Shown here: positions 1-64,000 of the stretch, piece by piece
Numbering within the stretch: position 1 is the first letter of the stretch
Layout: every line of letters starts with the position of its first letter
Origin: Fodinibius saliphilus
Lineage (GTDB): Bacteria; Bacteroidota; Rhodothermia; Balneolales; Balneolaceae
Length of the DNA stretch: 64,000 nucleotides
Assembly: GCF_005869845.1 (NCBI RefSeq)
Contig: NZ_VAWF01000001.1
Span: 1,116,001-1,180,000 of the forward strand
Direction of reading: 5' to 3'
Notes under the pieces: model-generated
Seen by the model: the letters and a program-made list of their open reading frames with translations, nothing else
The model's database searches: none
What the model was told of the DNA's origin: nothing
Made by a program: the position numbers and the translations under genes

Positions 1-40
1 CGTACAAGTAATTAATATTAACTCTTAAACATTAGACAAA

Positions 41-388
41 ATGCCACGTTCAAGAAATAAGGTGGCTTCCCGTCGCCGTCGCCGCAAAATTTTAAAACAG
101 GCGAAAGGTTACTGGGGCAAGCGAAAGAATGTTTATAAGTTTGCGAAAAATACGGTCGAAAAAGGGATGCTATATCAGTATCGTGACCGCAAAGTTCGTA
201 AACGTGAATTCAGAAAGCTCTGGATCACACGCATTAATGCTGCTGCCCGTCAAAACGGTACTACCTACTCACGACTGATGGGAGCCTTAGGAAAGCAAAA
301 TATTGAGATCAACCGTAAGGTTTTAGCTGACCTTGCCGTCAATGATCCGGAAACTTTCACCGCTATAGTTAACGAAGTATCCAACTAA
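41..388 (+). CDS. rplT: 50S ribosomal protein L20
   Basis: Structural protein of the large ribosomal subunit that binds 23S rRNA early in assembly. The 115-residue product has the usual family length and a very basic N-terminus ([19 protein letters not shown]) followed by the conserved stretch around GYWGKRKN and the [10 protein letters not shown] motif. In most bacteria rplT closes an infC-rpmI-rplT operon; the 40 bases before it are too few to identify rpmI. A strong terminator follows directly, so the gene ends its transcription unit. Nothing odd is seen. Confidence 0.98.
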
Positions 389-408
389 TAGCGATGTGAA
401 GATATTAT

Positions 409-449
409 AAACCGATCTTCCCGCTTGTTGGGAGGATCGGTTTTTTATT
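409..449 (+). terminator. Rho-independent terminator after rplT
   Basis: A 13-pair stem (AACCGATCTTCCC pairing with GGGAGGATCGGTT, one G-T pair) closes a 7-base loop at 423-429 and is followed by a run of six T from 441. It lies 21 bases past the rplT stop and separates it from pheS. Confidence 0.9.
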
Positions 450-561
450 TTCATTGAAGGATTAGTCCTAATTAGCTAGATTCCACTCATTATTACGCCA
501 TACCCAAACCTGCGTATGGTCTATTTCATATATAGCCAATAAATACGATCGATTAATTCTC

Positions 562-1575
562 ATGCTCGACGATATAGAAGCGCTAAAGAAAGAAGTACAA
601 AATTATACTATTTCCACCGAAGAAGAGCTCGAATCTTTTCGCCTCAAATTCCTATCCCGAAAAGGGAAAATCCAGTCTATGTTTTCCCGGATGAGTGAAG
701 TACCTAATGATCAAAAGGCAAAGGTTGGCAGGGCTATGAATGAAGTGAAAAATCTTGCCCAAGAAACCTTCGATACTGCGAAACAACAGTTAGAGCGTGA
801 AGAGACGGCAGATTTACAAGCAACTGATGATATTACACTTCCTGCCCCACCCTATACTCCGGGATCATTTCACCCGTTATCACAGACTTTTGAAGAAATG
901 AAAAACATCTTCTATCGGCTGGGGTTTTCAATTGCTGACGGACCAGAAGTAGAAGATGATTTCCATAACTTTACGGCTTTAAACTTTCCTCCCAATCACC
1001 CGGCCCGCGATCAACAAGATACTTTTTTTATTCGGAAGGATGATGATCCGGAAGTTGATGATTTAGTGATGCGCACGCACACATCACCGGTTCAAATTCG
1101 ACTTATGCAAAAACAAGCTCCTCCAATTCGCACAATTATGCCGGGCCGGGTTTACCGAAATGAAGCGGTTTCCCCGAAATCGTATTTCCTCTTTCACCAG
1201 GTTGAAGCACTTTATATTGATACTGATGTAAGCATTGCTGAACTAAAAGAAACGCTCATCAGCTTTGTAAAGCTAATGTTTGGCAAGGATGTAAAATACC
1301 GGCTACGTCCGGGCTATTTCCCTTTTACTGAACCCAGCCTGGAAATGGATATCTGGTGGGAACCTGCCCATAAGAAAGATGGCAAATGGCTGGAAATTCT
1401 TGGCGCCGGCATGGTCGACCCCAATGTATTGAAAGCGGTAGATATCGACCCTGAGAAGTACACCGGCTTTGCTTGGGGTATGGGCGTTGAGCGTATTGCT
1501 ATGTTACGCCATCAGATTGATGATATCCGTGTGTTTTATGAAAATGATGTCCGCTTTTTAAAACAATTTAACTAA
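562..1575 (+). CDS. pheS: Phenylalanyl-tRNA synthetase alpha subunit
   Basis: Catalytic subunit of the alpha2-beta2 class II synthetase that charges tRNA-Phe in the cytoplasm. The 337 residues show an N-terminal coiled-coil tRNA-contacting arm (about 1-90) and the class II core. Motif 2 is seen around RVYRNEAVSPKSYFLFHQVE and motif 3 at GMGVERIAMLRHQIDDIR. The stretch SFHPLSQTFEEMKNIFYRLGF is typical of PheS. The partner gene pheT follows 105 bases later on the same strand. Length is normal and no odd feature is seen. Confidence 0.98.
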   Translation: MLDDIEALKKEVQNYTISTEEELESFRLKFLSRKGKIQSMFSRMSEVPNDQKAKVGRAMNEVKNLAQETFDTAKQQLEREETADLQATDDITLPAPPYTPGSFHPLSQTFEEMKNIFYRLGFSIADGPEVEDDFHNFTALNFPPNHPARDQQDTFFIRKDDDPEVDDLVMRTHTSPVQIRLMQKQAPPIRTIMPGRVYRNEAVSPKSYFLFHQVEALYIDTDVSIAELKETLISFVKLMFGKDVKYRLRPGYFPFTEPSLEMDIWWEPAHKKDGKWLEILGAGMVDPNVLKAVDIDPEKYTGFAWGMGVERIAMLRHQIDDIRVFYENDVRFLKQFN

Positions 1576-1680
1576 TCAAATTTATTATTCTGTCATTTCG
1601 ATCCGGAAAACTGCCAATGAATTATCATAAAGGCATCCCGGTCCTCGAACCGACTACTGCAAAAAAATAGTTTTATTTAG

Positions 1681-4089
1681 ATGAATATTTCATACAACTG
1701 GCTTAAGGAATTAATAGACCTGGAGTTATCACCGCAAGAAACGGCGGAAAAACTCACACTAATAGGATTGGAAGTCGAAGAAGTTACTTCTTTTGGTTCT
1801 AAACTGGAAGGTGTTGTAGTGGGCGAAGTGCTCGAAGTTAATGAGCATTCCAATGCTGACCGCCTGTATATCTGCCAAGTAGATATTGGTACGGAAAAGG
1901 TGCAAATAGTTTGTGGAGCTGACAATGTAGCGGTAGGACAAAAAGTTCCTGTGGCCACAGTAGGCTCTTCTCTGCCCCCTAAGGAAGAAGGTGATGATCC
2001 TTTTACCATTCGCAAGGCTAAACTACGTGGCGAAGAATCCAAGGGTATGATTTGTGCTGAAGATGAGTTACAGCTGGGCGATGATCACAGCGGTATCATG
2101 GTGCTTGCCCCCCATCTTGAAGTCGGCACACCGCTGCATGAGGCGCTAGATCTTTATCAAGACTCCGTAATAGAGATTGAGATAACCCCCAATCGTCCCG
2201 ACGCCACTTGTCATACAGGTGTTGCCCGAGACTTGGCAGCAGCCTTAGACTTGGAACTTAAGAAACCTTTTTCTACCGACTTTGATGAACAAAATCCGCT
2301 TGATGAAATTGATATCAGCATTGAATCACCGGAAAAATGCCATCGCTATGTGGGTAAAATGGTTAAGGATGTAACTATTGAAGAATCTCCCTCTTGGCTA
2401 AAAAATAAGCTGAAAGCGATCGACGTACGTCCCGTTAATAACGTAGTGGACATCACCAACTACGTAATGTTTGAGCTAGGCCAACCCCTTCACGCTTTTG
2501 ATGCTGATACCATTAAAGGTAATAAGATTGTTGTTAAAGACTTTAATGAAAAAGTAACCTTTGAAACGCTTGATCATATAGAACGGGAATGCTCTGCCGG
2601 CACCTTATTTATTTGTGACGCCGAAGAAGCTGTTGCTATAGCCGGTGTCATGGGAGGAGTTGATTCTGAGGTAAGTGATAATACCACAAACGTACTTATT
2701 GAAAGTGCCTATTTTAATCCCGGAGACATACGTAAGACTGCAAAAGAGCAACAGCTGCAAAGCGATTCATCCTACCGTTTTGAACGAGGTGTAGATCCCC
2801 AGTTGCAGCGTATTGCTGCTGAACGTGCAGCCGAGTTAATGGAAGAAATTGCCGGTGGCACTGTTGTCGAGTCTTGCACCGATGTACATCCCCAAAAAAC
2901 GGAAGCAACCAAGCTTGACTTACGTAAATCGTATGTAAACCGCCTATTGGGTACCGATTTTTCTACGGATGAAATCAGAGATATTTTAAATGGACTGGAG
3001 CTTGAAATACTGGAGCAGGATCAGGATACGATAAAGTATAAGATCCCGACCTTCCGTCCCGACCTGGAGCGCGAAGTAGATCTTATTGAAGAAGTAGGTC
3101 GACTGTTTGACTACAATAATATTCCTACTCCCGAGCATGGAAAATTTATTTCGCCCGAACCGCTCACCGATTGGGAACAGCTGGTATCTAAAACAAAAGA
3201 TATTGCCAAAGGCATGCGCTTTCGTGAGATCTATTCGAATTCACTAATGCCCGACAAAGATGCCAAGTTACTGGGCAGCCTAGATAATATGATCCACACG
3301 CTTAACCCGATCTCTACAGATATGACAACCCTGCGCCCTTCTCTGTTGTATGGCTTCCTCACTTCAGTAGCATACAACTTTAATCGGAATATCAACCAAG
3401 TTCGTTTTTTTGAAATTGGCAATGTATTTGAGCATTCTGAGGAAGGTACATACCACAGTGGTATTAAAGAGGAAACCAACATTCTTTTTGGACTTGCCGG
3501 TTTTAAAACTATTGAACATTGGAAAACAAAAGCCGAACATTATGATGTTTTTGATCTTAAGGCACCGGTCCAGAGCTTCTTACAACAACTAAACATCTTC
3601 GAACAAGTTGAAGAAACGGCCGATAGTGAAAATAGGCTCGTGTATACATTCGATGGCACAGAAATAGGCTGTCTATATGAAGTGAGTAAAAACATGCGCG
3701 AAGAATATGACTTCGAGCTCCCTGCTCATGTAGCAGAGTTTTCACTTACTCAAATTCAAAAAGCCAGACAGCAAGTCACTCAAAAAGGATATGAAACTGT
3801 TTCTAAGTTCCCCTCTTTTGAATTTGATTTTGCGGTAATTGTAGATCGTTCTGTTAAAGCAGGTACATTACTAAAATCAATAAAAGATACAGCGGGTGAT
3901 TCGCTTAAAGAGTTAGATGTATTTGATGTTTTCGAAGGAGAATCACTTGGAGAAAATAAAAAGAGTATTGCCTTTCGACTCTCCTTCTTAGATAAAAATA
4001 AAACTTTGACTATCAAGGATGTAGAACCTATAATTAATAAAGTTCTAAAGGTTTTAGAAAAAGAATATTCAGCAAAATTACGGTCGTAG
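1681..4089 (+). CDS. pheT: Phenylalanyl-tRNA synthetase beta subunit
   Basis: Second subunit of PheRS, giving tRNA binding and editing of mischarged Tyr-tRNA. The 802-residue protein has the family layout: an N-terminal EMAP/OB tRNA-binding domain (about 40-150, with HSNADRLYICQVDIG), the B3/B4 editing region (about 200-400), B5 (about 405-475, with PTFRPDLEREVDLIEEVGR), the core, and a C-terminal FDX-ACB domain (about 710-802, FPSFEFDFAVIVDRSV). The ATG lies immediately after TTTATTTAG with no clear ribosome-binding site. It is followed 9 bases later by the coiled-coil/zapA pair, which is probably co-transcribed. Confidence 0.98.
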   Translation: MNISYNWLKELIDLELSPQETAEKLTLIGLEVEEVTSFGSKLEGVVVGEVLEVNEHSNADRLYICQVDIGTEKVQIVCGADNVAVGQKVPVATVGSSLPPKEEGDDPFTIRKAKLRGEESKGMICAEDELQLGDDHSGIMVLAPHLEVGTPLHEALDLYQDSVIEIEITPNRPDATCHTGVARDLAAALDLELKKPFSTDFDEQNPLDEIDISIESPEKCHRYVGKMVKDVTIEESPSWLKNKLKAIDVRPVNNVVDITNYVMFELGQPLHAFDADTIKGNKIVVKDFNEKVTFETLDHIERECSAGTLFICDAEEAVAIAGVMGGVDSEVSDNTTNVLIESAYFNPGDIRKTAKEQQLQSDSSYRFERGVDPQLQRIAAERAAELMEEIAGGTVVESCTDVHPQKTEATKLDLRKSYVNRLLGTDFSTDEIRDILNGLELEILEQDQDTIKYKIPTFRPDLEREVDLIEEVGRLFDYNNIPTPEHGKFISPEPLTDWEQLVSKTKDIAKGMRFREIYSNSLMPDKDAKLLGSLDNMIHTLNPISTDMTTLRPSLLYGFLTSVAYNFNRNINQVRFFEIGNVFEHSEEGTYHSGIKEETNILFGLAGFKTIEHWKTKAEHYDVFDLKAPVQSFLQQLNIFEQVEETADSENRLVYTFDGTEIGCLYEVSKNMREEYDFELPAHVAEFSLTQIQKARQQVTQKGYETVSKFPSFEFDFAVIVDRSVKAGTLLKSIKDTAGDSLKELDVFDVFEGESLGENKKSIAFRLSFLDKNKTLTIKDVEPIINKVLKVLEKEYSAKLRS

Positions 4090-4098
4090 AGATAAACA

Positions 4099-4356
4099 GT
4101 GCTTTCAAATAAAAGCCCATACCACGAGCAATTTCACAATCTCCTGGACCAGGTCCGGGAAGAGGTTGACTCTCTGCAAGGAGAAATCAAGAAGCTTAAA
4201 AAAGAAAACAGTAAGCTACGCTCTAAACTGGAAGAAATTCAGGACGGACAAACAGATATCTATTCAGCTATTTCGGAGTCTGAACGTCTTTCTATGCGTC
4301 ACCAGGTATTAGGACTGATTTCTAAAATTGATGAGCATCTCGAGGATAACGAATGA
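4099..4356 (+). CDS. Small coiled-coil protein upstream of ZapA
   Basis: An 85-residue protein starting at GTG. Residues about 10-55 form a heptad-rich coiled coil (VREEVDSLQGEIKKLKKENS), followed by a short charged tail. I cannot assign a named family. Its stop codon overlaps the zapA start (ATGA), so the two are translationally coupled. A coiled-coil partner next to ZapA recalls the ZapA-ZapB pair that stabilises the FtsZ ring, so a division role is a reasonable guess from position and shape only. It begins 9 bases after pheT. Confidence 0.75.
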   Translation: MLSNKSPYHEQFHNLLDQVREEVDSLQGEIKKLKKENSKLRSKLEEIQDGQTDIYSAISESERLSMRHQVLGLISKIDEHLEDNE

Positions 4357-4646
4357 AATCTATTAAAGTAACCATACTGGGGAAAGAGTATCCGCTAAAA
4401 GTTGAAGATTCGGAAGAAGAAGCCATGAGGCGCATTGCGCAATATGTGGATGAAAAATTCCGACAATATAAAAAGGAACTCAATAAACAACCCGATACCA
4501 CGGTAATGACCCTCGCCGCCTTAAGTATAGCAGAAGAGCTCTTTGAAGAGCGAAAACGTAACAGAGAGCTCGATAATCAGGGAGATGAAGTGTTACAAAA
4601 CGTCAACAAATCTCTGGAAGAATTTATTGAGGAGATTAAAAGCTAG
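4353..4646 (+). CDS. zapA: Cell division protein ZapA
   Basis: FtsZ-ring associated protein that cross-links FtsZ filaments at midcell. The 97 residues match the family layout: an N-terminal globular head (KSIKVTILGKEYPLKVED, then EEAMRRIAQYVDEK) and a C-terminal coiled coil (about 45-97, AALSIAEELFEERKRNRELD). The ATG overlaps the stop of the preceding coiled-coil gene by four bases. A short hairpin with a T run follows, so the pheS-zapA unit probably ends here. Confidence 0.93.
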   Translation: MKSIKVTILGKEYPLKVEDSEEEAMRRIAQYVDEKFRQYKKELNKQPDTTVMTLAALSIAEELFEERKRNRELDNQGDEVLQNVNKSLEEFIEEIKS

Positions 4647-4690
4647 CCAAAAATTCTCGTTCTGATAAACTCCTTATTTTCTTTACCTTT

Positions 4691-4716
4691 AGAGCTTCAA
4701 TCCAGAAGCTTTTTAT
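4691..4716 (+). terminator. Weak rho-independent terminator after zapA
   Basis: AGCTTC (4693-4698) pairs with GAAGCT (4705-4710) across a 6-base loop, with a further weak pair outside, followed by TTTTATT. The stem is short, so read-through into the phosphoesterase gene is likely. Confidence 0.5.
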
Positions 4717-4736
4717 TGTTTAAACCTAACTGAAGC

Positions 4737-5558
4737 ATGTCAAAAAATCTGCTCAATATACTTTTTATAGGTGATATTGTCGGGGAACCGGGCCTAAGTT
4801 TACTTGATACCTTTCTACCAAGTTTAATTGACAAACATGATGCCGACTTCGTTATAGCTAACGGAGAAAACTCTCATAAAGGTAAAGGGATTAACCGTTC
4901 TATTATCAAACGCCTTTACGATCTTGGCGTGCACGTTATAACAGGTGGTAACCACTCTTTTGCCAAGTGGAAAGTCTTTGATTATATGAAAGAAGACGGT
5001 AATGTACTGCGGCCAATGAACTATCCAAAAGGAAATCCCGGCTACGGTTTTGGGGTCTATGAGATTCCCGATTTTGATCATAAGATTGGAGTTTTGAATT
5101 TACAGGGTCGAACTTTTATGCAGCCTATTGATGATCCTTTTACCACTGCCGATTGGGTTATTGAGCGAATGAAAGAAGAAACGGACCTCATTTTTGTAGA
5201 TTTCCATGCTGAAGCTACTGCCGAAAAACTGGCTATGGCCTGGCATTTGGATGGAGATATCTCAGTTTTTGTTGGAACTCATACCCATGTGCCTACCCAT
5301 GATGCCCGCCTGTTTCCCAATGGTATGGGTTACATTAGTGATGTTGGAATGACCGGATCCTTTGATTCAGTACTAGGTATGGATAAAAACACTTCTATGA
5401 ATCGATTTAAACTGGGAACACCTCATCGTTATCGACTGGCTAATGGTAATAATCACCTTTGTGGACTAGTGGCAAAAGTGGATCTTGAATCTGCGAAATG
5501 CGAACATATCGAGCCGATTATTTATCCCTCCTTCAACTCAAGTAATCTTGAAGATTAG
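4737..5558 (+). CDS. YmdB-family metallophosphoesterase (TIGR00282)
   Basis: Member of the YmdB/DR1281 group of binuclear-metal phosphoesterases, which in Bacillus hydrolyse 2',3'-cyclic nucleotides and affect biofilm behaviour. The 273 residues carry the family marks: the N-terminal metal motif FIGDIVGEPG, the NGENSHKGKGI block, TGGNHSFAKW, VDFHAEATAEKLAMAWHLDG, and VGTHTHVPTHDARLFPNGMGYISDVGMTG near the C-terminus. lolD starts 6 bases after its stop, so the two form an operon. No rny (RNase Y) gene is next to it, although that is a common neighbour elsewhere. Confidence 0.93.
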   Translation: MSKNLLNILFIGDIVGEPGLSLLDTFLPSLIDKHDADFVIANGENSHKGKGINRSIIKRLYDLGVHVITGGNHSFAKWKVFDYMKEDGNVLRPMNYPKGNPGYGFGVYEIPDFDHKIGVLNLQGRTFMQPIDDPFTTADWVIERMKEETDLIFVDFHAEATAEKLAMAWHLDGDISVFVGTHTHVPTHDARLFPNGMGYISDVGMTGSFDSVLGMDKNTSMNRFKLGTPHRYRLANGNNHLCGLVAKVDLESAKCEHIEPIIYPSFNSSNLED

Positions 5559-5564
5559 TATCTG

Positions 5565-6248
5565 ATGTCTATAATTTTAGAAGGACAACATATAACCAAA
5601 CAATTTGCAAGTGAAGGTAACAATGGTCCCCTTACTGTACTTGATGATACCTCAATTGCTATTGAAAAGGGATCTGTAATCACAGTTTCCGGAGTCAGTG
5701 GCTGTGGAAAAAGTACTCTTCTCCACATTTTGGGTGGATTAGATAAACCGAATTTAGGCTCAGTACTCTGGAATGGCCAATCTATTTATAAAATGGAGAA
5801 AGAAGAGTTGGCAAAATTTCGAAATACCAACCTCGGATTTGTGTTCCAGTTTCATCATCTACTACCCGAATTTACCGCTCTTGAAAATATTATGATGCCT
5901 GCCCTTATTAAAGGAGAAGCACCACAAGAAGTGGAAGAACGCGCTAATAATTTGTTAGAAGAGTTCGGTATCCCGGGACGCGCAGAACACCGCCCTACCC
6001 AACTTTCGGGGGGTGAACAACAACGTGTAGCAATGGCACGGGCATTAATTAATGATCCCGACCTTATATTGGCAGATGAACCTACAGGAAATCTCGATGA
6101 GGAAAATACCGACATACTGCTATCCCTGCTATTTGATCTGCGTGAAAAGAAAGATCTCAGTATTTTACTTATTACACACGAAAAAGATATTGCCAAGCAG
6201 TCAGATATAACCTACGAACTGTCAAAAGGCAAACTTCATGAAGTTTAA
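5565..6248 (+). CDS. lolD: ABC transporter ATP-binding protein, LolD type
   Basis: ATPase of the MacB/LolD group. LolD powers release of outer-membrane lipoproteins by LolCE. The 227 residues contain Walker A (GVSGCGKST), the Q-loop region FVFQFHHLLPEFTALENIMMP, which is characteristic of LolD, the signature LSGGEQQRVAMARAL, Walker B (LILADEPTGNLD) and the H-loop (LLITHEKD). It starts 6 bases after the phosphoesterase. No permease gene is adjacent, so LolC/E must be encoded elsewhere, and a MacB-like export role cannot be excluded. The abundance of lipoproteins in this window makes a Lol role sensible. Confidence 0.88.
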   Translation: MSIILEGQHITKQFASEGNNGPLTVLDDTSIAIEKGSVITVSGVSGCGKSTLLHILGGLDKPNLGSVLWNGQSIYKMEKEELAKFRNTNLGFVFQFHHLLPEFTALENIMMPALIKGEAPQEVEERANNLLEEFGIPGRAEHRPTQLSGGEQQRVAMARALINDPDLILADEPTGNLDEENTDILLSLLFDLREKKDLSILLITHEKDIAKQSDITYELSKGKLHEV

Positions 6249-6318
6249 ATTTTGCTATCAAGCAAAACAATGATATTTTCAGCATCTTCAAGAAACCAAG
6301 ATTAATCCGTTTTTAACC

Positions 6319-7005
6319 ATGAGTAAAAAACAAGTAAAAGAGGAACTCGAGCAAGACATTCTGCTGGAGACATTTTCGAAGGCACAGAGCTTATACGATA
6401 ACAACAAATCGGCTATTATAGGTGCAGCTATTGCAGTTATCGTTTTAATCGGTGGTTCAATTGGTTACTACTATTATTCAGCTGCACAAGAAAGTGAAGC
6501 CCAGCAACTTATGGCTAAAGCTACCCAGGCCTATTTGAATCAAGACTATCAAACGGCATTGACAGGATCTGAGACCCAGTTCACTGTAGGTTTTGAGCAG
6601 ATTATTAATAATTTTTCTATAACTGATGCTGCAAATCTAGCCAGCTATTATGCTTCTGTTTGTGAGTTCAAACTTGGGAACACCCAAGAAGCTCTCAATT
6701 ACATTAATAACTATGAAATCCCCGATGGCATTTTAGGTGTTGGCCCAATCTCTTTTCATGGTGTCCTACTGACAGATCTGGGTAACCATGCACAGGCAGC
6801 TGAAACTTATGTCAAAGCAGCTGAATGGGATAAAAACGAGTCTACTACTCCTTACAATTATCTTGAAGCTGCACGAGCATACCAAGATGCTGGTAACACA
6901 AATAAGGCGCGTGAGTATGCCCAAAAGGTTGTAGATGAGTATAGCCAAAGTTCATATATAACAACGGCCGAAAAGTTATTAGGCACACTGGCTGTTGCGC
7001 AATAG
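6319..7005 (+). CDS. Membrane-anchored tetratricopeptide repeat protein
   Basis: A 228-residue protein with a cytoplasmic N-terminus (about 1-30), one transmembrane helix (about 33-52, rich in I, A, V and G) and a periplasmic region (55-228) with TPR-like helices. Repeats are visible around DLGNHAQAAETYVKAAEWD and YLEAARAYQDAGNTNKAREY. The layout resembles YfgM-type ancillary proteins of the Sec translocon, a family comparison only. It sits 70 bases after lolD and ends before a strong terminator, so it is the last gene of this plus-strand run. Confidence 0.8.
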   Translation: MSKKQVKEELEQDILLETFSKAQSLYDNNKSAIIGAAIAVIVLIGGSIGYYYYSAAQESEAQQLMAKATQAYLNQDYQTALTGSETQFTVGFEQIINNFSITDAANLASYYASVCEFKLGNTQEALNYINNYEIPDGILGVGPISFHGVLLTDLGNHAQAAETYVKAAEWDKNESTTPYNYLEAARAYQDAGNTNKAREYAQKVVDEYSQSSYITTAEKLLGTLAVAQ

Positions 7006-7028
7006 GTTTTATAACTCTTTGAACAAGA

Positions 7029-7061
7029 AAAAGCGATCAGTTCTGCTGATCGCTTTTTTTT
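7029..7061 (+). terminator. Rho-independent terminator after the TPR gene
   Basis: AAGCGATCAG pairs with CTGATCGCTT across the loop TTCTG (7041-7045), flanked by A and T runs. The A-rich left side and T-rich right side make it usable in either direction, although no minus-strand gene ends close to it (the nearest stops at 7315). Between it and 7315 I see no gene. Confidence 0.93.
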
Positions 7062-7314
7062 ATTTAGGAAAGATATAGTGACTTTTATATAAGTGTCAAT
7101 CGAGAACTGTCAAACATAAGCTCCGAGGGAATTGCCCAAAAATCCGACATCTAAGTCACGCCCCATTCAGGAACCTCAAAACCTCATCCCGAACTTATAT
7201 CTTCCTATTCTCTGTCCCCTCACACTAACACAGGTATTCCACTTGTGCCATAATAAACTGAAGTATAAGCTTGAAAAGTATCAGTTCATCTCATCCAGTA
7301 CCCATTTTTCTGAA

Positions 7315-8931
7315 TTAACTGAAATAGATCCACATAAAAGCAATTATTCCAATGAGACCAATTGTAAACCATATTGAACGTCTTGTTAGCTGTGTGTCTT
7401 CAATGGTTTTGTGATAAATAACATCTTTAATCTGCTCTTCATCCGGTTTTTCAGTAAACAGACTTACCGCAATCAAAATGACTGTACAAATCACAAACAT
7501 AAGCAGAGCAAAATGCAGGAAGTTGATGGTAGCTATGTCATACCAAAAACCCGACAATGAGCTTTTATACAACTCTAGGAAAAAACGCAACAGCCCAAGG
7601 ATAAATCCTGATATCAATGATACAAAAGCTCCGGTACTGTTGAGTCTTTTATAGAAAAGCCCCACTAAGAATACAGCAGTAATAGGAGGCGCAATATAGG
7701 CCTGTATACTTTGTAGGTATAAAAACAATTGATTAGAAAAATATTCCATAAATGGAATCCACAATAGCCCAAGGATAACCAAAATCACCGTAGAGACCTG
7801 CCCGACAATAACGAGCTCATGTTCACTAGTGTTTTCCTTATATTTTTTATAGAAATCGAGCGTAATTAGGGTAGAACACGAATTAAATACAGATGACAGT
7901 GAACTCATAAGCGCTGCGAAAAGTCCTGCTATTACCAAGCCCCGCAGACCTACCGGCAGTACTGCTTGTGCAAGAACCGGAAGCGTATTATTGGGTTCAT
8001 TAATATTCAGGGTTCCCTGTTGTACCAATGCATAAGCTACAATACCGGGCAATACAAAAATAAACAACGGAAGCATCTTCAGATAACCAGCAAAAATGGT
8101 ACCCTTCCGGGCATTCTCTTCATCTCTGGCTGAAAGTACCCGCTGAACGATAAATTGATCGGTACACCAGTACCAAATACCAAGTATCGGTGCACCAAAT
8201 AGAATACCTGTCCATGGATAGTTGGAGTGTTCTGCCGAGCGCCACAGACTAAAGAATTCCGGATCAACAACTTTTGTCATTTCCCCCCATCCTCCAAGTT
8301 CTTGCAAGCCAAAGAAGGTAACTGCTAAGGCCCCTCCCAAAAGCACGAACATCTGCACAAGATCGGTATAGACCACGGCTTTAAGTCCCCCGAAAATAGT
8401 ATAGATGCCGGTGACTACAACCAGGATAAATGCGCCAACCCAAAAATCGACCCCAATGGCTTCAAACACAATACCTCCGGCATAAATCGTAACCGAAATT
8501 TTGGTAAGTACATATCCAATAATAGAAACCACTGAAAGATACATACGAGATTTACTATCATAGCGTTTCTCCAGGAACTCGGGCATCGTTGACACATTAC
8601 TTTTCAAATAGAACGGTACAAAAATCCATCCTAACATCAACAGGGCAATACCCGCAAGTATCTCGTACTGTGCCACAGGAACGCCTTCTGCGAACCCACT
8701 GCCCGCAAGACCAATTAAATGCTCAGATCCAATATTGGAGGCAAAAAGTGAAGCCCCCACTACAAACCATCCGACATCCCGACCAGCCAGAAAGTAATCG
8801 GTAGATTCATTTTGTGAACGTTCACGATGAGAAGCCCACCAGGCAATCGCAAAAACAATAAGAAAGTAAACACCAATGGTAACGATATCAAAAAAGCTAA
8901 GATCTACTGAAATAATTTCAGATCCACTCAT
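7315..8931 (-). CDS. Sodium:solute symporter, SGLT-like (SSS family)
   Basis: Inner-membrane Na+-coupled transporter of the SSS family. The 538 residues form about 14 transmembrane segments. The N-terminal block with TDYFLAGRDVGWFVVGASLF and ASNIGSEHLIGLAGSG is typical of the vSGLT sugar branch. YWCTDQFIVQRVLSARD and FNSCSTLITLDFYKK are further family signatures. It lies 53 bases after the Gfo/Idh gene and is the last gene of the sugar cluster. Context suggests that it imports the product of the periplasmic reactions encoded upstream. The substrate is not readable from sequence. Confidence 0.92.
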   Translation of the reverse strand: MSGSEIISVDLSFFDIVTIGVYFLIVFAIAWWASHRERSQNESTDYFLAGRDVGWFVVGASLFASNIGSEHLIGLAGSGFAEGVPVAQYEILAGIALLMLGWIFVPFYLKSNVSTMPEFLEKRYDSKSRMYLSVVSIIGYVLTKISVTIYAGGIVFEAIGVDFWVGAFILVVVTGIYTIFGGLKAVVYTDLVQMFVLLGGALAVTFFGLQELGGWGEMTKVVDPEFFSLWRSAEHSNYPWTGILFGAPILGIWYWCTDQFIVQRVLSARDEENARKGTIFAGYLKMLPLFIFVLPGIVAYALVQQGTLNINEPNNTLPVLAQAVLPVGLRGLVIAGLFAALMSSLSSVFNSCSTLITLDFYKKYKENTSEHELVIVGQVSTVILVILGLLWIPFMEYFSNQLFLYLQSIQAYIAPPITAVFLVGLFYKRLNSTGAFVSLISGFILGLLRFFLELYKSSLSGFWYDIATINFLHFALLMFVICTVILIAVSLFTEKPDEEQIKDVIYHKTIEDTQLTRRSIWFTIGLIGIIAFMWIYFS

Positions 8932-8984
8932 ATAATTTAATTACAATTATATAGTATTTAATTAGAGATACACTAAAAGAGCGT

Positions 8985-10184
8985 TTAGGAAGGGGGCGAA
9001 TATTGCATATCTACCCATTTACGTTCTTTTCCACTTTCAATAGCTTTGTGAATAAAATGCACGCCCACAGCCCCATCCTGAACAGTAGGAAAGTCATAAC
9101 TGGTAATATCTATTTCTTCACCCTGAAGACGAGCTGTCACTGCATCCGCAACATTACAATAAATATTGGCAAAACCTTCTATAAACCCTTCGGGGTGCCC
9201 GGGTGGAATTCGACTTGCCTTATTTGCTGCTTCCGACAAATAAGGATTTCCTCTTTTATATATCTCCTCGGGCCTATCAGGATATTTAATATTGAGGGTA
9301 TTCGGTGTTTCCTGGTGCCATTCTAAAGCAGCCTTATCACCATAAATGCGAATATTAAAATCGTTTTCCTCACCAATCGAGATTTGCGAAGCATAAAGGA
9401 TGCCCCGTACACCATTCTCATAATGCACTAACATATTGGCATCGTCTTCAAGTGCCCTTTCATCAACAAATGTATGAATATCAGCATAGAGCTCTTTGAG
9501 TCGGAGTCCTGTAATATATTCTACCAAATTTTCGGCGTGCGAGCCTATATCGGCTACAACAGATGACACCCCCGCTCGGTTTGGGTCAGTCCGCCAAACG
9601 GCCTGTTTAGTTCCTTCTTGTTCCACTGGTTCCGACAGCCATCCCTGGGGATATTCTACAACAACCTTTCGAAGTTTACCCAGCTTTCCATTTATTATCA
9701 TCTGCCGAGCCTCTTTCACCATGGGGTACCCTGTATAGTTATGGGTAAGAGCGAAAATCACACCATACTCTTTAACCAATCGGCATAACTCTTCGGCTTC
9801 TTTTATAGTATTCGTCATCGGTTTATCACAAACCACATTAATACCGGCCTCAACAAAGGTCTTACACACATCAAAATGGAGGTGGTTAGGCGTGACTACA
9901 GAGACAAAATCGATGCGTTCATCCTGGGGCAGTGCCGACTCTTCTTGTGCCATCTCTTTGTAGGTGTCATATACACGCCTTTGATCCAAGTTAAGCTCTT
10001 TACCTTTTTGGGCAGACTTTTCCGGATCGGATGAAAAGGCTCCGGCAATCAGCTCAATATTGCCATCCAAAGCTGCTGCCTTACGATGTACCTCTCCAAT
10101 AAAAGCTCCCGGGCCACCGCCTACCATCCCATATCTAACTTTTCGATCCAATTTCACAAATATCTTTTTTCTATTAACTCTCAT
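8985..10184 (-). CDS. Gfo/Idh/MocA family oxidoreductase
   Basis: Cytoplasmic NAD(P)-dependent sugar or inositol dehydrogenase; no signal peptide is seen. From the chosen ATG the product has 399 residues: a Rossmann domain beginning at VRYGMVGGGPGAFIGEVHRKAA, the VTPNHLHFDVC block, the CDKPMT motif (the usual E-K-P lysine motif with Asp) and a C-terminal alpha/beta domain with VADIGSHAENLVEYITG carrying the catalytic His. A longer ATG at 10226 exists, but a TAnnTTTG -10 motif lies inside that extension (10211-10218), so I prefer the inner start. It is followed by the symporter and belongs to the sugar cluster. Confidence 0.9.
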   Translation of the reverse strand: MRVNRKKIFVKLDRKVRYGMVGGGPGAFIGEVHRKAAALDGNIELIAGAFSSDPEKSAQKGKELNLDQRRVYDTYKEMAQEESALPQDERIDFVSVVTPNHLHFDVCKTFVEAGINVVCDKPMTNTIKEAEELCRLVKEYGVIFALTHNYTGYPMVKEARQMIINGKLGKLRKVVVEYPQGWLSEPVEQEGTKQAVWRTDPNRAGVSSVVADIGSHAENLVEYITGLRLKELYADIHTFVDERALEDDANMLVHYENGVRGILYASQISIGEENDFNIRIYGDKAALEWHQETPNTLNIKYPDRPEEIYKRGNPYLSEAANKASRIPPGHPEGFIEGFANIYCNVADAVTARLQGEEIDITSYDFPTVQDGAVGVHFIHKAIESGKERKWVDMQYSPPS

Positions 10185-10210
10185 TTCAATGCTCTTCAAT
10201 AAGAAATATT

Positions 10211-10218
10211 CAAAACTA
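10211..10218 (-). promoter_or_regulatory. Possible -7 promoter element for the Gfo/Idh gene
   Basis: Minus-strand reading is TAGTTTTG, a full match to the Bacteroidota TAnnTTTG element, 26 bases before the chosen start. No TTG is found 20 bases upstream, so only half of the promoter is supported. If real, the oxidoreductase and symporter could be transcribed apart from the upstream dehydrogenase genes. Confidence 0.35.
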
Positions 10219-10335
10219 AATTGCAAGCAATTTTCTGGTTTCTCCTTTCACTATCCTATAAACCAAAAGAGTTTGCAAGTATCTTTCTTGTGATCTATAA
10301 TGGTTATTCATCTAAAGGAAAGGATTCAAAGGCAT

Positions 10336-10458
10336 ATGGTGGAAAAACGATTCAATATCCAATCAGAAACAAATAAGTTTGATGCTATTGTGGTAGAAAC
10401 AGGCATCAGTGGTGGATGGGCGGTACTTGATGCTTACCAAAATTGTGACCCAAATTAG
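10336..10458 (+). pseudogene. Remnant N-terminus of a GMC oxidoreductase
   Basis: A 40-codon open frame on the plus strand, opposite to its neighbours, reads MVEKRFNIQSETNKFDAIVV followed by ETGISGGWAV. The FDAIVV-x-TGISGGWA stretch closely resembles the FAD-binding start of GMC oxidoreductases (usually DAIVVGSGISGGWAAKEL); the first Gly of the dinucleotide fold has become Glu. After about 32 residues the similarity stops, and a TAG follows. The rest of the gene is missing. This group differs from the intact GMC gene at 11248-12960, whose motif reads GSGAGGGMAA, so it is not a simple copy of it. Confidence 0.6.
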
Positions 10459-10467
10459 GTATTATAA

Positions 10468-10500
10468 TAGACATCGATATTACAAAACTTCCGATGTCTA
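10468..10500. repeat. Inverted repeat beside the GMC remnant
   Basis: TAGACATCG (10468-10476) and CGATGTCTA (10492-10500) form a perfect 9-base inverted repeat with a 15-base spacer. There is no T run, so a terminator is unlikely. It lies in the 370-base space between the Gfo/Idh and subunit-3 genes, just past the GMC remnant. It may be an operator or a scar; nothing in the sequence decides. Confidence 0.4.
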
Positions 10501-10596
10501 CAACAGGAAAGATATGGGTATGAAAAAATAACAAATGGTTGCCCTATCCCCTACTCACTGGAAGTAACCCTCCATATATAAACCTGTTAGAGAAAA

Positions 10597-11205
10597 TCAA
10601 CTCGTCTCATCGGCAAGGTCCAAATGTTCGAGGGCCTCATGGGAACATCCCTGCCAGTCGCTCGGCTGGTTTCCGATATAACCGATATCTTCAATTCCCA
10701 TTTTACTGGACCAAAAGCCCGAAGCAACTAAGTCCCTAAACTGGTTAAAGAAGTTTACTCCCTGCTGCATTTCCGGTTTTGCCTGATCCGGGTAGGCAAT
10801 TTCATCGAGCATTTCTTTCTTTTGTAATTCTGTACAGTCAACAAAGGTAGTATTAAAACGCTTTTGGCATTGCACATCCAGCCACTTTAATCCACCACGA
10901 ATTGGAGTCTGGTAGTGAGGTCGATCCAGCATTGTAAAATCAATAAACTGGGGAACACCGGCATCTTCGGCATTACCTGACCGTTTATCTGCCGGAATAA
11001 TCATATTACCCAGCTGGCGAACCGTCTCAAATTCATGATCCGTAAAGAATTGGGAATTCCATTTCTCCAGTTCCTCTTCGGTTACATGCTTCCAGAATTC
11101 AGGCTGCTCTGCCGCTTTTTTAGGCGCAGACTGGCACCCCGTCATGGCGAAGCCGGCCGCCAATGTACCAAGTGAAAGTGTTTTTAAAGCTTCTCTTCTA
11201 TCCAT
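10597..11205 (-). CDS. Gluconate 2-dehydrogenase subunit 3-like protein
   Basis: Small partner subunit found with periplasmic GMC dehydrogenases. The 202 residues begin with a twin-arginine-like signal (MDRREALKTLSLGTLAAGF) followed by a lipobox-like MTGCQS, so the protein is exported and possibly lipid-anchored. The central part (about 45-150) has the family features DHEFETVRQLGNMIIPADK and AGVPQFIDFTMLDRP. It starts 42 bases after the GMC gene. Since that GMC protein has no signal of its own, this subunit may carry it through Tat as a folded complex, as proposed for similar dehydrogenases; here that is inference. Confidence 0.88.
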   Translation of the reverse strand: MDRREALKTLSLGTLAAGFAMTGCQSAPKKAAEQPEFWKHVTEEELEKWNSQFFTDHEFETVRQLGNMIIPADKRSGNAEDAGVPQFIDFTMLDRPHYQTPIRGGLKWLDVQCQKRFNTTFVDCTELQKKEMLDEIAYPDQAKPEMQQGVNFFNQFRDLVASGFWSSKMGIEDIGYIGNQPSDWQGCSHEALEHLDLADETS

Positions 11206-11247
11206 AAAGATTGGTTTAGTATAAGTTAGTGATGAACAGTAAACGGA

Positions 11248-12960
11248 TCAGATATTTCGCTTACTCATTTGATCCGTTATATATTCCGATGCTCTCATTG
11301 AGAGAGCCAGTATGGTCCACGTTGGGTTCTTATGGGGCTGCGATACAAAAGAGCCTCCATCCACAACAAATAGATTATCTACGTCGTGAGCCTGGCAATG
11401 CTTGTTAAGTACTGATTTTTGGGGATCATCTCCCATGCGGGTAGTACCCACCTCATGGATAATTTGTCCCGGTTCTGTAATGCCGTAACCATCCTCTTTT
11501 CCAGGCATATCTCCAAACGTTTCTCCACCCATCTCATCAATAATCTCACGAAAAGTTTCCTGCATATGCTTCACTTGGTTGTATTCCTGATCACTCCATT
11601 CATAATTGAACCGAAGTACCGGAATTCCCCATTCATCAACCACATTCGGATCTATTTCGCAGTAATTATCTTCATAGGCAATACTTTCGCCACGTCCCGA
11701 CAGACCAACTACAGAACCGTAATACCGGCGATAATCTTCTTTAAGTTGTTTGCCGTATCCTCCTCTGCCCTTAGGACGATCCTGAAACATATCATTATAA
11801 CCGTGGATTCCGCCCATAAAACCATAACTGGGCATTCCGCGACCGCCCCACAGTTCTACATGGTAGCCACGTGCAAAATCAAGCTTACTGTTATCTTTCC
11901 ACCAAGGGATGTATAAGTGCCCCCCACCAACACCATCTTCGTTATGAGCTGGAGAATTCATCAGTTGAGGGATAAGACCGGCAACAGATGTCCCGGTCGA
12001 ATCCATTAGATACTTTCCCACCACTCCACTGGAGTTGGCTAACCCATTGGGGAAATCTCGCGACTTAGAATTAAGCAGTAACCGAGCCGACTCACATGCA
12101 CTAGCAGCAAGTACAACTGTTCTGGCCTTTACCTTGTATTCCTTTCCATCCTCTTTGTTTACATATGAAACGCCCGTTGCTTTACCGTCACTATAAGTAA
12201 CCTCACGCACCATCGCATTGTTAATGATCTTCAAATTACCGGTTTCAAGGGCTGGCGGTAACAGTACTGATGGTGATGAGAAGTTAGAATGCGTAGCACA
12301 ACTGCGGTTACACTGTCCACAATAGTGACATGGAGCGCGATCGTTAATTGCTTCCGTCAAAATCGACAAGCGCGAAGGAATAATGGGAATATCCATATCC
12401 TCACACGCATTCTTTATTAAGTGTTCATAACACCGCGGTTCCGGAGGATCAAGAAAAATGCCTCCAGGTTCATTGGGGATTCCCTCGTTAGTGCCAAATA
12501 CTCCAATAAGGCGATCTACTTTATCATAATAGGGAGATATCTCCTCATAACTAATGGGCCAGTCGTCACCACGTCCATCAACACTTTTTGCTCTAAAATC
12601 GTCCGGACCAAACCGCAGCGATATACGTCCCCAATGGTTTGTACGTCCTCCAAGCATGCGTCCGCGAAACCAGCTAAAGTCAGTGTCTGCGGTCGTCGTA
12701 TAGGGTTCTCCTTCGATATCCCAACCACCAAAACAGGCATCAAATTCCCCAAAGGGCTGCCGATCGGTAGGACCGCCACGTCGAGGTGTTTCATAAGGCC
12801 AGGTAAACATGGCAAAATCCTCAGAGTCAAACCAGTCACCGGCTTCTAGCATCAATACATTTAAACCTGCCTTTGTCAGCTCATGGGCAGCCATTCCACC
12901 ACCAGCACCGGACCCAACGATACAAACATCATATTTTTCAGAACTTTCAATAATTTGCAT
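11248..12960 (-). CDS. GMC-family FAD-dependent dehydrogenase, large subunit
   Basis: Flavoprotein that probably oxidises a sugar hydroxyl. The 570 residues have the FAD fold at the N-terminus (YDVCIVGSGAGGGMAAHELT), the GMC signature around LGGRTNHWGRISLRF, a four-Cys motif CHYCGQCNRSC near residue 215, and the C-terminal GMC_oxred_C domain with EVGTTRMGDDPQ and HKNPTWTILAL carrying the catalytic His/Asn pair. It belongs to the group paired with gluconate-dehydrogenase subunit 3, encoded directly downstream. Beside a DUF1080 gene the likely reaction is oxidation of glycosides at C3, but the substrate is inferred. No signal peptide is present. Confidence 0.92.
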   Translation of the reverse strand: MQIIESSEKYDVCIVGSGAGGGMAAHELTKAGLNVLMLEAGDWFDSEDFAMFTWPYETPRRGGPTDRQPFGEFDACFGGWDIEGEPYTTTADTDFSWFRGRMLGGRTNHWGRISLRFGPDDFRAKSVDGRGDDWPISYEEISPYYDKVDRLIGVFGTNEGIPNEPGGIFLDPPEPRCYEHLIKNACEDMDIPIIPSRLSILTEAINDRAPCHYCGQCNRSCATHSNFSSPSVLLPPALETGNLKIINNAMVREVTYSDGKATGVSYVNKEDGKEYKVKARTVVLAASACESARLLLNSKSRDFPNGLANSSGVVGKYLMDSTGTSVAGLIPQLMNSPAHNEDGVGGGHLYIPWWKDNSKLDFARGYHVELWGGRGMPSYGFMGGIHGYNDMFQDRPKGRGGYGKQLKEDYRRYYGSVVGLSGRGESIAYEDNYCEIDPNVVDEWGIPVLRFNYEWSDQEYNQVKHMQETFREIIDEMGGETFGDMPGKEDGYGITEPGQIIHEVGTTRMGDDPQKSVLNKHCQAHDVDNLFVVDGGSFVSQPHKNPTWTILALSMRASEYITDQMSKRNI

Positions 12961-13000
12961 ATAAAATTGTTTCTATAATTTTAGAAAATGTTGCCAGTGA

Positions 13001-13804
13001 CTAGTTTGTCATTTCTTTAACTTTGATATTTCGGAACCATACATCATTGCCATGATCCTGTAACCCAATATAGCCTTCTTTGGCAACATCAGTGAAGCCT
13101 TCAAAATCATCAAACTTGCTATTGGCTACCATCTCTTTCCAATCATCTGTCCATAGGTGATACTCCAGCACTTTTTCGCCATTCTGAAAATGCACAACCG
13201 TACCTTGATACACTAAAATTCGAACTTCATTCCACTCGCCATGCGTATTGGCATTCTGCGGTTCAGCAGGGATCATATCATATAGTGCACCGGCCTGCCG
13301 ATTTCCATTTTCACCAAGACGGGCATCGGGATGATTTTCATTGTCGAGGATCTGCATTTCCGGAGCAGACTTCCAGATCGGCTCTCCCTCTTCACCGCAC
13401 TGCTCTTCGGCGAGGTAGAAAATACCGCTGTTACCGCCCTTCTCTACTTTCCACTCCAACTTGAGTTCAAAATTGCGATATTTCTTTTTGCTGATGATAT
13501 CACCTCCATGACCTGCTTCTCCAGCACCAGAACCAATCACTTTAATCGCACTATTTTCTACAGTCCACCCTTTTTCAGGAAATCCATCCTTACAGTATCC
13601 CCGCCAATGCTCCTCTGGATCTTCGCCATTAAACAGCAGTTTCCAGCCATCTTCTTTTTCCGCTTCAGTTAACGTATTGTCCGGAATATTCTCCTCCACC
13701 TTCTCCTCCTTGTGGTTTTCATCCTTTTTTTCCGATGATTGGCATCCCGTTAAGAAGAGTCCGCATCCAACAATTGCCAATAATAATACTCTACTTGTAT
13801 TCAT
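13001..13804 (-). CDS. DUF1080 lipoprotein, 3-keto-glycoside hydrolase family
   Basis: Exported lipoprotein: residues 1-21 are a signal peptide ending in a lipobox (LFLTGC, then QSSEKK). After a charged Lys/Glu linker (about 25-50) comes one DUF1080/PF06439 domain (about 55-265) with the usual opening DGWKLLFNGEDPEEHWRGY, GGDIISKKKYRNFELKLEW, NSGIFYLAEE and the closing GYIGLQDHGNDVWFRNIKVK. Members are concanavalin-like beta sandwiches; several act on 3-keto glycosides made by GMC or Gfo/Idh dehydrogenases. The dehydrogenase genes follow 40 bases downstream in the same direction. Confidence 0.93.
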   Translation of the reverse strand: MNTSRVLLLAIVGCGLFLTGCQSSEKKDENHKEEKVEENIPDNTLTEAEKEDGWKLLFNGEDPEEHWRGYCKDGFPEKGWTVENSAIKVIGSGAGEAGHGGDIISKKKYRNFELKLEWKVEKGGNSGIFYLAEEQCGEEGEPIWKSAPEMQILDNENHPDARLGENGNRQAGALYDMIPAEPQNANTHGEWNEVRILVYQGTVVHFQNGEKVLEYHLWTDDWKEMVANSKFDDFEGFTDVAKEGYIGLQDHGNDVWFRNIKVKEMTN

Positions 13805-13925
13805 AATAATATTAGGTTTAAAGTTATTAACTGTTTGTAAATATTTTGTTTAATTATCAATATCTGGGGCAGTAATCCTGAACAATGCAATTAAAACTAA
13901 TCCGACCAAACTTTAGATGCATTAC

Positions 13926-13952
13926 GCTTTGAAAGAAGATAACTTTCAAAGC
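13926..13952. repeat. Perfect hairpin between isomerase and DUF1080 genes
   Basis: GCTTTGAAAG (13926-13935) and CTTTCAAAGC (13943-13952) pair perfectly over 10 bases with a 7-base loop. No T run follows on either strand. It lies in the 201-base gap inside the sugar operon and could stabilise or process the transcript. Confidence 0.55.
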
Positions 13953-13987
13953 ATTTACAAATCTCCTATAGAAATAACAACACCGCA

Positions 13988-14007
13988 AAGATTGTAACTA
14001 CAATCTT
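13988..14007. repeat. Palindrome at the end of the isomerase-like gene
   Basis: AAGATTGTA and TACAATCTT form a perfect 9-base inverted repeat around a 2-base centre, overlapping the stop codon of the isomerase-like gene at 14006. Together with the hairpin at 13926 it makes a two-hairpin intercistronic region. There is no T run. Confidence 0.5.
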
Positions 14008-14965
14008 ACTTTGTACTTAATTGCTTTTCTATATTCAATAGCAGTGATTTGGTGGCTTTAATACCTTCAAATTCGCTCAGGCCTTCGCCTTCATATTCTA
14101 TTCCAATATGCCCGTTGTAACCAGCCATATGAATTATATTGAGCATTTTTCTAAAATCGATCGTTGTTTCCTGTCCCTGCTGGTTAAAAGCGTAACTCTT
14201 TGCACTAACTCCTTTTGCATACGGCATCATCTCTTTAACTCCCTGGTAGCGATCGTACTCCTCAACGCATTCACCTTCCCATCGGCTATCTCCTTTCTTT
14301 TTGATACAGAAGTTACCGAAATCAGGTAGCGTACCGCAGTTTTCCATTTCTACTTCATCCATCACCTCACTAAGCCATTGGCCATGAGATGAATATCCCC
14401 CATGGTTTTCAACGATTATATTTATATCGTAGTCGCTGGCAAATTCAGCAAGCCGTCCCAAGCCATCCACCGCTGCCCGTTTCTGTTCTTGAGGTGTGCC
14501 ATCCCCATAGGTATTAACCCGAATTGAATGACAACCAAGGTATTCTGCAGCTTCCACCCATTTATAATGATTTTCAACAGAGGCTTTGCGCTTTTGCTTG
14601 TCAGTTACTGCTAAGTCTCCTTCCCCATCAACCATAATAAGCAATTGCTCAACGCCCAGATCCTCACATCGACTGTTCATTTCGTCCAAGTAGGACTTAT
14701 CATTTACTTTATCAGCGAAGAACTGGTTCACATATTCTACAGCATTAATACCAAACTCATTTTTAGCTATTGCTGGAAATTCGAGGTGATCAATCTTATC
14801 ATCAAAAATATGACGATGCAGACTCCACTCTGCCAATGAAATATCAAAAAAGGATTCCGAACTGGAATTTGAGTACAAAGATGCCGCTTTTGCAAGCCCT
14901 GGTACGCTGACCGATACAGCAATCAGTCCGGCTACTTTAAGAAAACTTTTTCTATTCATTGGCAT
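14006..14965 (-). CDS. Exported sugar phosphate isomerase/epimerase-like TIM barrel
   Basis: Xylose-isomerase-like (AP endonuclease 2 superfamily) TIM-barrel protein, 319 residues. The N-terminus (MNRKSFLKVAGLIAVSVSV, then PGLAKAA) is an export signal; it has R-K rather than R-R, so Tat is possible but not certain. The barrel shows DISLAEWSLHR, GINAVEYVNQFF, the metal-site motifs NIIVENHGG and TLPDFGNFCI, and HIGIEYEGEGLS. Such proteins often serve as epimerases or keto-sugar processing enzymes. As the first gene of the minus-strand cluster, behind the operator region at 15072, it probably works in the periplasm on the same substrate. Confidence 0.87.
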   Translation of the reverse strand: MPMNRKSFLKVAGLIAVSVSVPGLAKAASLYSNSSSESFFDISLAEWSLHRHIFDDKIDHLEFPAIAKNEFGINAVEYVNQFFADKVNDKSYLDEMNSRCEDLGVEQLLIMVDGEGDLAVTDKQKRKASVENHYKWVEAAEYLGCHSIRVNTYGDGTPQEQKRAAVDGLGRLAEFASDYDINIIVENHGGYSSHGQWLSEVMDEVEMENCGTLPDFGNFCIKKKGDSRWEGECVEEYDRYQGVKEMMPYAKGVSAKSYAFNQQGQETTIDFRKMLNIIHMAGYNGHIGIEYEGEGLSEFEGIKATKSLLLNIEKQLSTK

Positions 14966-15071
14966 TCAACCTTATTTATTAATAGTAACCCAACAAAATT
15001 TTTAAATAACAACCTTTTTTTTATTGAATTAGTCAAGATAAATAAGGCAATTCTGCACTTTTATCGATTTA

Positions 15072-15102
15072 TGGAAGCGGTTCCATTTTTTTAAAAAAAT
15101 GG
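15072..15102. promoter_or_regulatory. LacI-type operator overlapping an A/T palindrome
   Basis: TGGAAGCGGTTCCA (15072-15085) is a 14-base palindrome with one mismatch and a central CG, the usual form of LacI/GalR-family operators. It shares its last bases with a perfect 20-base palindrome at 15083-15102 (CCA, seven T, seven A, TGG). It lies 107 bases upstream of the isomerase-like gene and about 300 bases before the lacI-type gene, in the 440-base divergent region. Regulation of the minus-strand cluster by the neighbouring LacI protein is inferred. Confidence 0.6.
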
Positions 15103-15264
15103 TATTGTTATTTGTCCCTTCTCATCATTTACGATAAAATCACTTTAAAACATAAAGTGCTCAATTTAGTCTGATAAAAATTATATTTTATTGCAATTTC
15201 ATATAGTTTGCAACAGGATCTACAAACACTCATGATAGCTGAGATTAGTGCCAATTACATATAA

Positions 15265-15291
15265 TTCCCTTTTTCTCTTTTAAAAAGGGAA
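15265..15291. repeat. A/T-rich hairpin in the divergent control region
   Basis: TTCCCTTTTT (15265-15274) pairs with AAAAAGGGAA (15282-15291) over 10 bases with a 7-base loop. It lies between the two operator-like sites. No T run follows the stem, so it does not look like a simple terminator; its role is unknown. Confidence 0.4.
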
Positions 15292-15336
15292 AAAGATCCT
15301 ATTTTTATGTTATAGCTTTATTTCTTAGCGGTAGAT

Positions 15337-15362
15337 AGCGCTTAAACGACTATTATAGCGCT
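15337..15362. promoter_or_regulatory. Paired AGCGCT palindromes upstream of the LacI gene
   Basis: AGCGCT occurs at 15337-15342 and again at 15357-15362 (inside TAGCGCTA), centres exactly 20 bases apart, about two helical turns. They lie 44-69 bases before the GTG start of the LacI-type gene. A weak -7-like TAGCTTTA is at 15313-15320. The arrangement suits autoregulation by a dimeric repressor. Confidence 0.45.
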
Positions 15363-15405
15363 AACAAAAGGCCACAAATTAATTATTAATGTAAACGACG
15401 TAGCA

Positions 15406-16404
15406 GTGAAAGTTACACTTAAAGATATTGCTGAAGATACCGGTTATTCTATTTCGACAATTTCTCGTGCCTTAAATGGACTTGATAAAACCAGTACTAA
15501 AGCCAAACGAGAAATCCTTAAAAGTGCTCGTAAGCTTAACTATCCCCTGCACAATAAAATTGATAGTGCAGCAGCAACCGGAGAGCTAAATGTTATGCTC
15601 ATAACCGGCGTAGAGATAGGAGAATTTTATGCCTCATTTTTTAACGGTATCAATAATGCTGCTTCTCGAGAGAAGGTTCGGTTGAGTTTAACCAGTCTTG
15701 AAAATGAAATTCCTGATCTCCAGGAAATTGCAGCTAACATTGAAGATGAATCCTATAATGGACTTATCATCAATACTCCTCGTTTCAGTACGGCTCAGTA
15801 TCGAGAACTCAAAGAAGCACTGCCTGAAGACTTTCCCGTTATTTCTAATGAGGTTCTCGATAACCAGATCTTTGACACCGTTGGCTTTGACAATTACAGT
15901 GCCGGCAATCTTGTTGCAAAACACTTTGAAGAACGCGGATACAAAAGCTGCGGAATCATCCAAGGACCTTCAGAAAAAACTGCAGCCCGACAACGAGGAC
16001 ATGGATTTACAGATTATGTAACCCGTGTTGAAGGGATGGAAATGCTACTGGAGGTCGAAGGCAACTATTCATTTGATTCTGGCGTACAGGCATTCGAGAC
16101 TTTTGAAAAGTTAGAGGAGAAACCACGTGCAATCTTTTCTGCCAATGACAATATGTGTAAAGCCTTTATGAAAGAGGCTATGCTTCAGGGCTATACCTTC
16201 CCCGATGATATTGCTATTGTTGGCTTTGATGACCTGCCGATGTGCCGTAACCACCGCCCTACAATTTCTTCAGTCCATACCGATTATGAGCTGCTGGGGA
16301 AAGTATCGATCCAAAAGATGAAAGAAATGCTGGCAAATCCAGAAGATCCTAAAACCTTGCTAAGCCTCGTCCCCGTAGAACTTAATATTCGGGAATCCTC
16401 TTAA
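15406..16404 (+). CDS. LacI-family transcriptional regulator
   Basis: DNA-binding regulator of 332 residues, starting at GTG. Residues 1-50 are a LacI helix-turn-helix and hinge (VTLKDIAEDTGYSISTISRALNG, then ARKLNYPLHNKI); residues 60-330 are a periplasmic-binding-protein-like sensor domain with GFDDLPMCRNHRPTISSVHTD. It is transcribed away from the sugar cluster across a region with at least three palindromic elements, and is followed by a strong terminator. It is the obvious local regulator; the effector is probably a sugar from the pathway. The GTG is chosen because the helix-turn-helix begins directly after it. Confidence 0.93.
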   Translation: MKVTLKDIAEDTGYSISTISRALNGLDKTSTKAKREILKSARKLNYPLHNKIDSAAATGELNVMLITGVEIGEFYASFFNGINNAASREKVRLSLTSLENEIPDLQEIAANIEDESYNGLIINTPRFSTAQYRELKEALPEDFPVISNEVLDNQIFDTVGFDNYSAGNLVAKHFEERGYKSCGIIQGPSEKTAARQRGHGFTDYVTRVEGMEMLLEVEGNYSFDSGVQAFETFEKLEEKPRAIFSANDNMCKAFMKEAMLQGYTFPDDIAIVGFDDLPMCRNHRPTISSVHTDYELLGKVSIQKMKEMLANPEDPKTLLSLVPVELNIRESS

Positions 16405-16426
16405 CACAAATCTTTATCCTTCAGAA

Positions 16427-16458
16427 ATCCCAATCAGTACTGGTTGGGATCTTTTTTT
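16427..16458 (+). terminator. Rho-independent terminator after the LacI gene
   Basis: ATCCCAATCAGTACTGGTTGGGAT folds into a near-perfect stem (one G-T pair) with an AGTACT centre and is followed by C and seven T (16452-16458). It starts 22 bases after the stop. Its right end touches the tail of the decayed peptidase gene on the other strand. Confidence 0.88.
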
Positions 16459-17012
16459 ATCAAACATCCATTCATATAAATGTGGATTATGATATGACTG
16501 TGTCCAGCCCCCCACATTACTTTAACCTGAATATTCGGTAAAACCGGGTGAGCCTCCTGCTAGCTGAATGGCATCGCCTATTGTACGTGAAAATTCAGGA
16601 CGTACTATCTGGTCTTGTATACCGTGAAAAAAACACATGAGTATATCAGTACGAAGAAATGCCCGAATCACATCACCTTCTCCACATATCGGAACGGCGA
16701 CGGCAAATTTACGAGGATAACACTGGATAGTAGAATAAATCCCATCAATATTCCCGTCGTATAAAGACAATTTTGATCCACAGAAAACTGATATTGAAGC
16801 TTTTCAATTAGCTTAACTGTAAACCTCATTGGTGTACTTGGTTGTTCCACCATAGGTTCGGTAAAAGTAGTGTCCTTAGGGGAGGACCAATACGCCCCTT
16901 GGGGAACCTGCGGTACTAACACAAAAGCAGATTATTTACTCCTCATTGTAGGACCAGCAAAATGGGCTACCCCTTCTTCGGCTGTCGTTGAATTCATTTT
17001 CCCCGCTTCAAA
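16450..17012 (-). pseudogene. Decayed esterase/peptidase of the prolyl-oligopeptidase type
   Basis: Minus-strand remains of an alpha/beta-hydrolase (predicted peptidase or phospholipase group). Three pieces line up in family order: GVAHFAGPTMRSK, a TAA at 16932-16934, AFVLVPQVPQGAYWSSP through QYQFSVDQNCLYTTGI; then, after a frameshift near 16750, IYSTIQCYPRKFAVAVPICG, FFHGIQDQIVRPEFSR and AGGSPGFTEYSG; then, after another TAA, WTQSYHNPHLYEWMFDKKR. The GxSxG nucleophile region falls at the frameshift. The 5' part is missing. It may once have served the adjacent carbohydrate cluster, as such esterases often do. Confidence 0.8.
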
Positions 17013-17035
17013 GAGGGATCGATATGATTTTTTGC

Positions 17036-20000
17036 TTACATATTGCGACGATACTGTCCACCTACTTCGTAGAGTGCCCGAGAAATCTGTCCCAGCGAAG
17101 CTACTTTTACCGTTTCCATCAGCTCTTCAAATGTATTTCCATTGTTACGGGCAACTTCTTTCAGTCGTTCAATAGCCTCTTCAGCTTCAGGTTCATTGCG
17201 TTTCCAGAATGCTTGCAGACTTTCAATCTGTTGTTCTTTCTCTTCTTTAGTAGAGCGAATTAAATCAACTTCCTTCTCCTCTTCGGTACCATCAGCTTCA
17301 TCATTCTGGAAGGTATTAACACCAATAATCGGTTTCTCACCACTGTGTTTTTTAGACTCATAGTGCAGGCTTTCATCCTGTATTTTACCCCGTTGATACA
17401 TATTTTCCATCGCACCAAGTACCCCACCTCGTTCTGTCAACCGATCGAATTCTGAGAGTATCGCTTCCTCCACCAAATCAGTCATCTCTTCAATGAAATA
17501 CGATCCCTGGTTTATATTCTCATTCTTAGCCGTACCCATCTCTTTATTGATGATCAACTGAATGGCCAGAGCGCGCCGCACAGACTCTTCAGTAGGTGTA
17601 GTAATAGCCTCATCATAAGCATTGGTATGCAACGAGTTACAGTTATCATAGATCGCAAGTAATGCTTGCAGGGTTGTTCTGATATCGTTGAACTGTATCT
17701 CTTGAGCGTGCAACGAACGACCACTGGTTTGAATATGATACTTAAGCTTCTGTGATCGTTTATTCGCACCATATTTTTCCCGCATCGCTACGGCCCAGAT
17801 ACGTCGGGCTACACGACCGATAACCGCATATTCCGGGTCCAATCCATTACTAAAAAAGAATGACAGGTTATGCGCAAACTTGTCTATATCCATTCCACGC
17901 GACAAGTAATATTCCACATATGTAAAACCATTGGCCAGCGTAAAGGCAGCCTGTGTAATAGGGTTAGCCCCGGCTTCTGCTATATGATAACCGGAGATAG
18001 AAACTGAATAATAGTTTCTCACCTCATGGTTTGTAAAATACTGTTGAATATCTCCCATCATCTTCAGGGCAAACTCCGTAGAGAAAATACAGGTGTTCTG
18101 CGCCTGATCTTCTTTGAGAATATCGGCCTGTACCGTACCACGCACAACAGAGAGTGTTTTTTCTTTAATCTCCTCATACACCTCATCATCCACCAACTTA
18201 TCACCTGTAATACCCAATAAACCTAACCCAAATTCATCGTTAGTATCCGGTAGCTCGCTATTATATTGGGGAGCGTCTACATCTCGCTTCTCAAAATATG
18301 CTTTAATCTTCTTTTGGGCTTCTTCCCACTTACCGTTCTCTTTTAAATATCGTTCTATCTCCTGATCAATAGCGGTATTCATAAACATCGCCAAGATCAT
18401 CGGGGCCGGCCCATTAATCGTCATTGAAACTGAAGTTTTGCGAGACGTTAACTCAAAACCGGAATAGAGTTTTTTCATATCATCAAGCGTGCAGATACTA
18501 ACGCCTGAATTCCCAATTTTCCCGTAAATATCGGGACGGTGATCTGGGTCCTCACCGTACAACGTTACCGAATCAAATGCCGTCGAGAGCCGTGCAGCCG
18601 GCATGCCTTCACTTAGATAATGAAACCTCTTATTGGTGCGCTCCGGGGTACCCTCTCCAGCAAACATTCGAGTAGGATCTTCACCTTCACGTTTAAATTC
18701 GAATACACCCGCTGTAAATGGATAATAGCCCGGAAGATTTTCTTTTAGGGCAAACTTTAGCTGCTCTCCTTTGTGCTTGGTTTTAGGCAAAGCTACCCTT
18801 GGAATATCAAGTCCACTTAGCGATTCTCTAAACATCTTATTCTTAAAAGTACGATCTCGCACCTGTACCTCTACGTACTCCGAGCGGTACTCATCATAGA
18901 GTTCATCCCAGCCTTCAAGGATTTTCTTACAGCGCGAATCGAGCTTGCTTAACCAGTGCTCACGCATGGTTTGCAGACGGTCTTCAAAATTATCAGACCC
19001 ATCGGGATCCCATCGTTCAATCTGCTCAAGAGTCCCTTCCACTTCATCCAGTTTACTGGCAATTTCAGACTGTTTTTCCGCCCAACTGTGATAGTCGCGA
19101 ATACTTTCAGAAATTTCAGACAAATAGCGCTGCCGTTTACCGGGAATAATAGCTTGGGCCTGAATATCTTCTGCCGGTTCAGGATTATTATAGAGCGCTG
19201 TTTCCCAATTTAAGCTGTAATGGCCATTGATAGTATCAACCAACGCTTTAAAAAGTCGATTTACTCCCTCATCGTTAAACTGTGCCGCTATAGTTGGATA
19301 AACGGGCATATCCTCGGCATTTGCATTCCAAGCTCCACGATTACGTTTGATCTGTTTTCGCACGTCGCGCAGGGCATCCAGAGATCCCTTCTTCTCAAAC
19401 TTATTCAGTACAACCAATTCGGCCAGATCCAGCATATTAATTTTCTCGAGCTGGGTAGCTGCCCCATATTCGCTGGTCATTACATACATTGGGATATCAG
19501 AAATATTGACAATTTCGGTATCACTTTGACCAATCCCACTTGTTTCAACAATAACCAGGTCAAAACCTGCGGTCTTGCAAATTTCTATCGCTCCCTTTAC
19601 TGATAGACTTGTTGCTCTGTTGCTGGCCCGAGTAGCCAGACTACGCATAAACACCCGGTCCGGCTCAATACTATTCATTCGGATTCGATCACCCAAAAGA
19701 GCCCCGCCAGTACGTACTTTAGAGGGATCAATAGAGATAACAGCTAAATTAATATCTTCAAACTCAGTTAAAAATCGTCTTACCAACTCATCTGTAAGAG
19801 AACTTTTACCTGCTCCCCCCGTTCCCGTAATTCCAATTAGAGGAATAGGATGCCCATTTTTTTGATCAGGAATCACATTTCCCTTCCCATCAAGCAGTTT
19901 GTCATCCTCAAATTTTATTATCTCTTTATGGCCATTTTCAAGAGCCGAGATACACCGTGCCAGGGTTTTTGTATCGCGCTCAGTAATTTTTTGAGCATCA

Positions 20001-20530
20001 ACTGATTCTATATCAGCTGTATCATAATCACATTTTTCGAGCATATAATTTATCATTCCCTGTAGCCCCATCTCACTGCCATCTTCCACAGAAAAAATAC
20101 GGCAAACACCGGCTTCGTGTAGTTCTTCTCTCTCTTCATCGACAATAACACCTCCACCGCCACCAAACACGTGGATATGTCCGGCTCCTCGTTCCTCAAG
20201 TAGGTCAACCATATACTTAAAATACTCCATATGCCCCCCTTGGTACGAACTGATGGCGATACCCTGCACATCTTCCTGAATAGCACAATCGACAATCTCC
20301 TGTACCGAGCGATTGTGTCCCAAGTGGATCACTTCGGCCCCGCTACTCTGTAAAATACGACGCATTATATTGATACTGGCATCGTGGCCATCAAATAAAC
20401 TAGCGGCTGTTACAAATCGAATCTTATGATCTGCATCATAGACTTTTGGCTGACCGCCTTTTTTTGAAGCCGGCTCTTTAGTTGCAACCGAGTTATTGGC
20501 CTCTGTAGATGTTGCTGTATCTTTGGACAT
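17036..20530 (-). CDS. icmF: Fused isobutyryl-CoA mutase (IcmF)
   Basis: Adenosylcobalamin-dependent acyl-CoA mutase fused to its G-protein chaperone, interconverting isobutyryl- and n-butyryl-CoA or related branched acyl-CoAs. The 1164 residues hold an N-terminal B12-binding domain (about 35-165, with [20 protein letters not shown], His as cobalt ligand, and [10 protein letters not shown]), a MeaI-type GTPase (about 225-480, P-loop [23 protein letters not shown], base motif NKFEKKG) and a C-terminal mutase barrel (about 590-1130, [18 protein letters not shown]). Lone methylmalonyl-CoA mutases lack the middle domain, so IcmF is preferred. It stands alone, with the decayed peptidase behind it. 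Confidence 0.93.
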
Positions 20531-20637
20531 AGCAAAAATTTCTTTAGAAGTGACAGTTCTTAGACTGGGAATGTAATAAATTTGTGGGATTTTTTGCAGT
20601 CTACTACAATCTTTAACGTTTAGTGACTCCTTACCAT

Positions 20638-23205
20638 TTATTTGGAATCAGATGATCCTTCACGTAAAAAATGTGTGTATCTCCTTGAAACAACATTCCT
20701 TAGATGAGATATGACCCGTGGCAGTGCCCATCCGCCAGGACAAACCAAGAATCGAGCCTTCCACTGAGGGTTAAATTTACTTTTATATAATCGTGCACTT
20801 TTAAAACCGTAAAAATTTTCTCCATAGGTATAAACAAATTTGGCTAATCGATTCCATCCTGGTGAATAATCATCTTCATCCATACCTGAAAGGGGGGCCA
20901 TACCAAGGCTTAAATATTTATAATCATGTTCTTTGCCCCAAAAGATACTACGAACCAGCATAAAATCAACAATACTCTCCGGTACTTCCGGCTTATAACG
21001 AAGCAGATCTAAAGCCAATTCATCATTATTCGCACTAGTTAGTATATTTGCGAAACCAATCATGGCCTCATCTTTTTTAACAATAGCTATAGGAAATTCC
21101 TGCAAGTACTTTTTACTAAACTGACCTACCGAAAACCCACGTTCTTCCCGCTCCTTATATTCCAAATACTCCTTTGAAATTCTATGGAAATCAGCACTGT
21201 TTTGCTCCACATATTCTCTCCCCACTACTTCAAATTCATAGCCGGCGTTTTCCATACGTTCTACATTTGGTTTTACCGGGTTTTCAAGACGTTTATCCAT
21301 ATCAAAATTACCCAATGGCACAAGCGCTTCTTCTCCAATTTTAAATAGGGTAAGTCCCAGGTCAACGTAGTAATCAAGGTAGTTACTGCTTACTTTATAA
21401 AATACCGGCCACTTATCATCATTTGTACAGTCTTCATGGAATTCCCAGACCATCTCTTCAATCTCTTCTTCCGGCCCCACAGGATCACCAAGAGCAATAA
21501 TACTGCGGGATTCACGGGTAAACATGATGAATCCATTCTCCGACTCATTAATCATTAATTCCTTATCCCCAGAAAGAGCCAAATTCGCCGCAGCGTTACC
21601 CTGTTTTTCAAGAACGGCACGTACTATTTCCAAGTCTTTAACATCAGGTTTGCCAAATGCTTTTCTCCGGGGCCGTAACAGCTTGACAAGTCCCACGATA
21701 ACGGCAAAACCTAGTGCTGCTACTGTTGCCCGCAGGTAACGAGGAGCATCTCCCATCAACGTAAATTCCCACCAAAGTTCTTTCTGATACTCCACATGGC
21801 GATAAGAAAACACTCCTAACCACACAGCACTCGCCAAGACCATTAGAATAAGTGTAAACCATCGACCTGAAAATGACTGGCTAAAGAGGGGAGCTTTACG
21901 ATGGAATTCAGTCCTACACGGTACCAATGCCATTAACATTATTGCCAATAGTATAGCTTCCTCATAGTCGGCCCCTTTGAGTATAGAAAATAAGATTCCA
22001 AATATGAGCAACCCAATGGTAGCATGATAGGCACCATCAATACGGCGCTGTAACGCACCTGCTAATACCAACAATGCCGCTCCTACCAAAGAGGCAAAAA
22101 AGTGAGACATCTCAATAACTGGAAGTGGAATAAAGTGCTGTAACCACTGCATCCGGGGTACCTCCGAAGGTAGTGCTCCAGAAAACAAGAGTATAGCACC
22201 ACCAACAAAAACAGAGAAACTCATTACTTGGGGTACCACGCGCGGTACCCAATCCAATGCCTTATCTTTGAGCGCATGCACTTTTTGGCGGTTCACAATA
22301 TACTCCTGATACCCTAATACGATGAGGGCGCCCAACAGGGGAAGAATGTAATAGATGATACGATAGACCACGAGGATGCCCAACACTTGTGAACCTTCCA
22401 TAAAGTTCGATAGGTAAAGCAGCATGACCGACTCAAAGACCCCTAGCCCCCCGGGTACCTGGCTAAAAAGACCCACTATCTGTGCTAATAAAAAGACACC
22501 TACAAAACTAAAAAAGCTTACTCCCACCTCCGGAAGCAACACATATAGCACCGAAGCAGCTAACAACCAATCTACAGATGCTATGGAAACTTGCTTGAGA
22601 GATAACGTGAGGCTTGGAAATTTAAAAGACCAATTTTTAAAAGATAGTTCTTTCTTCACTACCGCACTCCCCCATACGTAAGCTACAACCATCACTAACA
22701 AAATAATGCCCAGCACTCGAAGAGATACAAAAGGCACCACTACATCAGCTGGAAGGTTTGGTGTGGCCAAAAGCAGTGCTAGACCCGCAACAGCGCAAAA
22801 ACCTATCCATAAGGTAAAAGCACTAAAAGCCACAATCTGGGTAACCTGCATACCCGAAAAGCCCCATGCAGAATAGATTCGATACCGGATAGAACCACCT
22901 GTAATAAGGGCCAAACCAATATTATGGCTAAAGGCATAGCCCACATAACCGGCCCGAATTATTTTTCCCGTCTCTAACTCTTCCCCGATATAGTCTACTC
23001 CCAGAGCGTCATAGCCGGTAAGAAGCAGGTAGCTGAAAAATGATAAGATTAACGAAAATCCAATATAAAGGTTGGGGATCTCACTAAGTTGTGCTGTTAT
23101 CTCCGCGAGTTCATATTGCTGCAGCTTTTGGTCTAAAAACCATAAAGCAACCCCAAAAAAGATAATACTTATAAAAGGTGTTAATTTTTTAAGAACCTTC
23201 TTCAT
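20638..23205 (-). CDS. mprF: MprF-type lysylphosphatidylglycerol synthase/flippase
   Basis: Integral membrane protein that aminoacylates phosphatidylglycerol from charged tRNA and flips the product, reducing surface negative charge. Length of 855 residues is normal. Residues 1-510 hold about 14 hydrophobic helices: the flippase part has [21 protein letters not shown] and [18 protein letters not shown]. Residues 530-855 form the synthase domain (DUF2156, two GNAT-like lobes) with [15 protein letters not shown] and [11 protein letters not shown]. It follows the Ig-like lipoprotein gene by 30 bases, so the two are probably co-transcribed. Whether it uses Lys, Ala or another amino acid cannot be read. 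Confidence 0.93.
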
Positions 23206-23235
23206 TAAGTAAAAAAATACTAAAGTCAGCTAATA

Positions 23236-24846
23236 TTAAAATATGATCGTAAGTTCGCCCGTCATTGCTTTCTCAACAGGTACATCTTTTTGAATAAAAT
23301 AGGGTTCAGGTGCTTTAAAAGGATCAACACGCCCAAAATCCCAGTTCCCGTTATCATTTAAGTCTTCGTATGCAATGACTGTATATTTTAACGGCGGCAA
23401 CTGTTTTATTTCAATAGAATCAGAAAATACGGTATCACGGTAGAATTCTGCTTCGTCATTTATAATTTCCAACCGAACATTACTTACAGTAGAATCTTCT
23501 ACCAATGCATTCAAGGCCCCCATCCGTGAAGAATGCCATATCTCGGGACTAAACTTTCTATAATCTTCAATAGCAGGGTCCCACAGCCGAACCTCATACG
23601 TTACTCCATCCTTCCATTGTTTACCAGGTAAAATAGAAAACTTATTCTTATCCATTTTTACATTTGGCCAGCGCTCTACCAAGCTATCCCCTTCTACCAC
23701 TTTTAACGAATCTCGCAGTAAAGATCCTTCAATAGGTTTAGCGTACGTTATTGTGAATGGATCTTCAGGATAATATCCCGATACACTATTACGCTCTATA
23801 ATACGCTGGCGTGTTGTATCTTCTTGGGCCGAACCTGTAAAATGTTGTTCTACCTTGGATAATGGATTTCCAAACTCATCAACAAGCCCGGATATATCGA
23901 TCCTATAGTTCCCAGACTCTACCAAATCTTCTGTGCTATATGCAAACATAACAAATCGCTCGCCTGGTTGCACATATAGGGGATACGCATCTGATTGGAC
24001 ATTCCCCGTTGTATCAGTTATCAAAACATTGATACTATCCGTAAGAACAACATTTTCACTAAAGCGCATTCGCAACCGCTGAGAAGAAAAAAGCCCTATT
24101 CCCTGGAGTGATGGTTTTGTAGTGTCGACAGGCGTTTTGTAGATCGTGCCGAGGGTATCGGTATCACCATCTTCAAGCTCAACAAACTCATCTTTAAAGG
24201 GTTGAGTACGTTCATTTTGTCGGTCCCATATTTTATTCCGGTTTCTGTCATCTACCCAAAATGCTTTATACCTGCCCTCACTAAGGTATGAAAAGTTAAA
24301 CGTTCCACCGGTATCTGTTTCTGCAATATAATTTGCCTTTTGAGACAGGTCTACCGGCTCGCGATATAACAATATCCGATCCCCTTCAGCTCCATTTCCT
24401 GTTTGGGCATTCAGTACACGCCCTGTCAATTTCCCATCATCAATCTCGTCTCCTGTTGAAACTGCCACCTTTTTCGGCGCAGCGAGCTTGTTATTATTTA
24501 CATCTTTAAAGTCTGTACCAACAGTAACGATGAGGGTAGTAGAATCCGGTATTGCCCGATCAAATTCCACGGCAACCGATTTACGCCCCCAGTCCAAATC
24601 AAAAGAGAGGCCCACATCGGGTTCCAAAATAATAGCTTGCTCCAGTGAAGCCCGATCAACAAATTCAGAAAAGTGTAAAATAATCTCCTGACCTGTAAAG
24701 TTAGTAGTACCAGTCTGGGGCTCTGTTTTAATAATTTTAGGTCCTTCCTTATCAGGAGGTCCACCTGTCGGTGACGATGGAGTAGCACAGCCAACAACAA
24801 ATAAAATCCCCAATATCGCTACACTGATCCAGCTATATAACTTCAC
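23236..24846 (-). CDS. Ig-like (SbsA-type) domain lipoprotein
   Basis: A 536-residue secreted lipoprotein. The signal ends in a lipobox (LFVVGC, then ATPSSPTGGPPDKEGP). The region after it (about 30-130) is an SbsA Ig-like domain with KIIKTEPQTGTTNFTGQEI and ILHFSEFVDRASLEQ, typical of Bacteroidota surface proteins that begin with TGGP-x-D. A second part (about 140-220) resembles a carboxypeptidase-regulatory-like fold (SYLSEGRYKAFWVDDRNRN), and the C-terminus repeats an Ig-like unit and ends in a similar DLNDNGNWDFGRVDPFKAPE block. Function unknown. mprF follows 30 bases later. Confidence 0.83.
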   Translation of the reverse strand: MKLYSWISVAILGILFVVGCATPSSPTGGPPDKEGPKIIKTEPQTGTTNFTGQEIILHFSEFVDRASLEQAIILEPDVGLSFDLDWGRKSVAVEFDRAIPDSTTLIVTVGTDFKDVNNNKLAAPKKVAVSTGDEIDDGKLTGRVLNAQTGNGAEGDRILLYREPVDLSQKANYIAETDTGGTFNFSYLSEGRYKAFWVDDRNRNKIWDRQNERTQPFKDEFVELEDGDTDTLGTIYKTPVDTTKPSLQGIGLFSSQRLRMRFSENVVLTDSINVLITDTTGNVQSDAYPLYVQPGERFVMFAYSTEDLVESGNYRIDISGLVDEFGNPLSKVEQHFTGSAQEDTTRQRIIERNSVSGYYPEDPFTITYAKPIEGSLLRDSLKVVEGDSLVERWPNVKMDKNKFSILPGKQWKDGVTYEVRLWDPAIEDYRKFSPEIWHSSRMGALNALVEDSTVSNVRLEIINDEAEFYRDTVFSDSIEIKQLPPLKYTVIAYEDLNDNGNWDFGRVDPFKAPEPYFIQKDVPVEKAMTGELTIIF

Positions 24847-24880
24847 AAAATTTGTTTCAACTGCGATTATTTTTTACGCC

Positions 24881-24888
24881 CAAAGATA
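24881..24888 (-). promoter_or_regulatory. Possible -7 element for the lipoprotein-mprF unit
   Basis: Minus-strand TATCTTTG, a full match to TAnnTTTG, 35 bases before the start of the Ig-like lipoprotein gene. No TTG is found at the 20-base spacing, so the -33 element is missing or weak. Confidence 0.45.
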
Positions 24889-25047
24889 CTAAATTTTTAT
24901 AGACCATTATAGTAATCTCAAAACCAATACTTGAGCGTTCTGTTTAGCTGTTGTGTCTTAGATAACCTAGAGTATAAATTATCTCTTATCCCTAGTATTA
25001 TGTATCTTAACTTGCTTTGTATTTAATAACCTGAAGTAATCCTTTTT

Positions 25048-26478
25048 ATGAACAGAGTGCAATCAAAGCGCAGATCATCCCTACTTAGCAGGCCGGCCCT
25101 ATATACCGACTATTATGAATTGACGATGGCTCAAGGCTACTTTTTAGCCGGGCGTAAAGATGAGCAAGCCTGTTTTGATTACTTTTTTCGGGATATCCCG
25201 TTCGATGGCGGTTACGTAATATTTGCGGGACTTGCGGACCTGCTTTCCACACTCGAAAATTTCAAATTCCATGAAGACGAACTCGAATACCTTGCCAATC
25301 AAGGGTTTAGGAAAAGCTTTCTGGAATATCTAAGTGACTTCCAATTAAAAGCAGATATCCATGCCGCAAAAGAAGGCGAAGTAGTATTCCCAAGAACACC
25401 TATCCTTCGACTTGAAGGCACTATTATTGAAACACAAATTCTTGAAACACTTCTGCTTAACATTTTGAATTTCGAATCCCTTATTGCCACAAAAGCGGCC
25501 CGTATGAAACATGCTGCCGGCGACCACAAAGTGCTGGATTTTGGTCTTCGTCGTGCGCAAGGTCTGGGAGGTATACAGGCCAGTAAAGCTGCAATAATTG
25601 GAGGCGTAGAAGCGACTTCTAATGTATACTCTTCGTTTGTACACGGCACACCGGCAAGCGGTACCATGGCCCACTCTTGGATTCAATCTTTTGATGATGA
25701 ACTTACTGCATTTCGAAAGTATGCAGAATATTACCCTGAAAACTGCATCCTCCTTGTTGATACCTATGACACCCTCGGAAGTGGAGTCCCCAATGCAATA
25801 ACTGTTGCCAAAGAACTGGAAGAGAAAGGATATAAGATGAAGGGTATTCGACTCGATAGCGGCGACCTTGCCTATTTCTCACGAAAAGCGCGCCGCCAAC
25901 TGGATAAAGCCGGACTTGAATATGTGAAAATTGCGGTCTCAAACCAGTTAGATGAACGCCTAATAAAAAGTTTACGTAGTCAAGATGCGCCTATTGACCT
26001 TTTTGGGGTGGGGACGCGATTAGTAACCGGACATGAAAGCCCTGCCCTGGATGGAGTGTATAAACTTTCTGCTATTGATGATGAGCCCAAGCTAAAGATT
26101 TCTGAAAATATCGAAAAGAACACTTTACCCGGTCGTAAAAAAGTGCTGCGCTACAGTGACAATGATGGTAACTTTTATGGGGATGGAATACTGCTTAAAG
26201 ATGAAAAAAATGCCGACACTATCTTTCATCCCTTCTACCCTGCTAAACATGCAGATGTTACTTCCTTTAATGCTGAACCGTTATTACATAATGTTATGCA
26301 GAACGGGACAGTAAATATTGATCTCCCTACCCCAACACAAAGTGCAGACTACGCAAAAAAACGTCTTGTAAAATTAAATCCCGAACACAAACGATTTGAA
26401 AATCCACACATTTATAAAGTTGGTATTAGCCAAAAACTGATGGATCTGCGCGATGAATTAACCCAAAATTTTAAATAA
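25048..26478 (+). CDS. pncB: Nicotinate phosphoribosyltransferase
   Basis: Converts nicotinate and PRPP to nicotinate mononucleotide in the NAD salvage pathway. The 476 residues match the family: TDYYELTMAQGYFLAGRKDE at the N-terminus, FDYFFRDIPFDGGYVIFAGL, DFGLRRAQGLGGIQASKAA (with the phosphorylated-His region near GTMAHSWIQSF), RLDSGDLAYFSRKAR and DLFGVGTRLVTGHESPALDG. It is the first gene of a three-gene unit with pncA (17 bases later) and a FAD oxidoreductase. PncA makes the nicotinate that PncB uses, so the order is functional. Confidence 0.96.
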   Translation: MNRVQSKRRSSLLSRPALYTDYYELTMAQGYFLAGRKDEQACFDYFFRDIPFDGGYVIFAGLADLLSTLENFKFHEDELEYLANQGFRKSFLEYLSDFQLKADIHAAKEGEVVFPRTPILRLEGTIIETQILETLLLNILNFESLIATKAARMKHAAGDHKVLDFGLRRAQGLGGIQASKAAIIGGVEATSNVYSSFVHGTPASGTMAHSWIQSFDDELTAFRKYAEYYPENCILLVDTYDTLGSGVPNAITVAKELEEKGYKMKGIRLDSGDLAYFSRKARRQLDKAGLEYVKIAVSNQLDERLIKSLRSQDAPIDLFGVGTRLVTGHESPALDGVYKLSAIDDEPKLKISENIEKNTLPGRKKVLRYSDNDGNFYGDGILLKDEKNADTIFHPFYPAKHADVTSFNAEPLLHNVMQNGTVNIDLPTPTQSADYAKKRLVKLNPEHKRFENPHIYKVGISQKLMDLRDELTQNFK

Positions 26479-26495
26479 ATGCTGATTTCATTGCT

Positions 26496-27110
26496 ATGAA
26501 AGCTCTTTTAATTGTCGATGTTCAAAACGACTTTTGCCCAGGCGGTGCCCTTGAGGTTCCCAATGGAGATACGATTGTACCCCTAATAAATAAGCTGTCA
26601 AAACAGTTTGATGTAATTATACAAACCCAAGATTGGCATCCCAAAGAGCACTCTTCTTTTGCTTCATCTCACAAGAGCAAAGCACCTTTTGAAACTACAG
26701 AAATGCCCTATGGAGAACAGGTATTATGGCCCGACCACTGTATACAAGGCAGTGAAGGTGCCGAATTTCATCCTGACCTTGAAACTAATCACAGTCAATT
26801 AATTATTCGCAAGGGATTTCGAAAAGAGATCGACTCATACTCGGCCTTCTATGAAAATGATGATACTACCAGTACGGGTCTCAGCGGTTATCTGCATGAA
26901 CGTAATATTGATACCCTTTATACTGTAGGACTGGCCACCGACTTTTGCGTAAAATGGTCTGTTATCGATGGGCTTGAAGAAGGGTTTGACATCTTTGTTG
27001 TAGAAGATGCCGTCAAAGGAATCGATATTGAGGGTTCGGTAGAAAAGTCATGGCAAGAAATGATTGATGCCGGTGCACAAAAAGTCACCACTCAAAAGCT
27101 GCTTTCCTGA
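26496..27110 (+). CDS. pncA: Nicotinamidase
   Basis: Hydrolyses nicotinamide to nicotinate and ammonia. The 204 residues of the isochorismatase-like fold contain the catalytic Asp in LLIVDVQNDFCPGGALEV, the metal-binding motif TQDWHPKEHSSFA, WPDHCIQGSEGAEFH, the Lys of IRKGFRKEIDSYSAFYEN and the catalytic Cys in VGLATDFCVKWSV. All key residues are present. It sits between pncB and the FAD oxidoreductase, 3 bases from the latter. Confidence 0.97.
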   Translation: MKALLIVDVQNDFCPGGALEVPNGDTIVPLINKLSKQFDVIIQTQDWHPKEHSSFASSHKSKAPFETTEMPYGEQVLWPDHCIQGSEGAEFHPDLETNHSQLIIRKGFRKEIDSYSAFYENDDTTSTGLSGYLHERNIDTLYTVGLATDFCVKWSVIDGLEEGFDIFVVEDAVKGIDIEGSVEKSWQEMIDAGAQKVTTQKLLS

Positions 27111-27113
27111 TTA

Positions 27114-28220
27114 ATGAGCCATCACACAGATTACTGTATTCTTGGTGCGGGATTGGCGGGCTTATCTATAGCTGACAGTCTCGCCGATCATGATTTTTCA
27201 ACCATTGTTATCGATAAAAGCGATATCGCTGCGGGTGCCTCCGGTACGCCGGGCGGGCTTGTTAACCCGGCCACCGGAAGACGTGCTAAAAAAGTTTGGA
27301 AGGTTGAACAAGGCTATGAAGCCATTGCTTCCAATCTTGAGAAGGTACAGCAGACTACTGAAGAAACCTTTTATACAAATAATGGGGTTTTGCGCCCTGC
27401 CCTGATGGAAAAAATGGCGCGTAAGATGAAAGAAGAGTACCAACAGACAAGCTGGCCCAAGGGCTGGTGCCAGTGGAAAAGAGAAGGTGAAATCAAAGAA
27501 ATGCATCCCGGCATCAATTGTGTTGACGGCGGGCTTTGGATACCCGTAGGCTTAACGGTAGATGTAGGAAAATATCTGCAGGCCTATGCCTCTTATTTAA
27601 AAGGTAAGAACGACACCATATTTTTACTGGACGAAGAACCTATCAAAATAGAGCATAACAACCGCTGGCATATTGAACTTACAAGCACAACAGTACGTAC
27701 TCAAAACCTTATTTTTGCTACCGGACAATCCATTGCTACTTCTTTTTATTGGGATTGGCTGCCCTTTAACCTTATCAAGGGACAAGTAGCTGAATTTAAA
27801 ATTGAAACCGGTACTCTCAATTTTGATCATTCCATATCAAGTCTTGGGTATATGGCTCGCCTTACTGATAATGTAAGCTTTATACAGGGCAGTACCTATG
27901 AACATGATTTTACGCATATCAACACTGACCAACAAGGTGAAGAATATCTGCGCAAACGCATGCGGCGCACCCTCCCCAACCTTGAAAAACATGTTAGAAC
28001 TGTTAGTCAATGGGCAGGCGTACGCACCTCTACCCCAAACTACAAACCGATACTCGGACGCCATCCCGTCCATGACAGCCTGCATTTATTTGGCGGACTC
28101 GGCTCCAAAGGGCTACTGTTTAGTAAGTATTTGGCTGATCATTACGTAGAGTATCTCATAGGTAACACCGAACTCTTTCCCGAAATAGATATTGCCCGGC
28201 ATCAGCTAAATCCTGCTTAA
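27114..28220 (+). CDS. FAD-dependent oxidoreductase (DAO family)
   Basis: A 368-residue amino-acid-oxidase-like flavoprotein. The N-terminus holds the dinucleotide fold (DYCILGAGLAGLSIADSLAD) and AAGASGTPGGLVNPATGRRAKK, which resembles the C-terminal oxidase half of MnmC. The C-terminal part has AGVRTSTPNYKPILGRHP and LFGGLGSKGLLFSKYLAD, the second FAD contact. No partner methyltransferase domain is fused. It starts 3 bases after pncA, so it is co-transcribed with NAD salvage, but a link to NAD metabolism is not shown. The substrate is unknown. Confidence 0.85.
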   Translation: MSHHTDYCILGAGLAGLSIADSLADHDFSTIVIDKSDIAAGASGTPGGLVNPATGRRAKKVWKVEQGYEAIASNLEKVQQTTEETFYTNNGVLRPALMEKMARKMKEEYQQTSWPKGWCQWKREGEIKEMHPGINCVDGGLWIPVGLTVDVGKYLQAYASYLKGKNDTIFLLDEEPIKIEHNNRWHIELTSTTVRTQNLIFATGQSIATSFYWDWLPFNLIKGQVAEFKIETGTLNFDHSISSLGYMARLTDNVSFIQGSTYEHDFTHINTDQQGEEYLRKRMRRTLPNLEKHVRTVSQWAGVRTSTPNYKPILGRHPVHDSLHLFGGLGSKGLLFSKYLADHYVEYLIGNTELFPEIDIARHQLNPA

Positions 28221-28248
28221 TAATTTGTTTGTTTACCCTGTCTCTTTG

Positions 28249-28269
28249 AAAGGTTATTCCTTTTTATTT
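28249..28269 (+). terminator. Weak terminator after the pncB-pncA-oxidoreductase unit
   Basis: AAAGG (28249-28253) pairs with CCTTT (28259-28263) across TTATT, followed by TTATTT. The stem is only five pairs, so support is weak; position after the last stop fits. Confidence 0.3.
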
Positions 28270-28384
28270 AATTCGAATTCATAATTTCTAAGAGTGGCCG
28301 TCAAAATTTTTATTTTGGAACGATTTTAGAAAAGAGAGTACATAATATTCAGCTGATTGAGAAGAATCACAAGGGGTATCTAAT

Positions 28385-29182
28385 ATGGTAACAAACACTA
28401 GCAAGCCACCATCAGAGTCACATTTTCGGAAGCAGGTGTTATTCTTGGTAGTGCTTCTTTCCGGAAGCTTTCTGCTTACCACTACCATCTTTTGGGGATA
28501 TGAATTCGGCCAAGAAAATGTGCAGAATTTTGGTGATGTAGTTTGGTGGTGGTTTGTAACATCCGCTACGGTAGGCTATGGTGATATCGTGCCTTATACT
28601 ACAGCAGGACGTATAGCTGGGGTAGTGGCAATTATTATTGGATTATTTGGATATACGCATGTAATAGGTCTCATACTACAGTTTATACAACATAAATTTT
28701 CGGAGGAAGAGCAGGGGCGGGGTTCCGTTAAGTATACAGGTCATGTTGTTATTTGTGAATACACGGCCTTTGCCGATGAACTCATCCAAGAGATAAAGGA
28801 AAAGCAGCTATTTAATAACCGAGAATTAGTTATTATTGGCGCATTGGTCAGCAGAACTCCCTACAGAGAACACTCCTTTATTCATGGCGAACCTATCAGT
28901 CCACAAGTGCTGCAACGAGCCAATATTAGTAAAGCAGATACCATTTTCGCGTTTCCCAATCACCGCTTTAGCGATCCGGATACCAAAACCTTACATGTTG
29001 TGAGCCGAATAACAGAGCTAAACAGCGATGCCTCTATATTTGTAGAGCTTCACAACGAAAAACATCCACTTCTCAAAGAGTTAGCCGGGAGCATTACGGT
29101 TCTGAAAAGTTCAGAAATGCTCCATAATGCAATCCAGCATAACCATATTGATATAACAAATTATTTAGAAGCGAAGGAGTAA
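28385..29182 (+). CDS. Two-helix potassium channel with RCK-like domain
   Basis: Inner-membrane ion channel subunit of 265 residues. Helix 1 is about residues 18-38, the pore helix and K+ selectivity filter follow (SATVGYGDIVPYT, near residue 62-74), and helix 2 is about 78-102 (IAGVVAIIIGLFGYTHVIGL). From about 115 a TrkA-N/RCK-like cytoplasmic domain begins (GHVVICEYTAFADELIQEIK), but its nucleotide-binding Gly-x-Gly-x-x-Gly motif is absent. The last 18 bases overlap the end of the convergent DUF5723 gene. Transport of K+ is likely from the filter; gating ligand is unclear. Confidence 0.88.
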   Translation: MVTNTSKPPSESHFRKQVLFLVVLLSGSFLLTTTIFWGYEFGQENVQNFGDVVWWWFVTSATVGYGDIVPYTTAGRIAGVVAIIIGLFGYTHVIGLILQFIQHKFSEEEQGRGSVKYTGHVVICEYTAFADELIQEIKEKQLFNNRELVIIGALVSRTPYREHSFIHGEPISPQVLQRANISKADTIFAFPNHRFSDPDTKTLHVVSRITELNSDASIFVELHNEKHPLLKELAGSITVLKSSEMLHNAIQHNHIDITNYLEAKE

Positions 29183-30658
29183 ACCACTCCAGGCAGCACC
29201 GTAACTTGCTCCCCTGTTTTCGGAATTAGGTACCAACAAAGCTCCCACCGAAAACTCAAAATTTCTAAACTCTAATCCAGTACCGGCTGTTATACTTGAA
29301 GAGGTAGCCCCTCCTGTTCGATATCCGGCACGAAGCGGAATGATATTGAAGAAATCGTATTCGACCCCAAAACCCATTGCTACACGTCGACTATTCATTC
29401 CAGCCTCATTCATTCCTTTTGTAAAGTCCAGTGCTACTGCCAGCTTGCCAAGTTGCAGTTGTGATCCTAAATGTACTTTAGCTGGTAATTTTCTAACAAT
29501 TTTATCTTCTGTGCCGGCCTCATAATTCAGAAATATATCATTCGCCACGCTATCTTTATAAGCATCATCAAAACCATCCTGAAGGTCAACACCGTCCCAG
29601 ACAAATTCGGAGTTGTTTGAGAACGTACCCGCATTGTTATCATAAGTAATTGATCCCAGATCTGTTGCAGACAAAGCCACCCGGAGTTTCTTTGGGCCTT
29701 TTATCCAAGAAAAGAACGCTTCGAGGGGGCCTGCGAGATCCATTTCAATAGTACCTCCAAGATCTATTCCAAAACCACTCCCCTGTACTTGCGAGAAGTC
29801 TTCTCCATCAGGTTCAACAAAATCTCCAATTGAGCCATCAAAGTTATCATTTTTGCTGGCACTGCTAAACTCTTTGAACTGATCAGTTACTGACCCTACC
29901 GTTTTAAAAGTGTAATTAAAATCGTGGGTTATTTTATCGGAGGCTACGTGTAGTGTTGAGTTAAAATCGATTCCCGTGGTAGCATGAGGTACAATATATT
30001 TTGGTGCAACTCCGGCATAAAGCTTCACATTCTCACCAATGCCAAATAGGGACGGCAGTTCCAATATTTTCCGAGAATAACCTGCTGAAATTTCACTGAA
30101 TGCTACTGCTTCACTGCTAAAATTAACCGGTTTAGGTGTTCCAAAACGTTCTTTGTCAACTCCACTTAAAAATACCTCGGCATATCCCCTGTTAATAGAA
30201 CTATTAATGAGCGTTCTATTACGCAAAGCCAAACTAAAGCTGCTGTTTTTACCCCGCCAGGAACCACCCAGTGGAATAAGATCTAACTCAAACCCCAGTC
30301 GTCTGTAATTGGTGGGTTCTGAACCGAAAAAATCATTGAGAGCCTTATCAACATTCACAACTTGTCCCGTCGTGAAATGCTTATTATAGGCTGCTATATT
30401 CAGAAGTGAGCCCCCTGTAGTTGCAGAAACCCCTCCAAGTAATCCAATACTTGTACTGGGTTTGGTTTCACTATTCAACATTAAGTTGGCCGGATTAATG
30501 AAGTTAGCATGATAGGTATCCATATAAGCGGCACCGGTTCCTCCCATACCTAACGTAGCAGATGAAAAATGGCCTGATTGCGCCCATACCATATTACTCA
30601 AGCTGCCAAGAAACATAACAGCGACTAAAAGACTCAAATATCGTTTAACAAAATTCAT
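29165..30658 (-). CDS. Outer-membrane barrel protein, DUF5723-like
   Basis: A 497-residue protein with a Sec signal ending in VWAQ, followed by a start typical of DUF5723/PorV-like proteins (GHFSSATLGMGGTGAAYMDT, then HANFINPANLMLN). The rest is rich in alternating hydrophobic strands with many aromatic ends and finishes in a barrel-like last strand (AAWSGLLLRF, terminal Phe). It is encoded 18 bases after the large lipoprotein gene and is probably made with it as a surface pair. Function is unknown; an outer-membrane channel or assembly role is a guess. Confidence 0.8.
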   Translation of the reverse strand: MNFVKRYLSLLVAVMFLGSLSNMVWAQSGHFSSATLGMGGTGAAYMDTYHANFINPANLMLNSETKPSTSIGLLGGVSATTGGSLLNIAAYNKHFTTGQVVNVDKALNDFFGSEPTNYRRLGFELDLIPLGGSWRGKNSSFSLALRNRTLINSSINRGYAEVFLSGVDKERFGTPKPVNFSSEAVAFSEISAGYSRKILELPSLFGIGENVKLYAGVAPKYIVPHATTGIDFNSTLHVASDKITHDFNYTFKTVGSVTDQFKEFSSASKNDNFDGSIGDFVEPDGEDFSQVQGSGFGIDLGGTIEMDLAGPLEAFFSWIKGPKKLRVALSATDLGSITYDNNAGTFSNNSEFVWDGVDLQDGFDDAYKDSVANDIFLNYEAGTEDKIVRKLPAKVHLGSQLQLGKLAVALDFTKGMNEAGMNSRRVAMGFGVEYDFFNIIPLRAGYRTGGATSSSITAGTGLEFRNFEFSVGALLVPNSENRGASYGAAWSGLLLRF

Positions 30659-30676
30659 AATAATCTACCCTATCTT

Positions 30677-32908
30677 TTAATTTACTGTTGATGTTAATGA
30701 CACATTCATATCCATCCGGATGCTGATCGCATCATCCTCTCGAAGTTTCACAACATTTTGCTGAGGTGTATTAACTGACATGTTGATTTGAAGATCTCTG
30801 GCATTATGAAGCGTTGTTAGCTCACTCTCAGTAAAACTGATCTCCGTACTGCCTTGGGCTTCACCGTCATCTCCGACAAAACCATCAGAACCTGTACTGG
30901 CAGCACTCACTGCTATATCACTTTTACTTACCACCGTATTTCCGTTTTCATCAACAAATACAAGCGACATATCTAAACTAAGCGGCAAACCGTTTGTATA
31001 ATTGAGTGTAAGAGTAGCCTCTTTAAGTTGCTGGTCTTCATCCTCTCCAGGCAAGTCGCTCAAATCTGCGGTCATAGTATCTTTAAAAGTAGCGTTATTG
31101 GCTGAAAAGCTAAATGGCAGCTCTACACCCAGCTTAGGGTCAAAAATTACGGGATTTACAATAGTCCCGGAGGTCTGATCTTCATTCACCTTTGCGACTC
31201 CTACAAATCGTATAGAAGTTGGGAGGTTACTGAAAAATGCAGAAGAATTGGTATTCGTTGAATTAAAGATATTACTACCCGTTTCGCCCTGTGTGGGATC
31301 GGGATTCGATGCCGTCTCAACAGAAAACTTAATAAGTTTGCTCTCATCCAAAGATACCCCATTAGCCGATAACTCTGGGGGTGCTTCACCAGCCTGAACT
31401 TCGTTAACGGAACCATTATTACCCGTTAAATAAACCGTATTACCATCGGCATCAGTACCGGCAATAGCTGCATAAATAGTGGTATTAACTCCGAGATTCG
31501 TGTTATAAAGGGCACTCAATATGGGATTATCAAAGGTAATATCCGATACCCGCTCGGACAAATCACTAATCCCATCAATCTGGGTCAACTCTGCCTCATT
31601 ATCATCAAACACATCGAGTTTACCGTCAGTATTTGCATCGGTATTCAGTAATACCTGTCGGGGCGATACATACCCCTTAGCTTTTTTTATGGTAAGGTTA
31701 TTCAAGCCAATACTCGCATCCAGCTGATCTGTGGCATTAATGGTTCGATACGAATCTCCGGATTGAAATCCATCCTGCACGTTCTCTGTCGTTGCATTAA
31801 CGGTATATGTGATGGTACTGCTTGTTACCCGATAATCTGCCAGCGACAATGAAGTGGAAAACTGTCCGCCGTTGGCACTTCGCGGTATCGCCCCGGAACT
31901 TGTTACATCTAATTGTAAAGCATTGCCGTTGGCATCTTCCAGACCCGTAAAGTTAATCGTCAATGAGGGCACACTCACATCAATACCGTTCGTAATATCA
32001 ATATTGAGATCCCCGCTTTTGAGCTCAACAAAATCACCGGTGTTTTGAAATTTAAAATCACTTTCGTCAATAGTTGAAGAACCGTTGCTGTTAAACGATT
32101 GTGCCTCGGGGGCTGCGGTTAATTGTGAGGCCGTTAGATTTTGTCCTTTCACATCCTCAACCACAAGATTTTGGGGATCAGCTTGCATCTTTTGGTTATC
32201 CCAGTTACCCGTTACTATCACACTTAAATCTGAGAGGGTTTCTCCAGAGGAAATGGAAATTGAGGTAGTTTCAGTAGCTCCGTGATTAAAATTATCGGGA
32301 TCATTATCGGTACCAATAGTTGCCGTACCAACCGAAGTACCGCTAGAATTCAATTCAATATTGACGACATCAAAATCAAAGCCGAGGTTATTTGTCACGG
32401 TAAGCACCAGAGAACCATTACTGCTTATGGTAGCACTCTTAAAGAACTCTGTAGCAAGTGAGATCTCAACCGGATTAGGCGTAGAACCTGCCGGCAGGTT
32501 ATCATCCTTCTGTAGCCCCGATTGACCGGTAATATCATTAATTGAAGCTGTTCCTACATTACCTGAAGAGTTAAAGTTTGCAATCTCTATATCTCCTACC
32601 GTTGCATTCACCGTTGTAGTAGGTGCTTGCACCGTTGGCACCGCATCATTCAGGTCTCCGAAATTAAATTGCTCTTCTTTGGTAATACGAACCAAACCAT
32701 CAGCATCAGATGTGAAAATATTATCAAAATCTTCTTTTGTGCTATCAATTAGTGCATCCTCTCCTCCTAAAAACACATAACTTTTTTCTAACGATAGTGG
32801 AGCTTCTACACTATGGTTTAGTTTAAAGTCGGGAGATTCAGGGCGCTCACATGCCCAAAAAGAAATTGCTAATAATAGCCATATCCCTGTAGAAATAACT
32901 TTCTTCAT
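30677..32908 (-). CDS. Large surface lipoprotein of unknown function
   Basis: A 743-residue lipoprotein: signal peptide and lipobox (LAISFWAC, then ERPESPDF). The mature part is Asn/Thr/Ser/Asp-rich and beta-strand-like, with Ig-like stretches such as EFFKSATISSNGSLVLTVTN and PSLTINFTGLEDANGNALQL, suggesting several beta-sandwich units. I do not recognise the family. It forms a two-gene unit with the DUF5723-like barrel protein 18 bases downstream, so the pair may form an outer-membrane complex. The 346 bases upstream (32909-33254) hold no gene; I see no clear promoter there. Confidence 0.75.
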   Translation of the reverse strand: MKKVISTGIWLLLAISFWACERPESPDFKLNHSVEAPLSLEKSYVFLGGEDALIDSTKEDFDNIFTSDADGLVRITKEEQFNFGDLNDAVPTVQAPTTTVNATVGDIEIANFNSSGNVGTASINDITGQSGLQKDDNLPAGSTPNPVEISLATEFFKSATISSNGSLVLTVTNNLGFDFDVVNIELNSSGTSVGTATIGTDNDPDNFNHGATETTSISISSGETLSDLSVIVTGNWDNQKMQADPQNLVVEDVKGQNLTASQLTAAPEAQSFNSNGSSTIDESDFKFQNTGDFVELKSGDLNIDITNGIDVSVPSLTINFTGLEDANGNALQLDVTSSGAIPRSANGGQFSTSLSLADYRVTSSTITYTVNATTENVQDGFQSGDSYRTINATDQLDASIGLNNLTIKKAKGYVSPRQVLLNTDANTDGKLDVFDDNEAELTQIDGISDLSERVSDITFDNPILSALYNTNLGVNTTIYAAIAGTDADGNTVYLTGNNGSVNEVQAGEAPPELSANGVSLDESKLIKFSVETASNPDPTQGETGSNIFNSTNTNSSAFFSNLPTSIRFVGVAKVNEDQTSGTIVNPVIFDPKLGVELPFSFSANNATFKDTMTADLSDLPGEDEDQQLKEATLTLNYTNGLPLSLDMSLVFVDENGNTVVSKSDIAVSAASTGSDGFVGDDGEAQGSTEISFTESELTTLHNARDLQINMSVNTPQQNVVKLREDDAISIRMDMNVSLTSTVN

Positions 32909-33254
32909 ATTACTGTACCCTGATTTTTATTGATAATGGAAAATCTTATCCTGTTTTTTGCGTGTAGTTATTGAGAAAGGAACTTGCCCCTCTAGTACAA
33001 ACCACAAATGAAGTATCGACGATATTCTAAAAAAGTTAACGTAAAGAGATTAGCAGTTTTTTAAAAAAATCACCTGATTGGTAATCTAAGCTCTGAAACC
33101 TGTACGCCATATCCTTTTTTTTAGCCTTCAATTTACAAATAAAAAAGTAAGTTTTGCGAAAATAAATAGAAAAATCGGTATTAGGTTGTTTTAATAAATA
33201 ATGAACCATTATTTTGCCCGGCATATAAAAGTAGTAACTCTAGCGAATCTGTTT

Positions 33255-35039
33255 TTAGAAATTCCCTATCTTCAATTCCGGATATTCGAACAAAGAACTA
33301 CTTGTACCTTTCACCTGTTCTCGCTTAAAATATAGCTCAAAAGATGTTTTGCCATCTTCCCCGGAAGTAACCTTAAATGTACCTATAAGTTGTTTTTTTA
33401 AAGTCTGGATCAGTTGGTCACTAATAGAGCTTGCTCTATTTCCATTCATATAATTGGGCTTTCCATTGCTCTTATCAGTTATTCTCAGAATAACATTTTG
33501 TCCTTCAATACTGAGTTCAATCGCCAAATACACTTCTTTTCCCTGTTCTGTATTATCATTAATTATATTTGTTACAACTTCATTAATAATAAGCGAACAC
33601 GGTAAGGCTTGGTTAATATTCAGCCCCAATTTATTTACATTTAACTCTACCTCTACTTTCTCCTCAAATGTTGCAGTAATCGTATTAACTAGACCGGTGA
33701 TATTATTCCCAAATTCAATTTGTGAAACGTCCTGCTCTTGATATAAGATCTCATGAATAAAAGCCATGGTCTTAATTCGAGATAAGTTCTTGTTAAGTCT
33801 TTCCTGAAGCCGGGAATCCTCACTATCAAATACTTCCAGTTCCATAATAGCAGAAATAACGGCCAGGTTATTTTTAACACGATAGTGAATTTCGGAAAGA
33901 AGTACCTCTTTTTGTTTAAGAGATTTCTTAAGCATTTTTTCCATCTCCCTTTGCTTGGTGATATCAGTAGACATACTAAAGAGATAGTTCTCATATCCCT
34001 CAATATTGTTTAATTGCAGTTTTGTAGATAAATAAGTACGAGTACCTCCATTTACTTTCACTTCTTCCCGAATATTGCACATCTGCCCCGTTTGGCGAAC
34101 CTGCCGATCGGTCTTACGCATTAATTCAATATCATAGTCTCGCAACACTTCTGAATCTTTTTTGCCTATAATTTCATCATGATCCAAGCCGTGAAGTTGC
34201 AAAAAAGCCTTATTGGCAAACCTAAATCTGTTCTCATTATCTTTGATATACATTAGCGAAGGCGATTGATCAATCACTGCTTCCAGAATTTGACGGTGAT
34301 GGGCAGCCTCTTTCTCGGCCTCTACAAGATTTGACAAATTGAGTCCAATCCCCATCCCAAAAACTCGGTCTTCATGCTTTACTTTTACGGCTCTAAACAG
34401 AATAGGAATCTTCTCGCCTGACTTTGATGATAATTGGGTTTTCAGTTCGGCCTCTCCCTCTTTATACATCTTATTTATAGCTTGAATAACTTCGGACTCT
34501 TCCTCCTCTGCAAAAAAATCAGTTGTTTTCATACTTGATATCTCATCATATGAATAGCCGGTAGTATTCTCCACATAGCTGTTCCATTGTTTTAGATTAC
34601 CTTCTTCATCAAAAAGGTAAAACAGGGCCGGTAGATTGTCTTGCAGACAGGTCAATATCCTTTGAAATACTTGGTCGCGGAACTCCTTTTGCCCCAGTAG
34701 AGTCACATCTTGTACTATTGCCAATACCTGTTTTTTGTTTTCATGCGAAACCGTCTGTGTCAAAATATCAACCAGAATGGATTTACCCTCACACGTTTTA
34801 TGCTCCCAAAAATGGGCGTTGTACTTTTCCTGTTGACGTTCAAGTCGTTTCAGAGGTTCGGGTATCGCTTCCTCCGTTTCCAAGTCAGTGAGAGCTAAAG
34901 AAAGTAGTTCCTCACGATCATATCCATACAACTCACATGCTTCCTTATTAACCTCTATAATAGATTGGTTATCCTCATTGTAGATAACCATAGGAATGGA
35001 ATTCTCTTCAAAATCTAGAGGAATCTTAGATAACGTCAT
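33255..35039 (-). CDS. PAS-domain histidine kinase (HisKA_2), degenerate ATP site
   Basis: Sensor protein of 594 residues from the chosen ATG (a longer ATG at 35090 adds 17 residues that precede the PAS start). Three PAS domains follow in order (about 10-125, 135-255, 265-380), with SIPMVIYNEDNQSIIEVNKE in the first and PSLMYIKDNENRFRFANKAF in the third. The HisKA_2 box carries the phospho-acceptor His (LLSEIHYRVKNNLAVISAIM, His near 386). The ATPase N box is recognisable (SLIINEVVTNIIND), but the usual D-x-G-x-G (here TDKSNGKP) and the second Gly box (here ASSISDQL) are lost. No response regulator is adjacent and no membrane helix is seen. Confidence 0.83.
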   Translation of the reverse strand: MTLSKIPLDFEENSIPMVIYNEDNQSIIEVNKEACELYGYDREELLSLALTDLETEEAIPEPLKRLERQQEKYNAHFWEHKTCEGKSILVDILTQTVSHENKKQVLAIVQDVTLLGQKEFRDQVFQRILTCLQDNLPALFYLFDEEGNLKQWNSYVENTTGYSYDEISSMKTTDFFAEEEESEVIQAINKMYKEGEAELKTQLSSKSGEKIPILFRAVKVKHEDRVFGMGIGLNLSNLVEAEKEAAHHRQILEAVIDQSPSLMYIKDNENRFRFANKAFLQLHGLDHDEIIGKKDSEVLRDYDIELMRKTDRQVRQTGQMCNIREEVKVNGGTRTYLSTKLQLNNIEGYENYLFSMSTDITKQREMEKMLKKSLKQKEVLLSEIHYRVKNNLAVISAIMELEVFDSEDSRLQERLNKNLSRIKTMAFIHEILYQEQDVSQIEFGNNITGLVNTITATFEEKVEVELNVNKLGLNINQALPCSLIINEVVTNIINDNTEQGKEVYLAIELSIEGQNVILRITDKSNGKPNYMNGNRASSISDQLIQTLKKQLIGTFKVTSGEDGKTSFELYFKREQVKGTSSSLFEYPELKIGNF

Positions 35040-35288
35040 ACAACACTTACCTGCATTATATATCGCTAAATTGAATAGTCGCCACTGCAAGTGTTTAATA
35101 TATCTACCGAGACCTGTTACAGTGGACTCTTAAAATATTTTAATCTTTGTTATATCATATTTAAAAAGCGGTAATGTTCTGCATTGAACCAAACAGATTC
35201 CCCTTGAATTTAATTCAGACTCCTCATTTCGAAAAATGATACCCCATATTATTGTCTTGAAACCCGAAGTACCATACCTATGTAATGC

Positions 35289-35927
35289 TTAAAAGGCATT
35301 TTTAAGGATTTTAAGGTTAGCTCCAACAATAGCTTCGAGATTTTCAGTGATTTTTTGTGCCGGCCAATCCCACCAGGCAATTTCTTGCAACTGCGTAACA
35401 ATGGAAGGCTCGAAACGTTTTTTTTATTTCAGTAGCCGGGTTGCCGCCACAATACTGTAGGGGGCTACATCTTTGCTCACTACTGATTTGCTAGCCACTG
35501 CAGCACCATTGCCAATAGTTACTCCCGGCATGATAGTGGCATTGTAGCCAATCCACACGTCATTACCTACTACGGTATCCCCTTTATAGGGTAACTCTCC
35601 TTCTTTGGGCATCACCTTTTCCCACCCATTACCGAAAATTTGGAATGGGTAGGTTGAAAAGCCCGACATTTTGTGATTTGCGCCATTCATAATGAATTTC
35701 GTCTTGGCTGCTATAGCACAAAACTTGCCGATAATGAGCTTATCCCCAATAAATGGAAAGTGATATAACACATTATCTTCAAAGTTCTCTGGCCCTTCGG
35801 GATCATCATAATAGGTATAGTCGCCTACAATAATCTGTTCATTATTGATATAATTCTTCAAATATCCCACTTGTGGAAATCCTTCCATCGGTTCTTTAAC
35901 ATTGGGATCTGGTCCGTGTATACATTA
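35289..35927 (-). pseudogene. Decayed CatB/Vat-type O-acetyltransferase
   Basis: A left-handed beta-helix (hexapeptide) acetyltransferase of the xenobiotic acyltransferase group, broken near the C-terminus. The frame from 35888 reads MEGFPQVGYLKNYINNEQII, FCAIAAKTKFIMNGANHKM, GNDVWIGYNATIMPGVTIG and VVSKDVAPYSIV, then stops early. One missing base after PYSIV and one extra A in an eight-A run (35416-35423 on the plus strand) hide the expected GGNPATEIKK; after this the original frame resumes as RFEPSIVTQLQEIAWWDWPA and ends at 35289. The N-terminal HGPDPNVKEP is in frame but has no ATG. Restored length is about 213 residues, normal for the family. Confidence 0.8.
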
Positions 35928-35962
35928 CCTCGTAATTTTTTTCAGATATACTTAGAATACAA

Positions 35963-36276
35963 TTACTCCTCAAATTCCATCAACTCCACCGGTGCCCCTT
36001 CCACCTCAATAAAAGCAACGGTAAGCCCCTCAGAGGGTGAGTTGGGTTTAATAATCACATGCTCTCTTCTATAGCTTTTTGCAGATCATTTACCTCAAAA
36101 GCTACATGGGGCACCGTCTTCACCAATTCGGGATATGGGGCATCCTCCCAGTACCACTGCCACTGTATACCATAGAGATTATCCTCGTGATCAGAAACCG
36201 TCATCTTCAGATGCAGTAGGTCAATTTCGCCTTCAAAAGATTCTGTGGTTGGAATGCCAATATGATGGAAACGCAT
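35963..36276 (-). pseudogene. Frameshifted VOC (glyoxalase-like) protein
   Basis: Small vicinal-oxygen-chelate fold protein. From ATG at 36276 the frame reads MRFHHIGIPT, HLKMTVSDHEDNLYGIQWQW and KTVPHVAFEVNDLQKAIEES, then reaches a stop at 36055. In another frame the missing end continues directly as EHVIIKPNSPSEGLTVAFIE and VEGAPVELMEFEE, stopping at 35963. One indel near 36060 therefore breaks the gene. Restored length is about 104 residues. It lies next to the broken acetyltransferase on the same strand, with which it may once have formed an operon. Confidence 0.8.
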
Positions 36277-36692
36277 CGATGTGCTATTTTATGAAGGATA
36301 CAAACCGGAAAGCCCAGTCGTTTTAATGCACTAATAAAGAGCAATATTTAGGCTACAAAAGCAAGACCTACCTCCATCAATAAATATTTTATATCTGTGA
36401 GATGCTATTTCGAAACCTAAAACCTAACCTACGGCAGTTGCCCCTTTGGGGAGGGAATTTTTGAGTGCTTTTATCAGGGACCATAACATATCTAAGGAAG
36501 GGAAATAACCTTGCTTGCATCGATCTAAAGTTAAGCTCATTTTATTCAGCTTGGTACAATTAGTTGATTTAGATATCTCATTTTAAAAAAATCACCAAAT
36601 TTCATAGAAAGCTCATCAACACATACCGCTTTCTGGCTTTTTAGTTCTTTGTTCATTATTTAACAAATAAACTTCTTACATGTGCATATGCG
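36277..36692. other. Non-coding stretch after the decayed VOC gene
   Basis: About 415 bases without a supportable gene. A CCCC-TTT-GGGG hairpin near 36447 stands alone. I see no homology in any frame; it is probably further decayed sequence. Confidence 0.4.
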
Positions 36693-36700
36693 TAAGTTTG
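36693..36700 (+). promoter_or_regulatory. Possible -7 element for the small lipoprotein gene
   Basis: TAAGTTTG matches TAnnTTTG and lies 53 bases before the ATG at 36753. No TTG is found 20 bases upstream, so support is partial. Confidence 0.35.
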
Positions 36701-36752
36701 TCAGGCTTAATACTTAAATCTAAAATCAAATTATCAACGATAACCTAAGAAA

Positions 36753-37172
36753 ATGAAAAAACTACTATGGCTATTCATCCTTCCTCTTTTAATTATAGGC
36801 TGTGCTAAAGATTATTATACAAGTTACCAGTCAGCTTCAGAGGGTAAAGAATATGGGACGTTAATTGTAAAGTTTTCTAACCCTATAAAAAATGTGAACA
36901 TAACTGTTGACGGTAATCTTATCGCAGAAGATAAATTTACTGAAAGAGTTGAAGTTGCCAATATGCCTGTTGGCAAACATAAAGTTAAAGTTATAGCATC
37001 TAGCTGGGAGTTAAAGGATGATGTTAATAACGTAGAGGAAATGAATATACAGCCAAATAGTAAGCAAACAATGTTAGTGGAAGTTCCACCCAAAAGTACT
37101 GGGTATTGGATATATCAAACTGCTATATATACTGTGACATTTATTACCAGTTACTATCTATATGAATGGTAA
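36753..37172 (+). CDS. Small PEGA-like lipoprotein of unknown function
   Basis: A 139-residue lipoprotein: signal MKKLLWLFILPLLIIGC with a clear lipobox, then KDYYTSYQ. The mature part has the look of a PEGA-type beta domain (GTLIVKFSNPIKNVNITVDG, NMPVGKHKVKVIAS) and ends in a hydrophobic helix (IYQTAIYTVTFITSYYLYEW). It is AT-rich by eye compared with housekeeping neighbours and stands alone between decayed genes, so recent transfer is possible. I cannot assign a role. Confidence 0.7.
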   Translation: MKKLLWLFILPLLIIGCAKDYYTSYQSASEGKEYGTLIVKFSNPIKNVNITVDGNLIAEDKFTERVEVANMPVGKHKVKVIASSWELKDDVNNVEEMNIQPNSKQTMLVEVPPKSTGYWIYQTAIYTVTFITSYYLYEW

Positions 37173-37178
37173 GCGTAA

Positions 37179-37593
37179 CTCCTTAAAAATGGAATTGATC
37201 AATTCATCGGTGCACGGATAGACTTTTACCTCTCCTTCTTGTATCTCAATGGATATAAAATTCAAGAAACCTATGAACTAGAACTTGCAGACTTGGTCTC
37301 ATTCTTTTTGCTTTTTATCAAAAGATATTTCTAAAGAAGGTGTCACCAAATATTTAAAATAGAATATGATAGCAAGGTAGAAAAACGATTAACTCACTTC
37401 AGAAGGGAAAAGTTAAGACATCTGGGCTATCACCCCACACCTCCTTCCGGTCATACTACCAACCTAACACAGTTACTGCCACAAAGACGACTATTTCTTG
37501 CCTTATAAATTCTATGCGGATGTTTTCACGAATATCCTGAACGACTTGGGAATAAAATACTCCCTTTTATTCCTGTATGATAAAATTAAATAG
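37179..37593 (+). other. Possible remains of an unidentified gene
   Basis: A plus-strand frame from 37179 to a stop at 37508 reads protein-like (QFIGARIDFYLSFLYLNGYK, then ETYELELADLVSFF), interrupted by one TAA at 37332. Overlapping its end, a second frame reads DDYFLPYKFYADVFTNILND and LGIKYSLLFLYDKIK before TAG at 37591. The composition looks coding, but I recognise no family, so this may be chance. It lies between the small lipoprotein and the tRNA. Confidence 0.25.
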
Positions 37594-37625
37594 AGATAAG
37601 AATTCGGAGGAGGTGCAAAGAAACC

Positions 37626-37669
37626 AAGGCTTCACTAAACAAGCATCGATGCTTGCTCAACGAAACCTT
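37626..37669 (-). terminator. Two-part hairpin downstream of tRNA-Ser
   Basis: A perfect 16-base palindrome CAAGCATCGATGCTTG (37640-37655) is enclosed by an outer 8-base arm (AAGGCTTC and GAAACCTT, one mismatch). It starts 19 bases after the tRNA 3' end on the minus strand. No long T run follows, so it may be a processing or termination structure of the tRNA transcript. Confidence 0.4.
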
Positions 37670-37686
37670 GACATAATTGTATAGAT

Positions 37687-37775
<89 letters not shown>

Positions 37776-37787
37776 AAAGAAAGAACG

Positions 37788-37818
37788 CAAATATAGGCTA
37801 TTTTAGCTTTGATCGCAA
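37788..37818 (-). promoter_or_regulatory. Bacteroidota-type promoter of tRNA-Ser
   Basis: On the minus strand TTG (37816-37818) is followed after exactly 20 bases by TATATTTG (37788-37795), matching the TTTG / TAnnTTTG consensus of Bacteroidota primary sigma factors. The tRNA 5' end is 12 bases further, a suitable start distance. The same TTG-20-TAnnTTTG layout precedes rpsO and rimP. Confidence 0.7.
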
Positions 37819-37821
37819 TTC

Positions 37822-38508
37822 TTAAAATCCAAAAGTAAACACCTGTTTACTATATGCTTTTACGGCTTTGCCATTGTTCCTGGCTGGGTGAAACTTCCAC
37901 TGCTGAGCCGCTTTGAGCGCGGCTTCTGGAACTCCATAACCGATGGTATCCAGTATCCGAGGCTCACTACTGCCCTCCGGATATACTTTGACGACCATGA
38001 TATTGGCATCTTCGACACGCCCTTTTTTATCTACCAGCAACCTAACGGTAACCTCAGCTTTAATACCCGCTTTTTGAGCTGCATCGGGCGTTACTGCCTC
38101 CACAATACGTATTACACTGGGCGGTTGGGCGGGACTGCTGGCTACTTGGTCAGAATTACCGGCTCCTTCTAGCTTGGAAAGAGACAAGGAGTCTGTAAAA
38201 TCAGAGGGGTTAATATCCTCAAATATCACGATCTCTTCCTCTATTATTTCATCTTTGGGCACGGGTACCGGGGCTTGGGGTTTGGGAGGTGGAGGCGGAG
38301 TACTTGCTTGTTTCGTAATTATAGCCTCCTCCATGACAATGACATCATCATCAAAAGACCTATTCTTATTTGATTTCGAACCGGTTTCCGGGGCCGGCCA
38401 AAAGGTGAAAAATGCCAAAGCAATAAGCTCAGCAGCAATAATGCAGGACATTATCCGTAATCGATAGGGAAAACGATGGGATTGATTATATTTAGTAAGA
38501 CCTGTCAA
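37822..38508 (-). CDS. tonB: Energy transducer TonB
   Basis: Inner-membrane protein that passes ExbBD energy to outer-membrane TonB-dependent receptors. The 228 residues have a cytoplasmic start, one transmembrane helix (about 20-40, IMSCIIAAELIALAFFTFW), a periplasmic Pro-rich spacer (STPPPPPKPQAPVPVPKDE) and a C-terminal TonB domain (about 140-228) with VTVRLLVDKKGRVEDANIMV and YGVPEAALKAAQQWKFHPA ending in YSKQVFTFGF. No exbB/exbD is beside it. plsC lies 31 bases upstream on the same strand. Confidence 0.92.
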   Translation of the reverse strand: MTGLTKYNQSHRFPYRLRIMSCIIAAELIALAFFTFWPAPETGSKSNKNRSFDDDVIVMEEAIITKQASTPPPPPKPQAPVPVPKDEIIEEEIVIFEDINPSDFTDSLSLSKLEGAGNSDQVASSPAQPPSVIRIVEAVTPDAAQKAGIKAEVTVRLLVDKKGRVEDANIMVVKVYPEGSSEPRILDTIGYGVPEAALKAAQQWKFHPARNNGKAVKAYSKQVFTFGF

Positions 38509-38539
38509 TTACTACTGCTTGAAAATTTAGTAATAAAAG

Positions 38540-39265
38540 TTAATTCTGAAGCTCTTCCAGCTCCTGCTCTATCAACATATGTACTGCTTCTTTTAATTCG
38601 CTTTCAGTATCATAGTCATCAGCCGAAATAGGTTCCAGTACAGATATCATAAACTCTTGCGTTGGAGAGGCCGTCCAGTCTCCCGGGGGCATTGCCTCAT
38701 ATCCCCCTTTCAAAACGAGAGGCAGTATATTAAAATTATACCGTTTCGCCAGTTTAAAAGCGCCATTCTTAAACGGTTTCAATTTGCCATCTTCGGTACG
38801 TGTTCCTTCTGGAAAGATCATACCCGGAACCCCATCTTGTATAGGCTCAACCAAGGTGTCCAGTTTTTTGAACGAACGCATACTCTGCCGATCAATACCG
38901 ATCTGGCCGGTCATATAAATAATCCAACCCAGTATAGGAATCTTAAAAAGATCTTTCTTAGCCACCCATTTCATACTCCAGGGCAGCAGGTATAATAGCG
39001 GTAAATCTAAAAAACTCTGATGATTGCCAACAACAATCGTGGGCTCACTTACCTTTTGGGGATCGGCTCCTTTAATATTGAAAGACCAGCCCGGGTTCAC
39101 CTTCATCATCAACCAGCCAAGTCCACGCAGTAGCTGATTAGGAATTTTATTGTAACGATCAAAGGGGGCCGTTATAATATACAGGGGAAATATGATAAGA
39201 AAGAAAGAAATAATACATACTGCCCAGTAGATCCACCCGAAAAAACTAAAAATGACTCTCTTCAT
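38540..39265 (-). CDS. plsC: 1-acyl-sn-glycerol-3-phosphate acyltransferase
   Basis: Adds the second acyl chain in phosphatidate synthesis at the inner membrane. The 241 residues begin with a hydrophobic helix (about 5-30) and contain the catalytic HX4D motif (VVGNHQSFLDLPLLY), a substrate-binding block GQIGIDRQSM, the FPEGTRTEDGKLKPFKNGAF motif and VLPLVLKGGYEAMP. The murQ gene ends 5 bases before it, so the two are co-transcribed, with tonB possibly at the end. Confidence 0.93.
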   Translation of the reverse strand: MKRVIFSFFGWIYWAVCIISFFLIIFPLYIITAPFDRYNKIPNQLLRGLGWLMMKVNPGWSFNIKGADPQKVSEPTIVVGNHQSFLDLPLLYLLPWSMKWVAKKDLFKIPILGWIIYMTGQIGIDRQSMRSFKKLDTLVEPIQDGVPGMIFPEGTRTEDGKLKPFKNGAFKLAKRYNFNILPLVLKGGYEAMPPGDWTASPTQEFMISVLEPISADDYDTESELKEAVHMLIEQELEELQN

Positions 39266-39270
39266 TCCTG

Positions 39271-40206
39271 CTAGGAGTTAATATTCTGTAATGCTTTACG
39301 AATAAAGCCATTATTCTCCTCCAGCTTTTGTCTCGCGTCCTCCCTGTCTAAACCTCCCAACACCATTACCAGTGCTGTTTTAACATGTCCGTCAGCCGCT
39401 TCCAGGTATTCTTCCGCTTTATCATAATCGATATCGGCGAACATCATTAAAATTCGTTTAGAGCGTTCGTGCAGCTTCTGGTTTGACAGCTGCAGGTCTA
39501 CCATCACATTTTCATAGACCTTACCGCGGCGAATATTGGCCCCTGTCGTAATCATATTCAACACCATCTTTTGGGCAGTAGCACTTTTCATTCGTGTACT
39601 GCCCATAATCACTTCGGGACCTACCGGGATATCAATTAAAACATCCACATCAATGGTGATCTGTTCACCGGGAACAGTTGTCACAAAGATGGTGTGGCAC
39701 CCCATATCATCGGCTTCTTTAAGAGCCCCGTGTACATAAGGCGTACGTCCGCTGGCTGCCAAACCACACACGATATCGTTCACCGAAAGGTTGGCTTCAC
39801 GCAAAGCTTCCCGCCCATTCTCCTCAAAATCTTCAGCATTTTCCTGGGCTTCAAAAACGGCCTCTTTACCCCCGGCGATTAGGCCAATAACCTGGCCGGG
39901 ATCGGATCCAAAAGTAGGCGGACATTCGGCTGCATCAAGAATTCCCAGCCTGCCGCTGGTGCCTGCCCCCGCATAGATAAGGCGTCCTCCGGCATCAAAT
40001 GCTTCTTTCACTAAATCGATAGCCTGTGCTACTTCATTAAGCTTCTTCTCAACCTCTTTTGCTACCTTCTGATCCTCTGTATTTATCAGGCGGGCAATCT
40101 CCAGAGAATCCGCCAAATCGATTTCCAGGGTTGATCGGTTACGCTGCTCAGTATCTAGTTTTTTAAGCTGGGTAAAAAGCTGTTGCTCTTTTTCTTCCAC
40201 GTACAA
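39271..40206 (-). CDS. murQ: N-acetylmuramic acid 6-phosphate etherase
   Basis: Cleaves the lactyl ether of MurNAc-6-phosphate to give GlcNAc-6-phosphate, in peptidoglycan recycling. The 311 residues form a SIS fold with the signature GRLIYAGAGTSGRLGILDAA followed by ECPPTFGSDP, then GLAASGRTPYVHGAL and MGSTRMKSATAQKMVLNMIT. The catalytic Glu in DAAECP is present. It lies upstream of plsC with 5 bases between. No anmK or PTS gene is near, so the source of substrate is unclear. Confidence 0.96.
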   Translation of the reverse strand: MYVEEKEQQLFTQLKKLDTEQRNRSTLEIDLADSLEIARLINTEDQKVAKEVEKKLNEVAQAIDLVKEAFDAGGRLIYAGAGTSGRLGILDAAECPPTFGSDPGQVIGLIAGGKEAVFEAQENAEDFEENGREALREANLSVNDIVCGLAASGRTPYVHGALKEADDMGCHTIFVTTVPGEQITIDVDVLIDIPVGPEVIMGSTRMKSATAQKMVLNMITTGANIRRGKVYENVMVDLQLSNQKLHERSKRILMMFADIDYDKAEEYLEAADGHVKTALVMVLGGLDREDARQKLEENNGFIRKALQNINS

Positions 40207-40256
40207 AAAGGTTGTCCTATTTTTCTAGTGAGATGATAATGTAAAAAAATACGGCG

Positions 40257-40610
40257 TTAATTCTTACCAATCTTTCCCAGGTGCGTATCTTGAAAAGAGC
40301 TGATATATTTAAGTCCGTATCCAAATATGCGATCTACCGAAGCATGGCCAAATATAATGATGCCGATAAGCTCAAAAACTGGAATTTTGAAAAAAAGACC
40401 GGCCGCAAAAAATAGAATAGCAAGTCCTTTATGGTGAAAAAGATTATAACAGAAAGCTCCATATCTGTCATTTAAAACATAGCCAACCATCCCTATAACG
40501 GGTAGGAGTATCAAAACCGGAAACAGCCACCAAACTATTTCAGTTTCTGCAAATAGGAAAACTGAAAGCAGGAACATACCCAGCTCTTCCAGCTTTAAAA
40601 GGTTTTTCAT
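40257..40610 (-). CDS. DUF4260 family membrane protein
   Basis: A 117-residue protein with about four hydrophobic segments, matching the small DUF4260 family of integral membrane proteins (LLKLEELGMFLLSVFLF at the start, NDRYGAFCYNLFHHKGLAIL in the middle, GHASVDRIFGYGLKY near the end). Family function is unknown. It lies 12 bases after accC and 50 bases before murQ on the same strand. Confidence 0.85.
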   Translation of the reverse strand: MKNLLKLEELGMFLLSVFLFAETEIVWWLFPVLILLPVIGMVGYVLNDRYGAFCYNLFHHKGLAILFFAAGLFFKIPVFELIGIIIFGHASVDRIFGYGLKYISSFQDTHLGKIGKN

Positions 40611-40622
40611 ATATGGGGTTAT

Positions 40623-42128
40623 TTATGATGAGCGTCGATCCCACCACGGCGAAACAGCTCCACTGGCAAAATATTGATTGTTTTTTTGTGTCTTCTTCTC
40701 TCCTTTACCTTCCTTCTTAAGCAGTGCTGCGGCTAAAGCTTTTACCTTATCGTCATCAGTAATAGTACCGTCTAACTTCTCTTCGCTGAAGTGATCAGGT
40801 ACAAAATGTGTGTCGTACTCACCTGAAGTAAAAGATTCGTGATTCAATACGAATTTACAGAATGGAATGGTCGTACGGCAACCCGCAATTTCATACTCAT
40901 CCAATGCTCGCAGCATTCTCTTAATAGCGTGCTCACGATCGTTTCCATAAGTACAAAGTTTAGAGATCATCGGATCATAATTGATGGTCACCGCCTGCCC
41001 TTCTTCAACTCCGGAATCAACACGTACTCCATTCCCCGAGGGAATGCGGTGTTTTTTCAAGGTACCAGTACTGGGTAAAAAGTTATCCCGCGGATCTTCG
41101 GCATAAATACGGCATTCTAAAGCATGTCCGTCCATGGTAATTTCGTCTTGCGTCATTGGCAACTTTTTGCCTTCCGCTACAATGATTTGCAAGGCAACCA
41201 GATCCAAGCCTGTAATCAGTTCGGTAACAGGATGTTCTACCTGCAGACGGGTATTCATCTCCAGGAAATAAAAATTACGATCGGCATCAACCAGGAACTC
41301 AATCGTTCCTGCTCCTACATAATCCACTGCTTCTGCTGCAGCTATCGCCGCATCGGCCATTTCGGAACGCAGTTCCTCCGTTAAAATTGAACAAGGGGCT
41401 TCTTCGATTACTTTCTGGTGGCGCCGCTGGATGGAACATTCCCGGTCAAAGACATGCAGTACATTACCATGCTCATCAGCAATAATTTGAAACTCAACGT
41501 GACGTGGCTCTACTAAATATTTTTCGATATAAACGCGATCATCCCCAAAAGCATTACGAGCTTCCGACTTAGCCGCTTTAATGCCCGATTTAAATTCGTC
41601 CGGAGAATCAACAATGCGCATCCCTTTACCACCACCGCCGGCTGCAGCTTTCACAAGCACCGGGTAACCGATATCATTGGCAATGTTCTCAGCCTCTTCA
41701 ATATCTTCGAGCTCTTTTTTGGTCCCCGGTGGAAAGGGCACATTCGCCTTACTCATAATTTCACGGGCAGCCGTTTTATCTCCCATCGATTTAATGGCGT
41801 AAGCATCGGGACCGATAAAGATAATCCCCTCCTTTTTACACCGCTCCGAAAACTCCGCGTTCTCACTCAAAAAACCGTAACCCGGGTGGATAGCATCAGC
41901 CCCTGTATCTTTGGCTGCCTGTATAATTTTGTCGATCACCAGATAACTTTCAGAAGAAGCGGCCGGACCAATATGTACCGATTCATCGGCCTGTAACACG
42001 TGCGGAGCCTCAGCATCGGGCGTAGAATAAACCGCAACGGTCTCTTTACCAAGTTCCTTACAACTACGGATAACACGTAACGCAATTTCGCCTCTGTTGG
42101 CGACTAAAATTTTTGAAATATTGGGCAT
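40623..42128 (-). CDS. accC: Biotin carboxylase
   Basis: Carboxylates biotin on a carrier protein with ATP and bicarbonate, for acetyl- or another acyl-CoA carboxylase. From the chosen ATG (MPNISKILVANRGEIALRVI) it has 501 residues; the longer frame up to 42179 would overlap the end of the upstream gene. It shows the ATP-grasp Gly loop KAAAGGGGKGMRIV, HVFDRECSIQRRHQKVIEEA, FLEMNTRLQVEHPVTE and the C-terminal biotin carboxylase domain. The final 50 residues (rich in Lys, ending AVSPWWDRRSS) extend past the usual AccC end. No biotin carrier gene is adjacent. Confidence 0.94.
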   Translation of the reverse strand: MPNISKILVANRGEIALRVIRSCKELGKETVAVYSTPDAEAPHVLQADESVHIGPAASSESYLVIDKIIQAAKDTGADAIHPGYGFLSENAEFSERCKKEGIIFIGPDAYAIKSMGDKTAAREIMSKANVPFPPGTKKELEDIEEAENIANDIGYPVLVKAAAGGGGKGMRIVDSPDEFKSGIKAAKSEARNAFGDDRVYIEKYLVEPRHVEFQIIADEHGNVLHVFDRECSIQRRHQKVIEEAPCSILTEELRSEMADAAIAAAEAVDYVGAGTIEFLVDADRNFYFLEMNTRLQVEHPVTELITGLDLVALQIIVAEGKKLPMTQDEITMDGHALECRIYAEDPRDNFLPSTGTLKKHRIPSGNGVRVDSGVEEGQAVTINYDPMISKLCTYGNDREHAIKRMLRALDEYEIAGCRTTIPFCKFVLNHESFTSGEYDTHFVPDHFSEEKLDGTITDDDKVKALAAALLKKEGKGEKKTQKNNQYFASGAVSPWWDRRSS

Positions 42129-42136
42129 AATAGTTC

Positions 42137-42847
42137 TTAAATAACGTGAGTTTTTAACATTTGTGGCCACAGTTCCCATTCGTCACCAGTCTCACCCCAG
42201 ATATCGAGATCATGTTCTATAAATTTCATACGCATCACATTACTCATGCGCAGCGTGTCTTCTTTACGCTCATCAGCCTCATAACTAACAAGTCGGAAAT
42301 CAATATCCCGAACACGCTCAAGAAGCGACTGCTTGTTCATATTAGGCACAAAATCCATTGGGTTATTGTAGTACACATCATCATCATAAAAACCGTCCAT
42401 AAATGGTTTTATATCGTAGATACCACTCATGCCAATAGCTTTGCCAAATGCCTGGGGATGTTTAAGAGCAGTGGTAAGTGCATGGCAGCCTCCCAGATCA
42501 ATACCTGCAATAATAATAAAATCGATATTATTTTCTTCCAGGATATAGGGCACAACTTCTTCGACGATATACGCCTCATATTGCTGCTGACGAATGATAC
42601 GTTGCGAGGGCATTGCATCGTCATTCAAAAACCCTTCTTTATCGATTGATGAAAGGCAAAAAAGCTGATTAAACTCATTATCAAGCTGATAAGAGATGGC
42701 ATCAACCATCCCAAATTCTTCCCACTGATGGCAGGAAGCCCCTCTTGTCGGAAGCCCGATAATTGGAGTTCCTGACTTGCCATACACTGTCAGCTCCATA
42801 TCTTTTCCAAGACTTGGGCTCCTCCAGTTTTCCGTTTTCTTCTCCAT
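42137..42847 (-). CDS. Esterase-family protein lacking catalytic residues
   Basis: A 236-residue alpha/beta-hydrolase-fold protein of the putative esterase (esterase D-like) group. The whole fold is recognisable: start WRSPSLGKDMELTVYGKSGT, QQYEAYIVEEVVPYILEENN, KHPQAFGKAIGMSGIYDIKP and FMDGFYDDDVYYNNPMDF. At the nucleophile elbow, where relatives have GCSFGGYHA, it has GIDLGGCHA, with Asp in place of Ser; where relatives have the catalytic His (GHDWPWW) it has GDEWELWP. It is therefore probably a pseudoenzyme rather than a broken gene, as the frame is intact. It ends 8 bases before accC. Confidence 0.85.
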   Translation of the reverse strand: MEKKTENWRSPSLGKDMELTVYGKSGTPIIGLPTRGASCHQWEEFGMVDAISYQLDNEFNQLFCLSSIDKEGFLNDDAMPSQRIIRQQQYEAYIVEEVVPYILEENNIDFIIIAGIDLGGCHALTTALKHPQAFGKAIGMSGIYDIKPFMDGFYDDDVYYNNPMDFVPNMNKQSLLERVRDIDFRLVSYEADERKEDTLRMSNVMRMKFIEHDLDIWGETGDEWELWPQMLKTHVI

Positions 42848-42943
42848 TCTGCACCTGTTATTGGATTGATACTGTCAATAAATTTGAATGGAATATAACA
42901 GTTCAGAACGTATTGTGTAAACGGGGAATTGGATACTGTAATC

Positions 42944-43924
42944 TCAGGATTTTCCAACCTTCATTTGGTAGTACGCCCGAGGTAAAATGGACAGTTTTTC
43001 GGTTGTATTTAGATAGGCGCGAGTATCAAAAACGTTATAATCGTTTTTTTCTATCTTATTAAGGATACGACTATAATTTTGCCGTGCCAGATATACCGGC
43101 AATTGGCTGTCGCTAGAGAGCAGGGCTATTCCCTTATCTGATCGATTATAGTATCTTCGGGTACGTTCAATTTGAAACTGAAGCAGATTTTTAACATGCT
43201 CATTTAACCTATGGCAAAACAGATCGTCTTCGGTGACGCCAAAGTGCTGCAGATCTTCTTGAGGCAGGTAAATACGATTACGCTCAAGATCTTCTCCCAC
43301 ATCCCGTAAAATATTGGTAAGCTGCATTGCAATACCCAGATCTATGGCATAACTACGTGCTTCTTCATTTTCATATCCAAAAACCTGACTTGTCATCAAA
43401 CCAACAATAGAAGCTACTTTGAAGGAGTAATTGTAAAGCTCATTGAATGTTTCGTAGCGATTTTTAAAAAGATCCATACACACCCCTTCCATCAGCTCAA
43501 AAGGCATTTCTATAGGGATATGATGGCGTTTTAAAACATCCGAAAAGGCAATTAAAATGGCGTTATCTTGCGTGCGTCCTTCATACGTATCTTCAAGCTT
43601 CTGTTTCCACCTATTTAGCCTTCCGCGGATATCTTCTTTCGTCAACTTCTTCTGTTCCAACAAATCTTCAGCTTCATCAACCAAATCGTCGATGTACCTA
43701 CACAAACTATAGATAGCAAAAATACCCCGTTGCTTGTGGTTTGGAAGAAAACGGGTAGCCATATAAAAGGTTTTAGCATGATGCCGAGTAATAGCCCTGC
43801 ACTCCGAATAAGCATTTTTCAATCGCTCATCATCGATCTCTTCTATTACCGAACGGTGAAAAGAAGTCCGCTGATAAAGGGGCTTGATGAGTACATATGG
43901 AATACGGAATAGATCAGTCATCAA
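42944..43924 (-). CDS. crtB: Phytoene/squalene synthase family protein
   Basis: Head-to-head prenyl condensing enzyme of 326 residues. Both Asp-rich motifs are present: DDLVDEAED (near residue 79) and DVGEDLERNRIYLPQEDL (near 212), together with RHHAKTFYMATRFLPNHKQR and YDREEA-like SYAIDLGIAMQLTNILRD. Length fits bacterial phytoene synthase. Squalene synthase is a possible alternative, since the family cannot be split by these motifs alone and no crtI or hpn gene is adjacent. It is divergent from purC, with 186 bases between them. Confidence 0.85.
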   Translation of the reverse strand: MMTDLFRIPYVLIKPLYQRTSFHRSVIEEIDDERLKNAYSECRAITRHHAKTFYMATRFLPNHKQRGIFAIYSLCRYIDDLVDEAEDLLEQKKLTKEDIRGRLNRWKQKLEDTYEGRTQDNAILIAFSDVLKRHHIPIEMPFELMEGVCMDLFKNRYETFNELYNYSFKVASIVGLMTSQVFGYENEEARSYAIDLGIAMQLTNILRDVGEDLERNRIYLPQEDLQHFGVTEDDLFCHRLNEHVKNLLQFQIERTRRYYNRSDKGIALLSSDSQLPVYLARQNYSRILNKIEKNDYNVFDTRAYLNTTEKLSILPRAYYQMKVGKS

Positions 43925-44110
43925 TTATTGATTTCATTATTTCTTGCTGTAGTTTACCAAATGCTGATTAGCAACAAAATAGTTCCCCATATTTGAAAAG
44001 AGTTTTTATTTTTTTTGAATAGCTAAAATCAATTGACATTCAGATTTCACTTCTTCTAAACTTTTTCTGATTTTCCATCGACTTCTATCATTCAACTAAT
44101 CTACACTGTT

Positions 44111-45076
44111 GTGCATACTGATATCGATTCTAAAGCTCTTAATAACTGTATTACAAGAACCGACATTCCCGGTCATGCCGAACCCTATCGCGGTAAAGTA
44201 CGTGATGTTTATTCTCTTGGGGATAATAAGCTGGGGATAGTAGCCAGTGATCGTATTTCTGCCTTCGATCATATCATGAAGCAAGCTATACCTTATAAGG
44301 GACAGATTTTAAACTCCCTTGCAGCTTTTGCTTTCGATAAGGTTGATGATATCGTTGCTACCCATATTATTGATGTGCCCCACCCAAATGTTACTATAGC
44401 AAAAAAGTGTGAACCTATTCCTATAGAAGTAGTGATACGCGCTTGCCTCACCGGCCATGCTGCTCGCGTGTATAAATCTGGTAAACGAACCCTTTGTGGC
44501 GTAGAACTGCCTAATGGAATGATAGAAAATCAAAAGTTCGAGGAACCTATCCTTACTCCAGCCACAAAGGCTGAAGAGGGACATGATGAAGATATATCAG
44601 AAAAAGAGATTCTCAATCAAGGTATTGTCGATGAAGGTATCTGGTCAGAAGTACGAGAAAAAGCCTTTAAAGTTTTTGAACGCGGCCAACAGATTGCAAA
44701 CCAGCAGGGGCTGATACTGGTAGATACCAAATATGAATTTGGGTTGTGTAATGGTGAAGTCACTCTTATTGATGAAGTGCATACCGCCGATTCCTCGCGC
44801 TATTTTTATGCGGATGGGTATGAAGAGCGCCAGGAAAAAGGCGAGCCCCAAAAACAATTATCAAAAGAATTTTTACGAGAGTGGCTCATGGACCACGATT
44901 TCCAAGGTAAAAAAGGACAAACCCTGCCAGACCTACCGGATGAATTTCGCATCAAAGTGTACAATCGGTATACCGAACTATATGAGAAACTCACCGGAAA
45001 TACCTTTGATCCTACGCCCCTGAACATGACTACCTTTAACGGAGAGCTAAAGGAGATCTTCGAATACTATACCTAA
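44111..45076 (+). CDS. purC: SAICAR synthase
   Basis: Purine synthesis step joining CAIR and aspartate. The 321-residue protein has the longer (eukaryote-like) form of PurC. It shows PYRGKVRDVYSLGDNKLGIV, ASDRISAFDHIMKQAIPYKG, IPIEVVIRACLTGHAARVYK, LVDTKYEFGLCNGEVTLIDE and DSSRYFYADGYEERQ. It starts with GTG at 44111, placed by the conserved N-terminus. The gene stands alone, followed by a hairpin-rich gap. Confidence 0.95.
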   Translation: MHTDIDSKALNNCITRTDIPGHAEPYRGKVRDVYSLGDNKLGIVASDRISAFDHIMKQAIPYKGQILNSLAAFAFDKVDDIVATHIIDVPHPNVTIAKKCEPIPIEVVIRACLTGHAARVYKSGKRTLCGVELPNGMIENQKFEEPILTPATKAEEGHDEDISEKEILNQGIVDEGIWSEVREKAFKVFERGQQIANQQGLILVDTKYEFGLCNGEVTLIDEVHTADSSRYFYADGYEERQEKGEPQKQLSKEFLREWLMDHDFQGKKGQTLPDLPDEFRIKVYNRYTELYEKLTGNTFDPTPLNMTTFNGELKEIFEYYT

Positions 45077-45210
45077 TATAAAGACCTTTCAACTTTCTAA
45101 AAACGTGGAAGAGTTCCCATAATCGACCTGTCTACTTCTATAACAGTTGATATCAGGGCGTATAACGCCACCAAGGATCCATAGTTTAGAATATACCCCA
45201 AAACAAAAAC

Positions 45211-45249
45211 CAGCTCAATAACAGCTAAGGTTGGGCTGTTACGGAGCTG
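45211..45249 (+). other. Long two-part hairpin after purC
   Basis: CAGCTC and TAACAGC pair with GCTGTTA and GAGCTG (13 pairs, a 2x2 internal loop AA/CG, 9-base terminal loop), followed by TATTATT. It lies 134 bases after purC and could be a late terminator or part of a small RNA. A second hairpin, GGGTA-CTGCAA-TACCC, lies at 45305-45320. The 45077-45470 gap contains no gene I can support. Confidence 0.45.
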
Positions 45250-45470
45250 TATTATTCACCAATAAATTGTTTGTGAACATGCTGAGGTGGAAATAGTTAC
45301 AGAAGGGTACTGCAATACCCTGAGTAAGCCATTTTTACTTACACACCATGCATAACTAAACTTTGCTGTCTTCTGTAAAACACGTAAGTGTGAGCTCCAA
45401 CCAATTTTCCATAACTAAAGCAATATTAAAAAACGTGTCATTTATTATATAATATTTCGGAATAATTGGG

Positions 45471-45686
45471 TTAAGCTGTAGATGGTTCGGCTAGATCAAT
45501 ATGTTTTGCCAGACGAGCTAATGCCTTTTTGCCCTTCATCGCTTTACGGGCAAAGGCTTTTTCTTTCTTATTCTCTGCCAAATAGGCTTCAAAAGATTTC
45601 TTCTCCGGAGAGGTTAATTTATTATCCAGGTAATCAGTTAAGAAATCTGTTAACATCTCGTCTTGGTCAAATGCTGTTGGTTCCAT
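45471..45686 (-). CDS. Short protein paired with ECF sigma factor, possible anti-sigma
   Basis: A 71-residue protein from the chosen inner ATG (MEPTAFDQDEMLTDFLTDYL); a longer ATG at 45713 is possible. It resembles the N-terminal part of anti-sigma factors (DNKLTSPEKKSFEAYLAENK), with acidic helix then Lys-rich helix. There is no transmembrane helix and no zinc motif. It lies 62 bases after the sigma factor gene on the same strand, the usual place for an anti-sigma gene. The role is inferred from position and this similarity. Confidence 0.6.
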   Translation of the reverse strand: MEPTAFDQDEMLTDFLTDYLDNKLTSPEKKSFEAYLAENKKEKAFARKAMKGKKALARLAKHIDLAEPSTA

Positions 45687-45748
45687 AGTAAGGGGTAATA
45701 GATTAGTGTGCAAGTTCAGGACCTTATCTATTACCTCTTACTGGCTTA

Positions 45749-46372
45749 TTATGAAATTGTTTCCAATTGAACGTAATTTTCTAATAATTCTTGTAATTGT
45801 GCCCTTCCACGATTAATGCGGGACTTCACAGTACCCATGGGAAGGTCCGTAATTTCTGAAATCTCTTCATAGGAAAGCTGCTGAATATCACGCAATACAA
45901 CAACCTCGCGAAAATTCTTGCTAAGCTCCATAAGCGCATCTTCAAGCTCATCCATGCACATTTTCTCGTGCAGAGAATCGTCCGGTAAAATCTTGCTGTC
46001 TTCCAGCTTCATTGGTCGATCTTCAGAATCATCGGGATCTTTGTGGATAGTAACCTTGGTCATACGTTTCTTCTTTTTATAAAGACTTTTAGCAAGATTG
46101 ATAGCAATAGTGTACATCCAGGTCGAAAATTTGGCAATACGTTCGTAAGAATGTCGACTCCGAAAAACCCGGAAAAATGTCTCTTGTACTAAGTCTTCGC
46201 AATCCTGATGATTATGAGTATAGCCATATAAAAAATTATGAAGACGATCTTGATAGCGATTTACCAACAGGTTAAAAGCCTCTTCATATCCTGATTGAAA
46301 CTTTTCCATTAAATCTTCATCAGACATCTTGTGAAGTTCAGCTTTTGAAACAGCTTGCATAAATGACTCCAA
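45749..46372 (-). CDS. ECF-type RNA polymerase sigma factor
   Basis: Alternative sigma factor of the RpoE/ECF group, 207 residues. Region 2 (about 25-95) has NLLVNRYQDRLHNFLYGYT and EDLVQETFFRVFRSRHSYE; region 4 (about 140-200) has FREVVVLRDIQQLSYEEISE and GTVKSRINRGRAQLQELLE, the helix-turn-helix. A Lys-rich linker lies between. It is followed by a short possible anti-sigma gene. A start at the second Met (MQAVSK) is possible. Its regulon cannot be read from here. Confidence 0.92.
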   Translation of the reverse strand: MESFMQAVSKAELHKMSDEDLMEKFQSGYEEAFNLLVNRYQDRLHNFLYGYTHNHQDCEDLVQETFFRVFRSRHSYERIAKFSTWMYTIAINLAKSLYKKKKRMTKVTIHKDPDDSEDRPMKLEDSKILPDDSLHEKMCMDELEDALMELSKNFREVVVLRDIQQLSYEEISEITDLPMGTVKSRINRGRAQLQELLENYVQLETIS

Positions 46373-46427
46373 TACTTGTTACAAATTATCATTGTGGGAG
46401 TCATTACCGTTCCGGGAAGTAATACCT

Positions 46428-47492
46428 CTAATCGATGATACGTTTGATCATCAAAAACAGTATTGTAGAGGGGGTCATCTTAGTAAAGCCTTTCGAAGCT
46501 CGATCGGCATCTAAGAGCGCTTCAAATATTCTGGGCATTTCGGCCAGCTTAAAAGCAGAAGCATCTTTCCAAAGCTTGTTAAAGTACCAATTATTATTGA
46601 TACCTAAGGTCTGTTGAACTTGCTTTTTTGAATTACCCTGTCCTGCTAGGCGACGAATTTTCCAGATGTTTGAAAACACATTGTAAAAGAACCCCACGGA
46701 ACGAATAATTTCTCCCGTGTTCGCTTTAGAGTGTTGCAACATCTGTTCCGCAATGAACAGGGACTGCTCCAGGTTTCGCTGAATAATGGCGTCTTTTAGC
46801 TCAAACACTGAATATTCGCGATAAAGACCGATTATTTTTTTTATTTGGCTCTCATTGATGGTTTTAGAAGTGTCCACAAAAGTACACACTTTATCTATTT
46901 CTGTGGACAGTAGCTGTAGGCTGTTGCCAACATATTGGGCCAGCATCTGTGCCGCCGGCGGTTCAATTTTTTTATTATGATGATCTCGTGCCCAGGCAAT
47001 TATCCAATCAGGCAGGCGATAATCGGGCACTTCTTCGAACTCATGAAACCCTACGTTTTTACTTTTTTTGAGGGCTTTCCCAAACTTAGAACGTCCAGAA
47101 GGTTTCTTTGTATCAATACAGACGAAAAGAGTCGTTGGGTTCGGTTGCTCCAGATAGGGAATCAAATCATTAATCTCCCCCTGATAACCCTCTGCATTGG
47201 CCCCATAACCGCTCAGCTCTTTAAAATCCCGAAGAATAACCACACGCTGTTCCGACATCATCGGGTAGCTACGAATGATAGATAAGACCTTTTCCGGGGT
47301 CACATCACGACCATAGAGGAGATCAAAGTTAAAATCTTTTTGATCCTCTGGGATCAGCTTTTCAACGGCTTCTTGCAACTTATCCAAGAAGAACTCTTCT
47401 TCCCCATACAGAAAATATACGGGCTTTCTGTCTTCTGAATGTAGTTCATTCAGAATTTCAGAATAAAGTTCTATACTGGTTTTCTTGGCCAC
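46428..47492 (-). CDS. holA: DNA polymerase III delta subunit
   Basis: Clamp-loader subunit that opens the beta clamp. The 354 residues match HolA: KPVYFLYGEEEFFLDKLQEA at the N-terminus, MMSEQRVVILRDFKELSGYG, QYVGNSLQLLSTEIDKVCTF, and the C-terminal collar domain (about 215-350) with YREYSVFELKDAIIQRNLEQ. It stands between asnS and the sigma factor genes, all on the minus strand. Length is normal. Confidence 0.92.
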   Translation of the reverse strand: MAKKTSIELYSEILNELHSEDRKPVYFLYGEEEFFLDKLQEAVEKLIPEDQKDFNFDLLYGRDVTPEKVLSIIRSYPMMSEQRVVILRDFKELSGYGANAEGYQGEINDLIPYLEQPNPTTLFVCIDTKKPSGRSKFGKALKKSKNVGFHEFEEVPDYRLPDWIIAWARDHHNKKIEPPAAQMLAQYVGNSLQLLSTEIDKVCTFVDTSKTINESQIKKIIGLYREYSVFELKDAIIQRNLEQSLFIAEQMLQHSKANTGEIIRSVGFFYNVFSNIWKIRRLAGQGNSKKQVQQTLGINNNWYFNKLWKDASAFKLAEMPRIFEALLDADRASKGFTKMTPSTILFLMIKRIID

Positions 47493-47523
47493 TTTGTTGT
47501 CAGTTATTGATTATCAGTTACTA

Positions 47524-47558
47524 GTTATTGGTTATTAGTTTTCCTAATAACCAATAAC
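47524..47558. repeat. Perfect 15-pair hairpin between asnS and holA
   Basis: GTTATTGGTTATTAG (47524-47538) and CTAATAACCAATAAC (47544-47558) pair perfectly across TTTTC. The upstream bases 47500-47523 repeat the same motif in looser form (CAGTTATTGATTATCAGTTA). The AT-rich TTATTGATTA-type unit resembles intergenic repeats seen in many Bacteroidota. No T run follows on the minus strand, so it is not a standard terminator. Confidence 0.65.
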
Positions 47559-47571
47559 AGTTAACTAAACA

Positions 47572-49068
47572 CTACGGAGTAAGTCGACCCATCATCCGGG
47601 GAAAAGGAATAGTTTCACGAACGTGATCAAGTCCGCATAACCAGGCTACGGTTCGTTCTAATCCCAAGCCAAAGCCCGAGTGAGGTACCGAGCCATACTG
47701 ACGCAGATCAATATACCACTGGAAGACATCTTCCGGCAAGTCGTGTTCATCTATACGTTTTTTGAGGGTATCCAGATCTTCTTCTCGTTCACTGCCACCG
47801 ATGATTTCACCATAGCCTTCAGGAGCAAGCATATCAACAGCGAGTGCTAATTTCTCATCTTCAGGATCACGCTTCATATAAAACGCCTTAATTTCGGCGG
47901 GGAAACGGTGCACTAATATCGGCGTGTCATACTTTTTGGTAAGAAGAGTTTCATCACTGCCGCCAAAATCTTCACCCCATTCAAAGTTAAGTGCCGATTC
48001 TCTCCAAGTAGGAATATTTCGCAGATCCTCTTCAATCTCATCAAGACGCATACCAATCTCTTTCACACGCTGATCGATCTGTGCCTTACGCCATTTCTTG
48101 GCCTGTCCGTGCTCTTTTTTAATCTCCTCACGCTCTTCTTTAAGCTCTTCTGCTTCCTGCTTGCGATCTTTAACCATCTGGTCCAGCATCTCTGCCATCT
48201 CATCACTACGCAGCTGTTCTACGGCCTCGGTGTAGGATATGCGGGAAAAACCCTCTTCTACTGTCTTTCGGAGCTTAGAAGTATCCCTGTCAAGAATATC
48301 GAGCTCTTTGGGACAGCGATCCAGCACACGTTTCACAATGAACCTGATAAAGTCTTCTGCCAGATCCATATCCATATCAAGATCATAAAACGCCATCTCG
48401 GGTTCAATCATCCAAAACTCGGTAAGGTGACGACGGGTCTTACTTTTCTCAGCACGGAAGGTCGGACCAAAGGTATAAATCAATCCATGAGCCATAGCCA
48501 TTGCTTCACCATATAGCTGTCCAGACTGAGTAAGGTAAGCCTCTTCATCAAAATATTCGGTTTCAAACAAGTTTGTAGTACCCTCAGCAGCATTACCTGT
48601 AAAAATTGGGGCATCCATTTGCACAAAGCCTCGCTCCTGGAAAAAAACATGGATTGCATAAATAATTTCATTTCGTACCCTCATAGCCGCCCACTGGCGT
48701 CGGCTACGTAACCACAGGTGCCGGTTCTCCATTAGAAAATCGACGCCATGATCTTTGGGGGTAATAGGATAATCTTCGGCAACTTGAAAAATCTTCAAGT
48801 TGGTAACCTGCAGCTCATGTCCCCCAATACTCCGTTCATCTTCAACAACGGTACCAGTAATTTCAACAGAACTCTCCTGCCGCAATGCTTCTGCGGCTTC
48901 CCAGGCTTCATCACTAACGGCATCTTTTGCAACCACACACTGGCAGATGCCTGACCCGTCACGAAGTTCTACGAAATAGAGATTTTTACTACTCCTGTAA
49001 TTATATACCCAACCTTTCAGTGTTACTTCTTCATCAACGTGGTCGGATAAATTGGTGATATAAACCAT
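47572..49068 (-). CDS. asnS: Asparaginyl-tRNA synthetase with coiled-coil insertion
   Basis: Class IIb synthetase charging tRNA-Asn, 498 residues. The N-terminal OB fold (about 1-110, [20 protein letters not shown]) binds the anticodon. The core has [12 protein letters not shown]-like [50 protein letters not shown] and motif 3 [20 protein letters not shown]. Residues about 288-348 are a charged coiled coil ([20 protein letters not shown]) inserted inside the catalytic domain, about where common AsnRS proteins are continuous. No AspRS-type replacement is needed since the IGGS motif supports Asn. Confidence 0.95.
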
Positions 49069-49158
49069 GCTTCTACAAATAATTTATGTTACAACTGCGG
49101 TGAAAATGTCAGAGCTCGAATCTAACCAATTCTGGTCAAACTCGAAATACAGAAACCA

Positions 49159-50415
49159 TTACTCTTCGGGCAGTAACAGGGCTTCAGAGAATAGTTCATT
49201 GTCGTAGAATTCTTGTGCAAAATCTTGTACATCAGCAGACTGAACTGCTTCTATCTTCTGCTGCAGCTCATCCATCGTCACAAATCGCTCGTAATAGATA
49301 TCATTTTTTGCTAATCGTGACATCCTGTTGCTCATACTCTCGAGCGAGAGCATAAGTTTACCTTTGAGTTGGGCCTTGGCTTCAGAAAGTTCTTTTTCAG
49401 GAATAGGATCTTGCTTAATCTTATCGAGTTCTTTGCCAATAAGCTCTCGAACATGATCAACATAGTCTTTATCAGTACCCACATAAATACCATATAAGCC
49501 AGTATCTTTATAAGACTGATTAAATGAGGTAATGGTATAGCAATAGCCATATTTTTCCCGAACATTTTGATGCAGACGCGAGCTCATTCCTCCCCCTAAC
49601 ACCGTGTTTGCTAGTAATAGCTGGTACTTATGTTCATGATTGTAATCCAATCCACGGCGACCGGTAATAAGGTGTGTTTGCTCAATGGGCTTCGTCAGCT
49701 CAACATCATCAACACTATACTCTGGAAGGGCTTTACTTTTATCCACAGGTTCTTTGGCCTCCACATCACTGAAAAAATCACTAACCAAACCTACTACTTT
49801 ATTATGATCCATATTTCCGGCTACTGCTACCAATAGATTTGAAGGCTGATAGCGTTCATCCATATACTCATACAGATCTGCACGTTCAAAAGCAGAAACT
49901 GTTTCTTCAACTCCAAGTGTCGACATTCCCAAGGGGTGTCCGCTAAAGATGTTGGCACTAAACTTTTCGAAAAGGTAGTCTTTCGGGCTGTCGCGATACA
50001 TCTTCATCTCTTCAATAACTACATTCTTCTCTTTCTCAATCTCATCTTTAGGAAATGAAGGATGTAGTACCATATCAGAAAGCACATCCAGTGCCCGCTC
50101 GAGCTGTGAATTGAGACAGCGTGAATAATAGCAAGTATACTCTGATGAAGTAAAAGCATTGAGATATCCCCCGACCGACTCCATGCTCATTGCAATATCT
50201 AAAGAAGAACGGCTTTCGGTGCCTTTGAAGAGCATATGCTCTAAAAAGTGGGTCACCCCGGCCTGTTTTTCTGTTTCGTTTCGGCTGCCGGTTTCGGCCC
50301 AGATACCTACCGAAACACTTTTAACGCTCTCTACCTCTTCCGTAACAATGGTTAAGCCGTTTTCAAGAACGGTCTTATTTACAAAATCGATCTCTTTTAT
50401 TCGTTCTGTACTCAT
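49159..50415 (-). CDS. M16 family zinc metallopeptidase
   Basis: Insulinase/processing-peptidase-like enzyme of 418 residues, single M16 unit pair (N and C domains). The inverted zinc motif HFLEHMLFKGTESRS (HxxEH) and the distal Glu in EKEKNVVIEEMKMYRD are intact. The C-terminal domain has GLDYNHEHKYQLLLANTVLG and GGGMSSRLHQNVREKYGYCY. No signal peptide is seen, so it is probably cytoplasmic. In many bacteria this gene follows pnp, as here, with a terminator at 50480 between them. Confidence 0.92.
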   Translation of the reverse strand: MSTERIKEIDFVNKTVLENGLTIVTEEVESVKSVSVGIWAETGSRNETEKQAGVTHFLEHMLFKGTESRSSLDIAMSMESVGGYLNAFTSSEYTCYYSRCLNSQLERALDVLSDMVLHPSFPKDEIEKEKNVVIEEMKMYRDSPKDYLFEKFSANIFSGHPLGMSTLGVEETVSAFERADLYEYMDERYQPSNLLVAVAGNMDHNKVVGLVSDFFSDVEAKEPVDKSKALPEYSVDDVELTKPIEQTHLITGRRGLDYNHEHKYQLLLANTVLGGGMSSRLHQNVREKYGYCYTITSFNQSYKDTGLYGIYVGTDKDYVDHVRELIGKELDKIKQDPIPEKELSEAKAQLKGKLMLSLESMSNRMSRLAKNDIYYERFVTMDELQQKIEAVQSADVQDFAQEFYDNELFSEALLLPEE

Positions 50416-50479
50416 AAAGTATATTCTTTTTAGGTGCGGGAGTTCAACTCCCTGGTAACTAGCTCATTAAATGGGGATA

Positions 50480-50514
50480 AAAATAAAACGCCACCCCGAC
50501 TATTCGAGATGGCG
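50480..50514 (-). terminator. Terminator after pnp
   Basis: On the minus strand CGCCATC (50508-50514) pairs with GGGTGGCG-side bases (50489-50495, one G-T pair) across a 12-base loop, followed by TTTTATTTTT. It lies 34 bases after the pnp stop. Confidence 0.65.
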
Positions 50515-50547
50515 CTAATATTATCATAAGTCAGGTAAAAATAAACG

Positions 50548-52668
50548 TTATCCCTGATCGCTGTCTTTATCAATCAATGCTTTACGTGAGAGACGAAGCT
50601 TTCCGCCATGTTCAACTTTAAGTAGTTTCACTTCAAGCTCATCTCCTACAGAAAGTACATCACTAACATTATTAACGTGTGAGTGATTGATTTCTGAAAC
50701 GTGAAGCAGTCCATCTTTACCGGGAACAATCTCAACAAAAGCACCGTAGTCCTTAATGGCTTTTACAGTACCTTGGTAGGTTGCTCCTTCTTCGAGATGA
50801 CCGACAATTCCTTCAATACGTTTCTTTGCTTCTTTGGCATTGGCAAGATCATCAGCAGTAATGGTAATTTTACCTACTTCGCGTTCTTCATCTTCTTCAA
50901 CCCAGATTTCAGTATCCGTTTCTTTCTGAAGTGTCTGAATCACTTTACCGCCAGGCCCAATAACAGATCCGATTTCGTCAGCATCGATCTCCATATTTAA
51001 GAACTGGGGTGCAAATTCGGAAATCTGATCTTGTGGTTCAGTAATGGTTTCAGCCATCTTATCCAGGATATGCAGACGTCCTTTTCGAGCTTGCTCAAGT
51101 GCTTCTTCAAGCTTCTCAAAAGAGATACCGCTTACTTTCATATCCATCTGACAAGCAGTAATTCCGTCTCGGCTTCCAGCCGTTTTGAAGTCCATGTCGC
51201 CCATGAAATCTTCTTCTCCACGAATATCGGAGAGCACGACTTCTTTGTCGTCGCCAACAATCATTCCCATTGCAATACCTGCAACAGGTTTCTTCAACGG
51301 AACTCCGGCATCCATAAGAGCCATCGAACCACCACAAACAGAAGCCATAGAAGAAGAGCCGTTAGATTCTGTAATATCAGAAATAACTCGAATCACATAT
51401 CCGAACTCTTCAAAAGAAGGCATCAACTTACTAATAGAACGTTCAGCCAAGTGTCCGTGACCTTTTTCACGTCGGCCGGGTCCTCGCATAAAACCAGCTT
51501 CCCCTACACTAAAGTTAGGGAAGTTATAATGCAGGAAGAATTTTTTATCTTCTTCAGTAAGTAAGGTATCTACTGCCTGTGCATCTTTTTGAGTACCAAG
51601 TGTCACAGAAACTAACGCCTGTGTCTCGCCTCTAGTAAAGATAGCAGAACCGTGCGTACGTGCTAAATAGTCTACCTGGGTCCAGATATCGCGGATATCT
51701 CCGGGAGTACGCCCATCAATACGCTTCTCTTTTTCGAGAATCATGTTGCGGAGCTCTTCCTTCTCAATCTTGCTAAGAATATCTTTGATATCTCCACCGG
51801 CATCCTCATACTCTTCAGTATCGGTAAGTTCTTCAACAACGCTGTCTTTAATATCTTTGAGACGTGAGCTGTATTCTTCTTTACCAAGCCCCACATTAAC
51901 GAGATCACGAATCTTCTCGTCAGCAAGTTCGTGTACTTTTTCTTTTAGATCTTCATCAACCGGCTCAGGTTCGAATTCACGTTTTTCAACACCAAACTCG
52001 TCGCGAAGCTCTTCCTGGAATTCACAAAGCTTGATGATAGATTTGTGAGCAGCCTTGATGGCATCGAGCATCTCTTTCTCAGAGATCTCATCCATATCCC
52101 CTTCCATCATAATAACACTCTCTGCAGTACCACCGATAATCATATCGATGTCACTGTTTTTCATCTCACTAATTGTTGGATTGATGATAAACTCACCGTC
52201 AACACGTCCTACTCGGACTTCAGCGATCGGACCTGCGAAAGGCACATCAGAAATGTGCAATGCTGCAGAAGCACCAACACCCCCTAAAACATCACCATCA
52301 TGTTCTCCGTCAGAAGAAAGCACCTTACAAACAATCTGTGTATCGAAGTTGTAACCGTCCGGGAAAAGTGGACGAAGACTACGATCAATTAAACGACTGG
52401 AAAGAACTTCTTTATCGTTTGGACGACCTTCGCGTTTAATAAAGCCGCCGGGAAACTTACCACCTGCAGAAAAACTTTCTCGCAAGTCAACTGTTAAAGG
52501 AAAAAATGGTTTGTCAGTAGGCTCTTTTGAACTTACAGCAGTACATAATACCATGGTATCGCCCATGCGTACTACTACTGCACCATCAGCCTGTTTAGCG
52601 ATACGACCGGTCTCTATTGATAATGTTTTACCCGGTGCAAATTCTACACTTTTAAAATCTTCTTTCAT
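50548..52668 (-). CDS. pnp: Polynucleotide phosphorylase
   Basis: 3'-5' phosphorolytic exoribonuclease of the RNA degradosome, 706 residues. Two RNase PH domains (about 1-230 and 310-545; catalytic region GRREKGHGHLAERSISKLMP and AGSRDGITACQMDMKVSG), a linker helix domain, a KH domain (about 555-615, DEIGSVIGPGGKVIQTLQKE) and an S1 domain (about 622-695, YQGTVKAIKDYGAFVEIVPG). It follows rpsO by 166 bases with a terminator between, the usual order rpsO-pnp. Confidence 0.97.
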   Translation of the reverse strand: MKEDFKSVEFAPGKTLSIETGRIAKQADGAVVVRMGDTMVLCTAVSSKEPTDKPFFPLTVDLRESFSAGGKFPGGFIKREGRPNDKEVLSSRLIDRSLRPLFPDGYNFDTQIVCKVLSSDGEHDGDVLGGVGASAALHISDVPFAGPIAEVRVGRVDGEFIINPTISEMKNSDIDMIIGGTAESVIMMEGDMDEISEKEMLDAIKAAHKSIIKLCEFQEELRDEFGVEKREFEPEPVDEDLKEKVHELADEKIRDLVNVGLGKEEYSSRLKDIKDSVVEELTDTEEYEDAGGDIKDILSKIEKEELRNMILEKEKRIDGRTPGDIRDIWTQVDYLARTHGSAIFTRGETQALVSVTLGTQKDAQAVDTLLTEEDKKFFLHYNFPNFSVGEAGFMRGPGRREKGHGHLAERSISKLMPSFEEFGYVIRVISDITESNGSSSMASVCGGSMALMDAGVPLKKPVAGIAMGMIVGDDKEVVLSDIRGEEDFMGDMDFKTAGSRDGITACQMDMKVSGISFEKLEEALEQARKGRLHILDKMAETITEPQDQISEFAPQFLNMEIDADEIGSVIGPGGKVIQTLQKETDTEIWVEEDEEREVGKITITADDLANAKEAKKRIEGIVGHLEEGATYQGTVKAIKDYGAFVEIVPGKDGLLHVSEINHSHVNNVSDVLSVGDELEVKLLKVEHGGKLRLSRKALIDKDSDQG

Positions 52669-52798
52669 CGTAATACTATATTCTATTTAAATTTCATTTC
52701 CTTGCAAAAACTAAATTGCATACACTCCCGTTTTTAACTGTTGCACAATTACAGGAGGGTATACTGCCTACAAGATTAAAAACGGATATAATACAGAT

Positions 52799-52827
52799 AA
52801 AAAAGGCACGCTGATAATGCGTGCCTT
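52799..52827 (-). terminator. Rho-independent terminator after rpsO
   Basis: AAGGCACGC (52819-52827 read on the minus strand) pairs with GCGTGCCTT (52803-52811) across TATTATCAG-like loop bases, followed by TTTTTTAT. It lies 7 bases after the rpsO stop and likely attenuates read-through into pnp. Confidence 0.88.
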
Positions 52828-52834
52828 ATTTAAC

Positions 52835-53104
52835 TTACTTTCGGATCCCTAGATCATCGATAAGCTCACGATACTTTTCAATATCATTGTCTTTTAGGTA
52901 GTCCAATAATTTTCTTCTCTTTCCTACCAACTTCAACAATCCTCTTCTAGAGGCATGATCCTGACCATTTTCTTTGAGATGATCAGTTAAATCGTTAATC
53001 CGCTCAGTAAATATTGCAATCTGAGCTTCTGTGGACCCTGTATTCTCTTTTGATCCACCGTACTTTTCGACAAGTTCTTCTTTGCGTTCTTTTGTTATTG
53101 CCAT
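52835..53104 (-). CDS. rpsO: 30S ribosomal protein S15
   Basis: Small-subunit protein binding central-domain 16S rRNA. The 89 residues have the normal length and the conserved stretch NTGSTEAQIAIFTERINDLT, DHASRRGLLKLVGKRRKLLD and a C-terminal YRELIDDLGIRK. The gene has its own promoter in the gap behind ribF and a terminator directly after it, so its output can be set apart from the operon. It precedes pnp. Confidence 0.98.
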   Translation of the reverse strand: MAITKERKEELVEKYGGSKENTGSTEAQIAIFTERINDLTDHLKENGQDHASRRGLLKLVGKRRKLLDYLKDNDIEKYRELIDDLGIRK

Positions 53105-53168
53105 GTGTTAAATAAATTCTTATTTGCTTTACGAAAAAACTAAATTATAGACAAATCTTAGTAGCGGT

Positions 53169-53199
53169 CAAAGATAAGCTTTTATGTTTTCGTTTGCAA
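53169..53199 (-). promoter_or_regulatory. Bacteroidota-type promoter of rpsO
   Basis: Minus-strand TTG (53197-53199) is followed after exactly 20 bases by TATCTTTG (53169-53176), in the 98-base gap between ribF and rpsO. The rpsO ATG lies 65 bases after the -7 element. Confidence 0.7.
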
Positions 53200-53202
53200 T
53201 AT

Positions 53203-54138
53203 TTAATGAGCGGCCAAGATCTCTTCGGCCTCTCTTTCATCATTTTGTAACTGACTAACAAGCTCATCTTGTCCCTCAAACTTTTTTTCATCCCTTATTC
53301 GCTTATAAAAACGCACCTGCACCTCTTTTCCATAAATATCTTTATTAAAATTAAAAAGGTGTACTTCTAGGGTTTGTTGCTCCCCATCAAAAGTTGGACG
53401 CACTCCAATATTCATCATCCCTTTATACCAATCGCCATTAATACGCACTTTTACAGCATAGACCCCACTCTTGGGAATAATCTTCTTGTTATGTTCTGGA
53501 CGAATATTTGCAGTTGGAAATCCAATCTTCTTGCCGCGTTTATCACCGTGTACCACCATACCGTTAAGACGATAAGGTCTTTGTAAAAAGCGAGTAGCCT
53601 GTTCCATATTTCCCTCTTCGCTTATGGCATCCCTGATAGCCGTGCTACTTACAGTCTTCGTCCCTACCTCACGCTTTGAGACTACATAAGTATCAAAATC
53701 AAGTTCCCCTCCTATTTGCTCTATTGTTTCAATGGTTCCTTCACGATTACGCCCAAACTGATGGTCGTACCCAATTACAAACTCACTTACGCCTATCTTT
53801 TCATAGATTATATCCCGAACAAACTCTTCAGAACTCAACAGGGAAAAATCTCGGTCAAAGGGAATAACAACCATCGTATCGATGCCCAATTCATCCAAAA
53901 TCTCGGCTCGCTCCTGCAGAGTTGTTAACAGTTTGATACCGGCCTCTCCGGGATTTATTATATCCCGTGGATGTGGATCAAAAGTCACAATGGCACTGCG
54001 GGCCCCTCTTTTTTCTGCTTTGTCAGCCACCGTATCCATAATAGCACGATGCCCTGCATGTACGCCATCAAAAGTACCAACAGTTACCACTGTATTAGGA
54101 TTTTTTTCTACATCTTCTAAAAAAACCAAGTTGGCCAT
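53203..54138 (-). CDS. ribF: Bifunctional riboflavin kinase/FAD synthetase
   Basis: Makes FMN, then FAD, from riboflavin. The 311 residues have an N-terminal nucleotidyltransferase domain (about 15-170: TVGTFDGVHAGHRAIMDT, FVIGYDHQFGRNREGTIETI, KTVSSTAIRDAI) and a C-terminal kinase domain (about 185-305: RPYRLNGMVVHGDKRGKKIG, GFPTANIRPEHNKKIIPKSG, MNIGVRPTFDGEQQTLEVHL). It lies in the usual truB-ribF-rpsO order, 38 bases after truB. Confidence 0.97.
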   Translation of the reverse strand: MANLVFLEDVEKNPNTVVTVGTFDGVHAGHRAIMDTVADKAEKRGARSAIVTFDPHPRDIINPGEAGIKLLTTLQERAEILDELGIDTMVVIPFDRDFSLLSSEEFVRDIIYEKIGVSEFVIGYDHQFGRNREGTIETIEQIGGELDFDTYVVSKREVGTKTVSSTAIRDAISEEGNMEQATRFLQRPYRLNGMVVHGDKRGKKIGFPTANIRPEHNKKIIPKSGVYAVKVRINGDWYKGMMNIGVRPTFDGEQQTLEVHLFNFNKDIYGKEVQVRFYKRIRDEKKFEGQDELVSQLQNDEREAEEILAAH

Positions 54139-54176
54139 TATAGCTGTATTCTGTTTAAATTTATATTCCCTATAGG

Positions 54177-54938
54177 CTATTGATACATTACTTTCTGTTC
54201 ATAATCCTTCACACCAAAAATATCTTCCATCTGCTGAATAGAAAGAGCATCTTTATTCTTAAAGTTCCCAATGGCTGTTCGCTTTAACCCAACAAGATGT
54301 CCCAATGAGTTTAAAGATCGAGCCAAATCATCAGCGAGAGTACGAATATAAGTACCTTTACTACAGTTAACATATAACTCTAATCGTGGCAGATTACATT
54401 CCAATATTTTAGTTTCTTCTATAATAACCTGCCGGGGCTTTCTTTTCACCTTTTTACCCTTTCGGGCTAACTTATAGAGGGGCTTTCCATTGTGTTTTAA
54501 AGCGGAATACATGGGTGGAATCTGAACAATCAATCCAGATAGTTCCTCTTCTAAGGTCTCTGCTATCGCCCCTTTCGTGATATGGTTAAAAGCAGCTCTC
54601 TTATCGGGAGTAGTCTCGGCATCGAGGCTCGGTGTTGAGGCACCGAAAGATATTTCTGCGATATATTCCTTATCTGCCTCTTGAAAAGCAGAAACAGTTC
54701 GTGTCCCATTTCCACAGCATAAAATAAGTAAACCTGTAGCCATGGGGTCAAGTGTGCCGGCATGTCCTACCTTCCTGATATCCAGACACTTGCGTAGGAA
54801 TTTAACAACATCAAAGCTAGTCCACCCCTTAGGTTTTTCAACTAAAAATGCTGATCCATCATTAAAATTGAAAGAAGGATCCGGTCGATTTTTCCTTGAA
54901 AAGATAGGCAGTTCATCAAGAGGTATCGCTCTGGGCAT
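54177..54938 (-). CDS. truB: tRNA pseudouridine-55 synthase
   Basis: Makes pseudouridine 55 in the T-loop of tRNAs. The 253 residues contain the catalytic Asp motif GHAGTLDPMATGLLILCCGN, the KPKGWTSFDVVKFLRK opening, QIPPMYSALKHNGKPLYKLA and CSKGTYIRTLADDLARSLNS. The N-terminus has a short extension rich in Arg/Pro before the fold. It starts 8 bases after rbfA. Confidence 0.97.
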   Translation of the reverse strand: MPRAIPLDELPIFSRKNRPDPSFNFNDGSAFLVEKPKGWTSFDVVKFLRKCLDIRKVGHAGTLDPMATGLLILCCGNGTRTVSAFQEADKEYIAEISFGASTPSLDAETTPDKRAAFNHITKGAIAETLEEELSGLIVQIPPMYSALKHNGKPLYKLARKGKKVKRKPRQVIIEETKILECNLPRLELYVNCSKGTYIRTLADDLARSLNSLGHLVGLKRTAIGNFKNKDALSIQQMEDIFGVKDYEQKVMYQ

Positions 54939-54946
54939 CTAGGATA

Positions 54947-55327
54947 TTAATTCTCTTCCTGGTCTTTGTTTTCTCGTTCCTGACGTTCCTTACGGATTTT
55001 CTGGAAGAGGTTTTCCATCTTCTCTACATGCTCTGCCGTTTTATCATTTATAAAATGAAGCTCAGGAATACGCCGTACCTGATGTCGAATCTTCTGTGCT
55101 AACTCTTTCCGGATTTCAGCATTTTGCTCTTCGATGTGGGCAAAAAGCGCATCTTCATCCTTTCCCGGGGCATACACACTTAGCAACACCTTAGCCATCA
55201 ATAAGTCTGGCGTCACATCCACTTTTGTTACCGTTACAAACGAGCCGCTGCGTTGGTAACCTTTTTGGATTATTTTACCCAAATCACGTTTTATTACGGC
55301 TCCCAACCGTTCTGTACGAATACTCAT
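54947..55327 (-). CDS. rbfA: 30S ribosome-binding factor A
   Basis: Assembly factor for the 5' end of 16S rRNA. The 126 residues show RTERLGAVIKRDLGKIIQKG, VTVTKVDVTPDLLMAKVLLS-like core, and IRHQVRRIPELHFINDKTAE, followed by a charged C-terminal tail. It lies between infB (34 bases before) and truB, the common order. Confidence 0.95.
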   Translation of the reverse strand: MSIRTERLGAVIKRDLGKIIQKGYQRSGSFVTVTKVDVTPDLLMAKVLLSVYAPGKDEDALFAHIEEQNAEIRKELAQKIRHQVRRIPELHFINDKTAEHVEKMENLFQKIRKERQERENKDQEEN

Positions 55328-55361
55328 AACAACAAATCTTAAACGTTACTGTGATCGATCG

Positions 55362-58300
55362 TTAGTCATCACTTTTGACATCTTCGAGTCGACGCTTCTC
55401 CTCGATCACTTCATAGTTCTCTATAACGTCACCTACCTTAATATCATTGTAGTTGACGATACTGATACCGCATTCGTATCCGGTTTGCACCTCTTTAACG
55501 TCCTCTTTAAAGCGCTTGAGTGCATCAATTTCACCGTCATAGATAACGACACCATCGCGTACAACCCGTACCGGGTTATTACGTTTAATCTTGCCATCAG
55601 TCACATAACAACCGGCAATAGTTCCAACACTTGACACTTTGAAGATTTCACGAACTTCTGCATTTCCAGAGAGCTTCTCGCTAATTTCAGGAGAAAGCAT
55701 ACCTTCCATTGCATCTTTAACCTCATCAACAGCATCGTAGATAACGCTAAAGAGTCGTATATCGATCTCCTCTTCTTCAGCTACCTGTCGAGCATTTGAT
55801 GTCGGACGCACCTGGAATCCAATGATAATCGCATCAGAAGCAGAAGCCAACAGCACGTCAGATTCTGTAATAGCTCCCGCACCGGTATGGATTACTTTAA
55901 CCGATACTTCTTCGTTACTCAATTTCTGGAGTGCACCGGAAAGCGCCTCAATAGAACCGTCAACATCTGCCTTAATAATAAGGTTAAGATCCTCAACCTC
56001 ACCAAGGGCAAGACGTCTGGACAAGTCATCGAGACTTAAGTGCTTAGATTTACGCAATTCATGTTCACGTCGAATCTGTTGTCGTTGGTTGGCAATCTCT
56101 TTGGCTTTCTTCTCATCTTCGAGCACAACCAATTTATCACCAGCCTGTGGAATATCATCAAAACCGGTAAGCTGTACTGGTTCTGATGGTCCTGCTGCTT
56201 CAACACGTTCTCCAAGCTCATTTTCCATTGCCCGAACACGGCCGTAGCATGGACCGGCAACAAATGAATCACCAACTTCAAGCGTACCATTCTGAACAAG
56301 AATGTTCGAAACAATACCTTTCCCTTTATCAACGCGGGCTTCCAGCACAACGCCATCTGCCTGTCGGTCCGGATTGGCTTTTAGCTCCATCAATTCTGCT
56401 TCAATAAGAACCTTTTCGAGCAGATCCGGAATACCTTCCCCGGTTTTAGCAGATACTTCTGCGGCCTGGTTTGTACCGCCATACTCCTCAACAATAACAT
56501 CGTGTTCGGCCAACTGCTGTTTAATCTTATCCGGATTGGCACCGGGCTTATCCATCTTGTTAATCGCAACAATAATAGAAACGCCGGCTGCTTTAGAGTG
56601 ATTAATAGCCTCAATAGTCTGGGGCATCACCGCATCATCAGCAGCAACAACAAGAATTACAATATCCGTAGCCTGTGCACCACGCGAACGCATAGCAGTA
56701 AAGGCTTCGTGACCCGGTGTATCAAGGAATGTAATAGGTCGTCCATCATCTGTTTCTACCTCGTAAGCACCAACGTGCTGGGTAATACCACCGGCTTCGC
56801 CTGCAGCAACCTGTGATTTACGAATATAGTCAAGCAGTGATGTTTTACCGTGGTCAACGTGACCCATAACCGTAATAATTGGAGCTCGTGGCTCTAAATC
56901 TTCCGGATCATCCTCTTCAAGCTCAATTTCTTCAAGGCCTTCATCAGCATCAACAAATTCAACTTCATAATTATATTCTTCTGCTACCAACTCAATAGTG
57001 CTGGCATCCAGACGCTGATTAATTGACACCATCATACCCAGATTCATACAGGTTGTGATAACATCATTGGGTTGCACATCCATCAAATCAGCAAGATCAC
57101 TGACCGTAATAAATTCGGTCGCCTCAATAATTTGATCTTCTAATTCTTCGAGCTCTGCCTGCAGCTCTTCTTCCTCTTGTCGCTCTTCTTTTCGCTTACG
57201 TCGGCGTTTCTGTCGCTTACTACCAACCGTCTCGGAAGACTGCATCTTCTGCAGGGTTTCCTTCAGTTTCTTTTCAACATGCTCTTCGTCTACGCCGCCT
57301 CCGCGTCGTTTCCGCTTTTTCTTCTTCTTACTCTTCTTTTTACTCTTTTTCTTCTTCGAAGAGTCTTTTTTGTTCTTATCCTTTTTGCGGTCTTTCTTAC
57401 GCTTACGTTTCTTACGTCGCTTGGGTTTACTGTCGTCTACCTTCACTTTTCCAACGACCTTTGTCCCCTTCAGGCGACCGGCTCTTCCACGGATGACACC
57501 CTGTTCTTCCTCTTCTTCGTCCTCCTCTTCTTCATCGTCTTTTTTACTTTCCTTTTTCTTAGACTCTTCTTTCTTATCGTCTTTATCTTCGTCAGAGTCT
57601 TCTGATTTTACTTCCTTCTGCTCAGATTTTTCAGTATCGCTATCTTCGTCAGGCTTATCTTCAGTCTCTTTGGCCTCAACTTGTTCCTTTTCTTCCTCAG
57701 ATACAGTCTTAGTTTCAGCCTCTTCTTCAACTTTCTCCTCAACTCCAGATTCTTCCTTTTCTTCAGAAACTGTTTCTTCTTTTACCTCTTCTTTAGCCTC
57801 ATCATCTTGAGCTTCGACCTCTTCTGGACCTTCGGCCGTTTCTTCTTCTGGCTCTTCCTCTTTTTCAACTTGTTCAGCTTCTTCATCTTCAGAAACTGTT
57901 ACCTCTTCGGTTTCTTTTTCCTCTTCAGCTTCTTCGACAGTCTCATCCTGTTCTTGCTCAGATTCTGCAGATTGTTCTTCATCCTGTTCTTCTTGAGGCT
58001 CTAACTGAGGCTCCGCAGCAGCTTCTTCTTCCTGCTTCGGTTCTTCCTCCTCATCCTGAGATTTAATCCCTTCAACCTCTTCTTCATCCTCAGGCTCAAG
58101 CGGCATATCCTCTTCGAGAGGTTCAAGGTAGTCTTCTACCGAAACGCTTTCGTTACGGCTCGATCGAATCTGATTTCGACGATTTTCGTACTCCTCTTTT
58201 GCCTTTTCATGCTCTTTACTTTTGGCTTTATCAACGCCGTACACCTCTTCTAGCGCCTCATACATTTCGGGCGTTATCTTGGAATTCGGTTTATTAGCAA

Positions 58301-58403
58301 TTTCAAAGCCTTCATCCGACAACGAATCTACAATAGATGAAGTAGAGACGTTAAATTCGGATGCAACTTTAAATAAACGTTTTGGCTTGGCCTTTCGGGA
58401 CAT
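55362..58403 (-). CDS. infB: Translation initiation factor IF-2
   Basis: GTPase that brings initiator tRNA to the 30S subunit. The 1013 residues begin with a small IF2-N-like fold (about 8-60), then a very long low-complexity region (about 75-395) with first Glu/Asp-rich and then Lys/Arg-rich tracts, then a second IF2_N part (about 430-490). The G domain has [20 protein letters not shown] (near 515), [16 protein letters not shown] (near 562) and [12 protein letters not shown] (near 613); C-terminal domains end in [17 protein letters not shown]. The gene follows nusA by 102 bases, the normal operon position. Confidence 0.97.
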
Positions 58404-58505
58404 AAAATTTATTTCTGAAAGTACGTTCTAAAGTTTTCTGTTAAGCAGTTCGCTTATATATGTACTGTATAAGGTAAAACAGGATTATCGGAAATGTAAG
58501 TTCAA

Positions 58506-59762
58506 TTACAACTCCTCATCTTCAAATTCATAAGCAATAATATCAATAATTCGCTCTGCCTGGTCCTCGGTAATTTTGCCTTCTGTTCGGCGAACAATCT
58601 CTTCTTCGTCCAGATCCAGTACCTGGCGAGCAGTATCACAACCAATCTCGTGTAGAAGCTCAATCACTTCGGGTCCAAAATCGATTTCAAATTCTTGCAG
58701 ATCGATATCATCTTCTTCTTCAACTTCACGATACACATCGATTTCACAATCGGTTAATTTTGATGCCAATCGGATATTAACACCACCCTTACCAATGGCT
58801 TTTGACACCTCATCAGCCGGCACAAGTACTTTTGCATGCCGTCCTGCATCACTGAGGTCTACGCTCAACACCTTCGCAGGCTGCAGCGCTCGCTTAATAA
58901 ATTCATGCTTGTCATCGGTATAGTTGATAACATCAATATTCTCGTTCTGAAGCTCCCGCACAATGGCATGAATACGAATTCCCTTCATTCCCACACACGC
59001 CCCAACAGGGTCTACGCGTTCGTCATGTGAGCGTACAGCCACCTTTGACCGGTCACCGGGATCGCGTGCAATACGAACGAGATCGATAATACCGTCAAAA
59101 ACTTCTGGAATCTCATTCTCAAAAAGGCGCTCGAGAAATACCGGTGATGTTCGAGAAATAATAACCGAAGGGTTGCCATGATATCGTTTTACTTCTTTAA
59201 CAACGGCACGGATTGTATCCCCTTTACGGTACCTATCTTTATATATCTGTTCATCTTTCGGCAGAACCAGCTCAACCCCATTATGGTTAACGAGCATTTC
59301 ACGATTGCGAATCTGGTACACATCACCAAGTACAATCTCTCCCACCCGATCCGAGTATTCTTCAAAAATATTATCTTTCTCAATCTCTCGTATTCGTTGA
59401 GCAAGCTGCTGGCGAGCCATCATTACCGCACGACGTCCAAAGTCCTGGATCGAAAGTTCTTGTGCGTATTCATCGTACAGTTCAAGATCCGGATCATTCT
59501 TCTGTGCCTCTTCCAAGGTTATCTCTTGCACCTCGTCAGTCAGCTCCTCTTCGGGTACAACCTCACGAATATGCAAGATCTGAATCTCACCCCGATCCGC
59601 ATTCAGGATAACCTCAAATGCATCATCAGATCCATACTTTTTGCGGATCATTGTGCGAAAAACATCTTCCAAAATCGACAACAAAAGATCCTTGCCAATA
59701 TCTTTGTCTTTCGCAATTTCAGCAAAAGATTGAATAATTTGTTTTGAAACGTCGTTTGACAT
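58506..59762 (-). CDS. nusA: Transcription termination/antitermination protein NusA
   Basis: RNA polymerase-binding factor for pausing, termination and antitermination. The 418 residues have the N-terminal domain (about 1-125), an S1 domain (about 130-200, IVLGDVYQIRNREMLVNHNG), KH1/KH2 (about 205-345, DERVDPVGACVGMKGIRIHA and AIGKGGVNIRLASKLTDCEI) and a short C-terminal helix-hairpin repeat (about 375-418, EDQAERIIDIIAYEFEDEEL). The acidic repeats of proteobacterial NusA are absent, as in Bacteroidota. It lies 24 bases after rimP. Confidence 0.96.
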   Translation of the reverse strand: MSNDVSKQIIQSFAEIAKDKDIGKDLLLSILEDVFRTMIRKKYGSDDAFEVILNADRGEIQILHIREVVPEEELTDEVQEITLEEAQKNDPDLELYDEYAQELSIQDFGRRAVMMARQQLAQRIREIEKDNIFEEYSDRVGEIVLGDVYQIRNREMLVNHNGVELVLPKDEQIYKDRYRKGDTIRAVVKEVKRYHGNPSVIISRTSPVFLERLFENEIPEVFDGIIDLVRIARDPGDRSKVAVRSHDERVDPVGACVGMKGIRIHAIVRELQNENIDVINYTDDKHEFIKRALQPAKVLSVDLSDAGRHAKVLVPADEVSKAIGKGGVNIRLASKLTDCEIDVYREVEEEDDIDLQEFEIDFGPEVIELLHEIGCDTARQVLDLDEEEIVRRTEGKITEDQAERIIDIIAYEFEDEEL

Positions 59763-59786
59763 CAGTGGGCTCCTGTATTCTTAAAA

Positions 59787-60248
59787 TTATTTGAATGAAG
59801 GGATGATCTTCGTTTCTACCAGATCATCAAAAGGTACGGCAAGAGTCGATTCATCCTCCAACTCGATTATAATTTCATCTTCTAGAATTTCGTGCAAGAC
59901 ACCTTCTACCTTACAGTATTCACCATTTTCTTTGTACTTCACTTTTGCCTTTCGTCCCTCGTTCTTAGGATATTGTCGCCGATCAACAAGCGGTCGGCTT
60001 AATCCCGGAGACGATACATTCATTCGATATTTTCCTGAGAAAATATCATGCGCGTCCATCAAAAAGCTTATCTCATTACTGACATCAGCACACTCATCCA
60101 TATTCACCCCTCGGTCTGAGGCATCTATAGAAATCCACACCTCCGGTGTATCACCACCTTTTATTTCCACGTCAATGAGGAAAAAGTCAGTGGTTGCAAG
60201 AACCGACTCAGCAACTTCTGCGATCTTATCTGTAACTTTGTTTGACAC
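59787..60248 (-). CDS. rimP: Ribosome maturation factor RimP
   Basis: Assembly factor for 30S subunits. I choose GTG at 60248 (153 residues, beginning VSNKVTDKIAEVAESVLATT), which matches the family start. The ATG at 60299 would add 17 residues and lies only 11 bases past the -7 element, so it is unlikely. The core reads FFLIDVEIKGGDTPEVWISI, NMDECADVSNEISFLMDAHD and KYRMNVSSPGLSRPLVDRRQ, and the C-terminal SH3-like part has LEDESTLAVPFDDLVETKII. It leads the rimP-nusA-infB-rbfA-truB-ribF-rpsO-pnp operon. Confidence 0.9.
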   Translation of the reverse strand: MSNKVTDKIAEVAESVLATTDFFLIDVEIKGGDTPEVWISIDASDRGVNMDECADVSNEISFLMDAHDIFSGKYRMNVSSPGLSRPLVDRRQYPKNEGRKAKVKYKENGEYCKVEGVLHEILEDEIIIELEDESTLAVPFDDLVETKIIPSFK

Positions 60249-60309
60249 GATTTTGGCAATTATAGGTACAAAAAAAAGTGAGGACCTTTCGGTGCTCACT
60301 CAAAGCAAT

Positions 60310-60340
60310 CAAAGATATCGTTAATCCGCCTAAAAAACAA
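60310..60340 (-). promoter_or_regulatory. Bacteroidota-type promoter of the rimP-nusA-infB operon
   Basis: Minus-strand TTG (60338-60340), 20 bases, then TATCTTTG (60310-60317). It places transcription start near 60303, consistent with the GTG start of rimP at 60248 and a short leader. Confidence 0.65.
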
Positions 60341-60369
60341 CTGATTTAAAATTGTATTTATGCAATTCT

Positions 60370-60377
60370 TATCTTTG
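60370..60377 (+). promoter_or_regulatory. Possible -7 element for the Asp-box protein gene
   Basis: TATCTTTG on the plus strand, 154 bases before the ATG at 60532 and 52 bases from the divergent rimP element. No TTG stands at the 20-base spacing. A small hairpin (CTGCA-TTTA-TGCAG, near 60430) lies in the leader. Confidence 0.35.
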
Positions 60378-60531
60378 AGAATCAGTTTTGCCATTAATTC
60401 TTATTAACACCTATAATATAGTAGACTATCTGCATTTATGCAGGTTTTTAAGATTTTTAATAAAAAATTTATATCAGCTTTTCCTATAATAGGATTCAAA
60501 TCTGTTTCCAGGTAAACTTAAAAATAACATT

Positions 60532-63417
60532 ATGCGAACGTTCCTGCTTTTAATTCTTAGCTTTCTCATTAGCCCATTGGCCCTTACTGCCCAAAATACC
60601 GATATCACCCCTACCACATCTGCCGAGCGTGCACAATCAATTGAACTTCGGCAACAAATGCGCAGCAACTCTATATTTAAAGAGTATCCACTTCGTAATA
60701 TCGGTCCTGTTGTTATGGGCGGTCGTATTACCGACCTTGCTGTAGAAGAAGAAAAGACACGAAAATTTTATGTTGCTTTTGCGTCAGGGGGCGTTTTCAA
60801 AACTGGAAACAGTGGTAATACCCTTGAGCCAATCTTTGACCATCAGGGTACACTCACCATTGGTGATATTGCAATTTCTAATGCAGACAAAGATATTTTA
60901 TGGGTTGGCACCGGCGAGAACAACAGCAGTCGTTCGAGTTATGCCGGAACAGGAATATATAAAAGTACTAATGGCGGTAAATCATGGGAATATGTTGGGC
61001 TTCGCGGTTCACAACATATCGGAAGAATTGTTACCCACCCTACCGATCCTGATATTGCATGGGTTGCAAGCCTTGGCCCCCTCTATTCTACTAATGATGT
61101 TCGAGGCGTCTACAAAACAACGGATGGAGGTCAAACATGGAAACAAACGCTTACCCCCGCCGACAGTACCGGTGTAATTGATTTAGCGATCCATCCCGAC
61201 AATCCAAATAAATTGTGGGCAACTACTTGGGAACGGCACCGACAGGCATGGAACTTTGATGAAGCAGGTGAAGGTTCTGCCATATATCTCTCTGAAGATG
61301 GAGGCGAAAGCTGGAAAAAATCAATGACAGGCTTCCCAAAAGGTAAACATGTAGGACGTATTGGTATTGATGTCAGCGAGAGTAACCCCAATATCATGTA
61401 TGCCTTTTTGGACAATCAGAAAGAATCGAAAACAAAAAAAGAAGTCGAAGAAGGTCAGCTAACGCAACAAGATTTTGTCGATATGAGCAAGGATAATTTC
61501 CTTGAAATCGATAATGAAAAGCTGAATAGTTTTTTGCGCAATAACGGCTTCCAAAAAAAATACACGGCTGAATCTGTAAAAGAAGACGTTCAAAATGGTG
61601 AATATACCCCCAAGGCATTAGCAAATTACCTAGGGGGCGATGCCAACGATGCTTTATTTAATACAAGTATTGAAGGTGCTCAGGTTTATCGATCTGAAAA
61701 CGGCGGCAAAAGCTGGGAATTGATCAACAGTTACGATCTGGATCGACTAATCTTCACCTATGGATATTATTTCGGGGAAGTACGTATATCACCTGACAAT
61801 CCCGATGAACTCTATATAATGGGTGTCCCTATGCTAAAATCACAAGACGGTGGAAAAACCTGGGACCCGATCGCTGAAAATCAGGATGTGCATGTTGACC
61901 ATCAGGCCCTGTGGATCGATCCCACTGACTCTGAGCATCTATTGCTTGGTAATGATGGTGGACTCTACGAAAGTCACGATGGCGGCAAAAACTTTATCCA
62001 TCACAACAATGCCTCGGTAGGTCAATTTTATACCGTAGCTGTTGATATGGAAAAACCATATAACGTATATGGTGGTTTACAAGATAATGGCGTTTTTACT
62101 GGTTCTTCGCAGGGGGCTCCCAATGACGGCAATCATTGGGAACGTATATTTGGTGGAGATGGTATGCATGTTGCCGTACATCCCGAAAATAGTGAGCTTG
62201 TATATACGGGTTTTCAGTTCGGCAATTATTTTCGCATTAACCGATCTGAAAATAACTACAACAAGATTACTCCCCGCCACGAAATTGGTGAAGCGCCCTA
62301 TCGCTTTAACTGGAATACCCCAGTAGAAATGAGTAATCACAATCCTGATATTCTCTACTTTGGTTCGCAAAAAATAAACCGAACGATGGACGGGGGTAAA
62401 AGCTGGACAACGATCAGTCCTGACTTGACCAAGGATCTTCCTAGCGGAAACGTCCCCTATTCTACCCTTACCACCATTTCTGAATCACCACAAGACTTTA
62501 GTGTTATCTGGGCCGGTACCGATGATGGCAATATCCAAGTTACAAAAGATGGGGGGCAAAGCTGGGAGCTTGTCTCTGAAGACTTGCCCGAACAACGCTG
62601 GGTTAGTGAAGTACAGGCTTCTCCCCACGACCCTGCTACTGCTTATGCTTCACTCAATGGGTATCGTTTTGATGAATTCAAAACCTATGTTTATAAAACT
62701 ACTGATTATGGCCAAAGCTGGCAATCGATCAAAGGGAATCTGCCCGAAGACGTTACAAATGTAATTGTTCAGGACCAAGAAAACCCCGAACTGTTATTTG
62801 CCGGCCTCGACCATGGTACGTATACAAGTTTTGATGATGGAAATAACTGGCATCTCATCAATGGTGTTCCTAACGTGGCTTCCTACGATATGGTGGTGCA
62901 TCCTAGAGATAATGAGTTAGTGGTTGGTACCCATGGCCGCAGCGTTTATGTAATGGATCTGGAACCGGTTCGTACCGTTGCCAAACAATCCGACAAATCA
63001 GTCTTGGCACTAGAAACAGATAACGTTCGTTATTCCAACAGTTGGGGAAGCCGCAGCGTGGCTTATCGGCCTATAAACGAACCGGACGTAGAATGGTTAT
63101 ACTGGATTGGTGACGAAGATGCTAATAATAAAACAATCACCATTACGATTGAAAAAGAAGATGGTGACATGAAGAAAGAACTTACTGATAAAGCCAGCTA
63201 CGGATTTAACACTTTCAATTGGAACCTACTAGTAAAAGAAGCGGAAAAAGACGACGAATTGAACACATACCTTAAGCCAGGTACCTATACAATTACTTAT
63301 GAATTTAATGGATCTACTGATGAAACCACATTTAAGATTACTAGCCGTAATAACGGCAGTAATGCTTCTCAGCGCATGTTCTCAAGCCCAGAAGAAATCG
63401 AATTCGAAGAACACTAA
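60532..63417 (+). CDS. Secreted Asp-box (sortilin/VPS10-like) propeller protein
   Basis: A 961-residue exported protein: signal peptide MRTFLLLILSFLISPLALTA, then two beta-propeller-like halves built from Asp-box (BNR) units. About ten are visible, for example NGGKSWEYVG, DGGQTWKQTL, DGGESWKKSM, NGGKSWELIN, DGGKTWDPIA, DGGKSWTTIS, DGGQSWELVS, DYGQSWQSIK and DDGNNWHLIN. A C-terminal beta domain (about 850-961) ends the protein. Such proteins are common in Bacteroidota and are often annotated as glycosyl hydrolases, but no catalytic residues can be assigned and a hydrolase role is not supported. The last 98 bases overlap the DUF192 gene. Confidence 0.85.
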   Translation: MRTFLLLILSFLISPLALTAQNTDITPTTSAERAQSIELRQQMRSNSIFKEYPLRNIGPVVMGGRITDLAVEEEKTRKFYVAFASGGVFKTGNSGNTLEPIFDHQGTLTIGDIAISNADKDILWVGTGENNSSRSSYAGTGIYKSTNGGKSWEYVGLRGSQHIGRIVTHPTDPDIAWVASLGPLYSTNDVRGVYKTTDGGQTWKQTLTPADSTGVIDLAIHPDNPNKLWATTWERHRQAWNFDEAGEGSAIYLSEDGGESWKKSMTGFPKGKHVGRIGIDVSESNPNIMYAFLDNQKESKTKKEVEEGQLTQQDFVDMSKDNFLEIDNEKLNSFLRNNGFQKKYTAESVKEDVQNGEYTPKALANYLGGDANDALFNTSIEGAQVYRSENGGKSWELINSYDLDRLIFTYGYYFGEVRISPDNPDELYIMGVPMLKSQDGGKTWDPIAENQDVHVDHQALWIDPTDSEHLLLGNDGGLYESHDGGKNFIHHNNASVGQFYTVAVDMEKPYNVYGGLQDNGVFTGSSQGAPNDGNHWERIFGGDGMHVAVHPENSELVYTGFQFGNYFRINRSENNYNKITPRHEIGEAPYRFNWNTPVEMSNHNPDILYFGSQKINRTMDGGKSWTTISPDLTKDLPSGNVPYSTLTTISESPQDFSVIWAGTDDGNIQVTKDGGQSWELVSEDLPEQRWVSEVQASPHDPATAYASLNGYRFDEFKTYVYKTTDYGQSWQSIKGNLPEDVTNVIVQDQENPELLFAGLDHGTYTSFDDGNNWHLINGVPNVASYDMVVHPRDNELVVGTHGRSVYVMDLEPVRTVAKQSDKSVLALETDNVRYSNSWGSRSVAYRPINEPDVEWLYWIGDEDANNKTITITIEKEDGDMKKELTDKASYGFNTFNWNLLVKEAEKDDELNTYLKPGTYTITYEFNGSTDETTFKITSRNNGSNASQRMFSSPEEIEFEEH

Positions 63418-63808
63418 AAAAGAAGGCCGAACGATTACTTTCGAGCGTTCGGTCTCTTTTCTGTCAACCCAGGGCGATACGCTCTCTACTGTAGAGGTTG
63501 CTATAGCGGATGAAGATATCGAACGCAATCAAGGGCTAATGGATGTACGAGACCTGCCTAAGTCAAAGGGAATGTTGTTTATATTTGAAAACAACGAGCC
63601 CCGAAGCTTCTGGATGGCCAACACCCCTCTTCCCCTAGATATTATTTTCGTAAACAACAATTATGAAATTGTTCGTATCCATCACAACACCCAACCCTTT
63701 TCAGAAAAGAGTTTTGCCTCAGAGAAACCGGCTAAATATGTAATCGAGACCAATGCCGGCTATTGTATAGCCCATGATATTCAAGAAGGCATGAAAGTCC
63801 ATTTATAA
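63320..63808 (+). CDS. DUF192 lipoprotein
   Basis: A 162-residue lipoprotein from the inner ATG at 63320 (MKPHLRLLAVITAVMLLSAC is the signal and lipobox; earlier ATG at 63299 gives 7 extra residues). The DUF192 domain (about 45-160) has RNQGLMDVRDLPKSKGMLFI, FENNEPRSFWMANTPLPLDI and ETNAGYCIAHDIQEGMKVHL. The family function is not known. Its first 98 bases overlap the end of the Asp-box gene in another frame, so its signal peptide is encoded inside that gene's tail. Confidence 0.88.
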   Translation: MKPHLRLLAVITAVMLLSACSQAQKKSNSKNTKKEGRTITFERSVSFLSTQGDTLSTVEVAIADEDIERNQGLMDVRDLPKSKGMLFIFENNEPRSFWMANTPLPLDIIFVNNNYEIVRIHHNTQPFSEKSFASEKPAKYVIETNAGYCIAHDIQEGMKVHL

Positions 63809-63826
63809 GTTATAAATGGGACCCAC

Positions 63827-63856
63827 AAGGGAGTAAGGTTATACCTCTACTCCCTT
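63827..63856. terminator. Terminator between convergent DUF192 and fbp genes
   Basis: AAGGGAGTA (63827-63835) pairs with TACTCCCTT (63848-63856), with AGG/CCT extending the stem past one bulge. A short ATCTTTAT follows on the plus strand. The fbp stop (63839-63841) lies in the loop region, so the hairpin could serve both genes. Confidence 0.5.
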
Positions 63857-64000
63857 ATCTTTATACTTATCTAAAAATTCTTTCACTTTTAGTACATTTT
63901 CCTTTGAGCCAATAAAAATCGGTGTGCGTTGGTGAATAGCTTCAGGCTTAATCTCCAGAATACGTCCATTACAATCAATAGCCATACCGCCGGCCTGTTC
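63839..64000 (-). CDS. fbp: Fructose-1,6-bisphosphatase class I, C-terminal part
   Basis: The last 53 codons of a minus-strand gene cut by the window end. They read [40 protein letters not shown] and [13 protein letters not shown], then TAA. The EQAGG-x-A-x-D and HQR-x-P-x-FIGS motifs are those at the C-terminus of class I FBPase, which removes the 1-phosphate of fructose-1,6-bisphosphate in gluconeogenesis. Convergent with the DUF192 gene. Confidence 0.88.

Follow-up and report, generated by a model that had tools for sequence, protein, structure and literature searches.

CE1 esterases and S-formylglutathione hydrolases are Ser hydrolases, and ferulic acid/CE1 esterases and S-formylglutathione hydrolases (5vol, 7xrt, 4rgy, and 6vh9) are the nearest solved folds to the predicted protein described here, which lacks their Ser; some structure titles in this group mention serine mutants or probes. 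A second point of comparison is MPT51 (FbpC1/FbpD), the secreted mycobacterial paralogue of antigen 85. The Mycobacterium tuberculosis structure of MPT51 (PDB 1r88) has the same fold as our protein, here called X (Z score, 21.8; rmsd, 2.8; 216 aligned residues), at 16% identity, and X is found in a different operon and phylum. Judged from the alignment and a predicted model, X would resemble MPT51 in kind: the same fold, lost catalytic residues, and a frame kept by selection. A literature search of titles and abstracts, with limited coverage of subscription journals, returned no paper on the X family or its locus.

X is encoded in a 64,000-nucleotide stretch of Fodinibius saliphilus DNA (contig NZ_VAWF01000001.1), the whole of which is called the window below. 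Its gene lies between those of a biotin carboxylase (BC) and a squalene/phytoene synthase (PSY):

42137..42847, minus strand: X, esterase homologue lacking Ser and His, 236 amino acids, alpha/beta-hydrolase fold by Pfam match and predicted structure
40623..42128, minus strand: BC, second biotin carboxylase, 501 amino acids, ATP-grasp, 8 bases downstream of X, not the accB-linked AccC
42944..43924, minus strand: PSY, squalene/phytoene synthase, upstream of X on the same strand

The X protein matched the Pfam Esterase family PF00756 with an E value of 1.8e-9 and 38.2 bits, above the curated cutoff of 22; the intact relative at locus L065 scored 48.5 bits. Its AF2 model was confident (pLDDT, 96.3; pTM, 0.93), and the closest solved folds, again CE1/ferulic acid esterases and S-formylglutathione hydrolases, reached Z scores of up to 24.0, so that both the model and the structure matches give X the alpha/beta-hydrolase fold of its family. 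An earlier, sequence-only reading had claimed an open frame with a complete fold at this position, and the ORF, the Pfam match, and the model agree with it. The nearest named relative of X is from Fodinibius halophilus (91%). No signal peptide was evident by eye in X. Between PSY and X, positions 42892-42921 (minus strand) hold a promoter-like match (10/12); such matches were about equally frequent in the region (18) and in shuffled sequence (mean, 14.2).

The residues on which the comparison with intact esterases turns are as follows, the three codons having been located by alignment and read from the window sequence:

42497..42499, minus strand: codon of Asp117, at the nucleophile position (Ser in intact relatives)
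42272..42274, minus strand: codon of Asp192, the retained third position of the triad
42182..42184, minus strand: codon of Asp222, at the catalytic His position
42293..42301, minus strand: D183-F-R185, the start of a core strand (D in 63/64 and R in 64/64 X rows)

The nucleophile elbow of X, G115-I-D117-L-G119-G, aligned to G-A-S-F-G-A of the intact relatives, which bears out the earlier claim that the nucleophile Ser has become Asp in the window (GIDLGG). Because GD222-E223-W224 aligned with HDW, Asp222 occupies the catalytic His position. X thus has neither the nucleophile Ser nor the catalytic His of an active Ser esterase, while Asp192 is kept (D in 62/64 X rows). Ser was absent from the nucleophile column in all 74 distinct X-type proteins, where position 117 was G in 27, D in 19, A in 12, H in 7, N in 3, E in 2, F in 2, R in 1, and Q in 1. 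The sequence-only reading had asked whether both changes are conserved in this lineage. Loss of Ser is (74/74); Asp117 is conserved in the closest clade (window plus 14; 15/15 rows), the only one in which Asp is fixed; and loss of His is less strict than loss of Ser, with His at column 222 in 5 of 64 X rows (L008, L021, L024, L072, and L073), none of which has Ser. The conservation of Asp117 in that clade and the absence of Ser throughout the set show that the change goes beyond chance. As for an alternative Ser or Cys in X, only S10, S12, and S202 exceeded 85%, and none of these lies at the old active site.

In haloalkane dehalogenases and epoxide hydrolases, the nucleophile is an Asp. By analogy, Asp117 could be a new nucleophile in the Fodinibius clade, all 15 rows of which carry G-x-D-x-G-G. 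This is very unlikely, however: the general base His is missing from 14 of those 15 rows (L008 is the sole exception), and at this locus the remaining X clades carry other residues at position 117, among them G, A, H, and N. Beyond the window's clade, the Asp itself is not conserved as a functional residue in the alignment. One report (PMC9909488) describes Balneolaceae as lacking bioH and possibly holding another hydrolase. X was considered as the missing pimeloyl-ACP methyl esterase and rejected for its lack of Ser.

Matches were surveyed in 58 relatives (43 with matches) and in 244 genomes of the class (111 with matches). The matches of both surveys minus weak rows, together with 80 added loci, gave 142 distinct proteins, and a gene was counted as a neighbor when at most 800 bases separated it from PSY, BC, or murQ. 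The labels purC, murQ, and DnaK were assigned from the sequences rather than by a family search and are putative. The proteins fell into two sets. Set A, with 68 of the 142, keeps Ser and HDW in every member, unlike X, and has no member adjoining PSY, BC, or murQ (0/68); these intact PF00756 relatives (GASFGAYHA ... HDWPWW) resemble X in length and fold at 35 to 49% identity. The Ser-less set X comprises the other 74, and 73 of these adjoin one of the three genes: PSY and BC in 58 cases, BC only in 9, PSY and murQ in 5, murQ only in 1, and none in 1 (L045), though short contigs or the ends of the stretch examined may explain some of the BC-only loci. Relatives at this locus with Ser and His had been named earlier as the evidence that would speak against a noncatalytic X; none of the 73 proteins beside PSY, BC, or murQ keeps Ser. 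The Ser-less proteins of the genome survey all belong to three families (f1, f3, and f4) of the window's order, and intact proteins were found in Balneolota, Rhodothermota, Acidobacteriota, Chloroflexota, and Planctomycetota. A few Ser-less proteins (L068 and L080) come from records titled Bacteroidetes or Chitinophagaceae, and the tree placed them among Balneolaceae. Ten genomes (G037, G040, G042, G043, G045, G048, G051, G053, G055, and G115) hold both kinds.

For a tree of 111 rows, columns 117 and 222-224 were left out. In it, the Ser-less set formed one side of a branch with an SH-aLRT value of 100, and the same split kept a value of 98 after the removal of nine long rows and of a large part of the catalytic rim. 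Since one branch separates the Ser-less set, Ser appears to have been lost only once, long ago and early in the history of one salt-loving bacterial group. D183 and R185 were each present in 16/16 of the intact relatives from Balneolota but in only 19/47 and 16/47, respectively, of all intact rows, a pattern that favors an origin of X from the Balneolota branch. These sequences are best explained by a duplication that took place within Balneolota or before it and by one subsequent loss. When the presence of X was mapped on a PSY tree, it required five changes, two of them forced by starred branches, although that tree has long branches and can indicate losses of X only roughly.

Next to its neighbors, X evolves fast: median identity over 14 loci was 0.64 for X, 0.81 for BC, and 0.74 for PSY. 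This rate and the several absences on the PSY tree are what a decaying remnant or a neutral operon passenger might show. However, dN/dS was 0.044 between the window's X and its nearest relative and 0.025 to 0.042 in three further X pairs (four unsaturated pairs in all, 0.025 to 0.044). The corresponding values were 0.022 to 0.037 for BC, 0.034 for PSY, and 0.031 to 0.049 for intact esterases; dS was saturated, and no ratio was obtained, in three X, three intact, one BC, and two PSY pairs. No match row in the survey of 58 relatives had an internal stop, and X has been retained in several families. Because of the low dN/dS in particular, we regard decay or neutral passage as the least probable of the explanations considered. 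The proposal that an intact frame is under selection without its catalytic residues is thereby upheld, by dN/dS together with the confident fold.

The distribution of conservation over the fold differed between X and intact proteins. In the loops of the catalytic face, column entropy was 1.91 bits for X, as against 1.08 for all intact rows and 0.71 for near intact relatives, while on the opposite face, at the N-terminal ends of the strands, it was 1.40, 1.73, and 1.16, respectively, the faces having been assigned from the order of strands and loops and not from coordinates. The contrast between faces was reached in 0 of 20,000 shuffles, a result that is only indicative because columns are not independent. 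Set against all intact relatives, these values suggested a newly gained conserved surface in X. That idea was discarded: D183, R185, N60, and K136 are also 16/16 in the Balneolota intact relatives and were therefore kept in X, not gained. The opposite face is slightly less conserved in X than in near relatives (1.40 versus 1.16). Conservation of this face may reflect the fold core alone.

The old substrate pocket could also have been put to a new use. Plant GID1-type receptors are small-molecule receptors with an old substrate pocket, and X might be a receptor of that type. Its intact fold, the pocket acid Asp192 in 62/64 rows, and the fixation of both Asp117 and Glu223 (each 15/15) in the window's clade are compatible with this. 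The pocket-side loops are nevertheless the most variable part of X, and nine different residues occur at position 117, unlike what one shared ligand would lead us to expect; by analogy with GID1, then, a receptor is conceivable but doubtful.

By all the sequence evidence, X is a conserved noncatalytic paralogue. Our preferred reading, to which we give a probability of roughly one-half, is that X is a pseudoesterase, a noncatalytic paralogue of the intact esterases that acts by binding a partner protein; the binding role is a best guess, and X would be comparable to MPT51. X appears to have arisen once; the nucleophile is lost in all 74 distinct members and the His in nearly all, and purifying selection keeps the protein, whose predicted fold is complete. 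Its catalytic face has been freed from constraint, while the opposite N-terminal strand ends have stayed conserved. X would have no hydrolase activity and would bind a partner protein through the conserved face as a scaffold, adaptor, or allosteric subunit. Its place between PSY and BC would have been taken early, with dependence on neither. X offers a clear case of an enzyme turned nonenzyme, with one loss, a mostly fixed genomic place, and selection on part of the fold. Intact paralogues in some of the same genomes serve as a built-in control, and X would permit a direct test of what a bacterial pseudoesterase does. To call these proteins "esterase" on the strength of a Pfam match would misname an entire clade within Balneolota.

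The neighboring BC was the partner suggested by the sequence-only reading, which called it accC. It is a biotin carboxylase, and its ATG at 42128 does lie 8 bases past the X stop, as claimed, but the genome has two such enzymes, and this is the second. The canonical AccC was excluded as the neighbor of X, since the genome's accB-accC lies at C1:833-835 kb. In NCBIfam searches, the second BC passed the accC model TIGR00514 (639.9 versus 626.5 bits) and scored best with PRK08654, yet below the cutoff of that model. The window BC (40623-42128) has a C-terminal extension; the genes for BCCP and for carboxyltransferases are at other places in the genome. Because that BCCP is free and the carboxyltransferases are mmdA-like, we infer that the second BC may be part of an acyl-CoA/propionyl-CoA carboxylase.

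As a regulatory or assembly subunit of this BC, X would account for the 8-base spacing in the window and for the presence of BC within 800 bases of 67/74 distinct X genes, often overlapping or within about 15 bases. Furthermore, set A has a RimK-like ATP-grasp neighbor in 28/40 loci, and BC is likewise an ATP-grasp enzyme. X and BC do not, however, occur together obligatorily, as would be expected of a carboxylase subunit. In four genomes of a sister family (G036, G039, G047, and G054; loci L038, L023, L027, and L037), X adjoins murQ and there is no window-type BC, the sole BC being AccC-like, at 53 to 55% identity. In G055 (L045:1495-2208), X sits beside a DnaK-like ORF, away from PSY and BC. 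A close PSY is missing from G036 (best match, 31%) and G011 (32%), and X in G011 still precedes BC. Conversely, 32 Balneolaceae genomes were chosen in which X had no match at all, apart from G026, where no match was full length, and G059, where a single weak one occurred. Among their 30 PSY loci, 28 had BC directly behind PSY without X, L158 had a diverged X, and L166 had no BC there; G038, G041, and G046 also have BC behind PSY and lack X. X is absent from many Balneolaceae and so is dispensable. The proposed role with biotin carboxylase is therefore not supported, and a dedicated BC subunit is unlikely; the link is weak, with BC a possible but not a required partner. What stands of the earlier interpretation is the selected frame without catalytic residues.

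A broader version holds that the esterase family docks on ATP-grasp enzymes, set A on the RimK-like ligase of the adjacent gene and X on BC. X would have turned into a subunit of a Balneolota acyl-CoA carboxylase with a purely regulatory or assembly function and, once that carboxylase was lost, would have moved to another ATP-grasp partner. We consider this more improbable still than the BC subunit itself. The RimK-like gene in those 28 of 40 set A loci lies within 5 kb and mostly directly downstream; in other loci, the esterase is followed by genes for a circularly permuted ATP-grasp protein, for a glutamine amidotransferase, or for both GCS2 and an M29 peptidase. The operons at L065:10001-13875 and L115:10001-15108 combine an intact esterase either with a RimK-like ATP-grasp gene, a circularly permuted ATP-grasp gene, and a GATase gene or with genes for GCS2 and an M29 peptidase plus one that has no Pfam hit. 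Pfam and NCBIfam hits at L065 and L115 did not name the pathway of the set A operons, and the ATP-grasp, GATase, and GCS2/M29 neighbors suggest one that forms amides or peptides.
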